Shown: positions 1-64,000, counted from the first letter of the stretch. The stretch: DNA of 64,000 bases from Halosolutus halophilus (GCF_022869805.1 NZ_CP094974.1:2666001-2730000), one strand, 5' to 3'. A program made the numbers and translations. The notes: generated by a model from the sequence alone, not told the origin.

Positions 1-98
1 CCTCGTGGGTAGGAAACCGACGGCGGCGGGGTGAACGGGCTGCTCCGTCTCCGCGCCCCGGAAAACCACCGGGACCCGGCTCCCGTCGGCGAACCCCG
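1..98. other. window edge, no gene assigned
   Basis: No complete gene lies here. On the minus strand, directly beyond the MATE stop codon, one frame stays open to the window edge with G/C-rich third positions, so the 5' part of a further minus-strand gene is possible. No convincing start codon or motif is visible, and the sequence to the left would be needed to decide. Confidence 0.3.
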
Positions 99-1613
99 TC
101 AGTCGTCGCTCGGCGTCGTCTCCGGCCGGTAGCCGCGACTGATGACCTTCCAGCGTCCGGTCGCGAAGCGGTAGTAGTTGATCACGGCCGGCGTCGCCGT
201 CTCCGCGACGAAGGCGAGATAGAGGCCGGCGATCCCGAACGCCGGGATCGAGACGCCGGGAATCGACACCCCGAGGATCGGAATCGTCCCCGGCGACGGA
301 ATCGTCAGGCCGGCAGCGCCGAGATACGCGATCGGGATCGCGAGCCCGAACATCCCGAGTAACTGGCCGTAGAACGGCCAGCGAGTATCACCGCTGGCCT
401 TGAGAGCGCCCGCAGCACCGGTGTAGATCCCCTGCAAGACCACCGCCACGCAGGCCGCGTGGATGAGCGAAACCGCGATCGGGACCGACAGGTCTGTCGG
501 ATCGTTCGTGAACGCGAGGACGATCGGCTCGGCGAAAACGGCGACGATCACGGCCGAGACGAGGTAGACGGCGACGGCGAACCGGACGATTTCTCCTCCG
601 TACTGCTCGGCACGGCGTTCGTCGCCGGTCCCGAGTTCCTGCCCGACGAGGCTCGAGGCGGCCAGGCCGAACCCCCAGCCGGGCGTGTTCATCAGCCCCC
701 AGATGCGCCGGGCGATGACGTAGGCCGCAACGGTGTCCGAACCGAAGATGTCGACGATCGCCAGCATCGGGAACTCGGCGACGGTCCAGACCAGTTTCGT
801 CCCCATGACGGGAAGTCCGATGGTGGTCAAATCCCTGACCGTCTCGCTGTGGACGTAGCTGCCGAACGGGTCGATGCTGACCGGAAACGTTCCAACCCCC
901 GGGAGCCGACCCGCGACGAGCCCGGTCGCGAACGTCGCGGTGACGACGACGTTCGAGAGGACCGTCCCCATCGCCGCCCCGGCGACGCCCATGTCGAAGC
1001 CGAAGATGAGCACCGCGTTGAGGACGATGTTGGCGACGGCACCACCCGCGCGGACCACCATCGGCGTCCACGCGTCGTCCATCCCGACGAAGGTGCGGCT
1101 TCCGATCAGGTTTAGTCCCGCGAACGGGATTCCGAAGCCGACGATCCGCAGATACGTCGCGCCGAGACCGACCGCCTCGGGATCGGAGCTGAGCAGCGAG
1201 ATCAGTTCGGTCGGGTACGACCAGAAGACCGCGGTGAGCGGCACGGACAGGACGACGACGAGCAGCGCACTCGATCGAATCGCCTGGCCGAGCTGGTCGA
1301 ACGCCTCCGCGCCGTAGCGCTGGGAGACGAGCGCAATCGTGCCGCCGGCGACGCCGCCGCCGACGGTGAATGCGAGACCCCAGAACGGGGAGGCGAAGCC
1401 GACACCCGCGATCGCGGCCGAACCGACGGCGATTCCGACCATCGCGACGTCGACCGCGTTCTTCGACATCCGCGCGAGCCCGGTGACGATGCGCGGCCAC
1501 GCGAGATCGGCGGTGCGACGCGCTCGGTGGGGCTCGATAAGCCCGACTCTGGCGAGCGCGAGCCCGATCCAGAGGATGCACAGCCGGATCGGGTTCGGGG
1601 GGCGGCGGACCAC
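99..1613 (-). CDS. MATE family multidrug/sodium antiporter
   Basis: A 504-residue polytopic membrane protein of the MATE (MOP) efflux family, predicted to export cationic or toxic compounds in exchange for Na+ or H+. About 12 hydrophobic segments run through the whole protein, which matches the usual MATE length. The second half repeats the first in character, as expected for the two six-helix bundles. Near the N-terminus a stretch beginning DLAWPRIVTGLARM is followed by a Gly/Ala-rich first membrane helix, typical of the haloarchaeal subgroup. The start is a GTG at 1613; no better ATG precedes the first helix. The gene stands alone, with about 200 bases separating it from the stress protein gene upstream. 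The family is clear; the substrate is unknown. Confidence 0.9.
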   Translation of the reverse strand: MVRRPPNPIRLCILWIGLALARVGLIEPHRARRTADLAWPRIVTGLARMSKNAVDVAMVGIAVGSAAIAGVGFASPFWGLAFTVGGGVAGGTIALVSQRYGAEAFDQLGQAIRSSALLVVVLSVPLTAVFWSYPTELISLLSSDPEAVGLGATYLRIVGFGIPFAGLNLIGSRTFVGMDDAWTPMVVRAGGAVANIVLNAVLIFGFDMGVAGAAMGTVLSNVVVTATFATGLVAGRLPGVGTFPVSIDPFGSYVHSETVRDLTTIGLPVMGTKLVWTVAEFPMLAIVDIFGSDTVAAYVIARRIWGLMNTPGWGFGLAASSLVGQELGTGDERRAEQYGGEIVRFAVAVYLVSAVIVAVFAEPIVLAFTNDPTDLSVPIAVSLIHAACVAVVLQGIYTGAAGALKASGDTRWPFYGQLLGMFGLAIPIAYLGAAGLTIPSPGTIPILGVSIPGVSIPAFGIAGLYLAFVAETATPAVINYYRFATGRWKVISRGYRPETTPSDD

Positions 1614-1815
1614 GAGAATCGACTCTTGCTACCCAACTCCGACAAAAAGACCTTCCCGACGCGGCAGCACGGACCGGTTTCGAAACGAAATACCCGTCTC
1701 CGATCGGCCGGACGCGGTGCGCGGCGGAGCCGCGATACCGGGACTGGTCGGGTTCGGATCACCGACCGAGACACGGGTCCCCCGGCCACCGTGAGGACGG
1801 ACCGGTAGGGGCCAG

Positions 1816-2217
1816 CTACTCGACGACGAGGACCGGGATCGACGCTTCGGTCGCGACCTGATCGGAGACGCTCTTTCGCAGGAAGCGTTCGAGACCGCGA
1901 TTGCGACCCATGACGATCAGATCCGCTCCCGTCTCGTCCGCGTGGTCGAGGATCGCCTGGTGTCGCAGTCCGTGGGTCACCGTCGTTCGGACGTCGTCGA
2001 CGCCCGCCTCGCGCGCGCGGGCGGCTACGTACTCGACGGCCTCCTCGCCGATCGGTTCGAGATCCTCGAAGTCGATCCCCGGCGCGATTTCCGCGGAGTT
2101 GATGACGTAGAGCGCGTGCAGCGTCGCCCCGTGGACGGTCGCGAGTTCGACCGCCTCGTCGATCGCCCGCTCCGTGTTGTCCCGCCCGTCGGTCGGAACC
2201 AGAATGTCGTCGTACAT
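1816..2217 (-). CDS. universal stress protein, UspA family
   Basis: A single-domain Usp protein of 133 residues, a cytoplasmic nucleotide-binding or stress-related protein. It begins MYDDILVPTDGRDNTERA, the usual first strand and helix of the family, and has the nucleotide-loop region DLIVMGRNRGLERFLRKS near residues 104-121, ending in VPVLVVE-like residues (IPVLVVE). The canonical G-2X-G-9X-G-S loop is only partly kept: the last glycine is replaced in LRKS, so ATP binding may be weak or absent. The ATG at 2217 was chosen because the protein then begins exactly at the conserved first strand. The open frame continues upstream but with non-coding composition. Confidence 0.92.
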   Translation of the reverse strand: MYDDILVPTDGRDNTERAIDEAVELATVHGATLHALYVINSAEIAPGIDFEDLEPIGEEAVEYVAARAREAGVDDVRTTVTHGLRHQAILDHADETGADLIVMGRNRGLERFLRKSVSDQVATEASIPVLVVE

Positions 2218-2341
2218 CGGGGTGCCTGTTCGACGACGCGCGTGAAAAGTCCTGAGACCCGACTGAGTCCCGAGTTGGGTCACCCGGGACTGCGACGGGC
2301 ATCGGGACCGGACACGGCTCGATCGACGGCCTACGCCGTGT

Positions 2342-2923
2342 CTACTCCGGAAACGGCCCCTCCAGTTCGACCTCGTCTCCGGCGACGTCCCGGACCGATG
2401 CGACGCACGACTCGACGTCCGGATTGGCGACCGAGACGTCGCCGCCGCCGGGCACCACGGGTGTCCCTGCCCGGTACGCGTCGACGCCCGAGACGATCGG
2501 GCCGTAGGCAAAGTCGCCGAACTCCGCCGGCGCGACGATGGTGCGCTCACCGTCGACGCCGCCGACCGGTTCGGCGATCGTTCCGACCAGTCCCTCCGCG
2601 TCCCACCAGAACAGCGAGAGAACGACGTCGTCGAACTCGCCGCCGACCCGAACGGTTTCACAGTCGACGAATTCGATCGGCGATCCCCCCGTGTCGTGCT
2701 GGTCGTCGGTTGCAGGTCCGGATCCGTCGGTGGTCGGGGTACCGTCGATCGCCGGAGTGCCGTCCGTGGGCCCATCGTGGTCGGCCACGATGTCGGTATC
2801 GTCGTCACCTCCCGATGCGTCCGTGAGCGCAACTCCCGGCCGGATCGTCCGCCACTCGGGGACGCTCGGACTCCCGGCCATCAGTGACGGCGGACGGAGC
2901 CGTCGTCGATCGAATCCCGGCAT
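2342..2923 (-). CDS. hypothetical acidic protein
   Basis: A protein of about 193 residues that I do not recognise. Residues roughly 35-75 form a low-complexity Asp/Gly/Thr-rich stretch. The last 110 residues look folded, with alternating hydrophobic strands, a FWWDAEG motif and a GGG turn, and read like a small beta domain. No signal peptide, lipobox or membrane segment is obvious. The start is uncertain: ATG at 2923 or ATG at 2881; a TTG at 2953 is also in frame. Composition and codon use agree with coding. It is transcribed in the same direction as the stress protein gene, 124 bases upstream of it. Confidence 0.6.
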   Translation of the reverse strand: MPGFDRRRLRPPSLMAGSPSVPEWRTIRPGVALTDASGGDDDTDIVADHDGPTDGTPAIDGTPTTDGSGPATDDQHDTGGSPIEFVDCETVRVGGEFDDVVLSLFWWDAEGLVGTIAEPVGGVDGERTIVAPAEFGDFAYGPIVSGVDAYRAGTPVVPGGGDVSVANPDVESCVASVRDVAGDEVELEGPFPE

Positions 2924-3013
2924 AGTTCCGGATTGACCGACGTCCCGTATCAATCATTGTTCAGCTATCGACGACGGTCATCGACGACGGAACGATAGCG
3001 GTGCGGTCGTCCG

Positions 3014-4189
3014 TTACAGGCGTTCGACGATCGTCGCGACCGCCTGTCCGAACCCGATGCACATCGTACAGAGCCCGTACCTGTCGCCGCGGCGATCGAG
3101 TTCGTGGATCAGCTTCGTCAGCAGCGCCGAACCGGTCGCGCCCAGCGGGTGACCGTGGGCGATCGCGCCGCCGTTGACGTTCGTCCGATCCCAGGGTGCG
3201 CCCGTCTCCGCCAGCCACGCGAGCACGACGGATGCGAACGCCTCGTTGATCTCGAACAGGTCGATGTCGTCGATCGTCATGTCGGCTTTCTCGAGGACGT
3301 TCTCCGTCGCCGGAATGGGGCCGGTGAGCATCATCACCGGATCGACGCCCACGACCTCCGTCTGGACGATGCGTGCCATCGGTTCCCAGCCGCGTTCGTC
3401 GGCGGCGTCCGCGCTGGCGACGAGGACCGCGCTCGAGCCGTCGACGATCCCCGAGGAGTTCCCCGCGTGGTGGACGCCCTCACCTTCGGGCCGGAACGCG
3501 AGGGGTAACTCGGCGAGCGTCTCCGCCGTCGTCTCCGGCGTCGGGTGGCCGTCCTTCTCGACCGTGATCGACTCGCCGTCGAGCGTCGTCGCCACGGGAA
3601 CGAGCTGTGAGTCGTACCGGCCAGCCTCCCAGGCGTCGGCCCACCGCTGCTGAGAGTCCACCGCGACGCCGTCGACGTCGTCCCGGGTCAGGTCCCACTG
3701 CTCGGCGATCCGTTCGGCCGACTCCCCCTGACCGATCGCCTCGTCGTAGTAGTCGAAGTAGGTCTCGGTGAGCGCCTGGCGATCGATCACGCCGGACTCG
3801 GCGTCGCCGTCCGATCCCATCGGGACCCGGGTCATGTGCTCGACGCCACCGGCGACGATGACGTCCTGGAACCCGGCCCGGATCTCGCTGGCCGCCCAGT
3901 TGACCGCCTGCTGACCGGAGCCGCACATGCGGTTGAGCTGGACACCCGGCACCTCGTCGCCCCAGCCGGCCACGAGCGGCGCGAGTCGACCGACGTTCAG
4001 GCCCTGCTCGCCGATCGGCGTCACGCAGCCGTAGACGACGTCGTCGACGATGCTCGGGTCGAATCCGTTGCGCTCCTCGAGTGCCCGGAGCGGTTCGGCA
4101 GCCAGATCCTGCGGGTGCGTGTCCCGGAAGACGCCACCGCGGTCGCCGAACGGCGTCCGCACTGCGTCGACGAGTACTGCGTCATCCAT
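3014..4189 (-). CDS. thiolase family acetyl-CoA C-acyltransferase
   Basis: A 391-residue thiolase, the normal family length. It catalyses thiolytic cleavage or Claisen condensation of acyl-CoA/acetoacetyl-CoA, in beta-oxidation or in the first step toward mevalonate or PHA. The nucleophile cysteine lies in RMCGSGQQAVN near residue 87. The second-half active-site elements are GGAIAHGHPLGATG (catalytic His) and MCIGFGQ (second Cys) close to the C-terminus. The N-terminal AVLVDAVRTPFG is typical of the family. It lies 83 bases downstream of the alpha/beta hydrolase gene on the same strand and may be co-transcribed with it. Several thiolase paralogues are normal in haloarchaea, so the pathway cannot be fixed from sequence alone. 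Confidence 0.95.
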   Translation of the reverse strand: MDDAVLVDAVRTPFGDRGGVFRDTHPQDLAAEPLRALEERNGFDPSIVDDVVYGCVTPIGEQGLNVGRLAPLVAGWGDEVPGVQLNRMCGSGQQAVNWAASEIRAGFQDVIVAGGVEHMTRVPMGSDGDAESGVIDRQALTETYFDYYDEAIGQGESAERIAEQWDLTRDDVDGVAVDSQQRWADAWEAGRYDSQLVPVATTLDGESITVEKDGHPTPETTAETLAELPLAFRPEGEGVHHAGNSSGIVDGSSAVLVASADAADERGWEPMARIVQTEVVGVDPVMMLTGPIPATENVLEKADMTIDDIDLFEINEAFASVVLAWLAETGAPWDRTNVNGGAIAHGHPLGATGSALLTKLIHELDRRGDRYGLCTMCIGFGQAVATIVERL

Positions 4190-4272
4190 AGCTGAAACAG
4201 GACTGGCTCACGATATCAAAGTACGGGATCGGTCCCCGGGCGGGTCGATTCCCGGGACGCGATCGCCGGCGT

Positions 4273-4992
4273 TCAGACCCGGTCGAGCGTCGCGAGCCAG
4301 TCGAACAGCCGATCCAGGACGCGCTCGTCGGCGTCGTCGGTGAAAATGTGGCCCTCCCCGGCGAACGCCTCGAGCACCACGTCGGTCTCGAGCGCGCTGG
4401 CGGCCTCGAAACTGTGTTCGATCGGGACCGACTCGTCCGCGCGCCCGTGAAAGATCGCGACGGGGACGTCACCGACGCGGTCGACGACTTCGTCGAACGG
4501 ACGGGCCGCCAGATCGTCGACGAACCGCCGATCGATCGCTCTGTCGTCGTCGAACCGACAGGTCCCCTCGCGACGGACGACCGATTCGTACTCGTCGAAC
4601 GCGGCGTTCGCCGTGACCGGCGCACGGGTCGCGATCGCCGCCGGGTCGACGCGTTCGCGGGCCGTTGCGTGGAATGCGACCTTGCCGCCGAAACTCGAGC
4701 CGAAGAGAACGAGCGAGTCGGGGTCGAAGTGATCGACGACCGCGGCGAGGTCGTCGAGTTTCGCACTGAGCGGCTGCTCGGCGAAGACGCCGTCCGATTC
4801 GCCACACCCCCTGAAGTCGAACCGGACGGCGTTGAACCCTTCGTCGACCGCTCGGAGGCAGCGCCGCTCGTAGCTCCCGGACTTGTCACTCAGGAAGCCG
4901 TGACAGAACACGAGCCAGCGGTTCGAGGGAGCACCGTGATGGACGGCAGCGACCGATTCGTCGGTGACCGCGATGCGGTGACGCTCGGGCAT
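4273..4992 (-). CDS. alpha/beta hydrolase
   Basis: A 239-residue soluble alpha/beta hydrolase (serine esterase/acyl-peptidase-like). The oxyanion region is LVFCHGFLSDKSGS, the nucleophile elbow is GSSFGG (Ser near residue 98), an acid residue lies in GRADESVP, and the catalytic His is in GEGHIF near the C-terminus, so the triad is complete. The motif FDFRGCGESDG before the elbow is common in this family. Start ATG at 4992 places the first strand correctly; the frame is open upstream but that stretch is not protein-like. It precedes the thiolase gene in the same direction. The substrate cannot be predicted. Confidence 0.9.
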   Translation of the reverse strand: MPERHRIAVTDESVAAVHHGAPSNRWLVFCHGFLSDKSGSYERRCLRAVDEGFNAVRFDFRGCGESDGVFAEQPLSAKLDDLAAVVDHFDPDSLVLFGSSFGGKVAFHATARERVDPAAIATRAPVTANAAFDEYESVVRREGTCRFDDDRAIDRRFVDDLAARPFDEVVDRVGDVPVAIFHGRADESVPIEHSFEAASALETDVVLEAFAGEGHIFTDDADERVLDRLFDWLATLDRV

Positions 4993-5196
4993 ACCGTGGA
5001 TTAGCCCGGTGCAGTACCATAGTCGTGGGGACCGCGGGCCGGCAGTGGCACCCGATCGCGGTCGAGGGGGGCGAGAAGAGTGGGCGGGGGTGGTACTCGA
5101 CCGGGCGCCACGGTAGCGCGCCCGACTGAACGGCTGTTCGACGACAGCCGATGCGAGCGCTTCCGACACCGGGCCCGACCGAACGGTCCGTCCGAG

Positions 5197-5502
5197 TCAG
5201 TCCTCGACGTAAATTTCGGGGTCTACGACGGTGTCGGTGGGGAGTCCGCCGTGGTTGACGATCGTCACGTCGGTCACGTCACCGGAGAACCGGAAGCGCT
5301 GCGTGTCGACGTCGACCGCCCCCTCGGCGCTCGTGCCGGAGACGATCGTCGCTTCTTCGGACGCGACGGCGTCTACCATTTCGATCGCGCCGTCGACCGT
5401 GATTTCGAAGCTGGCTGGTGTTCCCTGTCCGTCGACCGTGATGACGTTCGGGAGGGCTGTTTCGTCGTCTGAACTGCGTTGGTCCGTGTCGTGACCTTCC
5501 AT
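5197..5502 (-). CDS. hypothetical small acidic protein
   Basis: About 101 residues, very acidic, with no recognised family. After about 18 polar residues the chain alternates hydrophobic and polar residues (strand-like), for example ASFEITVDGAIEMV and VTIVNHGGLP, so a compact beta-rich fold is likely. There is no signal peptide, membrane segment or metal motif. The ATG at 5502 is chosen; an in-frame TTG at 5511 is less likely. A 6-bp inverted repeat overlaps the region just upstream of the start. It is transcribed divergently from the P-type ATPase gene to its right. Confidence 0.65.
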   Translation of the reverse strand: MEGHDTDQRSSDDETALPNVITVDGQGTPASFEITVDGAIEMVDAVASEEATIVSGTSAEGAVDVDTQRFRFSGDVTDVTIVNHGGLPTDTVVDPEIYVED

Positions 5503-5507
5503 ACCGG

Positions 5508-5524
5508 CCAACTCCGGCAGTTGG
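5508..5524. repeat. inverted repeat CCAACT-N5-AGTTGG
   Basis: A perfect 6-bp inverted repeat with a 5-base centre (CCGGC) sits immediately upstream of the start at 5502. It could be an operator or a short hairpin in the 5' leader. The only support is the symmetry and the position. Confidence 0.3.
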
Positions 5525-5661
5525 GCATAAGCTTTACCCTCTGATTATCACTAGTAATTAGCGAATGTGTCTCTGGCCAAAACGAATCGCCCGGAAACGC
5601 CGGCGCGAGCGTCGCGGGTAGATATCTACGCTTATTGTACTGGGCAGCGAACTCGCGGAGC

Positions 5662-8250
5662 GTGGAATCGGATCACACGGGCGACGATCGATGCTCGCTG
5701 TGTGGGTCACCGGTCGGTCCGGCAACCGAGGACCGGGGGACTGCGTTCTGTTCGACCGGCTGTCGAGATATTCACCGGACACTCGAGGCGGACGAGTCGA
5801 GCAGTAGTGACGACACTGCGCCGGCGGAATCGCCCTCCCGTGCGAGGGCGGCGGGCGATCGATCGGATCCCACGCACGAACGAGGCGAGGACCGTGACGG
5901 GGAGAGGACCGAGCGAACGTTCTTCCGGATCGACGGGATGCACACCGCCTCGTGCGAGTCGTTCCTGGAAGCGGTCGCCGAGGGCATAGACGGTGTGACG
6001 AACGCGGCAGCGAGCTACGTGACGGAGTCGATCCGGGTCGATCACGACCCCGATCGCGTCTCGAAGACGGACCTCCGGGACGCGCTGAGTACGGTCGGCT
6101 ACAACGCCTACCGCCGCGACGAGGCGACGGCCGGGGGCGACGGCGACGACGAATCGACCGGGACGACCCGGCGCGATCGCGAGATGACCGGGATGCGGAA
6201 ACGGCGCAGCGAAGACCTGTTCGAACTGCGGTACGTCGTCGGCGTCGTGTTCGGTTCGTTCCTGCTGGTGCCGTACGTCACGATCTTCTACCCCGTCTAC
6301 CTCTCGGCCTTTACCGACTGGTGGATGCTCCAGCTCTACGAGGACGCGTTCGGGACTCTCGACGGCCCCCTCCTGTTGCCGCTGTTCGCCGGATTGACGG
6401 GCGCAATCCTCTATCTGACCGGGAAGCCGCTGTTGCGCGGCGCGTACGTGAGCCTGAAACTCCGCCGGCCCAACACCCGGCTGCTCGCCGCGCTCACGAT
6501 CGTCAGCGCGTTCGTGTACGGGACGGCGGCGTTACTGCTCGGGCGAAACGACGTCTACTTCGACCTCACGATCCTCGTCGCCGCGCTGGTGATGGGCGCC
6601 ACGTTCTACGAAACGGCGGTCAAACGACGCGCGATGAACCGGCTCACGGACCTCACGGTGTCACAGGTCGACGACGCGCGACGGCTCGAGAGCGACGGCG
6701 CGACGACGTCGGTCGCCGTCGGCGACCTCGAGTCCGGTGACCGCGTGCTCGTCCGCGAGGGTGAGCGGATCCCGGTCGACGGCGTCCTCGCCGAGGGATC
6801 GTGTACCGTCGACGAGGCGATCGTCACCGGCGACTCGCTGCCCGTGACCAAACGCGCCGGCGACGAGGTCGTCGGTGGATCGATCGTGCGGGAAGACGCC
6901 GCCGTCGTTGCCGTCGGCGATCGAACGACGAGCAGCATCGATCGACTCATCGAGACCGTCTGGAACGTCCAGAGCGCAGATCACGGGGGCGAACGCGACG
7001 GGGATGCGCTCGCCGTGGTCGCGCTCCCGATCGTTCTCGTCGCCGTCGCGATCGTCGGTCTCGCCGGACTCCTCCGCGGCGCGACGGCGACGACGACGCT
7101 GCTTCCTATGTTACTGACCGTGATCGTCGTGTGTCCGTGGGCACTCGATCTCGCGACGCGGATTTCCGTCGGCCAGCACCTCCAGGCGGCGCTGGATAAC
7201 GGTATCGTCGTCTTCGACGAGAGCATTTTCGAGCGGATCCGGAACGTCGATACGGTCGTCTTCGACAAGACCGGGACCCTGACGACTGGCGAAATGACGG
7301 TGCTCGAGGCCCAGGGGCCGACCGACCTGTTACGAGCGGCCGGGGCCCTGGAACAGCGGAGTTTACACCCGGTCGCGACGGCGATCGAGTCGGCGTTCGT
7401 CGGCGACGACAGTGCCAGTCCCGCCGACGGGAGCGTGAGTGACGGTGACGGCAGTGGCGGACCCGATCGCCCCCGGACCGACGGCGGGCAGGCCGATCAC
7501 GAACGCGCCCACGAGATCACGGAGTTCCGGAGCCACGAGACCGGCGTCGAGGGGGTCGTCGACGGCGATCGACTCCTCGTCGGACACCCCGACCTCCTCG
7601 CCGATCGGGGGTGGTCGATCGACCGAACGATCGCCGATCGGGTCGCCAGCGCACGCGACTCCGGGCGGATTCCCGTCGTCGTCGGGCGCAACGGGTCGGC
7701 CGACGGCGTGATCGTCGTCGGTGACGAACCGCGAGCCGAGTGGACGGAGACGGTGACGACGCTCCACGATCGCGGCGTCGAAACCGTCGTGCTCACCGGC
7801 GACGATCGGGCGGCCACCGACGTCTTCCGCGACCATCCACACGTCGACCACGTCTTCGCGAGCGTGCCGCCGGATGGCAAGACGGCTGCGATCCGGCGGC
7901 TGTGCTCCGGCGGTCGCGTCGCGATGATCGGCGACGGGACGAACGACGCCCCCGCACTCGCCGCGGCCGACCTCGGACTCAGCCTCGGCAGTGGAACCGC
8001 GCTCGCCGCCGACGCGGCCGACGTCGCGATCGTCGACGACGACCTCGCGGCCGTCGATCGGGTGTTCAGGCTGGCGACGGCCGCACGGCGGCGACTCAGG
8101 CAGAACCTCGGACTGGCGCTGGGCTACAACGCGGTCGTGCTCCCGGTCGCGCTGGCGGGCCTCCTGAACCCGCTGGTCACGGCCGCTGCAGCCGTCGCCT
8201 GTACGCTTCTCGTCGTGGCGAACGGGTCACGTCCGTTGCTCCGGTCGTAG
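5662..8250 (+). CDS. TRASH-HMA-type heavy-metal P1B ATPase with CPW motif
   Basis: About 862 residues, a P1B-type ATPase exporting a soft metal across the membrane. Domain order: an N-terminal Cys cluster like a TRASH/YHS zinc finger (CSLCG...CSTGC, residues 10-40); an HMA-like domain near 90-160 whose metal loop is GMHTASC, so the usual CxxC has only one Cys; membrane helices; the actuator with TGDSLPVTK; a transport helix; DKTGTLTTGE with the phosphorylated Asp; an HP motif (SLHPVATA); and the hinge MIGDGTNDAPAL. The transport-helix motif is CPWALDLATR instead of CPCALGLATP, so one of two metal cysteines, the Gly and the final Pro are lost. GTG at 5662 is preferred: an AT-rich box near 5630 lies about 25 bases upstream, fitting a leaderless start; a TTG at 5635 is also in frame. 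Metal specificity is unknown; copper/silver is the default guess. Confidence 0.9.
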   Translation: MESDHTGDDRCSLCGSPVGPATEDRGTAFCSTGCRDIHRTLEADESSSSDDTAPAESPSRARAAGDRSDPTHERGEDRDGERTERTFFRIDGMHTASCESFLEAVAEGIDGVTNAAASYVTESIRVDHDPDRVSKTDLRDALSTVGYNAYRRDEATAGGDGDDESTGTTRRDREMTGMRKRRSEDLFELRYVVGVVFGSFLLVPYVTIFYPVYLSAFTDWWMLQLYEDAFGTLDGPLLLPLFAGLTGAILYLTGKPLLRGAYVSLKLRRPNTRLLAALTIVSAFVYGTAALLLGRNDVYFDLTILVAALVMGATFYETAVKRRAMNRLTDLTVSQVDDARRLESDGATTSVAVGDLESGDRVLVREGERIPVDGVLAEGSCTVDEAIVTGDSLPVTKRAGDEVVGGSIVREDAAVVAVGDRTTSSIDRLIETVWNVQSADHGGERDGDALAVVALPIVLVAVAIVGLAGLLRGATATTTLLPMLLTVIVVCPWALDLATRISVGQHLQAALDNGIVVFDESIFERIRNVDTVVFDKTGTLTTGEMTVLEAQGPTDLLRAAGALEQRSLHPVATAIESAFVGDDSASPADGSVSDGDGSGGPDRPRTDGGQADHERAHEITEFRSHETGVEGVVDGDRLLVGHPDLLADRGWSIDRTIADRVASARDSGRIPVVVGRNGSADGVIVVGDEPRAEWTETVTTLHDRGVETVVLTGDDRAATDVFRDHPHVDHVFASVPPDGKTAAIRRLCSGGRVAMIGDGTNDAPALAAADLGLSLGSGTALAADAADVAIVDDDLAAVDRVFRLATAARRRLRQNLGLALGYNAVVLPVALAGLLNPLVTAAAAVACTLLVVANGSRPLLRS

Positions 8251-8330
8251 TCCGATCGATCGTGGTGCTGGAGGTCCCTGCCGAGTGCGAGAGACAAACG
8301 CTGAGCGCGAAGTGGGCTCGATCGACGGAA

Positions 8331-8581
8331 TCAGTCGTCGCGTGCGAGCGAGAGCGATACGAACGCCGCGTTGTGTTCGTCGACGAGGTTCTGGAGCCGA
8401 TTCGTATTTGCGGCGGCGAACGTCACGGGAGCCTCGTCCGTGATCGATCGCGGCGTCTCGACGATCCCCCACCGACTGCTGTGAGGGCGCAGTCGCGGCG
8501 GATCGCGGCGTCGAGTGTCGTATGCTCATCGATGGATCGGTCGTTACCCACCCTTCCGCCCGGAATATAATAAACGTTCAT
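8331..8581 (-). pseudogene. small frameshifted ORF of unknown family
   Basis: Reading from ATG at 8581, about 36 codons (starting MNVYYIPGGRVGNDRS) show haloarchaeal codon use until a run of five G near 8467-8472. Beyond it, the coding-like reading continues in another frame (GIVETPRSITDEAPVTFAAA) to a TGA at 8331-8333, ending LSLARDD. Adding one G to the run would fuse the two parts into a single protein of about 83 residues. This is either a genuine frameshift mutation, a programmed shift or a homopolymer sequencing error. An AT-rich TATTATATT element overlaps the proposed start, so translation could also begin further in. No family is recognised. Confidence 0.4.
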
Positions 8582-8788
8582 TAAAGTATGTCGGCACGGA
8601 CCACGGTCGCGGACGCCCCGCCGGAGGATCGATCGGCGAGACGGAGTTCCTCTGACCCTTTCAATTCCCACCCGATGATAGCGAACCGACACTCCGATCG
8701 ACACACTATCCCCGCGAGAAACTCACTCTACAGGCCTTGAGCCGGGTCCGGAATTACCGCTCAGCGGAGATGATCAGATACCGTCGAT

Positions 8789-9619
8789 CTAGAACAGTCC
8801 GGTGATGAACCCGCTCCCCATAATAACGAGGACGGCAGCGGAGAACGCGGGGAGGTACGGCGTGTACCGCTCGACGCGCTCCTCGTAGTGCTGATAGCCC
8901 GCGATCAGGAGCATCGTCAGACCGACGATACCGGCGATGACGGTGATGGCGTACGCGCTCATCAGTTCGACGCAGTAATTCGACCCGGCACAGAGGGCGA
9001 TGATCTCGAACTCCTCCTCGTGTGCGAATCCGAGGACGAATGCAAACCAGGCGATCCCGAGGAGGCCACGATCGGCGGCGTCGTCGAGACTATCGTGTGA
9101 GTGAGAGTGCCCACCGACGAACGGAATAGCCCCTTTCAGTCGGGACAACAATCCGCTGCCATCGTGCCCGTGTGAATGACCGTGATCGTGTGGGTGACCG
9201 TGGTGGTGGTCGACGTTGTGTTCGTGGTGATGATCGGCGCTGTGGTCGTGATCATCCTCGTGACTCCCGTGAGAGTGGCCGTGGAAGTACTCGCGGATGC
9301 CGAGGACGATGAGCAAGACGCCGGCCACGAGACTGACCGGCCCACCGATCTGGATACCACCGAGTATCGTAATCGGCTCGTTGACCTGCGTGAGGTTGAA
9401 ATACGCTTTCGCGTAGAAGAATACCCCCACCATCACGAGACTACTAACGAGGTGTCCGACGCCGATGATGAAACTCGCCGCGAATCCATACACCCACTTG
9501 TTCGTCCGGTCGAGCGCATACGACGCGGCGACTGGCCATCCGTGACCCGGTTCGATACCGTGAACGGCACCGAGGGCGACTGCACCGAGAAGAAGCCCGA
9601 AGGCTTCGTTGTGTACCAT
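8789..9619 (-). CDS. NicO/RcnA-like nickel-cobalt transporter
   Basis: A 276-residue membrane protein of the NicO (nickel/cobalt efflux-type) family. The first helix has the signature HGIEPGHGWPVAASY, and a later helix carries LGFAHEEEFEIIAL; both hold the His/Glu/Asp residues typical of the family. Between them (residues about 112-152) lies a cytoplasmic loop packed with His and Asp, HGHSHGSHEDDHDH and similar repeats, probably a metal buffer or sensor. About six hydrophobic segments are visible. Upstream, TTATTTATAC about 25-30 bases before the ATG at 9619 fits a leaderless transcript, and a small TAAC-GGTT-GTTA inverted repeat adjoins it. Export rather than import is the more likely direction, but this is inference. 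Confidence 0.88.
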   Translation of the reverse strand: MVHNEAFGLLLGAVALGAVHGIEPGHGWPVAASYALDRTNKWVYGFAASFIIGVGHLVSSLVMVGVFFYAKAYFNLTQVNEPITILGGIQIGGPVSLVAGVLLIVLGIREYFHGHSHGSHEDDHDHSADHHHEHNVDHHHGHPHDHGHSHGHDGSGLLSRLKGAIPFVGGHSHSHDSLDDAADRGLLGIAWFAFVLGFAHEEEFEIIALCAGSNYCVELMSAYAITVIAGIVGLTMLLIAGYQHYEERVERYTPYLPAFSAAVLVIMGSGFITGLF

Positions 9620-9905
9620 CTACGTATCGGGTATCCGATGACAGTATAAATAACGGTTGTTAATACCGAAACGGGGAAATCATCATACAGGAGGCATCTC
9701 GCGAAGAGATGACGATCCACTGGATGTGCGAACGAGTTTCCCATCCTCGCCGAGTTCGTCGAAGAGTGTGACCTGTCGTCGCGATAGTGCGCTGTGATGT
9801 ACCTCCGAGAATTGGCTGTCGTAGAGACGACCGGACTCGAATGGTTATTCCTGGTTCGATGGCGGAGTCGGGAAACGAGGGATTTGATACTGGCGGTACC
9901 AGTAT

Positions 9906-9919
9906 TTAGATAGATCTAA
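9906..9919. repeat. inverted repeat TTAGAT-AG-ATCTAA
   Basis: A perfect 6-bp inverted repeat with a 2-base centre. The same half-sites recur at 10167-10185. The half-site resembles DtxR-type (TTAGG-like) metalloregulator sites, which is inference. Confidence 0.4.
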
Positions 9920-10166
9920 CACCGGTGCGCATTCTGGATCGGACTTCACAAAGAGGTTGCACAGCCGGGGTACGCCCACTCTCTCGACGAGAACATGGAC
10001 TGATCGTTCATACTCACCACGTTTGCTTCCAGAGTAGTTCGAGATCGATATCCCGAGGCGATTCAAAGCCCGTTGAACTGCACACGTTCGTTACAGGATC
10101 GGATTCCTGATCGCCGCTCAGAAGATTTTCGACTCGTTCGAAATCTCGACTAGGCTCAATCAAAAT

Positions 10167-10185
10167 TTAGATGCGTCAAATCTAA
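10167..10185. promoter_or_regulatory. candidate operator TTAGAT-N7-ATCTAA before oxidase gene
   Basis: A perfect 6-bp inverted repeat with a 7-base centre, about 60 bases before the oxidase ATG. It overlaps an AAAATTTAG stretch that could act as the TATA box, so a bound regulator would block initiation. The repeated half-site at 9906-9919 supports a shared regulator; an iron- or manganese-responsive DtxR-family protein is the guess. Confidence 0.4.
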
Positions 10186-10245
10186 GTGTGCGGCAGCTCA
10201 ACTAGCGAATGTGACAGGCAGAACAATCAGGTCGTAGCTCAGAAA

Positions 10246-11502
10246 ATGCCATCGATAAATTACGATAGTGCAACAGAGGTCACAGAACTCCTCGAAGAGC
10301 GGCTTGTCAAGTCACTCGGTAGTGATACGAGCGTCAACCGCCGGACGGTGCTCGGCGGTCTCGGTGTCGCCGGGAGTGCAGCGTTAGGGGTTGGAAGCGC
10401 TCAGACGGGTGCCGACCCCGGGCACGATGACGACGAACACGGCACCTTCGGTGCCGTCGACGAATACCGTGATACGGACTTCGACCCCCACCAGTTCCTG
10501 ACGACGTTCAATACCGGAGCGAGCGGTCAAGAGTCCGTCCCGCAGCGAATCTACGAAGAGAATGGGAGGACCGTTCGGGAATTCGAGTTCACCGCAGTCG
10601 ACACGACAATAACGATCGCGCCGGGCATCGAGTTCGAAGCGTGGGCGTTCAACGGACAGGTTCCGGGACCGACGATCCGCGCCGTCGAGGGTGATCTCAT
10701 TCGAGTCAAATTCGAAAACTTCGGGCGCCACGCACACACGATCCACCCTCACCTGAAGAATCTCAACCCGGAAATGGACGGAATTCCACAGAACGGGCCC
10801 GGAGTACTCGATACGGATGAATCGTTCACCTACGAGTGGATCGCACAACCCGCCGGGACGCACTTCTATCACTGCCACTCGCTCCCGCTGAAGGAACACC
10901 TGCATCGCGGGCTCTACGGCACGATCATCGTCGACCCCGACCCCGAACGCGTCAGGGAAAATCCCCGCGACTACGTCAACTACCACGGACCGATCGACCA
11001 GGAGTTCCGCGAGCGACTCGTCGAGGAGGCGAAGAGCCGGAATCACCAGTACGCCGAGAACGACGCCGTCAACGAGATGGTAATGGTCATGAACTCGTTC
11101 GACACGAACTTCGACGGCGAGAACGAGGTGTACGCCGCGAACACGCGCGCCTTTGCGTACGGTGTCGGCGAAACTGACGCCGAAGGCAACTGGAAGGCGG
11201 GCCAGACGAAACGCCCCATACGGATCGATAAGAACGAACGACAGCGGGTGTACCTCACGAACGCGACGGAGTTCGATTTCATCAATTCGTTCCACACCCA
11301 CTCGCAGTTCTTCGATTACTACGACCACGGAACGACGCTGCTGCCGACGAGCAAAACCGTCGACACGATCATGCAGACCCAGGCCCAGCGCGGTATTATC
11401 GAACTGGATTATTCCGACCACCAGCCCGGGCTGTACATGTTCCACGCTCATCAGTCGGAGTTCGCCGAACTCGGCTGGATGAGCTTCTTCGAGGTGGTCT
11501 AG
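10246..11502 (+). CDS. two-domain multicopper oxidase, Tat-exported
   Basis: About 418 residues. A twin-arginine signal (NRRTVLGGLGVAGSAA, residues 26-41) directs export of the folded protein. Two cupredoxin domains follow. Domain 1 has HAHTIHPH and the type-1 loop FYHCHSLPLKEHLHRGLYG, with ligands Cys and two His; the axial position is Leu, as in high-potential laccases. Domain 2 has FHTHSQFF and MFHAHQSEFAELGW, with no Cys, so it supplies only trinuclear-centre histidines. This matches two-domain oxidases with the type-1 site in domain 1 (NirK/type-C arrangement). The ATG at 10246 gives a normal Tat leader. The stop abuts the ZIP permease start with no gap, so the two are coupled. Likely role: oxidation of a metal ion (Fe, Mn or Cu) or a phenolic substrate outside the membrane. 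Confidence 0.88.
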   Translation: MPSINYDSATEVTELLEERLVKSLGSDTSVNRRTVLGGLGVAGSAALGVGSAQTGADPGHDDDEHGTFGAVDEYRDTDFDPHQFLTTFNTGASGQESVPQRIYEENGRTVREFEFTAVDTTITIAPGIEFEAWAFNGQVPGPTIRAVEGDLIRVKFENFGRHAHTIHPHLKNLNPEMDGIPQNGPGVLDTDESFTYEWIAQPAGTHFYHCHSLPLKEHLHRGLYGTIIVDPDPERVRENPRDYVNYHGPIDQEFRERLVEEAKSRNHQYAENDAVNEMVMVMNSFDTNFDGENEVYAANTRAFAYGVGETDAEGNWKAGQTKRPIRIDKNERQRVYLTNATEFDFINSFHTHSQFFDYYDHGTTLLPTSKTVDTIMQTQAQRGIIELDYSDHQPGLYMFHAHQSEFAELGWMSFFEVV

Positions 11503-12753
11503 ATGGCTGACAAGACACCAGACACGACGACGGACGGTGGCGTGACGGCTGACAAAGAGGTCGCACAGCCACTCGGACTCCCGCGGTGGGTCTCCGCGTT
11601 GCTCCCTGTCGTGTTGCTCGTGCTCGTTCTGGGGGTGTTCGCGTTCACGTCCCCGCTCGCCGACGTTCAGAGTGGCGAACCGCTTCCGGACGTGACGGTC
11701 ACTCACGCCACGATGCCGAGCGACGAGACGGTCGTCCTTCACGTGACAAATAACGGCCCGGAGGAGGTCACGATCTCGCAGGTTCTCGTCGACGAAGCCT
11801 ACTGGAACTTCCAGGTCGAAGGAGCCGATGGTGACCGGACGCTCGAACCCCGAGAAAACGCTCGCGTCATCGTCCCGTATCACTGGAACCCGGGATGGGA
11901 CCTGGGCGTCGATCTCGTGCTCTCGGACGGCACGACGATCGGCCACGAGATCGAAGCGCCGCAGCAGTCACCCGGCTTCAGCACTGATGTCCTGTGGACG
12001 TTGGCGCTCATTGGACTGTTCGTCGGGGTGATTCCGGTCGCACTCGGGATGCTGTGGTTCCCATTCCTCCGAACGATGAGCGATCGTGCATTGCACGCCG
12101 TCCTCTTGTTTGCCGCCGGTGTGCTCGGCTTTCTCGCGTTCGATGCCGGGTTCGAGGCGTTCGAACTCGCCGAGCGAATCCCGGGCGCTTACGACGGTGA
12201 ACTGCTGATCGTCTTCGGCACGATCGGTGCGCTGTTGCTCGTGCAGGCGATCAGCGCGTGGCGTGAGGGACGTGCTGCTGGTGGTGACAGCCGAGCGAGC
12301 AGCGGGCTCTGGACCGCGTATCTCGTGGCCCTGGGGATCGGCTTGCACAATCTCGCTGAGGGACTGGCGATCGGAAGTTCGTTCGCACTCGGGCGGGTGT
12401 CCCTCGGCGCGTTCCTCGTCATCGGGTTCATGCTCCACAACGTGACCGAAGGTCCGGCGGTCGTCGCACCGGTGGCTCGGGATGAGCGCCCCGCATGGTG
12501 GCACTTCGCCGCGCTTGGCCTCCTCGCCGGCGCACCTGTCATCCTCGGCGGGTGGATCGGGAGTCTCGCCTACTCGCCGACGATCGGTGCGTTCTTCCTC
12601 GCGATCGGCGTCGGCGCGATCCTCCAGGTCGACTGGGAGATCGCCAGGATGGTTCGCGCCGCGGGCGGTCGAGTGGGAAGCGCCGCGAATCTGCTGGCCT
12701 TCCTGGTCGGCTTCGGCGTTATGTACGCGACCGATCTCTTCGTGGCTCTCTAA
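11503..12753 (+). CDS. ZIP family metal permease with extracytoplasmic domain
   Basis: A 416-residue membrane protein. Residues 1-28 are cytoplasmic, about 29-50 form an N-terminal anchor helix, and about 55-155 form a beta-rich extracytoplasmic domain (VVLHVTNNGPEEVTISQV) not present in ordinary ZIPs. The rest is an eight-helix ZIP transporter with the metal-binding motifs HNLAEGLAIGSS and HNVTEGPAVVAP in consecutive helices. ZIP proteins move divalent metals (Zn, Fe, Mn) into the cytosol. The ATG follows the oxidase stop codon directly and a halocyanin gene follows 22 bases later. The order suggests metal oxidised or handled by the exported oxidase is passed to this permease, by analogy with the yeast ferroxidase-permease pair. 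Whether the direction is import or export is not proven. Confidence 0.87.
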   Translation: MADKTPDTTTDGGVTADKEVAQPLGLPRWVSALLPVVLLVLVLGVFAFTSPLADVQSGEPLPDVTVTHATMPSDETVVLHVTNNGPEEVTISQVLVDEAYWNFQVEGADGDRTLEPRENARVIVPYHWNPGWDLGVDLVLSDGTTIGHEIEAPQQSPGFSTDVLWTLALIGLFVGVIPVALGMLWFPFLRTMSDRALHAVLLFAAGVLGFLAFDAGFEAFELAERIPGAYDGELLIVFGTIGALLLVQAISAWREGRAAGGDSRASSGLWTAYLVALGIGLHNLAEGLAIGSSFALGRVSLGAFLVIGFMLHNVTEGPAVVAPVARDERPAWWHFAALGLLAGAPVILGGWIGSLAYSPTIGAFFLAIGVGAILQVDWEIARMVRAAGGRVGSAANLLAFLVGFGVMYATDLFVAL

Positions 12754-12775
12754 TACGGGCCGCTCTTCCCCATCC

Positions 12776-13198
12776 ATGCCATCCCGTTTCTGTGATCGGC
12801 GGACGATCTTACGCCTCGGCGGCGCGGCACTTTCGCCGATCGGAATCGCCGGGTGTTTGAACAGACAGTCAGCAACCACTCAGATCGTTCTGATGACTGA
12901 TGGCTTCGGGTTCGATCCGAAAACTACGACGATCGAATCCGGACGGACCGTGACGTGGACGAACACGAGCGACGTCGATCACACGGTCACCGCCTACGAA
13001 GATACGATTCCGGAGGGCGCCGCGTACTTCGCGAGCGGCGGCTTCGAATCTGAACGCGCCGGGCGAACTCACCTGACCGAGGGTCTCGTTGCTCCGGGTG
13101 GCGAGTACGAGCACACGTTCGAAGAGTCTGGAACGTACGAATACTACTGCATTCCCCACGAAAGTTCCGGGATGGTCGGGGCAGTTCAGGTCGAATAG
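12776..13198 (+). CDS. halocyanin-like cupredoxin lipoprotein
   Basis: A 140-residue blue-copper protein. The N-terminus has a Tat/lipoprotein leader: CDRRTILRLGGAAL, then lipobox GIAGC with the lipidated Cys near residue 26, so it sits on the outer face of the membrane. The cupredoxin domain has the ligand set His in DHTVTA, then Cys-His-Met in YYCIPHESSGMVG at the C-terminus, complete for a type-1 site. Halocyanins carry electrons or buffer copper. Being third in the oxidase-ZIP cluster, it probably accepts electrons from or delivers copper to the oxidase. The ATG at 12776 is preferred because the leader then has the usual length; the longer open frame upstream overlaps the permease in another frame. 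Confidence 0.88.
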   Translation: MPSRFCDRRTILRLGGAALSPIGIAGCLNRQSATTQIVLMTDGFGFDPKTTTIESGRTVTWTNTSDVDHTVTAYEDTIPEGAAYFASGGFESERAGRTHLTEGLVAPGGEYEHTFEESGTYEYYCIPHESSGMVGAVQVE

Positions 13199-13273
13199 TC
13201 CAGAGACCGGTTTCTCCGAAACCGCGGCGATTGCGGTAGTAACGACGGATCACCTGCCGATCTGAAATCAGGA

Positions 13274-13438
13274 ATGTCCTGCAACGAGTGTGAACGCAAC
13301 GTTGAGAATGTCCTGAAGAATATCGGCGGAGTCCATCGTGTCGAAGCAGATCCTGAGTCGGGAAGAGTCGAGGCTGATGTGAGCGATGATGTCCTCGGGG
13401 ATGCCATTCACGACGCCGGATACGAGAGAAACGCTTAG
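13274..13438 (+). CDS. HMA-domain copper chaperone-like mini-protein
   Basis: 54 residues beginning MSCNECERNVENVL and ending HDAGYERNA, clearly an HMA (heavy-metal-associated) fold with its CxxC copper loop right at the start. Normal HMA proteins have a first strand of about 8 residues (such as ITVEG) before MSC. Here the frame is open upstream back to the halocyanin stop (13199) but has no start codon, and it reads ADLKSG before the Met. Either the first strand is missing or a frameshift removed it. The TAG stop (13436-13438) overlaps the stop codon of the convergent P1B ATPase (13435-13437). Likely role: copper delivery or a remnant of such a gene. Confidence 0.6.
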   Translation: MSCNECERNVENVLKNIGGVHRVEADPESGRVEADVSDDVLGDAIHDAGYERNA

Positions 13439-15768
13439 GCGACCTCTGCTTCTTTTCCACCGGACGCGTTCGTATCGACCGCAGCGGCATCCGATTCGAC
13501 GGTGAAGTCCGTGTTGAGATTCTCACCACGGAGCAACTGTCCCGCGAAACTGTTCGCAAGGACGACTGAGACGGACAGCACCATCGCTATCATTGCGAAC
13601 ACCGGATGGACGAGACCGGTGGTAGCCGCAGCGACGCCGATGCCGTTGAAACTGAATGCGGCGGCGAGGTTCTGCTTCGTCTTCCGGTAACTGCTCTTCC
13701 CGATTTCGTAGGCGTCCATTACCCCACGGAGGCGGTCGCCCATCAACACGATGTCCGCTGACTCGATGGCGATGTCCGTTCCTGCGCCGATGGCGATACC
13801 GATGTCGGCCTGCGTCAGTGCGGGTGCATCGTTGATGCCGTCCCCGACCATCGCCACACGTTCATCACCCTCCTGTAATCGCCGTATCTCGTCGCGCTTG
13901 TCGTCAGGAAGCACATTGGCCATCACCCGGTCGATACCGACCGTCTCCGCGACAGCGTGGGCCGTTCGTTCGTTGTCGCCCGTAATCATAACGGGGGTGA
14001 TACCCACCTGCTTCATTCGGTCGATGGTCTCTGTGGCGTCGTCCTTCATCGGGTCTCCGATGGCGACGAGACCGATCACTTTGCCATCGACTGCTACGCA
14101 GACAACGGTGTAACCTCGTCCCTGGAGTCTGTCGATGTCGTTCCGGGCGGTAGTCGTGTCGATACTTGCCTCGCCCAGCCACCCGGATTTGCCGACGAGA
14201 ATCCGTTCCTCCGCGACTTCCGCTCGAACACCCTTGCCGGTCACGCTCTCGAACTCATTCGGGTCGGGGTATTCGACGCCCCGTTCGTCCGCGTGGTCGA
14301 GGATTGCGTCCGCGAGGGGATGTTCACTGAACGCCTCTGCACTAGCCGCGTGACGAATCACGTCGGTCTTGTCGTCACCGAACGTTACGACCTCCTCGAC
14401 GGCAGGTTCGCCCCTGGTAATCGTTCCAGTCTTGTCGAGAACGACGGTATCCACGTCCTGGAATATCTGGAAGGCGTCACCGCTTCGCATCAAGATGCCT
14501 CGGTTCGCGGCGAGACCGCCTCCGCGGATCAGTGCCAGTGGCGTCGCCATCCCGAGTGCACAGGGATAGCCGAGGACGAGAACGGCCAACGCCGCGAACG
14601 TGCCACGCTGGATGGTCGGCCCCGTCCCGAACGGATCGCCCGACCAGACGGCAGGAACCAGAAGCCAGAACAGGAACGACGCGGTGGCAACGGTAAGGAC
14701 GCCGGGAACGAAATACTTCAGCACTCGATCCGCTAACTGTACGACATCGGGTTTCATTGTCCGCGCCTCTTCGATTTGACGAGCGACCTGATTCAGGAAG
14801 GCATCGTCGCCGGTCGCGGTCACTTCCACAAGGAGCGTCCCAGTCTCGTTGACGCTGCCACCGATTACATCGTCTCCCGGTTCCTTGTCCGCAGGAACAG
14901 ACTCCCCTGTGGCGACGCTTTCGTCCACTGCGGTCTCGCCATCGACGACGGTGCCGTCCACCGGAAGGCTCTCCCCCGGTTTGACGCGCACGCGATCGCC
15001 CTCCGTAAGTTCACTTACGTCGACTTCCTCGACCTCACCGGCACGGACACGCCGGGCGGTATCTGGCTGGAGGGCAAGTAGATCCTGCACGGCTCGTGAG
15101 GCTCGTGTACGGACAATGAGGCTCGTGTATTCGGAGAGGATGTGATACGTGGTGATGAACACGGAGACGGCGAAGAAATGAACCGTGGGGAACCCTGGGA
15201 AGAGGAACAGACCGAGGAAGCCACCAAGCAGTCCGGCGAAGGCTCCGGCTTCGAGTAGGACGTGCTGGTTGAAGATACCACGCTGGAGGCTATTGTACGC
15301 TTTATCGATGATGTACCAGCCCGGCCCAAACATCGTCCCCAGAGCGAGGCCCAGAGTCACGAGGGCCATCCAGCGCGCCTCCGACTCGAAGGACCCTCTG
15401 TGGAAGATCATAAACAGCATTAATCCGGCGGTCACGAGCGACGCCGCACCTGCGAGGGTTAGTCGCCTCTTTGCCTGCTTGACCCCCGCCTGCTGTTCCT
15501 CGAACCGCTTCTGTTTGTCCGGGTCGCGAATCGTATAGCCGAGGTCGCGGAGCGTATCCTTGAGTTCGACCTCACTCAACGAATCGTCATACCAGATTTG
15601 CACCTCTTCGTGGGCGAGGCTGACGTTCACCTCCTCGACGCCTTCGGTTCGCTCATACGCCGTACGGATGCTCTCGGCGCAGAACGAACACGACATCCCG
15701 CCGATGACGTACCGGACTTGTGCGGTGCCCATCGCAACCCGTGTTTGGGCTGAAGCGGTGAAAGGCAT
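13435..15768 (-). CDS. copper-type P1B ATPase with YPC motif
   Basis: 777 residues. An N-terminal HMA domain with GGMSCSFCAESIRTAYE (Cys pair near residues 26-29), a linker, membrane helices, actuator ATGESVPADK, a transport helix, DKTGTITRGE, SEHPLADAIL, GDGINDAPAL, then two last helices and an acidic tail. Export of Cu+ (or another soft metal) is expected. The transport-helix motif reads LGYPCALGMATPLAL: the first Cys of the canonical CPC is Tyr, while the second Cys and the following ALG-MATP remain. The last helix has MVLSVSVVLANS in place of the usual MxxSS. Starts at 15768 (ATG) or 15732 (ATG); either keeps the HMA domain. It is divergent from the ArsR-type regulator gene with 94 bases between, a usual arrangement for a regulated exporter. 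Confidence 0.92.
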   Translation of the reverse strand: MPFTASAQTRVAMGTAQVRYVIGGMSCSFCAESIRTAYERTEGVEEVNVSLAHEEVQIWYDDSLSEVELKDTLRDLGYTIRDPDKQKRFEEQQAGVKQAKRRLTLAGAASLVTAGLMLFMIFHRGSFESEARWMALVTLGLALGTMFGPGWYIIDKAYNSLQRGIFNQHVLLEAGAFAGLLGGFLGLFLFPGFPTVHFFAVSVFITTYHILSEYTSLIVRTRASRAVQDLLALQPDTARRVRAGEVEEVDVSELTEGDRVRVKPGESLPVDGTVVDGETAVDESVATGESVPADKEPGDDVIGGSVNETGTLLVEVTATGDDAFLNQVARQIEEARTMKPDVVQLADRVLKYFVPGVLTVATASFLFWLLVPAVWSGDPFGTGPTIQRGTFAALAVLVLGYPCALGMATPLALIRGGGLAANRGILMRSGDAFQIFQDVDTVVLDKTGTITRGEPAVEEVVTFGDDKTDVIRHAASAEAFSEHPLADAILDHADERGVEYPDPNEFESVTGKGVRAEVAEERILVGKSGWLGEASIDTTTARNDIDRLQGRGYTVVCVAVDGKVIGLVAIGDPMKDDATETIDRMKQVGITPVMITGDNERTAHAVAETVGIDRVMANVLPDDKRDEIRRLQEGDERVAMVGDGINDAPALTQADIGIAIGAGTDIAIESADIVLMGDRLRGVMDAYEIGKSSYRKTKQNLAAAFSFNGIGVAAATTGLVHPVFAMIAMVLSVSVVLANSFAGQLLRGENLNTDFTVESDAAAVDTNASGGKEAEVA

Positions 15769-15862
15769 TATGATGAAAGTTGTAGCGGAACGATTCTATG
15801 TTCTATAGGTTGAACGAGATTGCGACATTCTTAGGGTTCATACTCGCATAGTCGAGAGCAAG
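15769..15862. promoter_or_regulatory. shared divergent promoter of ATPase and ArsR gene
   Basis: A 94-base divergent gap. CTATGTTCTATAG at 15796-15808 is an imperfect palindrome (arms CTAT/ATAG) and the most AT-rich point. It lies about 25-30 bases before both expected transcription starts, so one bound regulator could control both genes. A second small symmetry, CTCG-CATAGT-CGAG, lies just before the regulator start. Confidence 0.45.
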
Positions 15863-16417
15863 ATGTCCCTGCTCGAAACAGACGTTCCGGTGCGGAACGT
15901 TATCACGACCGACCCGGAAAAAGCGAAGGCGCTGGAAAACGACGTTCGCGCCAAGATTTTGGACATGCTGGCCGACCAAGAGATGTCTATCCGAGAGATT
16001 CACGAGGAACTTCAGCGACGCGGCGAGGACAAGGTGGAGACCACGGTTCGTCACCACGTCAACGTCCTAAAAGACGCTGGGCTTGTCGAGATCGCTCGGC
16101 TCGAAGACGCGAGTGGAGGCACGCGCAAATTCTACAAATCAAACACGCGCGTATTCGCGTATGACCTTCCTGAAGAGGCCGACAAAGAACTGGCAGAAGC
16201 ACACAAAACGGCACGAGAAGGCGTTGCCTCTCTGGTTGAGGAGTTATTTCATGAACACGGCGAGACGATTGAGGCAGTAGCCCGAACGATGAAACCGTGT
16301 GAATACTGTGAGACTCAGCATTATGAGGAGTTCATCGTCCGCGAGTTGGTCAATCGGGCGCTCACCAACGTCAACGAAGACGGAACATTAAACGACTTGA
16401 TCGCCGATGTGGAGTAA
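15863..16417 (+). CDS. ArsR-type winged-helix metal regulator
   Basis: A 184-residue cytoplasmic regulator. An ArsR-like winged helix occupies residues about 20-105 (KALENDVRAKILDMLADQ; recognition region EDKVETTVRHHVNVLKDAG; wing ASGGTRKFYKS). A helical C-terminal half follows, with KPCEYCETQHYEEFI at about 147-161: a CxxC plus nearby His that could bind a soft metal. It is divergent from the YPC ATPase, so the simplest reading is a metal-responsive repressor of that exporter and of itself. The C-terminal sensor position differs from the alpha-3/alpha-5 sites of classic ArsR/SmtB proteins, so the sensing site is inferred. Confidence 0.82.
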   Translation: MSLLETDVPVRNVITTDPEKAKALENDVRAKILDMLADQEMSIREIHEELQRRGEDKVETTVRHHVNVLKDAGLVEIARLEDASGGTRKFYKSNTRVFAYDLPEEADKELAEAHKTAREGVASLVEELFHEHGETIEAVARTMKPCEYCETQHYEEFIVRELVNRALTNVNEDGTLNDLIADVE

Positions 16418-16448
16418 TAGTCCGTCACTAACCGATCCGACCCCGTGA

Positions 16449-17531
16449 TTAGGTCTCCGGCACCGACGGTTCCTCTTGGTCGAGCGGATCTTCGACGTCA
16501 CCGATGACGGACTCGAACGCGTCCGTCACGGTCACCAGGCCGACGACTTCCCCGTCCTCGATGACGAGTGCGAGTTCCTGGTTTTCCGCTTGGAATTGGT
16601 CGATCGCATCGCTCACATCGGTATCCGGGGAGACCGTCATCGGTGGGGCGGCCAATTCGGCGAAGTCGATCTCCCCTGTTGCGAGGTCTTCTCGATGTCT
16701 CGCGAACACGGGGAAGTAGACGATTCCCCGGAAATCCGTCAGGTCCTCTCCAACCAACGGATACCGCGTATGGGGCGTCGCTTCCATCCGCCGGAAGTTC
16801 TCCTCGAAGTCGGCTTCCGTCGACAGCGCGACGATCTTTTCGGCGGAAATCATGATCTCTCGGACCGGTCGCTCACCGATTTGCAGGGCGTTCATCACTT
16901 CGTCGTAGCGTTCGTCCGTCAGGTCACCTTGTTCGAGGACCGACCCGAGTCGGTTCCGCAGATCCGCCCGCGACTCGATCACCTCCTCTTCGGTTTCGAG
17001 CCACGCGCCGGTCATCTCGACGCCGAACAGTTTGAGCGTCGCTTTCGCGATCCAATCTCCCAGGGTGATGAGTGGCGAGATGAGCCGATGGAACCAGTAC
17101 AAAGGCGTCGCGCCGTATCGACACACCATCCGCGACCGTTCGACGCCGAGGTACGTTGGCGTCTGTTCCCCGTGGGTCAGATGGACGAGATTGATGATCA
17201 GGAAGGCGATAATCCCGCCCGTGCCGATTGCGGCGAGGGCCGTGTTCTCGAACAGCGGTTCGAACAACGCAGCCAACGCCGGTTCGGCGACTATGCCGAC
17301 CGCGATACTCGATGCCGTGATGCCGACTTGGCAACTCGTCAGGTAAATCTCAAGGTTCTGAGTCATCTCCCACGCCCGCTCTAACGCCAGGTTATCTCCG
17401 ACGAATTCCTCTTCTGTGTATTGGCGCGCGCGGGTCAACGCGAACTCGATTGCGACGAAAAAGCCGTTCGTGAGAATCAACAAGATGCCAGCAATCAGAC
17501 GGCCCGTGATTTCGAGCGTATTCATTACCAT
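16449..17531 (-). CDS. CNNM/CorC-like membrane protein with CBS pair
   Basis: About 360 residues, a hemolysin-C/CNNM family protein. The N-terminal DUF21 (CNNM) membrane domain has three to four hydrophobic helices (ITGRLIAGILLILTNGFFVA; LTSCQVGITASSIAVGIVAEPA; a Gly/Ile-rich helix before HLTHGEQTPTYLG). A short linker leads to two CBS domains (RPVREIMI...; APPMTVSPDTDVSDAIDQF). The C-terminal CorC-HlyC domain found in longer relatives is missing: the chain stops just after the second CBS. Known relatives are Mg2+/Co2+ transporters or regulators. The GTG at 17540 and ATGs at 17531 and 17525 are all possible starts. It is convergent with the ArsR gene and may belong to the same metal region. 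Confidence 0.85.
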   Translation of the reverse strand: MVMNTLEITGRLIAGILLILTNGFFVAIEFALTRARQYTEEEFVGDNLALERAWEMTQNLEIYLTSCQVGITASSIAVGIVAEPALAALFEPLFENTALAAIGTGGIIAFLIINLVHLTHGEQTPTYLGVERSRMVCRYGATPLYWFHRLISPLITLGDWIAKATLKLFGVEMTGAWLETEEEVIESRADLRNRLGSVLEQGDLTDERYDEVMNALQIGERPVREIMISAEKIVALSTEADFEENFRRMEATPHTRYPLVGEDLTDFRGIVYFPVFARHREDLATGEIDFAELAAPPMTVSPDTDVSDAIDQFQAENQELALVIEDGEVVGLVTVTDAFESVIGDVEDPLDQEEPSVPET

Positions 17532-17705
17532 AGCACTCACCCGAGTTTATCTCAGGGGGTTGTGGACGATGAGAGATGACGTTTTCGAAGAGCCGCTGGG
17601 AGTATCGCTGCTGCAACTGCATCGCTCGCCATCAGAACGAGAAACAGGAGCACCAAAAAAACACCATGAGGAGAACGAGGAGGGCACTTCGTTCCATAGT
17701 TCTCC

Positions 17706-18110
17706 TTACGCGGTCCACCAATACCAATGGGTTTCTCGGGGCGGTGACTCCTGAGCCGATAGGCTACGAGAAACGGTGTGTGACATTGGGTAGCAGTAGC
17801 GTTTGCACACAGATAAACAGCAGTCTTTGTATCCGTATGTATCGCTGCAAAACAAAGAAGAATTGAAGTAACGACTCACAGAGATCATCAGTCTATTGTT
17901 GCGGATACTGTCAGTCGCACGTGCGTATCGGCGCACCGACGCCACGACGGCAGGGATGTGGTGTCGGTGGGCAACGAGAAGAGCGAGGTCGAGAATCACG
18001 TAGAGTCCACTTAAGAAACGTACCCCTTCGTACTGTACGATTTCTCTACTCAGAATCCCCTGTGAGACTCGTGGTAAGTACAGCGACGGACTGAACGATA
18101 ACTCTGGTAT
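17706..18110 (-). pseudogene. degenerate coding fragment, unknown family
   Basis: In the 630-base gap before the lipoprotein gene, one minus-strand frame is open from a stop at 18111-18113 to 17706. Its first 65 codons look like real coding: hydrophobic and structured, including EIVQYEGVRFLSGLYVILDL and ALLVAHRHHIPAVV. There is no start codon upstream of the structured part, and downstream of about residue 65 the composition turns random. I read this as a 5'- and 3'-truncated gene remnant with a probable membrane helix. The family is not recognised. The rest of the gap, 17532-17705 and 18114-18163, shows nothing. Confidence 0.35.
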
Positions 18111-18163
18111 CTACGTTGGACGCCTCCCGATGAGTACTCCCGTCCGTAGTGATAGAACGGGCT

Positions 18164-18721
18164 TCAATGGAGACATTCGATTTCGTCACCTGATTCAGGG
18201 GTGCTGGTACCGCCATCACAGCCAAAGTTATCGTAGGAAATATCGGTGATAATAGATCCGTGGGTGTTTCTAACGCATACTGTCCCGTTCACACCGAGTA
18301 CTGATGTGGCCGATCCGGCATCGAATCCGGCATACCGAAGATAGGCTGGCGGGCTCGACGTTAGAGTCGCATCTTCTCCTTCCCGAGTTAAGAGAATGAG
18401 TTGTGCGCTTGGTTCGAGTATGAGCTTCTCCATCTGATACGTATGATCGGAAGGATACTCAACAGCGTATCCTGACACGTCCAGGGAATCTTCGGAAACG
18501 TTCTCGAGGAGGAGATACTCACCATCGATGAATTCACGATCGATTTCATCTGCGTAGACGCCAACGAAGCGCAATCCGACATCTGGTGTCCCTTTCCCGG
18601 TTCCCTCAGCCTCGTTCTCATCTGGATCTGATACGCTCCTTCCCTCAAATGCAGTAAGACACCCACTGGTTCCCGTGGCTACTCCCACAGAACTCAATGT
18701 AAGGAACTTGCGCCGGTTCAT
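18164..18721 (-). CDS. secreted lipoprotein with lamin-tail-like domain
   Basis: A protein of about 185 residues. The leader NRRKFLTLSSVGVATGTSGC combines a Tat-like twin-arginine motif and a lipobox, so it is lipid-anchored outside. After a polar, acidic linker, residues about 50-150 resemble a lamin-tail (LTD) Ig-like domain: GEYLLLENVSEDSLDVSGYA, then LILEPSAQLILLTREGED, and a final strand pair VCVRNTHGSIITDISYD. The ATG at 18721 is chosen because the leader begins there. Codon use is less GC-biased than in neighbours, as expected for an acquired gene. LTD domains in haloarchaeal surface proteins often accompany nucleases, but no enzyme domain is present here. Confidence 0.72.
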   Translation of the reverse strand: MNRRKFLTLSSVGVATGTSGCLTAFEGRSVSDPDENEAEGTGKGTPDVGLRFVGVYADEIDREFIDGEYLLLENVSEDSLDVSGYAVEYPSDHTYQMEKLILEPSAQLILLTREGEDATLTSSPPAYLRYAGFDAGSATSVLGVNGTVCVRNTHGSIITDISYDNFGCDGGTSTPESGDEIECLH

Positions 18722-18942
18722 ATGTAATTTCAGTTTGACATCACTAAAGCACTTTCCAAAGGTCAAGTCTCCATTTGACTCGTTGGTTGTGACTCTTTGC
18801 TGACAGCAACAGTTCCTCTCAGAAGAGAGAATGCTCAGTTTGCATCCGCGTTAATCGAATAGATTATAACCGCTTTCCGTCCAGATTCTACGATATAGTC
18901 GTATTATATACCGCTATTTATTGTATAAAATGTATTGTTCAT

Positions 18943-19054
18943 CCCCATAACTCACGTTAAGCGGTGATATGTACTTTTCCGCTTCAAAACGACACCACTG
19001 TCGATCTCTGTAGAATGCGCCCTTCACTCATGGGTGTGAGTTAGCCTTATGGGG
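18943..19054. repeat. imperfect inverted repeat, MITE-like
   Basis: CCCCATAACTCAC at 18943-18955 is matched in inverse orientation by GTGAGTTA-GCCT-TATGGGG at 19036-19054; the right arm carries a small insertion. The enclosed piece is about 110 bases. It could be a degraded miniature element or an extended leader structure of the kinase mRNA. Confidence 0.35.
18947..18984 (+). repeat. 38-bp direct repeat, copy A
   Basis: Begins ATAACTCACGTTA and ends TTTTCCGCTT. It matches copy B at 22253-22290 at 31 of 38 positions without gaps, with the first 13 bases identical. The two copies bracket the kinase, response regulator and VapC genes. Confidence 0.6.
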
Positions 19055-19076
19055 CTTCTGCTAGTATGAGAGTCCA

Positions 19077-21035
19077 ATGAATCAACGCAGTACGCCCAGC
19101 GAACAGCCTGATGTCCTGAGTCTTGATAACGGGCTCGAAGCACTCCGTCAAAGTTCGGAGTTTCGCGGGCCGGTCGAACCCCTCGATGACCACGACCACT
19201 CTAACGACCATTTCGCACTCGTCTACGAAACCAACGAAGAACTCCTCTCCTCTGCGATTCCGTTCATTCGCCAGGGGCTCGAGCGGGGCGAAAAGTGTAT
19301 GTACGTTATTGATGGGAGTACGAGAGAAAAGATAGAGGGTGCGATGCGAGAGAAGGGTATCGATGTCAATGACGCTCTCGAATCCAGCGCACTGGTGTTC
19401 AAAACCGCCCAAGAGACGTATCTCAAAGGAGGTACCTTCGATGCCGACGAAATGATGGAGAGATACGCCAACGCTATCGAGGAGGCCACCCAGGAGTTCG
19501 AGGCGTTCCGACTGGTCGCCGAGACGTCTTGGATCGTCGAGGACGACCTGACGATTGAGGAGTTCATGGAGTACGAAAGCCAGGTGAACGATATCTTCGA
19601 GGGCGAGGATGCGATTGCGCTCTGTCTCTACAATCGCGAGTTGTTCCCGGCAGAGGGAATCCGTGATATCGTCCGGGTCCATCCTCACCTCATTCACGAT
19701 AACACTGTCTGCCACAATTTCTACTATACTCCGCCGGAGGAGTTCTGTGGACCCGCCCAACCGGCTCACGAAGCCGACCGAATGTTGGGGACGTTGAAAG
19801 AGCGGACTGAGGCGAAAACAGAAGTCGTCGAACACAAGCGCTTCCTTCAGGAACTCAACGGGATTACGGGTAGTCCGGACCTTTCATTCGAGGAGAAACT
19901 CGACAGCGTGTTCGAACTTGGGTGTGAGTGGTTCGATCTCGAACTGGGGGCTCTCAACCGCGTCGACCCCGAAGATGATCGATTGCGGGTCGAGTATATC
20001 AACGGTGAGCACGAGTACTACAAACCCGGCGCTGAATACCCCCTCTCACAGACGTACTGTATCGCTGCCGCGGATATCAAAGAAGCCGCGAGCGTGTCTG
20101 ATCCTACCGAAGAGGGATTCGATGACCTCGAAGTCTACGAGGAGTTCGGGGTCGAGACGTATCTGGGTACGTACATTCCGATCGAGGGCGGCGTAGACAG
20201 AACATTCGCCTTCATCGCCTCCGACTCGCGAGTGGACCCGTTCTCCGAGGATGACCGGGCGTATCTCGAACTGATGGCCCAGTGGGTGAAGTACGAACTC
20301 GAACATCAGCAGCATCACCAGGAACTCGAAGAGACGGTCACGAAACTCCAACAGTCGAACGACCGGCTGAAACAATTCGCCTATGCTGCCTCGCACGATC
20401 TGCAAGAGCCGCTCCGGATGGTGTCGAGCTATTTACAGCTCCTCGAGAACCGATACAAGGACGATCTCGATGAGCAGGCACAGGAGTACATCGATTTCGC
20501 AGTCGATGGAGCGGACAGGATGCGGGCGATGGTCAGCGACCTGCTCTCCTTTTCGCGGGTCGAACAGGCGGACGAGGAATTCGAACCTGTCGAGTGTGAC
20601 GTCGTCCTCGGACAGGTTATAGACGATATACAGGTGCAAATCGAGGAGAACGACGCCGAGATCACCATTGGTTCGCTTCCGACGGTCCTCGCGGATAGCG
20701 AGCAACTCGAGCAGTTGTTCAACAATCTTGTTTCCAACGCCATCAAGTACAACGACAGTGATCCACCGCGAGTAGAAATCGATGCCGAGGAGCGGCCCGA
20801 CCGCTGGAAGTTCACCGTCGCCGACAACGGGATCGGCATCGATCCGGACAAGACCGACCAGATATTCGAAGTCTTCAAGCGACTCCACCACGACGACGAG
20901 TATCCGGGAACTGGTATCGGACTCTCGTTGTGCCAAGAGATCGTCGAGAACCACGGCGGCGAGATCTGGGTAGAGTCCGAGCAGGAGAACGGATCGACGT
21001 TCTGTGTGTCACTCCCGAAACCGGCAACGGACTGA
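19077..21035 (+). CDS. MEDS-GAF sensor histidine kinase
   Basis: 652 residues, soluble, without membrane helices. Domain order: MEDS sensory domain (about 40-215; NDHFALVYETNEELL, later YNRELFPAEGIRDIVRVHPH); GAF domain (about 255-400, LNGITGSPDLSFEEKLDSVF onward); a short coiled coil; dimerisation domain with H-box FAYAASHDLQEPLRM (phosphoacceptor His near residue 440); ATPase domain with N-box NNLVSNAIKY, DNGIGIDP and GTGIGLSLC. It is therefore a complete kinase of the phytochrome-like H-box class. The MEDS domain is shared with regulators of one-carbon metabolism in methanogens and methylotrophs. The stop TGA overlaps the next ATG (TGATG), so it is translationally coupled to the response regulator. 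It lies in the lower-GC strip between two direct repeats. Confidence 0.93.
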   Translation: MNQRSTPSEQPDVLSLDNGLEALRQSSEFRGPVEPLDDHDHSNDHFALVYETNEELLSSAIPFIRQGLERGEKCMYVIDGSTREKIEGAMREKGIDVNDALESSALVFKTAQETYLKGGTFDADEMMERYANAIEEATQEFEAFRLVAETSWIVEDDLTIEEFMEYESQVNDIFEGEDAIALCLYNRELFPAEGIRDIVRVHPHLIHDNTVCHNFYYTPPEEFCGPAQPAHEADRMLGTLKERTEAKTEVVEHKRFLQELNGITGSPDLSFEEKLDSVFELGCEWFDLELGALNRVDPEDDRLRVEYINGEHEYYKPGAEYPLSQTYCIAAADIKEAASVSDPTEEGFDDLEVYEEFGVETYLGTYIPIEGGVDRTFAFIASDSRVDPFSEDDRAYLELMAQWVKYELEHQQHHQELEETVTKLQQSNDRLKQFAYAASHDLQEPLRMVSSYLQLLENRYKDDLDEQAQEYIDFAVDGADRMRAMVSDLLSFSRVEQADEEFEPVECDVVLGQVIDDIQVQIEENDAEITIGSLPTVLADSEQLEQLFNNLVSNAIKYNDSDPPRVEIDAEERPDRWKFTVADNGIGIDPDKTDQIFEVFKRLHHDDEYPGTGIGLSLCQEIVENHGGEIWVESEQENGSTFCVSLPKPATD

Positions 21036-21502
21036 TGGGAGCACAAACCGCTATGGATAATATCGATATTCTGCTGGTTGAGGACAACCACGGCGATATC
21101 CACTTGATCGAGCAGGTGTTCGAAGATCGAGATCTTCTGGGCGAATTACATTCCGTACAAACGGGGGAAGAGGCGCTCGACTGGCTCTACCGGCGCGACG
21201 AATTCGCGGAGACCCCTCGACCCGAACTCGTTCTCCTAGATTTGAATCTACCGGCAGCCAGTGGGCAAACCGTGCTCGAGGAGATCAAGTCCGACCCGCG
21301 CCTGAAGCGGATTCCGGTGGTCGTACTGACGGGATCAGAGTCCGAAGATGACCTGATCAGGGCGTACGAGGCGTACGCTAACGCGTACCTTCTCAAACCC
21401 GTCGATCCGGACGAGTTCGCGGACCGTATTCAGGCAGTCGTAGAATTTTGGCTATTCACTGCGACACTGCCTCCTGTTTCTGCGGATGATAACGACCAGT
21501 GA
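21035..21502 (+). CDS. Rcp1-like response regulator
   Basis: 155 residues, a stand-alone receiver domain with no output domain. Phosphorylation residues are visible: acidic pair in ILLVEDNHGD, phospho-Asp in LVLLDLNLPAASG (near residue 67), Thr in VVLTGSESEDD and Lys in YLLKPVDPDEF. The long beta4-alpha4 region and DPRLKRIPVVVLTG are typical of the Rcp1/phytochrome-partner class. The ATG overlaps the kinase TGA; an in-frame ATG seven codons in is a second possible start. It almost certainly accepts phosphate from the kinase just upstream; the target downstream is unknown. Confidence 0.93.
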   Translation: MGAQTAMDNIDILLVEDNHGDIHLIEQVFEDRDLLGELHSVQTGEEALDWLYRRDEFAETPRPELVLLDLNLPAASGQTVLEEIKSDPRLKRIPVVVLTGSESEDDLIRAYEAYANAYLLKPVDPDEFADRIQAVVEFWLFTATLPPVSADDNDQ

Positions 21503-21698
21503 ACCTGGAATGAGGGAATCACCATCGTTAGTGAACGGGTTACTATCTCCAATCTACTACGGGTGATAACGTGTCGTCGGCATCACCAGGAAGCCGCGAC
21601 TATCCAACAGTGAACCAAGTGACCAGCAGCCGGAAGATCTTCGGTCGCTGATCTCTAAATGCGGGAACTGAAGACGACGATTCCGACCGCCTATTGCT

Positions 21699-21812
21699 CC
21701 GTTGTTCAACTTTGTTGAGAGAGATGAAATCCAGCATGGACTCTCTCATATTCGAGCAGGCATTGAAGCGGAAGCGAAAGCTGAAGCCCGCGAGACGGGG
21801 ACCGATAGATGA
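21699..21812 (+). pseudogene. 3' remnant of antitoxin gene before vapC
   Basis: An open frame reading PLFNFVERDEIQHGLSHIRA and then an Ala/Glu/Lys-rich helix ends in a TGA that overlaps the VapC ATG (ATGA at 21809-21812), the classic toxin-antitoxin overlap. No start codon is found in frame within the coding-like part, and upstream sequence does not continue it, so the N-terminal DNA-binding half appears lost. The gap 21503-21698 otherwise shows nothing. Confidence 0.4.
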
Positions 21813-22192
21813 CAGTGTACGTTGAAACCGACTTTCTACTCGCGCTCGCTAAGGACTCGGACTGGTTGCAGCAATCGGCGGAGGACGAACTCGACGAATA
21901 CGACGTCGAAACGTCGGCATTTTCCTATCTCGAACTGCTTCTCGCCCGAGAACGGTACGAGTTCGAGCACGCCTCACTCGTGGCAAACCTGCTCGAACTC
22001 GTCCCTGTACGGGACGAAGAAGAGCGACAAATCGTCCTGAAAGCTGTCAACTACTACGACGAGGGGATGACATCGTTCGACGCGTTCCACGCCGCGACTG
22101 CGGAAACGCGTGGTATGGATGTGCTCTCATTGGGGAACGACTATGAAGACATCAAGGTAGAGCGGGTTCCGCTAGAACCGGCCGATGAATAA
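21809..22192 (+). CDS. VapC-type PIN domain toxin RNase
   Basis: A 127-residue PIN domain, the normal length for a VapC ribonuclease toxin. Acidic catalytic residues: Asp in VYVETDFLLALAKD (residue 6), Glu in SYLELLLARE, and Asp in YDEGMTSFDAFHAATA; the C-terminal strand is MDVLSLGNDYE. The active site looks intact. Its expected antitoxin partner upstream seems truncated, which would make the toxin orphaned unless another antitoxin in the genome neutralises it. Start ATG at 21809 overlaps the TGA of the upstream remnant. Confidence 0.88.
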   Translation: MTVYVETDFLLALAKDSDWLQQSAEDELDEYDVETSAFSYLELLLARERYEFEHASLVANLLELVPVRDEEERQIVLKAVNYYDEGMTSFDAFHAATAETRGMDVLSLGNDYEDIKVERVPLEPADE

Positions 22193-22217
22193 CGCAGAAA
22201 TAGCTGTGTCATATGGT

Positions 22218-22248
22218 ATCAATTCTCGCGCTGCTCGACCTTGTTCAG
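22218..22248 (-). pseudogene. duplicated 3' tail of chorismate mutase gene
   Basis: On the minus strand this encodes LNKVEQREN followed by TGA, the same residues as the end of the intact chorismate mutase (LNKVEQRENR). The 31 bases match 22520-22550 at 27 positions. Three of the four differences are synonymous (Lys, Val and Arg codons) and the fourth changes the last CGA to TGA. It looks like the tail of a related species' gene left by an insertion. Confidence 0.6.
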
Positions 22249-22252
22249 GCCT

Positions 22253-22290
22253 ATAACTCACGTTACACTGTTCTGTGTACTTTGCCGCTT
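22253..22290 (+). repeat. 38-bp direct repeat, copy B
   Basis: The partner of 18947-18984: the first 13 bases are identical (ATAACTCACGTTA) and 31 of 38 match. It lies four bases from the duplicated chorismate mutase tail, so the repeat end and the gene-tail fragment together probably mark one boundary of an inserted element. Confidence 0.6.
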
Positions 22291-22352
22291 TCCCGATCTG
22301 TTGTCTATCGTCTGCGACGAGCGTGACGTATCTCCTGGGCTTTAACCGTGCA

Positions 22353-22371
22353 CGTAGTACTGTGTACTACG
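22353..22371. promoter_or_regulatory. operator palindrome CGTAGTAC-TGT-GTACTACG
   Basis: A perfect 8-bp inverted repeat with a 3-base centre ending one base before the truncated antitoxin ATG. A TTTAA box about 28 bases upstream (near 22341) would place the transcription start at the ATG, so the palindrome covers the initiation site. This is as expected for antitoxin autorepression. Confidence 0.55.
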
Positions 22372-22449
22372 ATGGCGACGAAAACGATTTCACTTGACGA
22401 AGAAGCCTACGATCGACTGAAGGCTCGGAATTATCACGAGAAACACTAA
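22372..22449 (+). pseudogene. truncated VapB-like antitoxin (DUF217 type)
   Basis: 25 codons, MATKTISLDEEAYDRLKARN then YHEKH and a TAA. The first 19 residues are the conserved N-terminus of the short haloarchaeal VapB/DUF217 antitoxins, which are usually about 65-75 residues. The remainder, including the toxin-binding tail, is missing. The operator-like palindrome before it is intact. This supports decay of a toxin-antitoxin locus next to the chorismate mutase gene. The 68 bases beyond the stop show nothing assignable. Confidence 0.6.
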
Positions 22450-22517
22450 ATATTTCAACCGTGTCGATGACCTCGAGGTACGGTCGTACTAGTGGGGATC
22501 TTCCGCTGAAGTAGTTG

Positions 22518-22841
22518 CTATCGATTCTCCCGCTGCTCTACTTTGTTCAGTTCGATCAACAGGCGAAAGATCGCCTTCACGAGGTTGGCGTCGACGTCGA
22601 ACTGTTCGGCGTTGTGGCCGGCCCGGTCCATCACCTGCTGTTCCTGCTGTTCGTCCGTCGTCGGAAGATCTCGTTCGTCTTTGACCTGCGCGATCGTATC
22701 CGCCACGTAGGTGCGCTGGGCGATCAGTTCGACGATCTCGCGGTCGATCGTCTGGATCTCTTCGCGAAGTTCGTCGAGGCTCATCTCCTCTGGCGTGCGA
22801 TTCGAGTCGGCGGTCCCGTTCGTAATATCGTCTCCAGTCAT
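22518..22841 (-). CDS. aroQ: chorismate mutase, AroQ type
   Basis: A 107-residue all-helical chorismate mutase converting chorismate to prephenate for Phe/Tyr synthesis. The polar N-terminal 25 residues are followed by the catalytic domain: SLDELREEIQTIDREIVELI, then RTYVADTIAQVKDERDLP with the active-site Arg/Lys, and a final helix VKAIFRLLIELNKVEQ. Start ATG at 22841 overlaps the shikimate kinase stop (ATGA), so the two genes form a coupled operon. A longer frame upstream overlaps the kinase gene and is not needed. A second copy of the last nine codons lies about 300 bases further on. Confidence 0.93.
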   Translation of the reverse strand: MTGDDITNGTADSNRTPEEMSLDELREEIQTIDREIVELIAQRTYVADTIAQVKDERDLPTTDEQQEQQVMDRAGHNAEQFDVDANLVKAIFRLLIELNKVEQRENR

Positions 22842-23710
22842 GTCGTTCGTGTCCCGTCCGTTCGAGTGCGAAGTAATCGTGTCGTTCCGTCCCGTTCGTT
22901 CCACCGCTTCCTGACGGTTTCCAGCGTCGGCCGATCGCCGACGGCGACGTAACTCGGGCCCGTGCCGGAGAGCGAGACGCCCGTCACGTCGGGGAGGGCG
23001 TCGATCATCGGCCCCGTCGGAAATCCGAGTGCGCCACTGAAGGCGAATCCGTTGACGGTCATCGCCTCGCCGTACCGGCCGTCGAGCGCGAGTTCTTCGA
23101 CCAGGTCGGCCATCGGAGCGATCCGTTTGCAGGCGTCGACGTCGGCGTCGGCGCTGAACGATTGCTCCGGCGGCGTGTAGACGAGTGCGTGCCAGTCGAT
23201 CGACTCGCGAGCGAGCAGTTCGTCGGTCGTATTGTCGGTGACCGTGACGCCGCCGAGCATGCTCGCGCTGGCGTCGTCGAACGCGCCGGTCACCGTCACG
23301 CCGGCCTCGCGGGCCGCCCGGACGCCCAGTTTGCAGGCGTCCACGCGATCGACGCCGTCTGCGACGCCGAGCGCGTCGAGCGTCGCGAGCACGGTCGCGT
23401 TGGCCGCGGCGCTGGAACTCTTCAGGCCGGAGGCTATCGGGACCTCGCTGTCCGTTCGAACTCGCGCGCCCGTGCGATCGGGATCGACGCCGGCGACGTC
23501 GGCGTACTCGGCGATCGTCAGCGCGGCACAGCGCTCTATGAGCGTCGCGTCAGCCCCGGGTTGGTCGGCGATTTCGCCGGCGACGTCGCCGTCGTCGGTG
23601 AGGGCTACCGTAGCAGTCGTCTCGAGATCGATCGCGAACGCCGAACCGGTGCCGGTCGCGAGCGCGTTGAGGACCGTCCCGGCTGCGGGGGCGACGGCGC
23701 GGCCGTCCAT
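22838..23710 (-). CDS. aroK: archaeal shikimate kinase, GHMP family
   Basis: 290 residues, the archaeal type of shikimate kinase, unrelated to the bacterial P-loop enzyme. It uses ATP to make shikimate 3-phosphate. The GHMP signature PIASGLKSSSAAANA (residues about 90-104) is the nucleotide loop; GAFDDASASMLGG forms a second substrate motif and VTGVSLSGTGPSYVAVG is the third GHMP motif. The N-terminus AVAPAAGTVLNALATGTGSA matches the family. The start is ATG at 23710. It is followed directly by chorismate mutase, so both steps of aromatic synthesis are transcribed together. Confidence 0.95.
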   Translation of the reverse strand: MDGRAVAPAAGTVLNALATGTGSAFAIDLETTATVALTDDGDVAGEIADQPGADATLIERCAALTIAEYADVAGVDPDRTGARVRTDSEVPIASGLKSSSAAANATVLATLDALGVADGVDRVDACKLGVRAAREAGVTVTGAFDDASASMLGGVTVTDNTTDELLARESIDWHALVYTPPEQSFSADADVDACKRIAPMADLVEELALDGRYGEAMTVNGFAFSGALGFPTGPMIDALPDVTGVSLSGTGPSYVAVGDRPTLETVRKRWNERDGTTRLLRTRTDGTRTT

Positions 23711-23827
23711 ACCGAAACGTCTCAGGGCGCGTATTTACGGCTGACGGTCGACGCGGTTCTGGCCGGTGACGCCGGGATCGGAAGTCGAAACCGGTCGCTT
23801 TTCCCCGATCCGATCGAACGTCGTCCT

Positions 23828-24307
23828 ATGAGCGCGCGTAGCAACGTCGCACCCAGTACGATCGGCGTCGATCTCGTGGACGGTGGCGTCGTCGTCCAGT
23901 ACCTCGACGGGCGGGAGGTGTTCTACCACGGCCCGCCCGAACCCGTCGCCGGCGCGATCACGACGCCACCCGGAAAGGAGGTCCACGTCCTCGTCACCGA
24001 TCCCGACGGCGTCGAGGGTGTCATGACCTACGTCAACGATCGCAACACGCACGACGACATCCTCGAGTCGACCGGCGTCGGCCGCGTCATGCTCGCAGGC
24101 GACGACGAGGAGGAACTCTTCCCGGGAATCACCGTCTCGACCGAGGCCTACTCGATCCGCGTGGAGGCGGATCCGTCGGCCGTCGACGGGCGAGTCTTCG
24201 TGTTCGCCGAGGACGAGATGAGCGAGCACGCGTACGAACTCGTCGCGGAAGATGAGGGAGACGAGAGGGGCGAGGACGACGCCGTCGACGAAGACAGCGG
24301 GGACTGA
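23828..24307 (+). CDS. DUF5796 family protein
   Basis: 159 residues, a conserved haloarchaeal protein of unknown function (DUF5796). Characteristic features are the opening APSTIGVDLVDGGVVVQYLD, the central VMTYVNDRNTHDDILESTGV, the ELFPGITV strand and the acidic tail after FVFAEDEMSEHAYELV. No membrane segment or signal is present; a small beta-rich cytoplasmic protein is likely. ATG at 23828 is chosen because the conserved N-terminus starts there; the frame stays open far upstream inside the divergent kinase gene. The next gene starts four bases after its stop, so they are probably co-transcribed. Confidence 0.85.
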   Translation: MSARSNVAPSTIGVDLVDGGVVVQYLDGREVFYHGPPEPVAGAITTPPGKEVHVLVTDPDGVEGVMTYVNDRNTHDDILESTGVGRVMLAGDDEEELFPGITVSTEAYSIRVEADPSAVDGRVFVFAEDEMSEHAYELVAEDEGDERGEDDAVDEDSGD

Positions 24308-24311
24308 CCCG

Positions 24312-24557
24312 ATGCCGCTTCAGAAACCGTGGCGCGACCTCGACCGGGAGACCGTCGCGAGCGCGCCCGATCGACCCGGCGTCTACGAACTCGGTGACGG
24401 CAGTGGCACGGTACAGTCGATCGATCACGGCGTGTTGCGCGATGAACTCAAGACCGCCCTGGCCTACGGCGACGGCGTGCAGGTCCGCTGGACGGAAACG
24501 CACACCCGCGAGGGGGCCCGGGAACTCGCCGCCGAACACCGCGATCGCCTGGGCTGA
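24312..24557 (+). CDS. small conserved haloarchaeal protein, GIY-YIG-like start
   Basis: 81 residues starting MPLQKPWRDLDRETVAS. The segment RPGVYELGDGSGTVQSIDHG resembles the first strands of a GIY-YIG fold (the GVYEL position), but the catalytic Arg/Glu of the nuclease is not apparent, so an enzymatic role is doubtful. It is conserved in haloarchaea by recollection (DUF7508-type, not certain). It lies four bases downstream of the DUF5796 gene and is convergent with the zinc-finger gene that follows. Confidence 0.75.
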   Translation: MPLQKPWRDLDRETVASAPDRPGVYELGDGSGTVQSIDHGVLRDELKTALAYGDGVQVRWTETHTREGARELAAEHRDRLG

Positions 24558-24560
24558 CCC

Positions 24561-24695
24561 TCACTGGATGTACGACGGATCGGATCCGTCGCAGTGCTTC
24601 TCGTGTTCCGCCGCGTCCGACTGCTCGTCGAAGAGCAGGCCGCAGGTTTCACACTCGTACCAGGTGGCGTCGTCACGTTCGGTCTGGACCACCAT
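24561..24695 (-). CDS. small C2H2-like zinc-finger protein (DUF7128 type)
   Basis: 44 residues beginning MVVQTERDDATWYECETCGL. It has a two-Cys knuckle (CETCG), a helix EQSDAAEHEKHC and terminal DPSYIQ; Cys-Cys-His-Cys/His can chelate one zinc. It belongs to a very common haloarchaeal small-protein family (DUF7128 by recollection). A longer upstream frame to 24980 does not look like protein. Its stop is three bases from the convergent neighbour's stop. Function unknown; zinc-finger microproteins of this size often act as regulators. Confidence 0.72.
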   Translation of the reverse strand: MVVQTERDDATWYECETCGLLFDEQSDAAEHEKHCDGSDPSYIQ

Positions 24696-27504
<2,809 letters not shown>

Positions 27505-27553
27505 GCTGCGCGGCCGGTCGCCGCGTAGCCGTTCGCCGCGCAGCGAGAACCGA

Positions 27554-28348
27554 TCAGGACGCCGCGTCGTCGGACCCGTTGGTCGACCTCGACGTCTCCG
27601 TGGTCGAATCCGTCGACTCGACGTCCTCCCTTTCGACGTCGAACTGGAGTTCCGCATCCGTCTCGAGAATCACCGACTCCCCGGCAGTCATCGAGTCACC
27701 GATATCGACCGCGATATCCTCGATCTCCACCGACGGCGGGAACAGCACGTCGACGCGGCTGCCGAACGCGATGTGGCCGATCCGCTGGCCCCGATCGAGA
27801 CTCTCGTCGGCCTCGACGTAGGGATGGATACGGCGGGCGAACGCGCCGGCGATGAGCGTAATCGTGGCATCGTGCGGGGGGACCGCCGCTGCACCCGCCG
27901 AATCGGACTCGTCGGCGGGTTCGGAGTCGTCGGTACTGTCGTCAGCCGACACGGCAGCGAGGGCGTCGTCCTCGGTCGCCACGCGAACGTGGACCCGTTC
28001 GTTCCGATCGGATTCCTTCGAGAACGCGGGGCGATTCGCCCCGGAGACGTGTTCGACGTCGGTCACGGTCGCGTCGACGGGCGCGCGGACGACGTGGACG
28101 TGCCAGACGTTCATGAAGATCCCAAGCCGGACCCGATCGCCCTCCTCGCGGAGGACCGAGACGTTCCCGTCGCAGGGCGCGACGACGCCCGTCGGCGGCG
28201 GCGTCCGATCGGGGTCGCGGAAGAACGCGAGCGTGGCGACGCCGAGCGCGGCCGTCACGAGACCGGCAGTAGCGCTGATGAACAGCGCGAAAGGTGCGGC
28301 GAGCAGGGGCGGGATGGCGTACTTCCAGGCCCCCGGCGCGAAGTTCAT
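27554..28348 (-). CDS. pssD: archaetidylserine decarboxylase PssD
   Basis: 264 residues, of the phosphatidylserine decarboxylase family, membrane-associated. It makes archaetidylethanolamine by removing CO2 from archaetidylserine using a pyruvoyl cofactor. Two hydrophobic helices (residues about 12-43) are followed by the catalytic part: VAPCDGNVSVLREEG, VWHVHVVRAP, and the self-cleavage site IAFGSRVDVLFP near residues 190-201 (Gly-Ser bond). An acidic insertion lies at about 130-155 and a polar Ser/Asp tail after 240. In Haloferax, PssD is needed for archaeosortase A substrates (PGF-CTERM proteins) to be lipid-anchored; a PGF-CTERM gene lies 4 kb away. Start ATG at 28348. Confidence 0.9.
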   Translation of the reverse strand: MNFAPGAWKYAIPPLLAAPFALFISATAGLVTAALGVATLAFFRDPDRTPPPTGVVAPCDGNVSVLREEGDRVRLGIFMNVWHVHVVRAPVDATVTDVEHVSGANRPAFSKESDRNERVHVRVATEDDALAAVSADDSTDDSEPADESDSAGAAAVPPHDATITLIAGAFARRIHPYVEADESLDRGQRIGHIAFGSRVDVLFPPSVEIEDIAVDIGDSMTAGESVILETDAELQFDVEREDVESTDSTTETSRSTNGSDDAAS

Positions 28349-28630
28349 GTCCGAGGCAACGACGGGAAGTCGTATGGCCGTTACGGTGCTCGGATCGGGC
28401 CAGCGGGCACCCCATCACCGATCCGTCCCGACGCATCGATTACCGATAGCGACAGCTTCGAAGGGGGAGTGACGTGACGAAACGGGCCGTGGCGGCCCGA
28501 AAGAGGTGGAAGGGTACGGAAGAGGTGAATACGTGGAACCGCACGTGATCGTCGGGCCGCCGTCCGCGTAAGCGTGCTGGTACAGTGCTCGAACGCGGGA
28601 ATTGGGGACAGGGTTATTACGGGTATCGGT
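28349..28630. other. intergenic, no gene seen
   Basis: 282 bases between pssD and the Lhr helicase gene with short frames only. No promoter motif stands out because the flanking genes both lie on the minus strand and only pssD would start here. Confidence 0.5.
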
Positions 28631-31462
28631 TCAGTCCCAGAACGACTGGGTCCGCGCGTACTCGCGTTCCTGCGAGAGGATGTCCCGGTAAAAGTCGTCC
28701 TCGTTCTCCCGGAGTTTGCTGATGATCCGCGCGGCGTTGTGGGGGCCGACGCCGCGGGCGGCCATCGCGATCACCGCCTGCTTGCCGTGGCTCTGGACGA
28801 GGCTCGCGGCCCGGAAGGCGCGTTCGGTCATCCGTTCCTGTTCCTCGTCTTTTTCCTCGGCGCGGACCGCCTGGACGACCTCGTCAGCCCAGGGGTTCAG
28901 CGACGCGATCCGGGTCGAGCCGCACTCGGGGCACTCGGGCTGATCGGGCACGCGCTTGACTTTCGTCGTGACCTTCCAGTCCTTGCAGTGGGTACAGAGC
29001 AGGACGACCCGATCGTTCTGGAGCCGCTCCCGGACCGTCTCGATGACGCTCGCGTCGGCGTTCTCCGGCGCGAGCAGTTCCTTGCCCGAGGACCGGCCGC
29101 CCCGGCCGATCGGCGTCCGGCCGCGTTCGGACACCAGGTCCAGGTCTCCGGACTGGAGTCGCTCGAGCACGCGACGCGCACCCTCGACGTCGAGATCCTC
29201 GTGGAACACCTCGCGGATCGCCTCCTCGTACATCGGCGTCTCTTCCAGCGCCGAGAGCAGGCGCTCGTTGGACAGGCGACCCGAGCCCTGCCACCGTTTG
29301 AGCGCGCCGAACTTCGCCGAGACCTGCGTCAGGCGAAACGCGAGCGCGTCCGATCGCTTGAGTCCGAGTTCGACGATCGTCTCGACGTGATCCGGGTCGG
29401 TGTCGTCGAGCACCGCACGGACGTCGCTGGTCGCGATCGAACTCGGCACCTCGAGTTCGATGCGGTAGGGATCGATCTCGAGTCCGACCGAGCCACCGGC
29501 GCGCTGACCGAGCAGCGCGGAGAGCACGCGGCCGAGGGTCTCGTTGGTCTTGTGGCCGAAGGGAGCGTTCAGGACGACGGTTCGGCCCTGCCGTTCGAGA
29601 ACGAGCCGATCCGCGGTGGGCATCGCGAGGTCGCCGTCGACCTGCCGTTCGAGTTGCTCGCAGGCGTCGGTGATCGTGTACTCGTCGGCTGGATACCGCC
29701 CCGAGAGTTCCCGCCCGACGGCCGCAGCGTCCGCGCCCGCCCGTAACTGCGGTTCCGCGACCCCGCGGATCTCCCCGACCTCGCCCGCGACCGCGGCGGG
29801 GACGGGAATCTCCTGGCCGATCCACGACGGCACCTCGCCGCCCGGGTCCTCGATCGGGCTCACTTTCACCGTCGCCTCGTCGTCGTCGATCTCGGCGATC
29901 CGCCACATCTCGCCGCGCTGGACGAACACCTCGCCCGGCTGGGCGAAGTTGACGACGAATCGCTCGTCCAAGGTCCCGATCTGGGTGCTCGATGCGATGT
30001 CGTGGACCTCGTAGGTCTCCTCGTCGGGGATCATCGAGAGGTTCGCGTAGACGTACTGCCACGTCCCGCCGGTCGTCTCGAGCCGATCGGCGTCCTCGTC
30101 GAACCAGACGATCCGGTTGCGGTGCAGTTCCGACAGGACCTCGCGGATCGTCCCCTCGCGAACGTCCCGGAAGGGAGCGGCCCGCGTGATCGTCTCCACG
30201 GCCTCGCTCACGTGCGTCGCACCGCGGCTCTGGACGATCGCCGGCAACTGGTTCGCGACGACGTCGAGACTGCCCTCGTGGATCGCCGCGGGTTCGACCT
30301 CCCCGGCGCGAGCGCGGCGGGCGATCGCCAGCGCCTCGAACGTGTCGTCGGGACGGGTCGTCACGATCGTCCCGCTCGAGACCTCGTCCTGGCGGTGACC
30401 CGCACGGCCGATCCGTTGAAGCAGGCGCGTGACCTGTCGCGGGCTCTGGTACTGGATCACGTGATCGACGCGGCCGACGTCGATACCCAGTTCCATCGAG
30501 GACGTACAGAGCAGTCCGTCGAGTTCGCCCGCTTTGAACCGGTCCTCGACGTCGATCCGGGCCTCCTTCGAGAGCGACCCGTGGTGGACGCCGATCGGGA
30601 GGTCGAGTTCTTTGAACCGGGAGCCGAGCGCCTCGGCCGTCTGGCGAGTGTTGACGAAGATCAGGGTCGACTCGTGGTCCGCGACGAGGTCCCGTATCAG
30701 GCGGACGTGACTGGCCGTCGAGGCGTCGGTCATCAGTTTGCCCGCCAATCCCTCGTCCTCCTCGGTGATTTCGGGCCGACGAACGGTGACGTCGACGTTA
30801 CTTCCGACGTCGATCTCGCGGATCTCGCACGCGCGGCCGCCGGTGAGGAAGTTCGCGACCGCCCGCGGTTCGCCGACCGTCGCGGAGAGGCCGATCCGCT
30901 GCATCCCGCCGGCGAGGTCGCGAAGCCGTTCGAGCCCGATCGAAAGCTGGGCCCCGCGTTTCGACGCCGCGAGTTCGTGAACCTCGTCGATCACGACGTG
31001 AGAGACGTCCGAAAGCGCCTCGCGCAGTCGCTCGCCGGTGAGCATCGCCTGCAGCGTCTCCGGCGTCGTCACGAGGACGTCCGGTGGGTTCTCGGCCTGC
31101 TTGCCCCGCTGGTACTGGGTGGTGTCGCCGTGACGCACGTCGACGTCCAGATCGAGGTAGTCACCCCACCACTCCAGGCGCTCGCGCATGTCGCGGTTGA
31201 GCGCCCGCAGCGGGGTGACGTATAGCGCGCCGAATCCTTCGGGCGGCCCGTCGTCCGCAACGAGGTGATCGAAGACCGGCAACATCGCCGTCTCGGTCTT
31301 GCCACTCCCGGTGGGCGCGATCACGAGGGTGTTCTCGCCCGCCGCGAGCGGCGGAATCGCCAGTCGCTGTGGTGCGGTCGGCGTCGAAAACCCGCGTTCG
31401 GAGAGCGCCCCGCGAACCGTCGATCCGAGGTGCGTGAAGGCCGCGACGTCCCCGTCGGTCAT
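28631..31462 (-). CDS. lhr: Lhr-family superfamily 2 helicase
   Basis: 943 residues, a DNA/RNA helicase of the archaeal Lhr (large helicase-related) family, thought to act in repair or recombination. RecA domains: Walker A APTGSGKTETAML (near residue 50), DEVH box VVIDEVHELAAS, motif III LSATVGEPRAVA, motif IV LIFVNTRQTAEALG, motif VI RIGRAGHRQDEVSSG. A winged helix follows, then a large Lhr-core DUF, and near the C-terminus a Cys4 zinc finger (CTHCKD...CPECGS) and a short helical end. ATG at 31462 was chosen because the helicase domain begins shortly after it; the frame continues upstream without protein-like content. It is probably a single-gene unit. Confidence 0.93.
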   Translation of the reverse strand: MTDGDVAAFTHLGSTVRGALSERGFSTPTAPQRLAIPPLAAGENTLVIAPTGSGKTETAMLPVFDHLVADDGPPEGFGALYVTPLRALNRDMRERLEWWGDYLDLDVDVRHGDTTQYQRGKQAENPPDVLVTTPETLQAMLTGERLREALSDVSHVVIDEVHELAASKRGAQLSIGLERLRDLAGGMQRIGLSATVGEPRAVANFLTGGRACEIREIDVGSNVDVTVRRPEITEEDEGLAGKLMTDASTASHVRLIRDLVADHESTLIFVNTRQTAEALGSRFKELDLPIGVHHGSLSKEARIDVEDRFKAGELDGLLCTSSMELGIDVGRVDHVIQYQSPRQVTRLLQRIGRAGHRQDEVSSGTIVTTRPDDTFEALAIARRARAGEVEPAAIHEGSLDVVANQLPAIVQSRGATHVSEAVETITRAAPFRDVREGTIREVLSELHRNRIVWFDEDADRLETTGGTWQYVYANLSMIPDEETYEVHDIASSTQIGTLDERFVVNFAQPGEVFVQRGEMWRIAEIDDDEATVKVSPIEDPGGEVPSWIGQEIPVPAAVAGEVGEIRGVAEPQLRAGADAAAVGRELSGRYPADEYTITDACEQLERQVDGDLAMPTADRLVLERQGRTVVLNAPFGHKTNETLGRVLSALLGQRAGGSVGLEIDPYRIELEVPSSIATSDVRAVLDDTDPDHVETIVELGLKRSDALAFRLTQVSAKFGALKRWQGSGRLSNERLLSALEETPMYEEAIREVFHEDLDVEGARRVLERLQSGDLDLVSERGRTPIGRGGRSSGKELLAPENADASVIETVRERLQNDRVVLLCTHCKDWKVTTKVKRVPDQPECPECGSTRIASLNPWADEVVQAVRAEEKDEEQERMTERAFRAASLVQSHGKQAVIAMAARGVGPHNAARIISKLRENEDDFYRDILSQEREYARTQSFWD

Positions 31463-31580
31463 CGGCGGGTCTAGGGGTGAACGGCGGATAAGGGCCACGT
31501 TCCCGGCACGATCGAGCACGCTTTCGACGTCGGATTCGGCTGCCGAGCGGTCCCCCTCTTCGCCGCCCGATCCGTTGCTC

Positions 31581-31796
31581 TCACCCGTCGATCGCCACGG
31601 TCTCCTCGATGCGATCGGTGGTCGTCTCCGACAGCGGGCGGTCGTTTTCGCGAAATTCGAGGTACCGGAGCACGGCGTACGTGACGCCGACGAAGCCGAC
31701 GATCACGGCGATGTCTCGAAGGTGGTTCCGGATCGAGGGAGACGGCGACGTCCGGTTCGACGACTGCTGCTCGTCGACACCAGCCAGTGGGAGCAT
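31581..31796 (-). CDS. small single-span membrane protein
   Basis: About 71 residues. A polar N-terminal third is followed by one strong hydrophobic helix (DIAVIVGFVGVTYAVLRYLE) and then an acidic C-terminus. I do not recognise a family. The start ATG at 31796 leaves a short polar N-terminus; longer frames reach 31922. It lies upstream of the Lhr gene on the same strand (118-base gap), so co-transcription is possible. Coding is supported by codon bias and by the clear helix. Confidence 0.6.
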   Translation of the reverse strand: MLPLAGVDEQQSSNRTSPSPSIRNHLRDIAVIVGFVGVTYAVLRYLEFRENDRPLSETTTDRIEETVAIDG

Positions 31797-32206
31797 TACC
31801 GACCGTAGGATCGCCCGTGGGAAATCGGTTGGGCGTGTCCAGGCAAGCCCGCCGCCCGTCCTCGCCGCTCGATCGCGGGTCGCTTCCAGAGGGGTCGGAG
31901 AGCGGTCGCGAGTTGTCGACACCTACCGTGCCATAGCGAGCGCCTAAATCGGCGTATTCCCAGGTAGACGGCCTTTACGCCCCAGTACGTGGCTCATAGT
32001 ATACACCGATGATTCCGGACGTTCGGAGAGATGACCAGTCCAAGTCCACGACAGTCATCGGCACCGAACGATCGAACGACGGTCACGCGAATCGAATCGC
32101 TCGCAGACACTCCCACGACACGGTCAGTCGCGTGGTCGTACGGTTCGACAACCCGAATCGGCGACCGAGGAGGGCCGAATCGTGACGCTCCCGAGGAGGC
32201 GTAATC
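31797..32206. other. intergenic region upstream of PGF-CTERM gene
   Basis: 410 bases. The right end has a good Shine-Dalgarno (GAGGAGG) before the ATG at 32207. CATAGTATACACC near 31996-32008 could be a TATA box. A 58-codon frame from 32011 has poor composition and was not called. Nothing else is seen. Confidence 0.5.
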
Positions 32207-33193
32207 ATGGTGGGATCCCGACTTCCCCGGCCGATCGACGGACGCGGTCTCGCCGCACTCGGTGCGGTCCTCTTCTGTGGCCTCCTCGTGGTGGGGTCCG
32301 TCACGGGAACGCCCGCCGCCGTCGGCAGCCAGACGACGAGTTCGGATCGCGTGACGACCGCGACGATGCAGGAAAACGTCACGGAAGAGGCGTACGTCGA
32401 ACCCGCGCCCGAGGAGGGCGACGAGTACTTCGAGGCGGTCGCGAACGACGACACCTGGATCAGCTACGTCAATCCCCGCGACGAGTACCGGGACCCCTAC
32501 CTCGGGGATGGCTCCGGGAAAATCTGCGTGACGCTGCTCAACGAGGCCGGCGACTCGATCGTCGGCGAGACCGTCCCGAACACGACCGTGACGATACCGA
32601 CAGGCGAGGAACTCGAGTGGCATCCTCACGCCGATCCGATGACCGTCGAGTACCCGCTTACCGACGGCTACGAGCAGCCACTCGACGCCGACCAGTTCGG
32701 CACGAGCGACCTGCCGCAGGGCGACGGCTACATGGACAGCCACTGCATCGAGATGCACGGCCAGCCCGAAAACGCCACGATCGAGTACGGCGAGGCCCAG
32801 ATCGAGGGCGACTACGCCGACGACATCGAGGTCGTGGGCTACATCCAGCAGCAACCGGGCGGCGAGGGCTGGGACTCCGACATCGATCCGACCGAGGCCG
32901 CCGAGTCCTACGAGGAGGTCGGCGGCGAGTGGACCTATCGGACCGACGACACCCACGGGCAGGTCGTCGTCGTCCTCCAACTCGATCGCGATCCGGCCAC
33001 GTTCGAATTCGACGACGAGAGTGACGACGAAAGCGACGAGAACGCGTCGACGGACGACGGAAACGAGTCGACGGACGACGCTGACGTCGAGACCGACGAC
33101 TCCGACGACGATAGCGACGGGCTCCCCGGCTTCGGCGCGGCCGTCGCGATCGCCGTCCTGGCGATCGCTGGTCTCCTCGCGACGCGTCGGTGA
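32207..33193 (+). CDS. secreted PGF-CTERM surface protein
   Basis: 328 residues. A Sec-type signal peptide (GLAALGAVLFCGLLVVGSVT, residues about 14-33) precedes a mature part of about 230 residues with many Asp/Glu/Tyr, including Cys residues in KICVTLLNEAG and DSHCIEMHGQP that may form a disulfide. A Ser/Asp/Glu-rich stalk (about 265-303) leads to the sorting signal DGLPGFGAAVAIAVLAIAGL and LATRR. That tail (PGF, hydrophobic helix, Arg cluster) is the PGF-CTERM motif processed by archaeosortase A with lipid attachment, which needs PssD. A Shine-Dalgarno GGAGG precedes the ATG. The mature domain is not recognised. Confidence 0.85.
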   Translation: MVGSRLPRPIDGRGLAALGAVLFCGLLVVGSVTGTPAAVGSQTTSSDRVTTATMQENVTEEAYVEPAPEEGDEYFEAVANDDTWISYVNPRDEYRDPYLGDGSGKICVTLLNEAGDSIVGETVPNTTVTIPTGEELEWHPHADPMTVEYPLTDGYEQPLDADQFGTSDLPQGDGYMDSHCIEMHGQPENATIEYGEAQIEGDYADDIEVVGYIQQQPGGEGWDSDIDPTEAAESYEEVGGEWTYRTDDTHGQVVVVLQLDRDPATFEFDDESDDESDENASTDDGNESTDDADVETDDSDDDSDGLPGFGAAVAIAVLAIAGLLATRR

Positions 33194-33396
33194 CGGATCA
33201 CTCGTCGCCGCTCCGCCGTGGCCTGTGGCAGTCTCGTTCGTCGCCGCTCGTCGGTGTCGAACGAGAACGCGATCCGAGATCCGGCGCGGTCCGTGATCCG
33301 GTGTCGTCCCGATCGAACGAGCTACGAGAACGAGCCGACGAAGCACGGTGGGACGAACCAGTGAGAATTTGACGCTCGCCACGAGAGAGTCGACAG

Positions 33397-33621
33397 ATGA
33401 CCCCGCCAGCCGATCACGACGACAGCGAGCCAGCGGTGCCCATCCACTGTCCCGACTGCGAGACGACGTCCCGCGTCCCGCTCGCGGACGTGGCCGACGC
33501 GATCGATCGCCACAACGACCAGCTCCACGACGGGGACGAAGTCGCGAGGGTCGATCCCGACGTCGCGGATCGAATCGCCGATCTCGTCGCCGAGGAACTC
33601 GGCCTCCTCGACGGGGCGTAG
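33397..33621 (+). CDS. small CxxC protein
   Basis: 74 residues. A CxxC knuckle (IHCPDCETTSRVP, residues 16-28) is followed by a mostly helical acidic chain (DVADAIDRHNDQLHD, DRIADLVAEELGLL). One CxxC is not enough for a mononuclear zinc site, so dimerisation or redox function is possible. There is no membrane segment. The family name is not known. It starts at ATG 33397. Confidence 0.65.
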   Translation: MTPPADHDDSEPAVPIHCPDCETTSRVPLADVADAIDRHNDQLHDGDEVARVDPDVADRIADLVAEELGLLDGA

Positions 33622-33681
33622 TCCCCCGACGACGTCGACAGGTATCGGTTCCAGCAACGCGCACGCGATCGGGTATTCCGG

Positions 33682-33807
33682 TCACGGTCGCAGATACGAG
33701 AGAAGGCGGTCGACCAGCGAGCGGTCCGATTCGTCGGAAGTGTGAGTGACGCGTCCTTCCTCGTCGGGTCGATCGTCCACACGGACGTCCGGACGTTTCG
33801 AATCCAT
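33682..33807 (-). CDS. small acidic protein (41 residues)
   Basis: A 41-codon frame, too short for most gene callers. It begins MDSKRPDVRVDDRPDEEGRV and ends in a helix SLVDRLLSYLRP. Codon third positions are strongly G/C and the residue mix is haloarchaeal. It starts at 33807 and is divergent from the winged-helix gene at 33970. It is probably a real microprotein; the family is unknown to me. Confidence 0.5.
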   Translation of the reverse strand: MDSKRPDVRVDDRPDEEGRVTHTSDESDRSLVDRLLSYLRP

Positions 33808-33969
33808 ACCCGCTTTGTTTCCCGGAACGAGTCACAAGCCTTGGCCCTGCGATCGCACCCGTTCGACCACGCCGTCGAGAACGGTCGATTCCGGTCCGTT
33901 ACGAAAGATCCCCCTGGAGTGGCGGTGTGAGACGACACACAAACGGTGGTTCGCGAGAAAGACGACCGT

Positions 33970-34293
33970 ATGGACGAGGAGCTACCCGACTGGATGAACT
34001 ACGGAGACGATGAGATACTCGAACTGCTGCAGTCCGAGGACGTCTTCTCTCCCGACCACGTCGCGGAGGACGTTCCCCTGCGGGGCCCGGAAGTTGCCAC
34101 GCGGTGTCGCGAACTCGCCAAACACGGATTGCTGAACAAACCCGTGATCGGGATGTACGAGGTCACCGACCTGGGCGAACGGTTCCTCGCGGGCGAAGTC
34201 GATCCGGAGGAACTGGCTGCTGGCGGGAACGATGACGCAGACGGAGCCGACGACGCCGAGAACGTGGACGGAGACGACGCAGGCGAGGACTAG
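33970..34293 (+). CDS. PhiH1-repressor-like winged-helix protein
   Basis: 107 residues. A winged helix of the haloarchaeal phage PhiH1-repressor type occupies residues 1-75: PDWMNYGDDEILELLQSED, recognition region PEVATRCRELAKHGLL and wing MYEVTDLGERFLAGE. An acidic Asp/Ala/Gly tail follows. Such proteins are widespread chromosomal regulators; none of the neighbours is viral. The ATG at 33970 is used; an in-frame GTG at 33946 would add only a short basic stretch. Its stop TAG (34291-34293) overlaps the stop of the convergent helicase. Confidence 0.82.
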   Translation: MDEELPDWMNYGDDEILELLQSEDVFSPDHVAEDVPLRGPEVATRCRELAKHGLLNKPVIGMYEVTDLGERFLAGEVDPEELAAGGNDDADGADDAENVDGDDAGED

Positions 34294-36821
34294 GAGATCG
34301 AAGCAGGCGGTCGTCGCTGTCCCGTCCCGGAGTCGTCAGTCTCGGAACCGTCGACTTCGGGGTCGCGATCGCCCAGCAGGGCGCCGATTACGTCCGTCGC
34401 GGCGGGCGCGTACAGTGGCCGGTTGTCGTTTCCACACCGATCGTCCATCAGACACGCCGGACAGCCCTCGTCGCGACCACAGGAGCAGTCGACCATCAGT
34501 TCGCGAGCGCGCCGCGCGACGGCCTCGTACTCGTCGTAGATGCTCCGGGCGAACCCGACGCCACCCTCGATCGCGTCGTAGATGAACCAGCCGCTGGTCT
34601 CGGGCGTTTCGGGGAGTCGGTTGGTCGCGAGGCCGCCCAGGTCGGCGGCGTCCACGTTCAACTCGAGGGGTGCGACGGCGATCATCGCGTGCTCGATGGC
34701 GTGGATCCCGCCGAGGTAGCCGTGCAGGCGGGGCGGGATCTCGTCGCACTCGTCGTTGTGATAGTCGCTGTGGGCGACCCGGACCGCGCGTTCGACGTCG
34801 TCGGGAACCTCGGCCCAGCACAGTTGCGTGCGCATCTCGAGCGGTCCCACGCCGGTCTCGAGTCCGACCGCGCGAACGTCGCCCGAACCGACCTCGCGTC
34901 GCATGTACGTCCCGTAGTGGATCGTCACCGTGCCGTAGCCGTAGTTGAGCCGGAACGGGCCGACCGCTCGGGATTCCCGAACCTCGGTGTCGTAGATCCG
35001 CACCTGTCCCTGTGACTGGGTGTAGTAGTCCACGTCGACGCGCTCGAGTTCGACGACCGGCTGCGGGCGGTCCTCGCGGAGGGCGACGACCTCGTACTGC
35101 TCGCCCTGGAACCGCACGATCGCGCCCTCGTGATAGTCCCGGTAGGCCCGGTCGCGCCCGATCGGTTCGTGATCGATCGACTCCTCCCCCACGAGGCGGA
35201 CTTCGAACGTGTCGCCGCCCGAGGCGTAGAGACTCACCTCGTCCTGGGGTCGATCGCGGTGGGCGTAGGTGACGCCGCCGGCCAGCGAGCCCTCGAGGTC
35301 ACCCAGTCGGCGACCGAACTCGACCGCGCGTTCGAGTCGCTCCCGCCCGCCGAACCGATCGGCGTCCGCCTCGGTGAGCGGGAGTTCCTGGGCGGCGCAG
35401 TTGACGTGCTGCCTGTAGACGGGATTGTTCTCGAGGTCGACGACGGCGCTCTCGTGGTCCTCCTCGAGGACGTACTCGGGGTGCTCGAGGATGTACCGGT
35501 CGAGCGTCGCGTGGCTGGGGACGAACACCGAGAGGGCGTCGCGCTCGTCCCGGCCGGAGCGCCCGATCCGCTGCCAGAACGACTGTCTGGAGCCGGGATA
35601 CCCCTGCAGCACGGTGCCGTCGACGCCGCCGACGTTGATCCCGACCTCGAGGGCGCTCGTCGTCGCCACCCCGTCGAGGCGGCCCCCCTTCAGGCGGTTC
35701 TCGGTCGCCCGGCGCGACTGCTTGCCGTGACCGGCGTTGTACGGGGCGAGCGCGGCCGCTCCCTGGTAGGGCAGCCTCGACTCCGCGAGGAACGACTCGG
35801 CCCGATCGACGGCCAATTCGGTCCCCTTTCGGGACCCGCAAAACAGCAACGAGGGGACGCCGTGGTAGCAGAGGTGGGCCCACACCTCGGGCGCTTCGAC
35901 GGTCGCGGGGCGTTTCGAGATCGTCTCCCAGCCGTCGGCGGTACCGTCGTCCGTCGTGGCGCCGGTTCCGGTCCCGCCTCCGTCCGTCGCGGGCGGATCC
36001 CAGAACACGAGATCGCGTTTTCCCTGCGGCGATCCGTCCGCGTCGATCACCGTCGCCGGGTCGCCCGTGAGTTCCCGGGCGTGGTCGGCGGGGTTCCCGA
36101 TCGTCGCCGAGGTCAGCACGTACTGGGGGTCACCGCCGTACCAGCCGACGATCCGGTGGGTCCGCCGGAGGATCCACGCGGCGTGCATCCCGCCGAGTCC
36201 CGTCCACGAGTGGGCCTCGTCGACGACGATCAGGTCGCAGTTGGCGTGGAACGTGGCCCATCTGTGGTGACCCTCCAGGTACTGGTTCAGCCCGGCGAAG
36301 TTCGTGATGACGACGTTCGCTTCCTCGCGAATGCGACGCTTCTCGTCGCTTTTCGTGTCACCGTCGTAGACGCCGACGGTGACGTCCAGGTCGAGCGTCC
36401 CCCGGAGCAGGTCGTTCAGTTCGCGTTCCTGATCCCGGCTGAGCGCCTTCGTGGGGTAGACGATCAGCGCCCGCGTCTCGGGGTCCTCGAGGTACCGCCG
36501 CGCGACGTGGAGCGCGTAGACGTACGTCTTCCCCGACGAGGTCGAGGTCGCCACGCAGACGTTCTCGCCGTTCCCGAGCGCGTCCAGGGCGTCGGCCTGG
36601 TGGCTCCAGAGGTCGAACCCGAGCCGTGACGCGAGGTCCGGCGGCAGTACCTCGGCGGCCGGGACGTGACTGGCCGCCTGCGCCGGGATCGTGATTCGCT
36701 CGTCGATCTGACCTCGATAGCGACGCGAGGGATACGTCTCCCGCAACTCGTCGGCGGACAGTGCGAGTCCGTCGTCGGTGGCCGATTCGGCCCGCCCGCG
36801 AGTCCAGTTCTCGTCGCCCAT
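34290..36821 (-). CDS. DUF1998 DEAD/DEAH helicase (MrfA/YprA-like)
   Basis: 843 residues. An SF2 helicase with Walker A ATSTSSGKTYVYAL (near residue 90), DEAH box LIVVDEAHSWTG, motif III TSATIGNP, and C-terminal motifs including RIGRSGRDERDALSV. The C-terminal DUF1998 domain has four Cys (VDCSCGRDEGCPACLMDDRCG) that bind zinc or Fe-S. This is the architecture of Bacillus MrfA (YprA), which with the MrfB exonuclease repairs mitomycin C lesions. The upstream gene here, two bases before the ATG, is a matching exonuclease, so a haloarchaeal MrfAB pair is inferred. ATG at 36821; the final stop overlaps that of the winged-helix gene. Confidence 0.9.
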   Translation of the reverse strand: MGDENWTRGRAESATDDGLALSADELRETYPSRRYRGQIDERITIPAQAASHVPAAEVLPPDLASRLGFDLWSHQADALDALGNGENVCVATSTSSGKTYVYALHVARRYLEDPETRALIVYPTKALSRDQERELNDLLRGTLDLDVTVGVYDGDTKSDEKRRIREEANVVITNFAGLNQYLEGHHRWATFHANCDLIVVDEAHSWTGLGGMHAAWILRRTHRIVGWYGGDPQYVLTSATIGNPADHARELTGDPATVIDADGSPQGKRDLVFWDPPATDGGGTGTGATTDDGTADGWETISKRPATVEAPEVWAHLCYHGVPSLLFCGSRKGTELAVDRAESFLAESRLPYQGAAALAPYNAGHGKQSRRATENRLKGGRLDGVATTSALEVGINVGGVDGTVLQGYPGSRQSFWQRIGRSGRDERDALSVFVPSHATLDRYILEHPEYVLEEDHESAVVDLENNPVYRQHVNCAAQELPLTEADADRFGGRERLERAVEFGRRLGDLEGSLAGGVTYAHRDRPQDEVSLYASGGDTFEVRLVGEESIDHEPIGRDRAYRDYHEGAIVRFQGEQYEVVALREDRPQPVVELERVDVDYYTQSQGQVRIYDTEVRESRAVGPFRLNYGYGTVTIHYGTYMRREVGSGDVRAVGLETGVGPLEMRTQLCWAEVPDDVERAVRVAHSDYHNDECDEIPPRLHGYLGGIHAIEHAMIAVAPLELNVDAADLGGLATNRLPETPETSGWFIYDAIEGGVGFARSIYDEYEAVARRARELMVDCSCGRDEGCPACLMDDRCGNDNRPLYAPAATDVIGALLGDRDPEVDGSETDDSGTGQRRPPASIS

Positions 36822-36823
36822 CG

Positions 36824-38332
36824 TCAGAAGTCACCCAGTGCTGCCTGCGTCGATTCGTCGTCCTCGGCCGCCCCCGTCGACCGATCGCCAGCCTGCTCGT
36901 CGCTCGCCGGTTCGGCGGCCGCGACCGCGTCGTAGACCGCCGCCAGTTCGCGCACGTCGGCCTCGCAGTACCGTCTGGCCGCCTCCCAGTCGATCTCGAT
37001 CGGTTCCGGCGACTCGATCGATCGGCGGAGCCGCCGGGCGAACGTCGCCCCGTCGATCGTGCCGGCGGGGCCCTCGCGCTCACAGCCGATCGCGCCCGCG
37101 ACGTCCTCGAGCCGGTTCGTTCGGCCGGGCAAGTGCGCGTGGTCCTGCCGAACGGCCCAGTCGTAGCAATCGTACTTGACCACGTCCTCCTGCCAGTACT
37201 CGGCGAACGCGGGCGCGTAGCGGGTCACGAACCGATCGAGGTGCTCGTAGTCGAACTCGTAGCCGTTCCAGGTCACGAGCGCGGGGCGATCGTACTCGGC
37301 GGCCAGCCACTCGAGGAACGCCCGCGTCGCCGTCCCGGGATCCTCCCGCGACGGGTCTGTGTCGACGAAGTCCACGTACGCGTCGCGTTCCGGGTCGTAG
37401 ACGCCGAGCAGCGGAATGACCGTCGGCGACAGGCCGTCCGTCTCGACGTCGAGGAACAGCGGTTCTCGATCCGCCGGCGGAACGGGTTCCGACGTGCGGC
37501 GAACGACCCGTCCCTCGGCGAGCGCCCGGGCGCTGGCACGCATCGTTCGCGCCGTCGCGTCGCCGACGCCTCGAACCGATCGCAACTCGTCCGGCGACGC
37601 GTCGGCGACGGCCGCCCGGGAGTCGTACCCCGCTTCGCGGAGTCGTCGCGCCGTCGTCGGCCCGACCCCGTCTACGGCCTGCAAGCCGAACCGGTCCGCC
37701 GGGACGGACGTGACCGAGACGGAACCGCCGGCGGTGCACGTGAGACGGGCCAGTTCCGGCGCGCCCGATCGCCGAATCGGACCGAGTCCGCGCACGGGGA
37801 GTCGAACGTCCCGGCCGTCTGCAGTTGCCGTCCACACGTGCTCGTAATTCGCCGGGAGCGATCCCGTGAGGAACGTCGTCTCGGTCGTCGATCGGGCCTG
37901 GTAGCGGGCGATCGCGTCGCGACCCTCGAGGGCGGCTTCCATGGCGACCTCGTCGGCCCTCGTCTCGAGGCCGTCGCAGACGACGTAGTCGGCGTCGGTG
38001 AGGACGCCGGTCCCGGCCTCGGTGCCAGCGCCCGGCGCGGCGTCCGAGAGCGCAGCGAGTCGCGAGGCGAAGCCGACCGTCACGCCGCCGACGGTCTCCG
38101 ATCGAACCGACGCGGAGCCGCCGGGATCGAGCACCGGCCCGTCGAACGTCCGACGAAGTCGGCTGACGGTCCGGACGTCCACCCCGTCGCGGACGACGGT
38201 GACGAGGTCGGGGTCGAACACGGCGAGGACGTCGGCCAGCCGGTCCGCCGCGGGTGCGTCGCCGGCCGGTCCGGCGAGCGCGTCACAGCGCACCGCGAGC
38301 AGCGCCGCACCCGCACCGTGTTCGACGGTCAT
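36824..38332 (-). CDS. RNase H-like 3'-5' exonuclease (MrfB/YprB-like) with HhH
   Basis: 502 residues. The N-terminal half (1-200) has no named domain. HhH motifs lie at about 225-285 (LQAVDGVGPTTARRLREAGY and RSVRGVGDATARTM). The C-terminal half is a DnaQ/RNase H-like nuclease (RNase_H_2): LFLDVETDGL supplies Asp and Glu, VTWNGYEFDYEHL a third acidic residue, and YCEADVREL the last Asp. The extreme C-terminus STQAALGDF resembles a PCNA-interacting PIP box. MrfB of Bacillus has the same nuclease domain. ATG at 38332 is preferred over an upstream open frame lacking protein character. Transcribed first in a two-gene operon with the DUF1998 helicase. Confidence 0.88.
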   Translation of the reverse strand: MTVEHGAGAALLAVRCDALAGPAGDAPAADRLADVLAVFDPDLVTVVRDGVDVRTVSRLRRTFDGPVLDPGGSASVRSETVGGVTVGFASRLAALSDAAPGAGTEAGTGVLTDADYVVCDGLETRADEVAMEAALEGRDAIARYQARSTTETTFLTGSLPANYEHVWTATADGRDVRLPVRGLGPIRRSGAPELARLTCTAGGSVSVTSVPADRFGLQAVDGVGPTTARRLREAGYDSRAAVADASPDELRSVRGVGDATARTMRASARALAEGRVVRRTSEPVPPADREPLFLDVETDGLSPTVIPLLGVYDPERDAYVDFVDTDPSREDPGTATRAFLEWLAAEYDRPALVTWNGYEFDYEHLDRFVTRYAPAFAEYWQEDVVKYDCYDWAVRQDHAHLPGRTNRLEDVAGAIGCEREGPAGTIDGATFARRLRRSIESPEPIEIDWEAARRYCEADVRELAAVYDAVAAAEPASDEQAGDRSTGAAEDDESTQAALGDF

Positions 38333-38403
38333 ACTCGTACGGTGAGACCGATCGCTGAAAAGCGTTTGCGGACCGCGGCGAGTGTGGTGACGTGTTCGGG
38401 TCG

Positions 38404-38673
38404 TCACTTCGGAATCGGACGCCGCGTATCGACCACGCGCGCACCCCGCCCGGCGACGCGAATCTCCGCCCACGCGGGCAGTTCGTCCGGCTCGATCGGG
38501 ACGAGCAAGAGCAGGGCACCGTCCCCGGTTCCGACGAGCCGACGGTCCGGCGATCGCTGTCGAATGCAGCGTTTCCAGTTCCCGGCACTGAGTCGTCTAC
38601 GCACCTGCCACTCGGTGTAGTACCGGCCGTTCGACCCCGCGAAGAGCGCGTCGACCGGCGCGTTCACTGACAC
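38404..38673 (-). CDS. small hypothetical basic protein
   Basis: 89 residues. Unusually basic for this genome (many Arg), with segments AGSNGRYYTEWQVRRRLSAG and GDGALLLLVPIEPDELPAWA, a probable small alpha/beta fold. The start is likely GTG at 38673, since GGAGGTGA sits seven bases before it; a GTG at 38694 is also in frame. It sits upstream of the exonuclease gene on the same strand with 71 bases between, perhaps the same operon. No family recognised; a nucleic-acid-binding role is plausible from charge but unproven. Confidence 0.62.
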   Translation of the reverse strand: MSVNAPVDALFAGSNGRYYTEWQVRRRLSAGNWKRCIRQRSPDRRLVGTGDGALLLLVPIEPDELPAWAEIRVAGRGARVVDTRRPIPK

Positions 38674-38843
38674 GCGCCGGTCACCTCCAGCCACCCTCCG
38701 TCGGCCGTCGCCTGCGTCGGTGCACCATTCTCACTCGAACGATGAGAGGTCGGTCGGATCGGTGCTCGGGTTCACATAGGTGACTTTTAAGATTCCGTGA
38801 CTATCACGGCTGCCTGAACGGCGACGGATCTCCGGAGAGACCC

Positions 38844-39278
38844 GTGCCGAACGAGTTCGTCGCCGGGTGGTCTCGATCGAGCGGCAACACGGAAGAGACC
38901 GAACGGAGAGACGACGGCGACGACGACCTCTTCTCCGGACTGGCCGTTCCCGAACTCCCATTGCCGCTACTCGTCCTGGGTGGGGTCGCGTCTCTCGTCG
39001 CGACCGTCGGCGCGTTCTACGCGACGTACTCGGTTGCGTTCTACCGGACGATTCGAACCACGCGAATAGCAACCGCCGTCGACGATCGGAGACGGAATCA
39101 GTGCGATCGGGCCGTCAGTGTCGACGATAGTACTCGACGACGGCGTCGACGAGTTTCGCCTCCGCGCGGCGGCGGTGCTCCTCCGCCGTCCGCCGATCGA
39201 TCCCGACGGTGTCGGCGATGGCTTCCATCGACGTCTCCCGGGGGGACCGGTAGTAGCCGCGCTCGACGGCCAGCGTGA
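38844..39278 (+). CDS. possible single-span membrane protein
   Basis: Starts at a GTG (38844) with GGAGAG six bases before it and a TTTTAAG TATA candidate near 38783. After about 40 polar acidic residues there is one good membrane helix (PLPLLVLGGVASLVATVGAF) continuing YATYSVAFYRTIRTT. Beyond about residue 90 the frame becomes Arg/Pro-rich and runs 164 bases into the convergent regulator gene, which is unlikely to be genuine. A frameshift near the end, or a shorter protein, is possible. The first 90 codons look real. Confidence 0.45.
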   Translation: MPNEFVAGWSRSSGNTEETERRDDGDDDLFSGLAVPELPLPLLVLGGVASLVATVGAFYATYSVAFYRTIRTTRIATAVDDRRRNQCDRAVSVDDSTRRRRRRVSPPRGGGAPPPSADRSRRCRRWLPSTSPGGTGSSRARRPA

Positions 39279-39783
39279 ACACCTGTCGCTGTCTGCGCGT
39301 GAGCGACGGCAGGACCCGTTCGAGACCGAGCGGGGACTCGGTGGCGGCCCCGTCGATTCCCGGTTCGAGCGATCGCTTCTCGGCGACGGTCACGTCGAAC
39401 TCGGCCTGCAGCGACCGGTACAGCGCCGTGAGCCGATCGGCCGACAGGGCGAGCACGCGACACCACCGGTTTCCGTCCTCGTACCGCAACGGCGGGAGGA
39501 GGACGCAGCCGGTGGCGGCGAGGTGAGCGTCGACCGTCGGTTCGTCCGCGCCGCGAACGCACGCGTCCGTGACGACGACGGCGCGTCCGCCGTCGACCAG
39601 CGCGTCGTCGACGCCAGCGATCGCGTCGACGCGATCGCAGACCCGATCGACGTCGGTCGGCGGTCCGCGGACGCGCAACAGGTCGGCGTGGTCGTTGCAC
39701 CAGAGCGCGATCTCGACGGCGAGAGCGTCCGTTACCGCGGCGTAGCCGTCCGTCCCCGACAGGCGAAACGTGACCTCGTGCAC
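39115..39783 (-). CDS. HTH_10 (Bat-type) transcriptional regulator
   Basis: About 222 residues. The N-terminal 150 residues form a sensor-like region without a named domain ([20 protein letters not shown] and so on). The C-terminal HTH_10 domain, shared with bacterio-opsin activator, spans about 165-215: [19 protein letters not shown] then [20 protein letters not shown]. The start is GTG at 39783; a TATA element (CTTTTATAATTGG, 39801-39813) lies about 25 bases upstream, giving a leaderless transcript. It diverges from hutU with 82 bases between, so it is the natural candidate for control of histidine utilisation. Whether it activates or represses is not known. Confidence 0.85.
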
Positions 39784-39800
39784 GGGTCTAGATCCCCGTC

Positions 39801-39813
39801 CAATTATAAAAGG
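39801..39813. promoter_or_regulatory. shared TATA element of hutU and its regulator
   Basis: CAATTATAAAAGG lies between divergent starts at 39783 and 39866. Read on the minus strand it is about 25 bases before the regulator GTG (leaderless). On the plus strand it would start a hutU mRNA near 39830 with a short leader. The element may be used in both directions. Confidence 0.5.
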
Positions 39814-39865
39814 ACAGGCGTGCGCCCACCACACGGCCTTGGAAGTGAGTGACGAACACCGACGC

Positions 39866-41608
39866 ATGCAGGAGTCCGATTCCCGCGACTCGGCGGTCGG
39901 TGAACCGAGCGATCAGTGGCGCGAGTACCGGGGAGCGTCGACCGGCACCGATCTGGAGTGTCGCGGCTGGCGACAGGAGGCGGCGCTGCGCATGCTGAAC
40001 AACAACCTCGACCCCGAGGTGGCGGAGAAGCCCGAAGAACTGGTCGTCTACGGCGGCACCGGCCGGGCGGCCCGATCGTGGGACGCCTACGACGCGATCT
40101 GTGAGGAACTCCGGGAACTCGGGGACGAGGAGACGCTACTCGTCCAGTCCGGCAAACCCGTGGGCCGGTTCGAGACCCACGAGCGCGCGCCACGAGTCCT
40201 GATCGCCAACTCGAACCTCGTGGGCAAGTGGGACGACTGGGAGCACTTCCACGAACTCGAGGCGAAGGGCCTGATCATGTACGGGCAGATGACCGCCGGC
40301 TCGTGGGCCTACATCGGCACGCAGGGGATCATCCAGGGGACTTACGAGACGCTCGCGGAACTCTCGACCCAGCACTACCCCGACACGGAGGGGTTGCGGG
40401 GCAAGATCGTCGTCACCGGCGGTCTCGGCGGCATGGGCGGCGCGCAACCGCTCGCGGTGACGATGAACGGCGGCGTCTGCATCGCCGCCGAGGTCGACGA
40501 AGAGCGGATCGATCGCCGCATCGAGACGGGGTACTGCCAGGAAAAGACCGAGGACCTGGACGCGGCGATCGAGCGCGCCGAAGCCGCGGCCGAGGCCGGG
40601 GAGCCCTACAGCGTCGGCGTCCACGCGAACGCGGCCGATATGCTGGAAACGATGCTCGATCGGGGATTCGTCCCGGACGTGGTGACCGACCAGACCAGCG
40701 CCCACGACGAACTCGAGGGGTACTACCCCTCCGGCTACACCGTCGCGGAGGCCGATCGCTTCCGCGAGGACGACCCCAAGACGTACGTCGCGGAGAGCCT
40801 CGCGACGATGGAGCGCCACGTCGACGCGATCCTCGCGATGCAGGACGCGGGCGCGATCGCCTTCGAGTACGGGAACAACATCCGGGGGCAGGTCGCCGAC
40901 CACTGCGACCACGACGCGGCGTTCGAGTACCCCGGGTTCGTCCCCGCGTACGTCCGGCCGCTGTTCTGCCGCGGGAGGGGACCGTTTCGCTGGGTCGCGC
41001 TGTCGGGCGATCCGGCCGACATCCACCGGACGGACGAGGCGGTCAAAGAACTCTTCCCCGACAAGGACCACCTCCACCGCTGGATCGACCTCGCACAGGA
41101 GCGAGTCGAGTTCCAGGGACTCCCGGCACGGGTCTGCTGGCTGGGATATCGTTCCGGTGGCAACGAAGACGGGCTAACCGAACGCGCTCGCTTCGCCCTC
41201 CGGATCAACGACCTCGTCGCGTCCGGTGAGGTTTCCGCGCCGATCGTCGTGACGCGCGATCACCTCGACGCGGGCTCCGTCGCGAGCCCGAACCGGGAGA
41301 CGGAAGCCATGAAAGACGGCTCCGACGCCGTCGCCGACTGGCCGATCCTGAACGCCCTGCTCAACTGCGCAGCCGGTGCTGACGTCGTAAGCGTCCACGA
41401 CGGCGGCGGGGTCGGGATCGGCAACGCGATCCACGCGAACAACCACGTGGTCCTCGACGGGAGCGACCTCGCGGCGGAGAAAGCCCGCCGCGTCTTCACG
41501 ACGGACCCGGGGATGGGCGTCATCCGCCACGCCGACGCCGGCTACGAGGACGCGATCGCCGAGGCCCGCGAGTCGGGCGTTCACGTCCCGATGGAGGACC
41601 GGGAATGA
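39866..41608 (+). CDS. hutU: urocanate hydratase
   Basis: 580 residues, the second step of histidine degradation: urocanate plus water to imidazolone propionate, using bound NAD+. Key family segments are visible: [54 protein letters not shown] (NAD-binding Gly-rich loop), [19 protein letters not shown] and the catalytic-region [18 protein letters not shown]. Length is normal. ATG at 39866 begins a typical acidic N-terminus. It is the first gene of hutUGI, with stop-start overlap to hutG. Confidence 0.96.
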
Positions 41609-42621
41609 CGGCGAACGAGGCGACGTTCGTCACCCATCCCGACTGGGACGCCGCCGGCGGCTGGGACGAGACCGCTCGATCGGCATCGGCCGATCCGAAC
41701 GACGAACTGTTCGGTCACGTCGTCGCGGACGTGGCCATCGATCGGCTCTCGGCGTCCGGCGGGTCCGACGTCGAGGCAGTGCTCGTCGGCGAACCCTACG
41801 ACGGGGCAGTCATCGGACGAGCGGGAGCACGCGAGGGGCCACTGGAGATCCGCCGATCGCTCGCGCGAACGAAGACGCACCACGTCGACGGCGGGCCGGT
41901 CCGATCGATCGGCGACCTCGGGGACCTCCGCTCGCTGGTCGACGACCACGAGCACGGTGACGCCGACGACTCCGTCGACGCGGTCCAGCACGCAGTCCGC
42001 GAGGCGACCGATCGCGTCCACGACGTCGACGCACTCCCCGTCTTCCTCGGCGGCGACAACTCGCTCACGTACCCCAACGTCGCCCCGCTGCTCGATCAGG
42101 GCTCGGTCGGCGTCGTCACCCTCGACGCCCACCTCGACGTGCGCGAAGTCAGGGACGGCGCTGGACCCACGAGCGGCACGCCTTACCGACAGCTATTCGA
42201 GGCGGGGCTCGATCGGTACGCCTGTCTCGGGGCGCGACACTTCGAGAACTCGACGACGTACCACGAGTTCGTTCGCGATCGCGGCGGCGAAATCGTCACG
42301 GCCGAAGAGGTCGAGGACGATCCCGTGGACGCGGCCATGCGAGCGCTCGACGCGACGGGCGACGTCGATCGGCTCTACGTCAGCGTCGACTGCGACGTCC
42401 TCGACGCGAGCGCCGCGCCAGGAGTGAGCGCGCCGACGCCGGGCGGCGTCACGACGCGGGAACTGTTCCGCTGTTTGCGACTGCTCGCGAGCGACGATCG
42501 GCTCGCCGGCGTCGAGATCGTCGAGTGCGCGCCGCCGCTCGATCGGGACGGGCTGACCGTCGACGCCGCGGCGCGAGCCGTGGCACACGTTCTCGCGGGC
42601 TATCTGGAGGGGCGACGATGA
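41605..42621 (+). CDS. hutG: formimidoylglutamase
   Basis: 338 residues of the ureohydrolase (arginase/agmatinase) family. It hydrolyses N-formimidoyl-glutamate to glutamate and formamide at a two-Mn centre. Metal-ligand motifs: [20 protein letters not shown], and [14 protein letters not shown]. In most ureohydrolases the first motif is GGDHS; here the His ligand is Asn, as also occurs in some formiminoglutamases by recollection. Start ATG overlaps the hutU TGA (ATGA), so they are coupled. It overlaps hutI in the same way. Confidence 0.94.
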
Positions 42622-43910
42622 CCGGTACCTCGCCGGCCGATAGCCACCCCGACGGTTCGACCTGCGTCGTCTACGACGCGGGCCAACTGATCGTCGGGCC
42701 GGCCGCGGGACCCGACGACTCGCGGGCGATCGACCGCGAGTCGGACGACGGGCCGCTGGAGATCCGCGAGGACGCGGCGTTCGCCGCGATCGACGGCGAG
42801 GTCGTCGCCGTCGGGTCGAGCGACGAGATCACGCGCGAGTATCCGCCCGAGAACGCCGAGACGGCGATCGATGCCGCTGGAAACGCGGTCGTGCCGGGGT
42901 TCGTCGACCCGCACACCCACGCCGTCTTCGCGGGGGATCGATCGGACGAGTTCGCGGCCAAACTCCGGGGGAAGAGCTACCAGGAGATCCTCGCGGAGGG
43001 CGGCGGCATCCTTCGGACGGTTCGTGCGACCCGGAACGCGAGCGACGCGGACCTGCGCGCGAATCTGCGGGCGCACCTCGACGTCATGCTCGCCAGCGGA
43101 ACCACCACCGTCGAGGTCAAGTCGGGGTACGGACTCGACGTCGAGACCGAACTACGACTGCTCGAGACGATCGATCGAGTCGCCGACGGGCACCCGATCG
43201 ACGTCGTGCCGACGTTCATGGGAGCCCACGCGGTGCCGGAGGGGCGAGAGGCGGACGAGTACGTCGGGCGGGTAGTCGGAGAGCAGGTCCCGGCCGTCGC
43301 CGACCAGGAGATCGCCGAGTTCTGCGACGTCTTCTGCGAGGCGGACGTCTTCGACGTCGCCCAGTCGCGGCGCGTGCTGGAAGCGGGGGCGGCGGCCGGT
43401 CTCACCCCGAAGGTCCACGCCGAGGAGTTCACCCGTCTCGGCGGGTCGCAACTGGCCGCCGACCTCGGGGCTGCAAGTGCGGACCACCTGCTCCACGCGA
43501 CCGAGGAAGACGCGGCGGCGCTCGCGGCGGCGGACGTCGTTCCCGTGCTCCTGCCCGCGACGGCGTTCGGCCTCGGCGAAGCGTACGCCGACGCCCGAAC
43601 CTTCCTCGAGGCGGGTGCACCCGTCGCGCTCGCGACGGACTTCAACCCGAACTGTCACGCCCGCACGATGGAATTCGTCCAGACGCTCGCCACCGTCGAG
43701 ATGGGGCTCACGCCGGCGGAGGCGTTGCGTGGAGCGACTCACGACGCGTCACTGGCGATCGATCGAGACGACGGGACCGGGACGCTACGCGAGGGTGCAC
43801 CAGCGGACGCCGTGGTACTCGAGGCCCCGTCCTTCGTCCACCTCGCGTACCGGTTCGATAGCTCGGCCGTCGATACGGTCATCAAAACGGGCGTCGAGGT
43901 GGGACCATGA
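42618..43910 (+). CDS. hutI: imidazolonepropionase
   Basis: 430 residues, an amidohydrolase that opens the imidazolone ring to give formimidoyl-glutamate. The metal motif [14 protein letters not shown] (HxH near residue 97), later [13 protein letters not shown], the metal-His region [12 protein letters not shown], and the terminal [13 protein letters not shown] (Asp ligand) are all in order. ATG at 42618 overlaps the hutG TGA. The N-terminus has a conserved haloarchaeal ending [13 protein letters not shown] before the fold. hutH does not follow directly but starts 590 bases later. Confidence 0.95.
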
Positions 43911-44023
43911 CCACCGCAGCGCGTGCAGCGGATTCCGTTCGAACGGTTCGGCGGCCGATCGAGCGGCGGGCGAACGCCCAGACGCGACCGATCGAACGGG
44001 GAGAACGACTCGATTTCGGCCGG

Positions 44024-44377
44024 TTAGAACGTGATGATCTCGTAGCCGTCGCCGACGAGCGAGCGGATGCTCGGATGGCCCTCGAACTCGTCGATCGGGT
44101 CGGCCTCGCTCGCGTCGACCTCGTCCTCGACGCCGTAGGCGCTGGCACAGTAGTCACAGACCTGCGCGTGGTCGGCGACTGCCGCGTACAGCGCGTGGTA
44201 GTCGTGATCCTCGTCCTCGAGTTCGCCGACCCACTGGGTCCCGGCCCCGTCGAAGATCAGTTCGACGTCGTCACCCGCGTCGTCGAACTCCTTGGTTACC
44301 TGGAGGGCGTTGACGACGCGACCGAGGTCGGACGGCGATTCTGTACCCGCGAGAACGACGATTGCTGCGTCTGGCAT
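44024..44377 (-). CDS. DsrE/DsrF-like family protein
   Basis: 117 residues with a DsrE-like fold: AAIVVLAGTESPSDLGRVVN, ELIFDGAGTQWVGELED, and a pair of cysteines in AQVCDYCASAYGVED near residue 75. DsrE-like proteins take part in sulfur relay or are uncharacterised. It lies on the opposite strand between hutI and hutH, splitting the cluster. Start ATG at 44377; codon use fits. A link to histidine degradation is not evident. Confidence 0.82.
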   Translation of the reverse strand: MPDAAIVVLAGTESPSDLGRVVNALQVTKEFDDAGDDVELIFDGAGTQWVGELEDEDHDYHALYAAVADHAQVCDYCASAYGVEDEVDASEADPIDEFEGHPSIRSLVGDGYEIITF

Positions 44378-44499
44378 GCGGTCACCCCTTTCGAGATGAC
44401 GGGCATGGGCCTTCCGCGGTCGTGCGCGTGGGGGCCACGATCGATCGCGACGACGACCGGGACGGGTGACGCGCTGGAATCGCCACGAGGTGACGGACG

Positions 44500-46122
44500 A
44501 TGACGACGACCGTCGAACTCGACGGCGAGAGCCTCACGCCGGCGGACGTCGTCGCAGTCGCTCGCGACGACGCACCGGTCAGCGTCCCCGAGTCGGCCCG
44601 CGATCGGGTTCGCGAGTCCCGCGACAGGGTCGAATCAGTGATCGAGAGCGGTGACGCCGTGTACGGTCTCAACACCGGGTTCGGCGAACTGGTCGACGAA
44701 CGAATCCCGCCGGACGACCTCGAACAGTTGCAGATCAACCTCCTCCGGAGTCACGCTGCGGGCGCGGGTCGCGAACTCGCGCGAGAGGAGGTCCGTGCGA
44801 TGATGGTCGCGCGGATCAACGCCCTCGTCAAGGGGTACTCGGGCGTTCGCGAACGGGTCGTCGACGCGCTCGTGGCCATGTGCAACGCGGGCGTCCACCC
44901 GGTCGTCAGGTCCCGCGGGAGCCTCGGAGCCAGCGGCGACCTCGCCCCCCTCGCTCACATGTCGCTGGTGCTCATCGGCGAGGGCGAGGCGATCGTCGAC
45001 GGCGCAAATCTCGGGACCGACGACGGGACGACACGCCGAGTGTCCGGTGACGAGGCGCTCGCGGCGATCGATCGCGAACCGCTGTCGCTCGCCCCGAAAG
45101 AGGGACTCGCCCTCATCAACGGAACGCAGTTGACGGCAGCCCTCGCGGCCATGGTCGTCGTCGACGGCGAACGACTCGTCCGCGCCGCGGACGCCGCCGG
45201 CGCGCTGACCACCGAGACGACGCTGGGGACGACGGCGACGTCGGCCGAGGCGATCCAGGACGTCCGCCCACACGCCGGCCAGCGCGAGAGTGCCGAATTG
45301 ATCCGTCGGCTCACCGACGGGAGCGAAATCGTCGAGGCCCACCGCAACTGCGATCGGGTCCAGGACGCCTACTCGTTGCGCTGTCTCCCGCAGGTCCACG
45401 GCGCGGTCCGGGACGCGCTCGCACACCTTCGCGAGGCCGTCGAAATCGAACTGAACAGCGCGACGGACAATCCGCTCGTCTTCCCCGCGGACGACGTCGA
45501 CGATCGCGCCTCCGGCACCGATCGCGGCGCGGTCCTCTCGGGGGGAAACTTCCACGGCACACCGCTGGCCCTCCGACTCGAGTACGCCCGCCTCGCGCTG
45601 ACCGACCTCGCGGCGATCGCGGAACGGCGGGTCGATCGGCTTCTCAACCCGAACCTCCAGGAGGACCACCTCCCGCCGTTTCTCGCCGCAGACAGCGGTC
45701 TCGAATCGGGGTACATGATCGCCCAGTACACGGCCGCGGCGTTGCTCAACGAGATGCGATCGATCGGGGCCGCATCGACGGACAACACGCCCGTCAGCGG
45801 GAACCAGGAGGACCACGTCAGCATGAGCGCACAGGCCGGACTGAACGCGCGAACCGCCGTCGAGAACGCCCGGACGATCGTGGCTGCCGAACTCGTCTGC
45901 GGGACGGAGGCCACCGAGTACGTCGACGACGCGTTCGCGGCGGACGACCTCTCGCTCGGCGTCGGCACGAGTGCGGTCCGGGACCTGGTCCGGGAAGTCG
46001 TCCCACCGCTGACGACGGACCGCCCCATCCACACGGACCTCGAGGCGGTCGCGGCGCTGCTCGCCGCGGGCTGTCTCGATACCGCACTCGATCGGGCACT
46101 CGAGTCGTTCGAACCGTCGTGA
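44500..46122 (+). CDS. hutH: histidine ammonia-lyase
   Basis: 540 residues. It deaminates histidine to trans-urocanate, the first step of the pathway. The electrophilic MIO prosthetic group forms from Ala144-Ser145-Gly146 in SLGASGDLAPLAHM. Other family motifs: GLNTGFGELVDERI, HAGQRESAELIR, HRNCDRVQDAYSLRC and NEMRSIGAASTDNTPVSGNQ. Full length. GAGGTGA six bases before ATG 44500 is a Shine-Dalgarno, so it is translated from its own site rather than by coupling. The antisense DsrE-like gene separates it from hutI; a promoter of its own is possible but not seen. Confidence 0.96.
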   Translation: MTTTVELDGESLTPADVVAVARDDAPVSVPESARDRVRESRDRVESVIESGDAVYGLNTGFGELVDERIPPDDLEQLQINLLRSHAAGAGRELAREEVRAMMVARINALVKGYSGVRERVVDALVAMCNAGVHPVVRSRGSLGASGDLAPLAHMSLVLIGEGEAIVDGANLGTDDGTTRRVSGDEALAAIDREPLSLAPKEGLALINGTQLTAALAAMVVVDGERLVRAADAAGALTTETTLGTTATSAEAIQDVRPHAGQRESAELIRRLTDGSEIVEAHRNCDRVQDAYSLRCLPQVHGAVRDALAHLREAVEIELNSATDNPLVFPADDVDDRASGTDRGAVLSGGNFHGTPLALRLEYARLALTDLAAIAERRVDRLLNPNLQEDHLPPFLAADSGLESGYMIAQYTAAALLNEMRSIGAASTDNTPVSGNQEDHVSMSAQAGLNARTAVENARTIVAAELVCGTEATEYVDDAFAADDLSLGVGTSAVRDLVREVVPPLTTDRPIHTDLEAVAALLAAGCLDTALDRALESFEPS

Positions 46123-46225
46123 ACGCGATCGAGGCGGTCCGTGGCTCGCCCGTCGCAGACCGGGGGACTCGCGACGGACATCGGTATTGAATAACGTTTT
46201 CCGTATCCGGTTCGTAGCCCGCCGT

Positions 46226-46246
46226 GCCTTCGACTCGAACGAAGGC
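46226..46246. repeat. hairpin GCCTTCG-N7-CGAAGGC
   Basis: A perfect 7-bp inverted repeat with a 7-base loop in the convergent gap between hutH and the Bat-like gene. There is no U-run after it, so a terminator role is only possible. Confidence 0.3.
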
Positions 46247-46352
46247 CGTCCGACGGCGGGAATCCATTCGAACACACCACCTACCACTTCCCGCTCCCGT
46301 CGGATCGGCGGTTTCTGTTGCTGTACCCGCCGGCTAGCCGACCGAACGGGCG

Positions 46353-48437
46353 CTACTCGGTCCCGCTGCCTTCCTCGAAGAACTCGCCGAGGACCGTCTT
46401 GAGACCTTTCCGGAGGTGCTGGTGCATCGTCGGCGGCGAGACGTCCATCGCCTCGGCGATTTCTTCGCCCGTACTCTCGCGTGGCCAGTCGAAGAAGCCG
46501 CCGTAGTACGCCAGCCGCAACGTCGTCAACTGGCGATCGGTCAACTCGTCGAGGATCCGGGAGCGGCGCTCGGCGGCCGTCAGGACCGGTCGATCGACTT
46601 CCCGCCGGGCCACCAGGTCGGTGTTCTCGTAGACGGCGGTCAGCGCCTCGGCGATCTCCCGGACGTCGGCGTCCTGTGACACCTCGACCAGACACGAGCC
46701 GACGCCGTCCTCGACCGTCACGTCCCGGATCGTCGCCCCGTGATTCGCGAGGGTCCGGACGCCCGAGCGGGACAGCTGGAGTTCGATCGTGCAGCGACGA
46801 GCGCCGTCGTGGATGACCCGACACGACTCGACCGAGTCGTGATCGGTCGCTTCCTCGAGTACCGTCTCGCCGTCGAGTCCCTCGATGGTCACGAACTGGA
46901 ACGACCGGCCCCTCGCCGTCGTCCCGGCCCACTCGAGCGAGCAGGTACAGTCGTACGTCTCGGAGAGGTCGAACGAGAGGGTATCGCCGCCGTGGATGCG
47001 GAATTCGAGTTCGACGACGGTGTCCGCGAAGAGCAACTGGCGGTTCTTGACCGCCTGGATCGTGAACCCGATCGACTCGCCGAGCAGCCGGAACTCGGCC
47101 TGTTCGCGATCGCTGAAGGCGTCGTCGCGACTCGCGAGCACGGTAAGAACTCCGTAGGTCGCGTCCTCGTGACTGATCGGGACGGCGATCAGAGACGCCA
47201 CGTCGTCGTCGGCCGCAGCCTCCTGTAGCGGCTCGGGGAGCGCGTCGGCCTCGGCGAGTCCGTTCGCCGTCTGCACCTCGCCGGTCGCAGCCGCCCGCTG
47301 CAGCGGCGGTTGCCGATCGGCAGGTAGCTCCCTGGCCCTCTCGAGGAAGGTGTCGGCACTGCCGGATCCGGTCCGGTAGGCGAGTTGCCGATCGGTGGTC
47401 CGTTCGGCGATCCACGAGCCACAGTACAGCTCCGAGTCGACGAGCTGGTCACAGACCTCGCGTTCGATCGCGTCCCGCGAGGGGGCCTCGACGAGCGTCT
47501 CGATAACCTCCCGTACCACCGCGTTGATCCTGTTGAGCGTCTCGAGCCGATCGCGCCGCGACCGGAGTTCGCTGACGCGCTGGGCGCGCTCGGTGACGTC
47601 CTGTGCCAACCACAGGACTGCACTGGATTCCGTGATTTCGTCGTCGATCGGAACGATCCGTGCTTCGTAGCAACGTTTCCCGTCGCTCGTCTCAGCTTCG
47701 TACTCGATCGACTGCGCTTCACCGGCTCGAATCGTGCGGTCGATACACGACTGGAGTTGTGCTGCGGTGGCACTCGGAAACGCCTCGTCGATGTTGTTCC
47801 CGACCAGTTTGTCGTGGGACAGCGTATACAGCTCCGCAGCGTCGGGACGGACGCTCACGTCGAGATAGGTCCCCTCCTCGCCGATGATGAAGGCCTCGTC
47901 CGGGAGTTCGTCGGCGAGATTGCGGAGTACCCGCCACTCGTCTGTAGCTTCCGGCTCCACGTTGTTCTCCTGCTCGGCGTCGCGCTCGGACCGAATCGCC
48001 GCGACGATCCGATCGATCGCGTCCTCGTCGCTCTCGGCGGGGACGTATTCGGTCGCGCCACCCCGAAGAGCGGCGGTCGCGACCCGTTCGGAACCGTTTC
48101 GTGGCGCGACGATCGTCGGGGCGGACGGGGCCTCCTCGTGGACGCGTTCGAGCGTGGTCCGGAGCGCGGTCGGCCGATCGAGCGAGACCACGATACCAGC
48201 CGGACGGGCAGCCGTCCGCTGGCCGTCGTCACGAGTCGTCGCCTCGTCGTTCCGACCTGAGACAGCATCCCCCTGGGCGTCCGGGGGCGGGTCGAGACGG
48301 GTCTCGAAGTCGGCGTCGGGCGGCAGCGCAGTGACCGTCATCGACGTCTCGTCTCGAAGCGCCGACAGAAGCCGGCGCTGGCGCTCGTCCGATCCCGTAA
48401 TCACGACGATCCAGTCGTCCCGGTTCGTTCCTGCCAT
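46353..48437 (-). CDS. Bat-like PAS-GAF-HTH_10 regulator
   Basis: 694 residues. Order: receiver-like N-terminus (about 1-150; IVVITGSDERQRRLLSALRD, ending GGATEYVPAESDEDAIDRIV), PAS domain (about 180-285; VLRNLADELPDEAFIIGEEG), a coiled linker, GAF domain (about 310-450; DQLVDSELYCGSWIAERTTD and YGVLTVLASRDDAFSDREQ), a BAT C-terminal sensor region (about 470-610), and HTH_10 (LTDRQLTTLRLAYYGGFFDW). The N-terminus lacks a clear phospho-Asp. This is the architecture of bacterioopsin transcriptional activators, which are widespread with unknown inputs. Start ATG at 48437. It is convergent with hutH. The target genes are unknown. Confidence 0.9.
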   Translation of the reverse strand: MAGTNRDDWIVVITGSDERQRRLLSALRDETSMTVTALPPDADFETRLDPPPDAQGDAVSGRNDEATTRDDGQRTAARPAGIVVSLDRPTALRTTLERVHEEAPSAPTIVAPRNGSERVATAALRGGATEYVPAESDEDAIDRIVAAIRSERDAEQENNVEPEATDEWRVLRNLADELPDEAFIIGEEGTYLDVSVRPDAAELYTLSHDKLVGNNIDEAFPSATAAQLQSCIDRTIRAGEAQSIEYEAETSDGKRCYEARIVPIDDEITESSAVLWLAQDVTERAQRVSELRSRRDRLETLNRINAVVREVIETLVEAPSRDAIEREVCDQLVDSELYCGSWIAERTTDRQLAYRTGSGSADTFLERARELPADRQPPLQRAAATGEVQTANGLAEADALPEPLQEAAADDDVASLIAVPISHEDATYGVLTVLASRDDAFSDREQAEFRLLGESIGFTIQAVKNRQLLFADTVVELEFRIHGGDTLSFDLSETYDCTCSLEWAGTTARGRSFQFVTIEGLDGETVLEEATDHDSVESCRVIHDGARRCTIELQLSRSGVRTLANHGATIRDVTVEDGVGSCLVEVSQDADVREIAEALTAVYENTDLVARREVDRPVLTAAERRSRILDELTDRQLTTLRLAYYGGFFDWPRESTGEEIAEAMDVSPPTMHQHLRKGLKTVLGEFFEEGSGTE

Positions 48438-48669
48438 GTGGAGTCCGCTCGATCGGGTTCGACGCAGAGATTCGAAAGCCCACTGGCCCACCGATTCCGG
48501 CGGACCGCTCTCTTTTACCTCGATAACATTCCAAAATAAAAACCTGATGATACGGGACCGGCGGCCGCGTCGACGTCGGAAATCGATGACCGGGGAACGC
48601 GCCGCTGCCCCGGGTAGCGAACGACGGTCGAACGGATACGGATCGGCCCCTCGACCGCAGGAGCGGTTC

Positions 48670-48921
48670 CTAGATTTCGCCCTGCTCCTTCAGGTCCTCG
48701 ATGATGTCGTCGACGAACGTTTCGGGGTCGTCGTACGGGAAGTCACCACCGGACGTCTTGGTGTTGAGTTCCATCGCGGTGATCGAGTAGTCACCGGACT
48801 CGAACTTCGTTCCCGGTCCGTTCGGCAGTGCCGGCACGAGGTCCATCGGACTCGAGATGGGGTAATCTGCGCCTTCGAACGCGTCGATCATCTGCTCGCG
48901 GAGTTCGGATTCGTCTACCAT
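48670..48921 (-). CDS. MTH865-like family protein
   Basis: 83 residues of the MTH865-like family, a small EF-hand-like helical protein of unknown function found in archaea. It has MVDESELREQMIDAFEGADY, the central SPMDLVPALPNGPGTKFESG and the C-terminal DFPYDDPETFVDDIIEDL. A TTTATTATTTATCG TATA box (48942-48955 on the minus strand) lies 21-34 bases before the ATG, so transcripts are leaderless or nearly so. It is likely cytoplasmic. Confidence 0.85.
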   Translation of the reverse strand: MVDESELREQMIDAFEGADYPISSPMDLVPALPNGPGTKFESGDYSITAMELNTKTSGGDFPYDDPETFVDDIIEDLKEQGEI

Positions 48922-49265
48922 TGCGTCTCACTGTTGCGCACGATAAATAATAAATTTGCAGGTAGTTGCGGTACCGTGCGCAGTTAGTCGGAGGGGGTCT
49001 CTAAACGATTTCTAGTCCGTCATTCGTCATATCTGCGAACAATCTCCTCGATCGATCGGTCGAGTCGGCGAGTCCACCGGACGGGTAGTCGATCACCGAG
49101 GACGCGCGAATTCGCTTGCATGCCAGTCAGTGCGGACTCGTGGTTTCAGTGACTGGTCAGAGTCGGTGCACGAACTCGGGGAGGGTCCTCGCCCGCCTCA
49201 CCGCCGTCGATCAGGGACCAAGGCACGTACGAAACGGACGAACGGTGATACGCGTCGAAACAATA
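48922..49265. other. intergenic between divergent small genes
   Basis: 344 bases. The left end contains the MTH865-like promoter. No gene is supported in the rest; an upstream extension of the ribbon-helix-helix frame here looks non-coding. Nothing else is visible. Confidence 0.5.
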
Positions 49266-49682
49266 ATGAGCCAGAACGTGAAACGAGATGACATGGCGAA
49301 GGATACCGTCCGGTACCCGGACGACGTGGTCGAGCAGATCGACGCGCTCGTCGAAGACGGTATGTTCGAGAGCAAATCCGAGTTCTATCGGTTCTCCGCG
49401 GAGTACGTACTCACTCTGGTCAACGCCGACCACGAGGTGAAGACATTCAACTTCGACGAGATCAAGGCCGAACTCGACATCAGCGAAGAGGACCACGGGA
49501 AGGCGCTGGGTACCGACGGTGGCACCTTTTTCCTCGATGCCGTCATCACGGTCCGGAAACAGGGACTTCGGGGCAACTACGAGGCCGCGGAACGGTTCAT
49601 CGACACCCACTACGATCCGACCGACCAGGAGTGTATCATCCTCGAGGAACTGCTCGGGACGTACCGGGACGGGTCGGCCTGA
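49266..49682 (+). CDS. ribbon-helix-helix (CopG-like) regulator
   Basis: 138 residues. The N-terminal RHH DNA-binding domain spans about residues 11-55: KDTVRYPDDVVEQIDALVED then FESKSEFYRFSAEYVLTLV. A conserved C-terminal domain follows, with FNFDEIKAELDISEEDHG and FIDTHYDPTDQECIILEELL, probably for oligomerisation or ligand. It is longer than typical antitoxins and stands alone, so a chromosomal regulator is likelier. ATG at 49266 is followed by a second Met at residue 10, also possible as start. Target unknown. Confidence 0.82.
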   Translation: MSQNVKRDDMAKDTVRYPDDVVEQIDALVEDGMFESKSEFYRFSAEYVLTLVNADHEVKTFNFDEIKAELDISEEDHGKALGTDGGTFFLDAVITVRKQGLRGNYEAAERFIDTHYDPTDQECIILEELLGTYRDGSA

Positions 49683-49753
49683 GCGGGTCGGCATCCCGCC
49701 ACAGCGTCGGAACGATCGTCGCCGGACGACCTCGAAGCGTGATGGGTCCGTTT

Positions 49754-51361
49754 TCACTGGAACGGCGCACCCAGCGCCGCGAGATCGACGTGCTCGCGGA
49801 CGAGCGTCGCAGCCCGATCGAACGGCGTCTCGTCCGCGGGCCTCGCGGCGACATCGCCGGTCCCGCCTGCCGGTCGATCGACGCCCGCCGACGCGGCGAC
49901 GGCGGTGAGAAAGGCCTCCCGGACGTTCGCGTTGTCGAACGCGCCGTGGAGGTAGGTGCCGAGCACGGCCCCCACGGCGGCGCTCGAGTCACCAAGGGGC
50001 CGATCGACGGGTTCGAGCGCCGCCGTCCGCCCCGCGTGGATCTCGTATCCCGAGGCAGTCCCGTCGGCACCGGCCAGTAGCGGCGAAGCCGAACCGTCGA
50101 CCGAGACCGTCGTCCGTTCGAGGTGCTTCTCGCCCTCGAACCGCGTCTCGACCGGCAGCAAGCCGAACCCGTCGACGACGTCGTCGGCCCCGGTTCCCTC
50201 GAGCGCCGCGTTGGTGAGCCGATCGCCCAGCAACTGGTAGCCACCGCAGAGGCCGACGATCGGTCCGTCGAACGCCTCGAGCGCGTCGTCGTACCCCGCC
50301 GCTCGGAGCGCGAGCAGATCGTCGACGGTGTTCTTCGTCCCCGGAAGGACGACCGCGTCCGCGTTCGAGAGTCGATCGGTCGGGTCGCCGACGTCGGCAT
50401 CGACCGGCACGTACGCCACCGAGACGCCCGGTTCCGCCGCGAGTGCCTCGAGATCGGTTGCGTTCGAGAGACGTGGCAGTCGCGGGACCGCGATCGTCAC
50501 GCGGCGATCGGCCGGGACGCGGTCGTCCTCGCCGATCACGGCTCTCTCGCCGGTCGCGGGCAAGCCGACGCTGTCCTCTTCCGGCAGGCCAGGATCGTCG
50601 TACGGGAGTACGCCGAGGATCGGGACGCCGGTCCGGGATTCGATCTCCTCGATGCCGGAGTCGAGGAGCGACGGATCGCCGCGGAACTTCGTGACGACCG
50701 CGCCGACGATCCGCTCCCGGATATCGTCGGGCAGCAGTTCGATCGTCCCGTAGAGGCTCGCGAACGCGCCGCCCCGCTCGATGTCGACCAGCAGGAGGAT
50801 CTCGGCGTCCGCGATGCGAGCCAGTTCGACGTTCGCGAGGTCACGGTCGTGCAGGTTGATCTCCGCGATGCTGCCCGCACCCTCGGCGACGATCACGTCG
50901 TGATCGGCCGCCAGCCGACGGTAGGACTCCTCGACCGCCGCTCGCGCGTCGTCCCAGTACTCGTCGTAGTAGGTTCCCGGCGGGACGTGCTCGTGGGCCC
51001 GCCCCTGCAACACCAGTTGGCTCTCCCCCTCGCCGCGAGGTTTGAGCAGGACCGGGTTGCAATCGGTCGTCGGCGTCAACCGGGCCGCACGGGCCTGTGC
51101 GAACTGTGAGACTCCTATCTCCCCCCAGCGGTCGTCGGCCGCGGCGTCGCGTCCAGCGGTCGCGTCTTCGTCCGCACCCGGACCGTCCACGTTCGACGCC
51201 GGCCCGGCGCGAACGACGACCCGGGCGTTGTTACTCATGTTCTGTGCCTTGAACGGGGCGACCGAGATGTCCCGATCGGCCAGGTGGCGACAGAGGCCGG
51301 CGGCGACCGTCGACTTGCCGACGTGACTCGCAGTGCCGGCGACGAGGAGGGTCCGTGTCAT
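49754..51361 (-). CDS. cbiP: cobyric acid synthase
   Basis: 535 residues. It amidates adenosylcobyrinic acid a,c-diamide at four positions with glutamine and ATP in B12 synthesis. N-terminal dethiobiotin-synthetase-like domain: P-loop [39 protein letters not shown]-terminal class I amidotransferase: [20 protein letters not shown], nucleophile [10 protein letters not shown] (Cys), and catalytic His in [10 protein letters not shown]. Residues about 50-80 form an Ala/Asp-rich insertion between NNARVV and [10 protein letters not shown] not seen in bacterial CbiP. Start ATG at 51361. Other B12-related genes nearby: the adenosyltransferase at 53944. Confidence 0.95.
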
Positions 51362-51458
51362 CCGCGTGCACGCTACTCGCGTATCCTGGGCTATCGTCCT
51401 GTCGGTTCGCCGGCCGACGGGAACCGACGCGGGGTCGGCGGTCTCCGACGACTGGTCG

Positions 51459-52901
51459 TCACTCCCGTCGATACCGCCGCTCCCAGCGCGGCCCCGCGCG
51501 ACTCGAGAGCACCCAGCCGATCGTCCCGAATCCGACCCCCGAGACCGCGAGCGCGGCCCCGATCGCGAGTGTCGGCGGGACGACGACGAACCCAACCACG
51601 AGCGTCGGGACGAGGGGGACGGCGACGCCGACGGTAAACAGCGAGAACCGGACGGCGTCGAACAGGAACTCGTTCGGATCGAAGCCGGCGAGAAAGACCG
51701 TGAGCCCGTAGTAGTACAGCGCGTAGCCGGCGAGCAGAATCGCCCCGACGATCGCGTCGAGGGCCGTCGCGTCGAACCAGCTGACGGCCGCGAGGTACGG
51801 ACCGACGACCGTCGGTCCCCCGACGAGGACGAACGCGACGCGTTTGGCCCGGAACACGCCCCGGATCGAGACAGGATACGCGAGGTAGGACTCGATCGAG
51901 TCGAACTGCGTGAGCCAGTTGTACGTCGTGAACGCGGACAGGCCGAGGACGCCGCCGAAGAAGATCCCCGGCGCGGGTTCGATGCCGGTGATCGAATCGA
52001 CGACGCCGACCAGCGCCGCGACGAGCGCGAGCAGGATCCCCGCGGAGACGATCGGCTTCCAGACGCCGCCGGACGATCGGGCCAGATCGAGCAGCGTCTT
52101 CCTGACCAGCGGATCGCCCGTGAACGGTACCACGTCGCTCGTCCGGGCGAACCGGTCGCTGGCGGTGCGAGCGGGGCGGCCGTACGTCGGATCGTAGACC
52201 GCGAGCGCGGACGTCGCGACGACGAGCGTCGCGACCGCGAGCGCACCGGCGACCGCCGGCGATCCGAGCGGCACGAGCGCGGTTGCGACGGCACTGGACT
52301 GGCCCGTGGCCCACGCCGCGAGGGCCGCGACGCCGATCGCGGCCACGATCGCCCACGCGGGAACGCCACGGGTCCGGCAGGCGATCAGCGCGACGGTGAC
52401 GGCCATTCCCGCGGCGAAGACGATCGAGAGGGACAGCCACAGCGCCAGGACGGTACTCGGCGTCGCCGCGGTCAGCCCGAGCAGCGGCCCGGCACCGATC
52501 GCCGTCGGGAGGACGAAGACCACCCCGTAGAAGAGTGCGTCTTTCAGCAGGAAGAGCCCGAGTAGGTGCTGCCGACCGATCGGGAGCGTCGTCGACGACG
52601 AGAGGACGAGCGAGAGATCCCCGAAGACGTTCTCGAGCATGTCCGAGCCGACGAAGCCGGCCGTCCCGCTGTAGAGTCCGAATCCGAGCGCGAGGACGTG
52701 CAGGCCGGCCACGACCGTCGTCGTGGTAGTTCCGTTCGCGAGGAGCGCGACTCCGCCGAGTCCGGCCAGGAGCGCGATCACGACCGGAAAGAGCACGAAC
52801 CGCCAGCCGCCGAACAGCCGGGTGTGGAGTCGCCACTCCTCGCGGGCGAGGACGCGAAACAGCGTCCAGCTGGACCGCCACGAGGCTGTCGATCGACTCA
52901 T
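51459..52901 (-). CDS. ABC-2-type transporter permease
   Basis: 480 residues with about 10-12 hydrophobic segments. The N-terminal [20 protein letters not shown] is typical of ABC-2 permease starts. The ATG overlaps the stop of the ATPase gene (ATGA at 52898-52901), so the two form one transporter of the exporter type. No substrate is evident. It is not a cobalt ECF permease despite lying between two cobalamin genes. Confidence 0.82.
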
Positions 52902-53644
52902 ACTGCCGGACCCGCGGGGAGATCGCGAGCCGCTTCGTCGGTGACGCGATCCAGGAACAGTGCCAGCAACGACGGGTCGGCGTCCCCCTCGAGCGATCGT
53001 CCGGCGACGAGTTGGCCGTCTGCGACGATCCCGACGCGCGTACAGATCTCCTCGGCGACGTCGATGTCGTGCGTCGAGACGAAGACCGCGTTATCTTCGG
53101 CCGCGTAGGCGACGAGGAACTCCTTGACCTGTTCCTGGACGAGCGGATCGAGGTTCGCGAGCGGTTCGTCGATGAAGACGACGTCGGGTTCGTGGACGAA
53201 CGCCTGTGCGATCATCACCTTCTGCTGTTGGCCCCGGGAGAGGTCGGTGTTGAGCGTGTCGAGTTTGTTCCGGAAGCCGAGTCGTTCCGCCCACAGGTCC
53301 GTCCGTTGGGCCACCCGATCCGGTTCGAGATCGCGGATCTCGCCGACGAACGCGAGGTACTCCCGTGGCGTGAGGAAACTCGGCGGCGACCCCTGTTCGG
53401 GCAAGATGCCGACCCGGCGGCGCGTCTCGATCGGCTCCGCCGTCGGATCGGTATCGAGCACCCGAACCGCTCCCGCATCCGGTTCGATCTGTCCGGTCAG
53501 GATCCGGATCGTCGAGGTCTTTCCGGCCCCGTTCGGGCCGAGAAAACCGAACAGTTCGCCCCGGTCGATCGCGAACGACAGTCCGTTCAGCGCGTTCACG
53601 GAACCGTAGGACTTCCGCAGCCCCGTCACGTTGACGACACCCAT
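52898..53644 (-). CDS. ABC transporter ATP-binding protein
   Basis: 248 residues. Walker A FLGPNGAGKTSTIRI, Q-loop ILPEQGSPPSFL, signature DLSRGQQQKVMIAQ, Walker B VVFIDEPLANLDPL, and switch His STHDIDVAEEI. The LSRGQ signature is a mild variant of LSGGQ. It is an ABC-2 exporter nucleotide-binding subunit of the CcmA/DrrA type, pairing with the overlapping permease. Start ATG at 53644. Confidence 0.95.
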   Translation of the reverse strand: MGVVNVTGLRKSYGSVNALNGLSFAIDRGELFGFLGPNGAGKTSTIRILTGQIEPDAGAVRVLDTDPTAEPIETRRRVGILPEQGSPPSFLTPREYLAFVGEIRDLEPDRVAQRTDLWAERLGFRNKLDTLNTDLSRGQQQKVMIAQAFVHEPDVVFIDEPLANLDPLVQEQVKEFLVAYAAEDNAVFVSTHDIDVAEEICTRVGIVADGQLVAGRSLEGDADPSLLALFLDRVTDEAARDLPAGPAV

Positions 53645-53943
53645 CAGTGGTCGCGACTTTCGATCGATCTGTAATAACTGTGCTGGCGGCCGATCCGTTT
53701 CTCGCACGGAGTTCCCGAGAGATTCGACGCCCGACTTCGGTGCCGCACACCTCGATCGGCATCCGAGAGTCGTCTTCGTCGTACGCGGTGATCGGCGTCG
53801 GTCACTCACAGAGACTCCTGACAGTTTCGTCGTCCCGTCCGAATCGATCGGTTCGAACGGTATGGGGGAGCGCGAACAGCACGAAAAACCCGACCGCTTC
53901 GGAGCGAGCCGTAGATTTTCGAGATCGATCGATCGGCAGCCCC
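53645..53943. other. intergenic, no gene seen
   Basis: About 299 bases between the adenosyltransferase stop and the ABC ATPase start (both minus strand). It must hold the ABC promoter; no clear TATA box is found. Open frames are not coding-like. Confidence 0.45.
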
Positions 53944-54633
53944 TCAGAACTCCGTCCCGCGGCGCGCCCGCTGGCCCTCGTCGATCGGGTGTTTCTCCTT
54001 GCGGACGTTCGTGATCAGGTCCGCGGCCTCCGAGAGGTAGTCGGGGTCGGTGTGACTGCCCGAGAGGACGAGTTCCAGCCCGTCGGGTTTCGCGTCGATC
54101 AGGTCGAGCACGTCGGCCTCGCTGACGAGCCCCCGATCGGCGGCGTACAGCACCTCGTCGAGCACGAGCATGTGCATTCCCGCGTCCGGATCGGCGTCGA
54201 GCGGGATCGGCTCGTCGAGGTCCGCCGCCCGGGCCGCCTCGAGCAACTCCTGGGCGCGCTCGAGGCCGGCCTGGGCCTCCGCCTCGTGAGCCGCCTCGTC
54301 GGTCCCGTCGGCCATCCCGTGCCAGCCGTAGTGGCCGACGTTCTCGTAACTGATCCCCGGCAGGGCCGCGATCGCGTTGTACTCGCCGCGCACTGCGTCG
54401 ACGCTCGACGCGCCGCCTTTCATGAACTGGAGCACGTGCACGCGGTAACCGTGGCCGGCGGCCCGCATCCCCAGCCCGAGCGTCGCCGTCGTCTTCCCCT
54501 TGCCGTCGCCCCACCACACCTGAACGAGGCCGAACTCGTCGGGTGCGGCCGGTTCGATCGGTTCCGCCTCGGGCGATCGACCCTCGCCGGGCGTGTCGCC
54601 GATCGTCGACTCCGGAGGCTGATCCTCGCTCAT
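53944..54633 (-). CDS. cobO: cob(I)yrinate a,c-diamide adenosyltransferase
   Basis: 229 residues of the CobO/CobA/BtuR family. It transfers adenosyl from ATP to reduced corrinoid. An acidic 40-residue N-terminal extension precedes the P-loop VWWGDGKGKTTATLG. Then follow RVHVLQFMKGGASSVDAV, the DEVLYAADRGLVSEADVLDL segment and VLSGSHTDPDYLSEAADLI. It has the typical C-terminal EKHPIDEGQRARRGTEF. Start ATG at 54633 is preferred; upstream extension is weak. It neighbours cbiP and the winged-helix gene, a loose B12 cluster. Confidence 0.94.
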   Translation of the reverse strand: MSEDQPPESTIGDTPGEGRSPEAEPIEPAAPDEFGLVQVWWGDGKGKTTATLGLGMRAAGHGYRVHVLQFMKGGASSVDAVRGEYNAIAALPGISYENVGHYGWHGMADGTDEAAHEAEAQAGLERAQELLEAARAADLDEPIPLDADPDAGMHMLVLDEVLYAADRGLVSEADVLDLIDAKPDGLELVLSGSHTDPDYLSEAADLITNVRKEKHPIDEGQRARRGTEF

Positions 54634-54727
54634 ACGGGAGCCGTCGGCCCCGACGTATTTGTAGATAGGACATCGACCACCGTCGTCCGAGCGGCGATGG
54701 ACGCCCCCACTACAACCAAACGTGTCT

Positions 54728-54744
54728 TTAGGCTTCAGCCCTAA
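54728..54744. promoter_or_regulatory. candidate operator TTAGG-N7-CCTAA
   Basis: A perfect 5-bp inverted repeat, TTAGG-CTTCAGC-CCTAA, 14 bases before the winged-helix ATG and at the expected initiation site. The half-site is DtxR-like; autoregulation by the neighbouring regulator is the other possibility. Confidence 0.4.
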
Positions 54745-54758
54745 CGTGTTCGCGTTCG

Positions 54759-55124
54759 ATGCCACTCGAGTTCTCTTCGACCGACGATGCACCTCCGTTC
54801 CGGGACGTCATCACCGTCCTGGACGACGAGGACTGTCGGACGATTATCTCCGTGCTCGACGAACCGATGACGGTGCCGGAGATCGCCGAGGCAGCGGATC
54901 TCCCCCTCTCGTCGACCTATCGCAAACTCGATCGCCTGACCGAGGCGCGGCTCGCTACCGAGACCACCGGAGTTCGACGCGGACGCCACCACAAGTCGCG
55001 GTACGTCGTCGATTTCGATCGCATCTCGGTCGGTCTGGACGACGAACTGGAGTTTCGCGTCGACATCGATCGGTCGACCCACCACTCCCTGGGTCTCTGG
55101 TCGAACGTAACGCAGGAGTTCTGA
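54759..55124 (+). CDS. winged-helix regulator, ArsR-like
   Basis: 121 residues. Winged helix: RDVITVLDDEDCRTIISVLD, then VPEIAEAADLPLSSTYRKLD (recognition helix) and a wing GVRRGRHHKSRYVVD. A short C-terminal strand region DELEFRVDIDRSTHHS follows. It is similar to small haloarchaeal HTH regulators without a known ligand; the His/Arg-rich wing could contact DNA or metal. It is divergent from cobO with 125 bases between, so control of cobO is possible. Confidence 0.8.
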   Translation: MPLEFSSTDDAPPFRDVITVLDDEDCRTIISVLDEPMTVPEIAEAADLPLSSTYRKLDRLTEARLATETTGVRRGRHHKSRYVVDFDRISVGLDDELEFRVDIDRSTHHSLGLWSNVTQEF

Positions 55125-55404
55125 GCGCCCCGTCCGCCCGTCGTCGCTTGCATTCGAGGAGCAACACGTCGGTTTCGACGCGTTCCCCGCGCCGTCCGGG
55201 CGCATCGATCGCTCCTGAGACGAGGACGGGTCGTTTACTGGTCAATCGATTGTCCCGACTAAATGACGTTCGTCGATATCCTTCCCTGCGACACAGCGGT
55301 GTTTTCCCGGTAACAGGTGGACGCAGGTCGACAAAGAGAGAACCGTTCCGGTACGGAGACCGATTCGCGTCAAATACATACGATTCGGGTGCCAACCGGA
55401 GCGT

Positions 55405-55935
55405 ATGACCGACAGCGCGACGTTCGGCGGCGGCTGTTTCTGGTGTGTCGAAGCGGCGTTCAAGGAACTCGAGGGCGTCGAGTCCGTCACCTCCGGATAC
55501 GCCGGGGGCCACACCGAGAACCCGTCCTACCGGGAAGTCTGTTCCGGGACGACCGGTCACGCCGAGGTCGTCCGCGTGACCTTCGATCCCGACGAGATCG
55601 GATACGACGACCTCCTCGAGGTGTTCTTCGCGGTCCACGATCCGACACAGCGCAACCGGCAGGGACCGGACGTCGGCACGCAGTACCGATCGATCGTGCT
55701 CTACGAGTCCGACGAGCAACGCGAGCAGGCCGAGGCGTACATCGACGCACTCGACGAGGAGTACGACGACGACGTCGTCACCGAACTGGAACCGTTGGAG
55801 ACGTTCTACCGGGCCGAGGACAAACACCAGGACTACTTCGAGAAGAACCCGCAGGACGCCTACTGCCGGATGCACGCCGCGCCGAAAGTCGAGAAGGTCC
55901 GCGAGAAGTTCGACGCGAAACTCGAACGGGCCTGA
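55405..55935 (+). CDS. msrA: peptide methionine-S-sulfoxide reductase
   Basis: 176 residues. It repairs the S form of oxidised methionine in proteins. The active-site motif is GGGCFWCVEAAF with the nucleophile Cys, GYAGGHTENPSY and GHAEVVRVTFDPDEI follow, and FFAVHDPTQRNRQGPDVGTQ contains family-conserved residues. Resolving Cys may be in DAYCRMHAAPK. Start ATG at 55405. AAATACATA some 30 bases upstream is a weak TATA box. Alone in its transcription unit. Confidence 0.96.
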   Translation: MTDSATFGGGCFWCVEAAFKELEGVESVTSGYAGGHTENPSYREVCSGTTGHAEVVRVTFDPDEIGYDDLLEVFFAVHDPTQRNRQGPDVGTQYRSIVLYESDEQREQAEAYIDALDEEYDDDVVTELEPLETFYRAEDKHQDYFEKNPQDAYCRMHAAPKVEKVREKFDAKLERA

Positions 55936-55953
55936 GTCGGTTTCTCGCCGGCG

Positions 55954-56616
55954 CTACTCTCCCGTCCGCCACGTCAACAACACTCCATCGTCGAGTCGCT
56001 CGACCGCCGCGAGTTCGAGCGTCGGGAAGTCCTCGACGAACCCTTCGCCGTCGACCAGCGTCGGCGCGTCGCGCCCGCCGATGATCGTCGGCCCGACGAA
56101 CACCCGGAGTTCGTCGACGAGGCCGGCCTCGAACAGCGAAAAAATGAGTTCGCCGCCGCCCTCGACCATGATCCGATCGAGTCCCTGGTCCTCCAACGCG
56201 GCAAACGCGCGCAACAAGTCGACGCGATTCTCCCCCGCGGTCACCAGTTCCGCGTGATCGGCGAGTTCCACGCGCCGGTCGACGGGTGCGGCCTCGCTCA
56301 CGCAGACGTAGGTCGTCGCCGCGTCGTCGAGGATCTCTGCGTCGGGCGGCGTTCGGGCCTTCGAATCGACGGCGACGCGGGCCGGGTTGGCCGATCGGCC
56401 GTCCGCCCGGCGCTCCGCACGGAGGGCCTCGTCTTTCACGGTCAGGTGTGGATCGTCCGCGAGGACGGTGCCGACGCCGACGACGACGGCGTCGCCCTCG
56501 GCCCGAAGTCGATCGACGCGGTCGAAGTCCTCATCGCCGCTGATCGCGATCTGTTCGCGGCGGCGCGAGGAGAGTTTGCCGTCCGCGCTCGTGGCGGCGT
56601 TGACGACGACGTGCAT
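55954..56616 (-). CDS. arfC: diaminohydroxyphosphoribosyl-pyrimidinone reductase (ArfC)
   Basis: 220 residues, RibD-C/dihydrofolate-reductase-like fold. It reduces 2,5-diamino-6-ribosylamino-4(3H)-pyrimidinone 5'-phosphate with NADPH, a step of archaeal riboflavin/F420 synthesis. MHVVVNAATSADGKLSSRRR is the N-terminal signature; DAVVVGVGTVLADDPHLTVK, RIMVEGGGELIFSLFEAGLV and FVGPTIIGGRDAP follow. The start is ATG at 56616, where the conserved strand begins. Convergent with msrA, 18 bases apart. Confidence 0.93.
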   Translation of the reverse strand: MHVVVNAATSADGKLSSRRREQIAISGDEDFDRVDRLRAEGDAVVVGVGTVLADDPHLTVKDEALRAERRADGRSANPARVAVDSKARTPPDAEILDDAATTYVCVSEAAPVDRRVELADHAELVTAGENRVDLLRAFAALEDQGLDRIMVEGGGELIFSLFEAGLVDELRVFVGPTIIGGRDAPTLVDGEGFVEDFPTLELAAVERLDDGVLLTWRTGE

Positions 56617-56711
56617 ACCCACACTGTGTGAGCGGGCGTAAAGAAGACACCGAGGCCGACGCCGCGTCTGATATGACGATCGCAATCGGACCGTTCGAGA
56701 CGCGATCGAAC

Positions 56712-57548
56712 TCAGGGACCGATCCGGCAGTACTCCGCCGCACACGATACACTCGAGGATCGATCCGACGGGGTAGCCGAGTTAGCCTCGCGAACGAACC
56801 ACGGGACGGTCACGTCGGCCAGTCGCTCGTGGGCGGTGTCGTAGTCGAGACCGCTCGGTTCGTCGCCAGGTTGGCCCCGATAGGCCCCGAACTGTGAGTG
56901 ATTCAGCGGGAGTTCCCGAACCGTCGCGTCCGGTGGGAGGTTCGCACGGTTCGAATCGAAGGCGTCGCGATCGAGGACCGTATCCGCACTCCCGGTCACG
57001 CTCAGGACGTCGATTTCGGTTCCCGAGATGTCCCTGTCGCAGTACGACGCGAAGAGGACGACGCCGTCGACGCTCGCCGGGTTGGACTCCGCATACCGAC
57101 AGGCCATCGCGCCGCCCAGCGAGTGGCCGCCGACGTACCAGGCCTCGATCGACGACTCGGAGACGTACCTCGAGGCTGCACCCTGGTCGAGGACGGCGAG
57201 GTTTAGCGGCAGTTTCGGGACGACGACGGTCACGTCGGCGTCACTGGCGAGCGGCGCGAGTGAGGCGAGGTAGGCGTCCGGGTGGACGCGCCCGCCCGGA
57301 TAGAAGACGAGGCCGACCGTCGAATCGTCCCCGGCCGCCGAATCACCCGTCGACGGTTCGAGGACGTAGGTTTCGCCCCGCTGTGTGACCGTCACATCGG
57401 GGTTCTCCTGAACCCCCGCGATACTGGCCGCCGTCCCGTGAAACGGCGTCCCGAAGTACACCACCACGCCCACGAAGACGAAAATCCCGACAGCGACGAG
57501 CCACACGATCAGTCGCTTGGCCTGGCTGCGGAGGCGTTCGTTATCCAT
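56712..57548 (-). CDS. membrane-anchored alpha/beta hydrolase
   Basis: 278 residues. An N-terminal helix (LIVWLVAVGIFVFVGVVVYF) anchors or exports the protein; the rest is an alpha/beta hydrolase. Motifs: GLVFYPGGRVHPDAY (oxyanion region), VGGHSLGGAMACRYAE (nucleophile Ser), acid in TGSADTVLDRDAF, and His in PLNHSQFGAY. The triad appears complete and the active site would face outside. It differs from the cytoplasmic hydrolase at 4273 in lacking the GSSFGG elbow. Substrate unknown. Start ATG at 57548. Confidence 0.85.
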   Translation of the reverse strand: MDNERLRSQAKRLIVWLVAVGIFVFVGVVVYFGTPFHGTAASIAGVQENPDVTVTQRGETYVLEPSTGDSAAGDDSTVGLVFYPGGRVHPDAYLASLAPLASDADVTVVVPKLPLNLAVLDQGAASRYVSESSIEAWYVGGHSLGGAMACRYAESNPASVDGVVLFASYCDRDISGTEIDVLSVTGSADTVLDRDAFDSNRANLPPDATVRELPLNHSQFGAYRGQPGDEPSGLDYDTAHERLADVTVPWFVREANSATPSDRSSSVSCAAEYCRIGP

Positions 57549-57809
57549 TACCGGACGTTCGCGCCATCCGAACTAAAAGTCCGCGTCAGACGGTCCCCAC
57601 GGGAGTCCGTTCCACTGTCGACGGGAACGAATCGCCAGAATGTCCGAACTGCGGGCAGGCGACTACGTTCGCGTCGATTCGCGGCCCGACCGGAGGTATC
57701 GTCTCGCCCTGTGACCGTCGCGTCCCGCCAGGCCCGTTCCTCGAGCCGTGAATGGAGGGAGTGGAACCGATCGCCGACACCCGTCGAGTCGACGAACCGA
57801 CGACACGCG

Positions 57810-58019
57810 TTAGCCAGTTCGACGCGGGTCGTCGCTCGATCCGCGCAGGATCCGATAGACTATATAGCCGATCAGCAGTGCGAACGCGAACGTCGCGACG
57901 GTCTCGGCGAACCAGACAGCCGCGTACAGCGCCCGCGTGAGGATTCGAACGACCACGAGGCCACCGAAGATCAACGCAACGAAGGCGAGTCCACCGAGCG
58001 CAGCGCCGATGCGGTCCAT
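57810..58019 (-). CDS. small two-helix membrane protein
   Basis: 69 residues with two hydrophobic helices (IGAALGGLAFVALIFGGLVV and FAETVATFAFALLIGYIVYR) and a short charged end. A typical small haloarchaeal membrane protein (DUF7555-like by recollection). The start is ATG at 58019, divergent from the RPA gene with 105 bases between. No function known. Confidence 0.7.
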   Translation of the reverse strand: MDRIGAALGGLAFVALIFGGLVVVRILTRALYAAVWFAETVATFAFALLIGYIVYRILRGSSDDPRRTG

Positions 58020-58124
58020 ACGACCAGTTCGACCAGGGACGAAAAGAACCTGCTGCCGGAACTGGCGCTTCACTTCCACTCCGCCGCGGGAACGCTTTTT
58101 AAGCCCCCGCACGAATTGCCGGTG

Positions 58125-59399
58125 ATGGAACTCGAAGATCATGCCGAGGATCTCGCCTCCGACCTCGGTGTCGACAAAGAGGAGGTCAAAGCAGACCTGC
58201 AGAACCTGGTGGAGTACAGCGTCCCGGTGAACGAGGCCAAACAGAGCCTGCGCCGAAAGTACGGCGACGGGGGCGGCGGCGGTGGCGGCACGCCGTCCGC
58301 CACGGATATCGGCGAGATCACGACCGACGACGGCAACGTGACCGTCACCGGCGTCGTCCTCACGGCGGGCAAACGATCGATCCGCTACCAGGGCGACGAC
58401 CACGTCATCGTCGAGGGTCGACTCGCCGACGAGACCGGCGTCATCGACTACACGGCGTGGGAAGACTTCGGACTCTCGCCGGGCGATACGATCACCGCGG
58501 GCAACGCCGGCGTCCGCGAGTGGGACGGCGAACCGGAACTCAACCTCGGCGAGAGTACGTCGCTGTCGTTCGTCGACGAATCGATCGACGCCGCAGGCGA
58601 GATCGGCGGCGACGCGCAACTCGCCGATCTCCAGACGGGCGACCGTGCAGTGAACGTCGAGGTCGCCGTCGTCGAGTGCGAACGGCGAACGATCGACGGC
58701 CGAGACGGCGAGACGGACATCTTGAGCGGCGTCTTCGGCGACGAGAGCGGCCGATTGCCCTTCACGAACTGGGATCCCGCACCCGCGATCGAGGAGGGCG
58801 GCCCCGTCCGCATCGAGAACGCCTACGTTCAGGAGTTCCGTGGAGTACCCGAGATCAACGTCTCCGAGTTCTCGACCGTCTCGGCGATCGATAGCGAGAT
58901 CGAGGTCGGCGCGGACGCGACGACGATGGCGATCGGCGAGGCCGTGCGGACCGGCGGCATCTACGACGTCGAACTCGTCGGGAACGTGCTCGCAGTGCGC
59001 GACGGATCCGGGCTGATCCAGCGCTGTCCGGAGTGTTACCGCGTCATCCAGAAGGGACAATGTCGCACCCACGGCGACGTGGACGGCATCGACGACCTGC
59101 GAGTGAAGGCGATCCTCGACGACGGCACCGGCACCGTCACGGTCGTCCTGGACGACGAGTTGACCGAGCAGGTCTACGACGGCACTCTGGAAGACGCCCT
59201 CGAGCAGGCCCGCGAGGCGATGGACCAGGAAGTGGTCGCGGACACGATCCGCGAGCGAATCGTCGGCCGCGAGTACCGCGTCCGCGGTCACCTCTCGGTC
59301 GACGAGTACGGCGCGAACCTGGACGCCGAGCGCTTCGAGGAGAGCGACGACGATCCGGCCGCGCGCGCGACGGCCTTCCTCGAGGAGGTGGACGCATGA
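58125..59399 (+). CDS. rpa1: replication protein A, three OB folds with zinc finger
   Basis: 424 residues, single-stranded DNA-binding protein RPA (RPA1-like). A helical N-terminus (1-48) and Gly-rich linker precede OB fold 1 (about 63-150; VTVTGVVLTAGKRSIRYQ), OB 2 (about 165-260) and OB 3 (about 275-400) interrupted by a zinc knuckle CPECYRVIQKGQCRTH near residues 304-319. TTTTTAAG at 58096-58103 is a TATA box about 25 bases before the start, so the mRNA is nearly leaderless. The next ATG overlaps the stop (ATGA). It binds ssDNA in replication and repair. The first gene of the rpa-rpap-rpe operon known from Haloferax. Confidence 0.94.
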   Translation: MELEDHAEDLASDLGVDKEEVKADLQNLVEYSVPVNEAKQSLRRKYGDGGGGGGGTPSATDIGEITTDDGNVTVTGVVLTAGKRSIRYQGDDHVIVEGRLADETGVIDYTAWEDFGLSPGDTITAGNAGVREWDGEPELNLGESTSLSFVDESIDAAGEIGGDAQLADLQTGDRAVNVEVAVVECERRTIDGRDGETDILSGVFGDESGRLPFTNWDPAPAIEEGGPVRIENAYVQEFRGVPEINVSEFSTVSAIDSEIEVGADATTMAIGEAVRTGGIYDVELVGNVLAVRDGSGLIQRCPECYRVIQKGQCRTHGDVDGIDDLRVKAILDDGTGTVTVVLDDELTEQVYDGTLEDALEQAREAMDQEVVADTIRERIVGREYRVRGHLSVDEYGANLDAERFEESDDDPAARATAFLEEVDA

Positions 59400-61105
59400 G
59401 CGCGAGCGACGACGGCGACGACGAGATTCCGGGCCGCGAGATCGCCTATCGTGTCTTCGCCGCGGAGTACGACGACGCCGATCTGTCGTACGCGGAAAGC
59501 GACGAGGAGCGTGCCCCGAACTACGTGATAACCCCGACCGGCGCGCGACTCAACCGCCTGTTCGCCGTCGGGACGCTCACCGAGGTGACGTCGGTCAACG
59601 ACGAGATGGTTCGCGCCCGGGTCGTCGATCCGACCGGCGCGTTCGTCGTCTACGCCGGGCAGTACCAGCCCGACGCGCTGGCCACCCTCGAACAGCTCGA
59701 TCCGCCCGCGTTCGTCGCCGTGACCGGCAAGGCACGAACGTTCCAGCCGGACGACTCCGACCGGGTTTACACCTCGATCCGACCGGAGTCTATCGCGACG
59801 GTCGACGCGGACACCCGCGATCGCTGGGTCGTCAACGCCGCCGAACAGACGCTCGATCGCGTCGGGACCTACGCCGCCGCTGCCGAGACCGACGCCAGCG
59901 GCGAGACGCTGGCACGCGCACTCGAGCAGAGCGGGGTGGAAAACGGACTCGCGTCCGGCCTCCCGATCGCGCTGGACCACTACGGAACCACGGCCGACTA
60001 TCTCGCCGCGCTGCGCGACCGTGCGACCGAGGCCGTCGAGGTCGTCGCGGGCGACCGCGAGCAGGTCAGTCCTCTCGATCTCACCCCCCAGGGAACGAGC
60101 ACCGCCATCGAGACGTCGTTCGGCGCCCTCGCCGCCCTCACCGACGTGGATCTCGCCGCCCTCGATTCGATCGAGTCCGACGCCGACGCGGCCGAGTCGA
60201 TCGGTGCTGCAGCAGCCGACCCGGCCGCCGAGTCGGAGACGGCGAGCGAGGCTGGATCGACCGGGACGGGCGACCCCGGAACCGGATCCGCCGCTGGCAC
60301 GGCGAGTGCGCGGCTGGAATCGGACGGGAGCACCGGGAGCACCGACGCAAGCGCGGCGTCCGAACCCGACGCCGACGACGAGGCGACGGTGACGGCGAGC
60401 GCGTCGGGAACGACCGTCGAGATCGAGGCGGACGACGGAGAGACGGACGTCGACTCCGAGACAGCACCGGACGCCGACTCGGGATCGGACGACCTCGGTG
60501 ACTTCGACGCGAAGGGGTCGACCGCAGTCGACGCCGAGTCCGGTGGCGAACCCGACGGAGACGACGAGGCGATCGGCGTCGACGACGGCGAACTCGGCGA
60601 CTTCGACGCTGGCGACGCCGGCGAGGGTATGTACGAGATGGACGAGGCGGAACGCGAACAGATCGAAGAGGAGTTCGGCACCGAGTTCACGACGGGAGCG
60701 GACGTCGACGACCCCGGCGAGTCGGACATCGACGTCCCCTCGGCCGACGACGAACGCGAACCCACCGACGACGCCGGGACTGCCGACGACGCCGAAGCCG
60801 CCGACACGACGGCAGACACCGAAGCCGCCGACGATGCCGAGGAGGACGACTCCGCCGAAGCGGACGATTCTGACGTCGACACCACGGACGCGGACGAACC
60901 CGCCGAGGACGTCGACCTCGAGGCGTACGTCGTCGACACCATGGCGGAACTGGACGACGGTGACGGCGCCGATCGGACGACGCTCGTCGAGACGGTCACC
61001 GACGAGACCGGTGCCGACGAGAACGAGGTCGAGGACGCCATCCAGGACGCGCTGATGGGCGGCCAGTGTTACGAACCCGACGACGAGACGCTGAAACCGA
61101 TCTGA
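59396..61105 (+). CDS. rpap1: RPA-associated protein (RPAP)
   Basis: 569 residues of the COG3390 family, encoded next to rpa in haloarchaea. An N-terminal OB-like domain (about 1-125; REIAYRVFAAEYDD, ITPTGARLNRLFAVGTLTEV, VDPTGAFVVYAGQYQPDAL) is followed by a helical segment (DRVGTYAAAAETD). A long Asp/Glu/Ser/Ala-rich disordered region (about 250-500) follows, and a C-terminal winged-helix-like domain (EAYVVDTMAELDDG and DRTTLVETVTDETG). It forms a complex with RPA; the acidic tether may place the C-terminal domain. ATG overlaps the rpa TGA. Six bases separate it from the phosphoesterase gene. Confidence 0.92.
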   Translation: MSASDDGDDEIPGREIAYRVFAAEYDDADLSYAESDEERAPNYVITPTGARLNRLFAVGTLTEVTSVNDEMVRARVVDPTGAFVVYAGQYQPDALATLEQLDPPAFVAVTGKARTFQPDDSDRVYTSIRPESIATVDADTRDRWVVNAAEQTLDRVGTYAAAAETDASGETLARALEQSGVENGLASGLPIALDHYGTTADYLAALRDRATEAVEVVAGDREQVSPLDLTPQGTSTAIETSFGALAALTDVDLAALDSIESDADAAESIGAAAADPAAESETASEAGSTGTGDPGTGSAAGTASARLESDGSTGSTDASAASEPDADDEATVTASASGTTVEIEADDGETDVDSETAPDADSGSDDLGDFDAKGSTAVDAESGGEPDGDDEAIGVDDGELGDFDAGDAGEGMYEMDEAEREQIEEEFGTEFTTGADVDDPGESDIDVPSADDEREPTDDAGTADDAEAADTTADTEAADDAEEDDSAEADDSDVDTTDADEPAEDVDLEAYVVDTMAELDDGDGADRTTLVETVTDETGADENEVEDAIQDALMGGQCYEPDDETLKPI

Positions 61106-61110
61106 CGGCG

Positions 61111-61911
61111 ATGGCCGACGACTCGCGGCGATCGACGCCGGTCCACGTCGAACCCGTTCCCGGAGAACCGGCGGCGACGGCGACGATCGAGGGGGAACGA
61201 ACCCTGCTCGTCGCCGACTACCACGCGGGCTACGAGGCCGGTCTCCGCTACGAGCGCGGCGTCGACGTCCCCAGCCACGCGCCCGATCGACGCGAGCGGT
61301 TGCTGGGACTCATCGAGCGGATCGTCCCATCGCGACTCGTCGTCCTCGGCGATCTCATGCACTCGATCGGCGATCCGGGCGGCGCCGAACGCGGCGAACT
61401 CGAGGTCCTGTTCGACCACGTTTCGACAGGGATCGACGTCACGGTGGTAAAGGGGAACCACGACGGCGGGATCGAGGACTGGCTCGCGGACGCGACCGTC
61501 GTTCCGGGAGAGGGCGTCGCGCTGGGCGACGTCGGCGTCTGTCACGGCCACACCTGGCCCGCCCCGTCGGTCCTCGAGTGCGAGGTCGTTTGTCTGGGAC
61601 ACGAGCATCCCTGCGTACGGCTCGAAGACGAGGTCGGCGGCAGTCACGTCGAACGAGCGTGGCTCCGCGGTCGGATCGAGCCGACCGTCTTTCGCGACCG
61701 ATCGGCCTACGACGGCCTGTCGTGGCTCGGGGACGACGGCCCGGAACCGCCACGGCTGGTAGTCGTGCCGGCGTTCAACGACCTCGTCGGCGGGACGTGG
61801 ATCAACGTCGCCGGGCAGTCGTTTCTCGCGCCGTTTCTCCCGGACGGACTGGCCGACGGCGAGGCCTACCTGCTCGACGGAACGCGGCTCGGCCCCTACC
61901 GATCGGTCTGA
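61111..61911 (+). CDS. rpe: RPA-associated phosphoesterase, calcineurin-like
   Basis: 266 residues, metallophosphoesterase of the COG1407 family. Motifs: LLVADYHAGYEAGLRYERGV (Asp/His), RLVVLGDLMHSIGDPGG (GD), VTVVKGNHDGGIED (GNHD), and GVCHGHTWPAP (GH). The residues needed for a dinuclear metal site are present. It is the third gene of the rpa operon; in Haloferax relatives rpe is co-transcribed with rpa1. A nuclease or phosphatase role in ssDNA metabolism is suspected but not established. Confidence 0.92.
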   Translation: MADDSRRSTPVHVEPVPGEPAATATIEGERTLLVADYHAGYEAGLRYERGVDVPSHAPDRRERLLGLIERIVPSRLVVLGDLMHSIGDPGGAERGELEVLFDHVSTGIDVTVVKGNHDGGIEDWLADATVVPGEGVALGDVGVCHGHTWPAPSVLECEVVCLGHEHPCVRLEDEVGGSHVERAWLRGRIEPTVFRDRSAYDGLSWLGDDGPEPPRLVVVPAFNDLVGGTWINVAGQSFLAPFLPDGLADGEAYLLDGTRLGPYRSV

Positions 61912-62067
61912 CGACTGGCCCGGAACGGGTCCGGTCCCGGGGACGACCCCACTCACTGGGAATCGAGGGCACGCATTAGGGGCGTCGCGTTCGATCGTCG
62001 ACCAACAGACGGCTCGCACGGACGTCCCTGGCCGAGCGTGTACCGTCGTCTGGAACACGAGCCTCCC

Positions 62068-62517
62068 ATGACCGATCACGATCACGACCGCATCGTCCAG
62101 TCGCTTTCCTCGCCGATTCGGATCGTCGCCGAGGAACACGTGACCGTGCTCCCCGACGGTCCGATCCGCAGTCGCGAGATCGAGATCGTCTGTGACTCCG
62201 GCGATCGATACACCGATCGCTGGCAGGGCGTTCCCGTCCTCGACCTGCTCGAGCGCGCTTCGGTTCCGGCGGAGACGACCCACCTACTCGTCGAATCGAC
62301 CGACGGCTACCGCGTCTGTGTCGACGTCGAGGCCGCGCTCGCGGGACTCGTCGCCATCGCCAGAAACGGGATCCCCCTCGCCGCCGCGGCGGAGTACGAA
62401 TCGCGGTTCGTCTCGGACGCGACGCGAGGCCCGCGGACGGTAAAAGACGTCAGGCGGATCGAAACGCGGTCGCTCTCTCCCGGCGAGGACCCGGACGCGT
62501 ACGAGCGACTCGGGTGA
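62068..62517 (+). CDS. small molybdopterin-oxidoreductase-like protein
   Basis: 149 residues resembling the sulfite-oxidase-type molybdopterin-binding fold in the haloarchaeal short form (for example YTDRWQGVPVLDLLERASVP, TTHLLVESTDGYRVCVDVEA). The full Moco-binding domain is much longer, and the Cys that would bind molybdenum is not certain, so cofactor binding is doubtful. Start ATG at 62068. It could be a diverged, perhaps regulatory, version. Confidence 0.65.
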   Translation: MTDHDHDRIVQSLSSPIRIVAEEHVTVLPDGPIRSREIEIVCDSGDRYTDRWQGVPVLDLLERASVPAETTHLLVESTDGYRVCVDVEAALAGLVAIARNGIPLAAAAEYESRFVSDATRGPRTVKDVRRIETRSLSPGEDPDAYERLG

Positions 62518-62573
62518 TCGACCGACTCCGTCGCTGGACGTGAGCGAGCGCATCGCAAGCGTATATAAGCCGA

Positions 62574-62813
62574 ATGGCCATCACCGGGCCGGGAACAGTC
62601 CGGCCTGTATCACTCGAAACGTACCGGCTCGGGATCGAACCGATCGACGGCGGACTCGACGCGGACGTCTACGCCGACGACCTGATCGAGGAATCGACCC
62701 ACGTCTCCTGCGACGACTACGCCGTCGAACTGACCGACGCGGATGGAGACCGGAACGACCATCACCGTGTGACGGTCTTCGATCGGATCTCGTCGCCCTC
62801 GCGCCACTGGTAG
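62574..62813 (+). CDS. possible small hypothetical protein
   Basis: 79 codons, acidic in the middle (GLDADVYADDLIEESTHVSC). It ends inside the convergent gene at 62762 (52-base overlap). TATATAAG near 62560 is a fair TATA box but sits only about 12 bases before the ATG, which is too close for a standard start. Reality uncertain. Confidence 0.4.
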   Translation: MAITGPGTVRPVSLETYRLGIEPIDGGLDADVYADDLIEESTHVSCDDYAVELTDADGDRNDHHRVTVFDRISSPSRHW

Positions 62814-63184
62814 TAGTAGTATTTCGTGCCGGCTATTTCCTCCACCGACACGCTCGCCGTGTCCGGGACGTCCTCGGGAATTGGGACGTCCTCGGGGACT
62901 GGAATCGCCTCAGAGGTCGGGACGCCACCGGATCCGTCGCCGTCGGTTGGTCCGTCGCCGTCAACAGGATCGATACTGTCAGCGTCGACGGCCGTGCTGG
63001 CCGTGCCAGCGGTTGCTCGTCCCTCGTCGTGCTCGGCCCGGGTCTCGGCCCACGAGGCGAGGCCGTCGACGTACTCCGCGACGCACCGGATCGTATCGAC
63101 GTCTTCGTCCTCGAGCGCCTCGAGAAACGCCCGGAGGTCGTCGTCGAGGACGTCGGGCGGCGTCGGTCGATCGCCTGGGTCCAT
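62762..63184 (-). CDS. hypothetical protein with YYYYQWREGD tail
   Basis: 140 residues. An N-terminal helix (DDLRAFLEALEDEDVDTIR), then a Pro/Asp/Ser linker and a conserved C-terminal strand motif GTKYYYYQWREGDEIRSKTV. That tail resembles short beta-hairpin motifs (YYY..REGGKVKS) in haloarchaeal and archaeal small proteins. ATG at 63184. There is no signal or membrane helix. Function unknown. Confidence 0.68.
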   Translation of the reverse strand: MDPGDRPTPPDVLDDDLRAFLEALEDEDVDTIRCVAEYVDGLASWAETRAEHDEGRATAGTASTAVDADSIDPVDGDGPTDGDGSGGVPTSEAIPVPEDVPIPEDVPDTASVSVEEIAGTKYYYYQWREGDEIRSKTVTR

Positions 63185-63391
63185 CCTGGATTCCGATTGG
63201 GTCGACGACGGTAAAACTCCGTCCTTCGCTTCCCGGCGCACCGCGGAGCGCGTCTCGTGGTGGGATGGCGTACGCCCCGTCGCGGATCGATCGTCGATTG
63301 GTACCACACGACATATTAATACGATGAATGTAAGCTAAACTCAATCGAGTCGTAGATTTATATATCGGAACGTGGTGCTGTAGTGCGAGTA

Positions 63392-63634
63392 ATGATAGTT
63401 GAGGAACACCAACAGCGTCTCGCTCCGGAACAGATCGAACCGGTGCCCGACGACCTCGACTCGGCACAGGCGAAGCTCGTGTACCTCTATCTCGCGGCGA
63501 CGGGTGGATCGACTGTCGAAGATCTGAGCCGCACGCTAGCGATGAAGAAAATCTCCGTTCTGAGTCTGCTCAACGCCCTGTCGAGCGGTGGGTACGTCGA
63601 GCAACGCGACGAGTCGTACGTCGTCATCGGGTGA
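63392..63634 (+). CDS. small winged-helix protein, TrmB-like
   Basis: 80 residues. A helix-turn-helix VYLYLAATGGSTVEDLSRTL and MKKISVLSLLNALSSGGYVE, then a wing ESYVVIG. Conserved haloarchaeal small regulator. TTTATATAT at 63357-63365 is a TATA box about 26-31 bases before the ATG at 63392 (a GTG at 63383 is also possible), so it is leaderless. It lies next to glnA but convergent with it, so a nitrogen role is only speculation. Confidence 0.82.
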   Translation: MIVEEHQQRLAPEQIEPVPDDLDSAQAKLVYLYLAATGGSTVEDLSRTLAMKKISVLSLLNALSSGGYVEQRDESYVVIG

Positions 63635-63693
63635 CGGATCGGTGAACGAAAAGGGGACGATCCCGACGCCGCAGTGGAGAAACCGCAGCCGGC

Positions 63694-64000
63694 TCAGAAC
63701 GTCTCGAGGTAGCGGTCGAGTTCCCACTGGGAGACGTCGACGAGGTACTCCTCGAACTCCTGGCGCTTGGCCTCGACGAACTTGGGTGCGACGTGGTCGC
63801 CGAGCGCCTCGTAGATGGCCTCGTCTTCCTCGAGGGCGTCGACGGCCGCGCCCAGGTTCGACGGCAACGTCTCGATGCCGTACTCCTCGCGTTTCTGTTC
63901 GTCGAACTCGTAGATGTTCTCGCGGACCGGATCGGGGGCCTCGAGGTCCTTCTCGATGCCGTCCAGTCCGGCGTGGATCATGACGGCGATGGCGAGGTAG
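63694..64000 (-). CDS. glnA: glutamine synthetase, C-terminal part
   Basis: The last 101 codons of glutamine synthetase I; the rest lies beyond the right edge. The sequence [20 protein letters not shown] is the end of the catalytic barrel. The segment [18 protein letters not shown] and the C-terminal [12 protein letters not shown] are classic GlnA endings. Function: ATP-dependent glutamine formation from glutamate and ammonia. The gene continues past base 64000. Confidence 0.95.

Follow-up and report, generated by a model that had tools for sequence, protein, structure and literature searches.

Why should the gene of an exported multicopper oxidase stand directly against that of a metal permease, and which metal would such a pair handle? 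The question is raised by a stretch of 64,000 nucleotides of Halosolutus halophilus DNA (the window, in whose coordinates we number), where three co-directional genes form a single cassette. The first, MCO (10246-11502, + strand), encodes a Tat-exported two-domain multicopper oxidase of 418 residues with complete T1 and trinuclear copper ligands; the second, ZIP (11503-12753, +), encodes a ZIP-fold metal permease of 416 residues with an N-terminal TM helix and a beta-domain; and the third (12776-13198, +) encodes a halocyanin, a lipoprotein of the plastocyanin family (140 residues), which is an accessory member. An initial annotation, whose coordinates proved right, saw here an oxidise-and-transport system for Fe, Mn or Cu, on the analogy of ferroxidase-permease uptake in yeast. 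As it had claimed, the first two genes abut with zero spacing, the TAG stop of MCO (11500-11502) being followed at once by the ATG of ZIP at 11503; 22 bp separate ZIP from the halocyanin gene.

Closer inspection bears out what that annotation had said of each protein: a Tat-exported two-domain oxidase, a ZIP permease with an extra beta domain and a lipid-anchored halocyanin. The oxidase has two cupredoxin domains (Pfam Cu-oxidase_3 and Cu-oxidase_2), a T1 site in domain 1 formed by H164, C210 and H218 with L223 in the axial position, and eight trinuclear-site histidines (H167, H169, H209, H211, H350, H352, H400 and H402). The axial position is Leu in 83% of 120 aligned relatives and otherwise Met; every other T1 and trinuclear ligand is invariant in all 120, including the H209-C210-H211 motif of domain 1 (10870-10878, +), which sets the T1 cysteine between T3 histidines. 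The export signal is a twin-arginine motif, NRRTVLGG, without lipobox (R32 and R33, 10339-10344, +), and Tat-type motifs recur in 26 of 32 haloarchaeal and 63 of 79 bacterial relatives. In haloarchaeal MCOs the n-region before this signal is unusually long, with about 30 conserved residues (DYxSAADVTERLEQRL-like; 10246-10340 in the window). The closest solved relatives, 7rab/7rac (348 aa, E 7e-105) and 3gdc (E 1e-67), are also two-domain MCOs but lack the haloarchaeal N-terminal extension. We take 3gdc to be the enzyme of Arthrobacter sp. FB24, where a DtxR-family gene runs divergently from the plasmid-borne MCO-ZIP pair; a literature search on the FB24 copy returned nothing relevant. A nitrite reductase of the NirK type was considered and rejected, since MCO misses the TIGR02376 equivalog cut-off (67.8 < 296.3).

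The permease is a divergent ZIP in its predicted structure. Its match to Pfam Zip (PF02535; 27.1 bits, E 3e-6) stays under the gathering cut-off of 35.1, so the assignment is carried by the fold and by two HNxxEG motifs. The AlphaFold model (mean pLDDT 85) comprises a leading TM helix (residues 28-49), the beta-domain (64-150) and an eight-helix core, for which the best PDB matches in Foldseek are BbZIP entries. The metal motifs are HNLAEG in TM4 (H282-G287; 12346-12363, +), with H282, N283 and E286 invariant, and HNVTEG in TM5 (H312-G317; 12436-12453, +), with N313 and E316 invariant and H312 conserved at 98%. BbZIP of Bordetella bronchiseptica shares the eight-helix fold (TM 0.66 normalised to BbZIP) and both motifs at about 24% identity, but it has neither the N-terminal TM helix nor the beta-domain, and the residue aligned to its E240 differs in the window protein. 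The beta-domain (11692-11952, +) is predicted to be extracytoplasmic, occurs family-wide with invariant Q93 and W128, and has no conserved Met or His; for this last reason, and because the Foldseek similarity is weak (TM ~0.5, E 1e-3 to 3e-2), we rejected it as a PCuAC-like copper chaperone. Haloarchaea also have a related ZIP, about 45% identical, that has no beta-domain and no MCO neighbour (loci L067-L074); a DtxR-family gene precedes it in 7 of the 8 loci examined, and L213 has a similar layout together with the operator described below.

The halocyanin combines a plastocyanin-family T1 copper domain (Pfam Copper-bind, 69.8 > 21.2) with a predicted lipid anchor, an RR signal being followed by the lipobox IAGC; its score of 51.3 falls under the stricter NCBIfam halocyanin cut-off of 93.8.

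Are these genes held together elsewhere? Full-length ZIP relatives are present in 39 of 292 haloarchaeal genomes, and MCO relatives are present in the same 39, plus one genome with a truncated MCO. In all 32 haloarchaeal cassettes inspected, MCO lies immediately 5' of ZIP. A ZIP alignment scanned against bacterial and archaeal genomes retrieved at least 590 relatives; among the best 80 of these, inspected for neighbours, MCO is directly 5' of ZIP in 79 of the 80 bacterial loci, the remaining one lying 220 nt from a contig end. A Mantel test shows that the distances among the MCOs closely track those among the ZIPs (r = 0.97 for haloarchaea, 0.82 for bacteria); in 2000 permutations no correlation came as high. 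The pair is found in Halobacteria, Chloroflexota, Deinococcota, Pseudomonadota, Gemmatimonadota and further phyla, and many copies are plasmid-borne. In both groups, haloarchaea and bacteria, the two genes are thus all but inseparable, and this pairing gives good support to the view that they act as a functional unit. A few copies appear broken or cut: ZIP is split between frames in L066 and has a stop codon close to the contig end in L010 and L075, and at G278:C1:1318968-1319693 MCO matches residues 1-241 only.

The halocyanin is a looser companion. A cupredoxin/halocyanin gene follows ZIP in 23 of the 32 haloarchaeal cassettes and is missing from nine, one of which (L075) ends at a contig edge, and we rejected it as an essential member on these grounds. 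Downstream of the bacterial pairs we looked for a halocyanin-type gene and detected none; some actinobacteria have a Rieske protein gene in its place. Thus, the expectation that the three genes are conserved together holds for MCO and ZIP and holds less well for the third.

What controls the pair? Comparing the promoters of MCO cassettes revealed a palindromic operator, TTAGAYnnRTCTAA, which precedes MCO in 27 of the 32 haloarchaeal cassettes against 0.27 expected from the remainder of the same sequences. The site corresponding to it in the window is TTAGATGCGTCAAA (10167-10180, one mismatch), in the MCO promoter region. A perfect palindrome, TTAGATAGATCTAA (9906-9919), lies farther upstream, between MCO and a NicO-like gene; the 5.06 Mb genome has just one other perfect site. 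With up to one mismatch allowed, the genome holds seven sites: the two in the 9906-10180 region, one directly before a DtxR-family gene (L188:2183-2863, - strand), one each at a GDT1 and an ArsP_2 transporter gene, and two without an obvious metal gene. In bacteria 40 of 87 loci have the core TTAG-N6-CTAA before MCO, where 0.68 would be expected and control patterns gave 0-2, and it often stands next to an MntR/DtxR gene. Ten further cassette genomes contain 18 perfect sites, and the reversed control pattern is absent from them; the 17 sites examined belong to MCO cassettes, DtxR or DtxR-GDT1 operons, ArsP_2 genes and ZnuA-type ABC binding proteins. Across 145 haloarchaea drawn evenly there were, by our own sum, about 160 perfect sites versus about 20 control sites, and 26 of the 29 inspected adjoin GDT1, DtxR, ZnuA-type, ArsP_2 or ZIP genes. 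The cassette promoter carries, in short, a conserved operator that it has in common with Mn genes. In DtxR and GDT1 promoters the operator is preceded by an AT-rich box, and in most ABC-importer promoters such a box comes after it; MCO promoters are mixed, and so we dropped the attempt to read the direction of regulation from operator-TATA geometry.

The NicO-like gene of the window (8789-9619, -) encodes a protein with a long His-rich loop that scores just below the Pfam NicO cut-off, and 286 bp separate the start of this gene from the perfect MntR-type operator upstream, so that the gene may be part of the cassette's regulon. In several haloarchaea (L189:3090-4313; L195; L231), genes for ArsP_2, or "arsenic efflux protein", likewise have an MntR-type operator before them, which suggests that the substrate of this family may be Mn and not arsenic.

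The regulators encoded nearby point to the metal. Within 4 kb of the pair there is a DtxR-family gene at 10 of the 32 haloarchaeal loci and at 16 of the 80 in bacteria; the one in Sinorhizobium scores 239 against the NCBIfam model for the MntR equivalog, whose cut-off is 153. The best solved relatives of the regulator in the organism's own genome include SloR and ScaR, which we take to be Mn sensors, and SloR ranks above IdeR. Iron sensors of the DtxR family have Met10 and Cys102, the two positions that, as Guedon and Helmann reportedly found, determine selectivity for Mn versus Fe. In the linked regulators the C102 position was readable in 36 cases and is D or E in every one, never C; the M10 position was readable in 28, of which 27 have D and none has M. 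Moreover, the GDT1/UPF0016 members that have been studied all transport Mn2+ (PMC7380456), and the DtxR-family protein SirR of Halobacterium represses, depending on Mn(II), both its own gene and genes of Mn(II) uptake (PMC3600143), a haloarchaeal precedent for the control proposed here, although MCO, ZIP and halocyanin are not among the described members of its regulon. Taken together, the operator, the Mn-sensor residues, the GDT1 link and the SirR precedent favour Mn, with Fe second. The three candidate metals of the initial annotation can be ranked in this way, copper being disfavoured by the regulator family.

We put at about even the chance that the cassette is a metal-uptake operon under MntR-type (DtxR-family) control, most likely for Mn(II), with an extracellular metallo-oxidase. 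When intracellular Mn is low, the regulator's grip on the TTAGAYnnRTCTAA operator would alter and the operon would be expressed. The ZIP protein would then import a divalent ion, and the Tat-exported oxidase would act extracellularly, next to the transporter's entrance, either removing readily oxidised competitors such as Fe(II) and Cu(I) or processing the substrate metal itself. We infer that clearing competitors is the likelier task, rather than feeding oxidised metal to the permease, because ZIPs take M2+: their import normally concerns divalent ions, and oxidation of the transported metal would work against its uptake. The halocyanin, or the Rieske protein in some actinobacteria, could serve as an optional redox partner.

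Could the metal be iron instead? MCO would then be a ferroxidase and ZIP would move iron under a DtxR/IdeR-like iron regulator, a reading that we consider unlikely although it survives best among the alternatives. DtxR-family operators also serve iron, and the TTAG-N6-CTAA core resembles DtxR boxes; ZnuA-type proteins, for their part, may carry Zn, which also counts against the choice of Mn. A VIT1/CCC1 gene is found close to the FB24 copy, and the Salarchaeum copy has iron transporter genes in its vicinity. Ferroxidase-permease pairs do exist, namely Fet3-Ftr1 and ferroportin-ceruloplasmin (PMC11817551). However, the linked regulators have carboxylates exactly where iron sensors have Met10 and Cys102, and the regulon includes the GDT1 Mn exporters. 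The yeast analogy drawn in the initial annotation is itself only half apt. Like the cassette, Fet3-Ftr1 couples a multicopper oxidase to a permease for metal uptake, but Fet3 is a three-domain MCO and Ftr1 belongs to another permease family, with REXLE motifs, whereas the cassette combines a ZIP fold, a two-domain MCO and a bacterial/archaeal Mn-type regulator. We looked for an Ftr1-type REXXE motif in the window ZIP sequence and found none. With a ZIP in place of Ftr1, Fe3+-style channelling is not implied.

Copper has the advantage of a published proposal. In ammonia-oxidising archaea an adjacent MCO-permease pair was reported and proposed to take up copper (PMC7785015), and in Nitrososphaera viennensis both genes, MCO1 and its permease PERM_b, are up under Cu limitation (log2 FC 0.81 and 1.33; PMC7785015), an observation that weighs against Mn. 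From its published description, that pair too joins a two-domain MCO with a T1 axial Leu to a ZIP-family permease for which oxidation followed by import was suggested; the proposed metal is copper, however, and neither an MntR-type operator nor a halocyanin is described there (PMC7785015). By this account MCO would oxidise Cu(I) to Cu(II) and ZIP would import it. The setting of the window cassette also speaks for copper and against Mn, since copper-type P1B ATPases and a short HMA ORF surround it, and halocyanin is itself a copper protein. Yet CopA, ArsR and the HMA ORF are not conserved beside haloarchaeal cassettes, both the operator and the regulators linked to the pair belong to the DtxR/MntR family, which senses Mn or Fe, and the beta-domain offers no conserved Met or His. 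MCO has no Met-rich Cu(I) segment, with eight Met in 418 residues and no Met-rich run, and misses the family cut-offs of both CopA (copper_res_A, 84.8 < 478.95) and CueO (42.7 < 525). We hold copper uptake to be rather improbable.

The copper-type neighbours have peculiarities of their own. The HMA/CopZ-like ORF (13274-13438, +; 54 aa from the Met of MSCNEC) is possibly a remnant: it lacks the first strand, and so may be a decaying CopZ. It overlaps by 4 bp the end of the convergent CopA-type gene. The flanking P1B-type ATPases (5635-8250, +, and 13435-15768, -) have VVCPWAL and LGYPCAL instead of CPC, and these altered CPx motifs may reflect an unusual metal specificity.

Might the system work in the opposite direction? 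ZIP could export Mn or another metal, or MCO could oxidise excess Mn(II) outside, with a logic similar to that of ferroportin and ceruloplasmin. The operator does precede the Mn exporter family GDT1, so control could run either way, and it is common to ArsP_2 exporters as well; many plasmid-borne copies sit beside P1B ATPases and CDF transporters. Against this, ZIP proteins are generally importers, the operator also stands ahead of ABC importer genes, and DtxR-family proteins usually repress when metal is present. Efflux or detoxification thus seems to us a poor bet, like copper uptake. A plain copper-resistance operon we reject outright, given the unconserved CopA, ArsR and HMA neighbours, the missed cuprous-oxidase cut-offs and an operator that is not of copper-regulator type.

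Returning to manganese uptake, how much of it is new? The initial annotation had not recognised a known system; an MCO-permease pair with a copper proposal was already in print (PMC7785015), although the pair appears to have been characterised by nobody. What is known is the adjacency and the copper version in ammonia-oxidising archaea; what is new here is the conserved MntR-type operator. In the searchable literature we found neither the near-obligate MCO-ZIP pairing across domains nor such an operator, and a search on an MCO-ZIP-DtxR link gave nothing relevant. For iron in eukaryotes, the coupling of an oxidase to a permease is textbook knowledge; in prokaryotes it is, to our knowledge, uncharacterised. 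The oxidise-and-transport idea is partly supported. Somewhat more tentatively than for the uptake operon itself, we envision an undescribed Mn acquisition system of archaea and bacteria, in which an extracellular MCO works in obligate partnership with a ZIP importer, both controlled by MntR, and oxidation serves as a step of selectivity or channelling. A hint from an independent source is that in Pseudomonas putida GB-1 intracellular Mn is higher in Mn-oxidising cells than in non-oxidising mutants (PMC3798386), as if Mn oxidation and intracellular Mn were linked.

The pair and operator shared across phyla turn vague annotations ("multicopper oxidase", "metal transporter") into a testable Mn hypothesis. 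They bear on the role of the MCO-permease pairs of ammonia-oxidising archaea, and on why bacteria make Mn- and Fe-oxidising MCOs at all. If the hypothesis is true, many MCOs of unknown purpose would gain a physiological role in Mn homeostasis.
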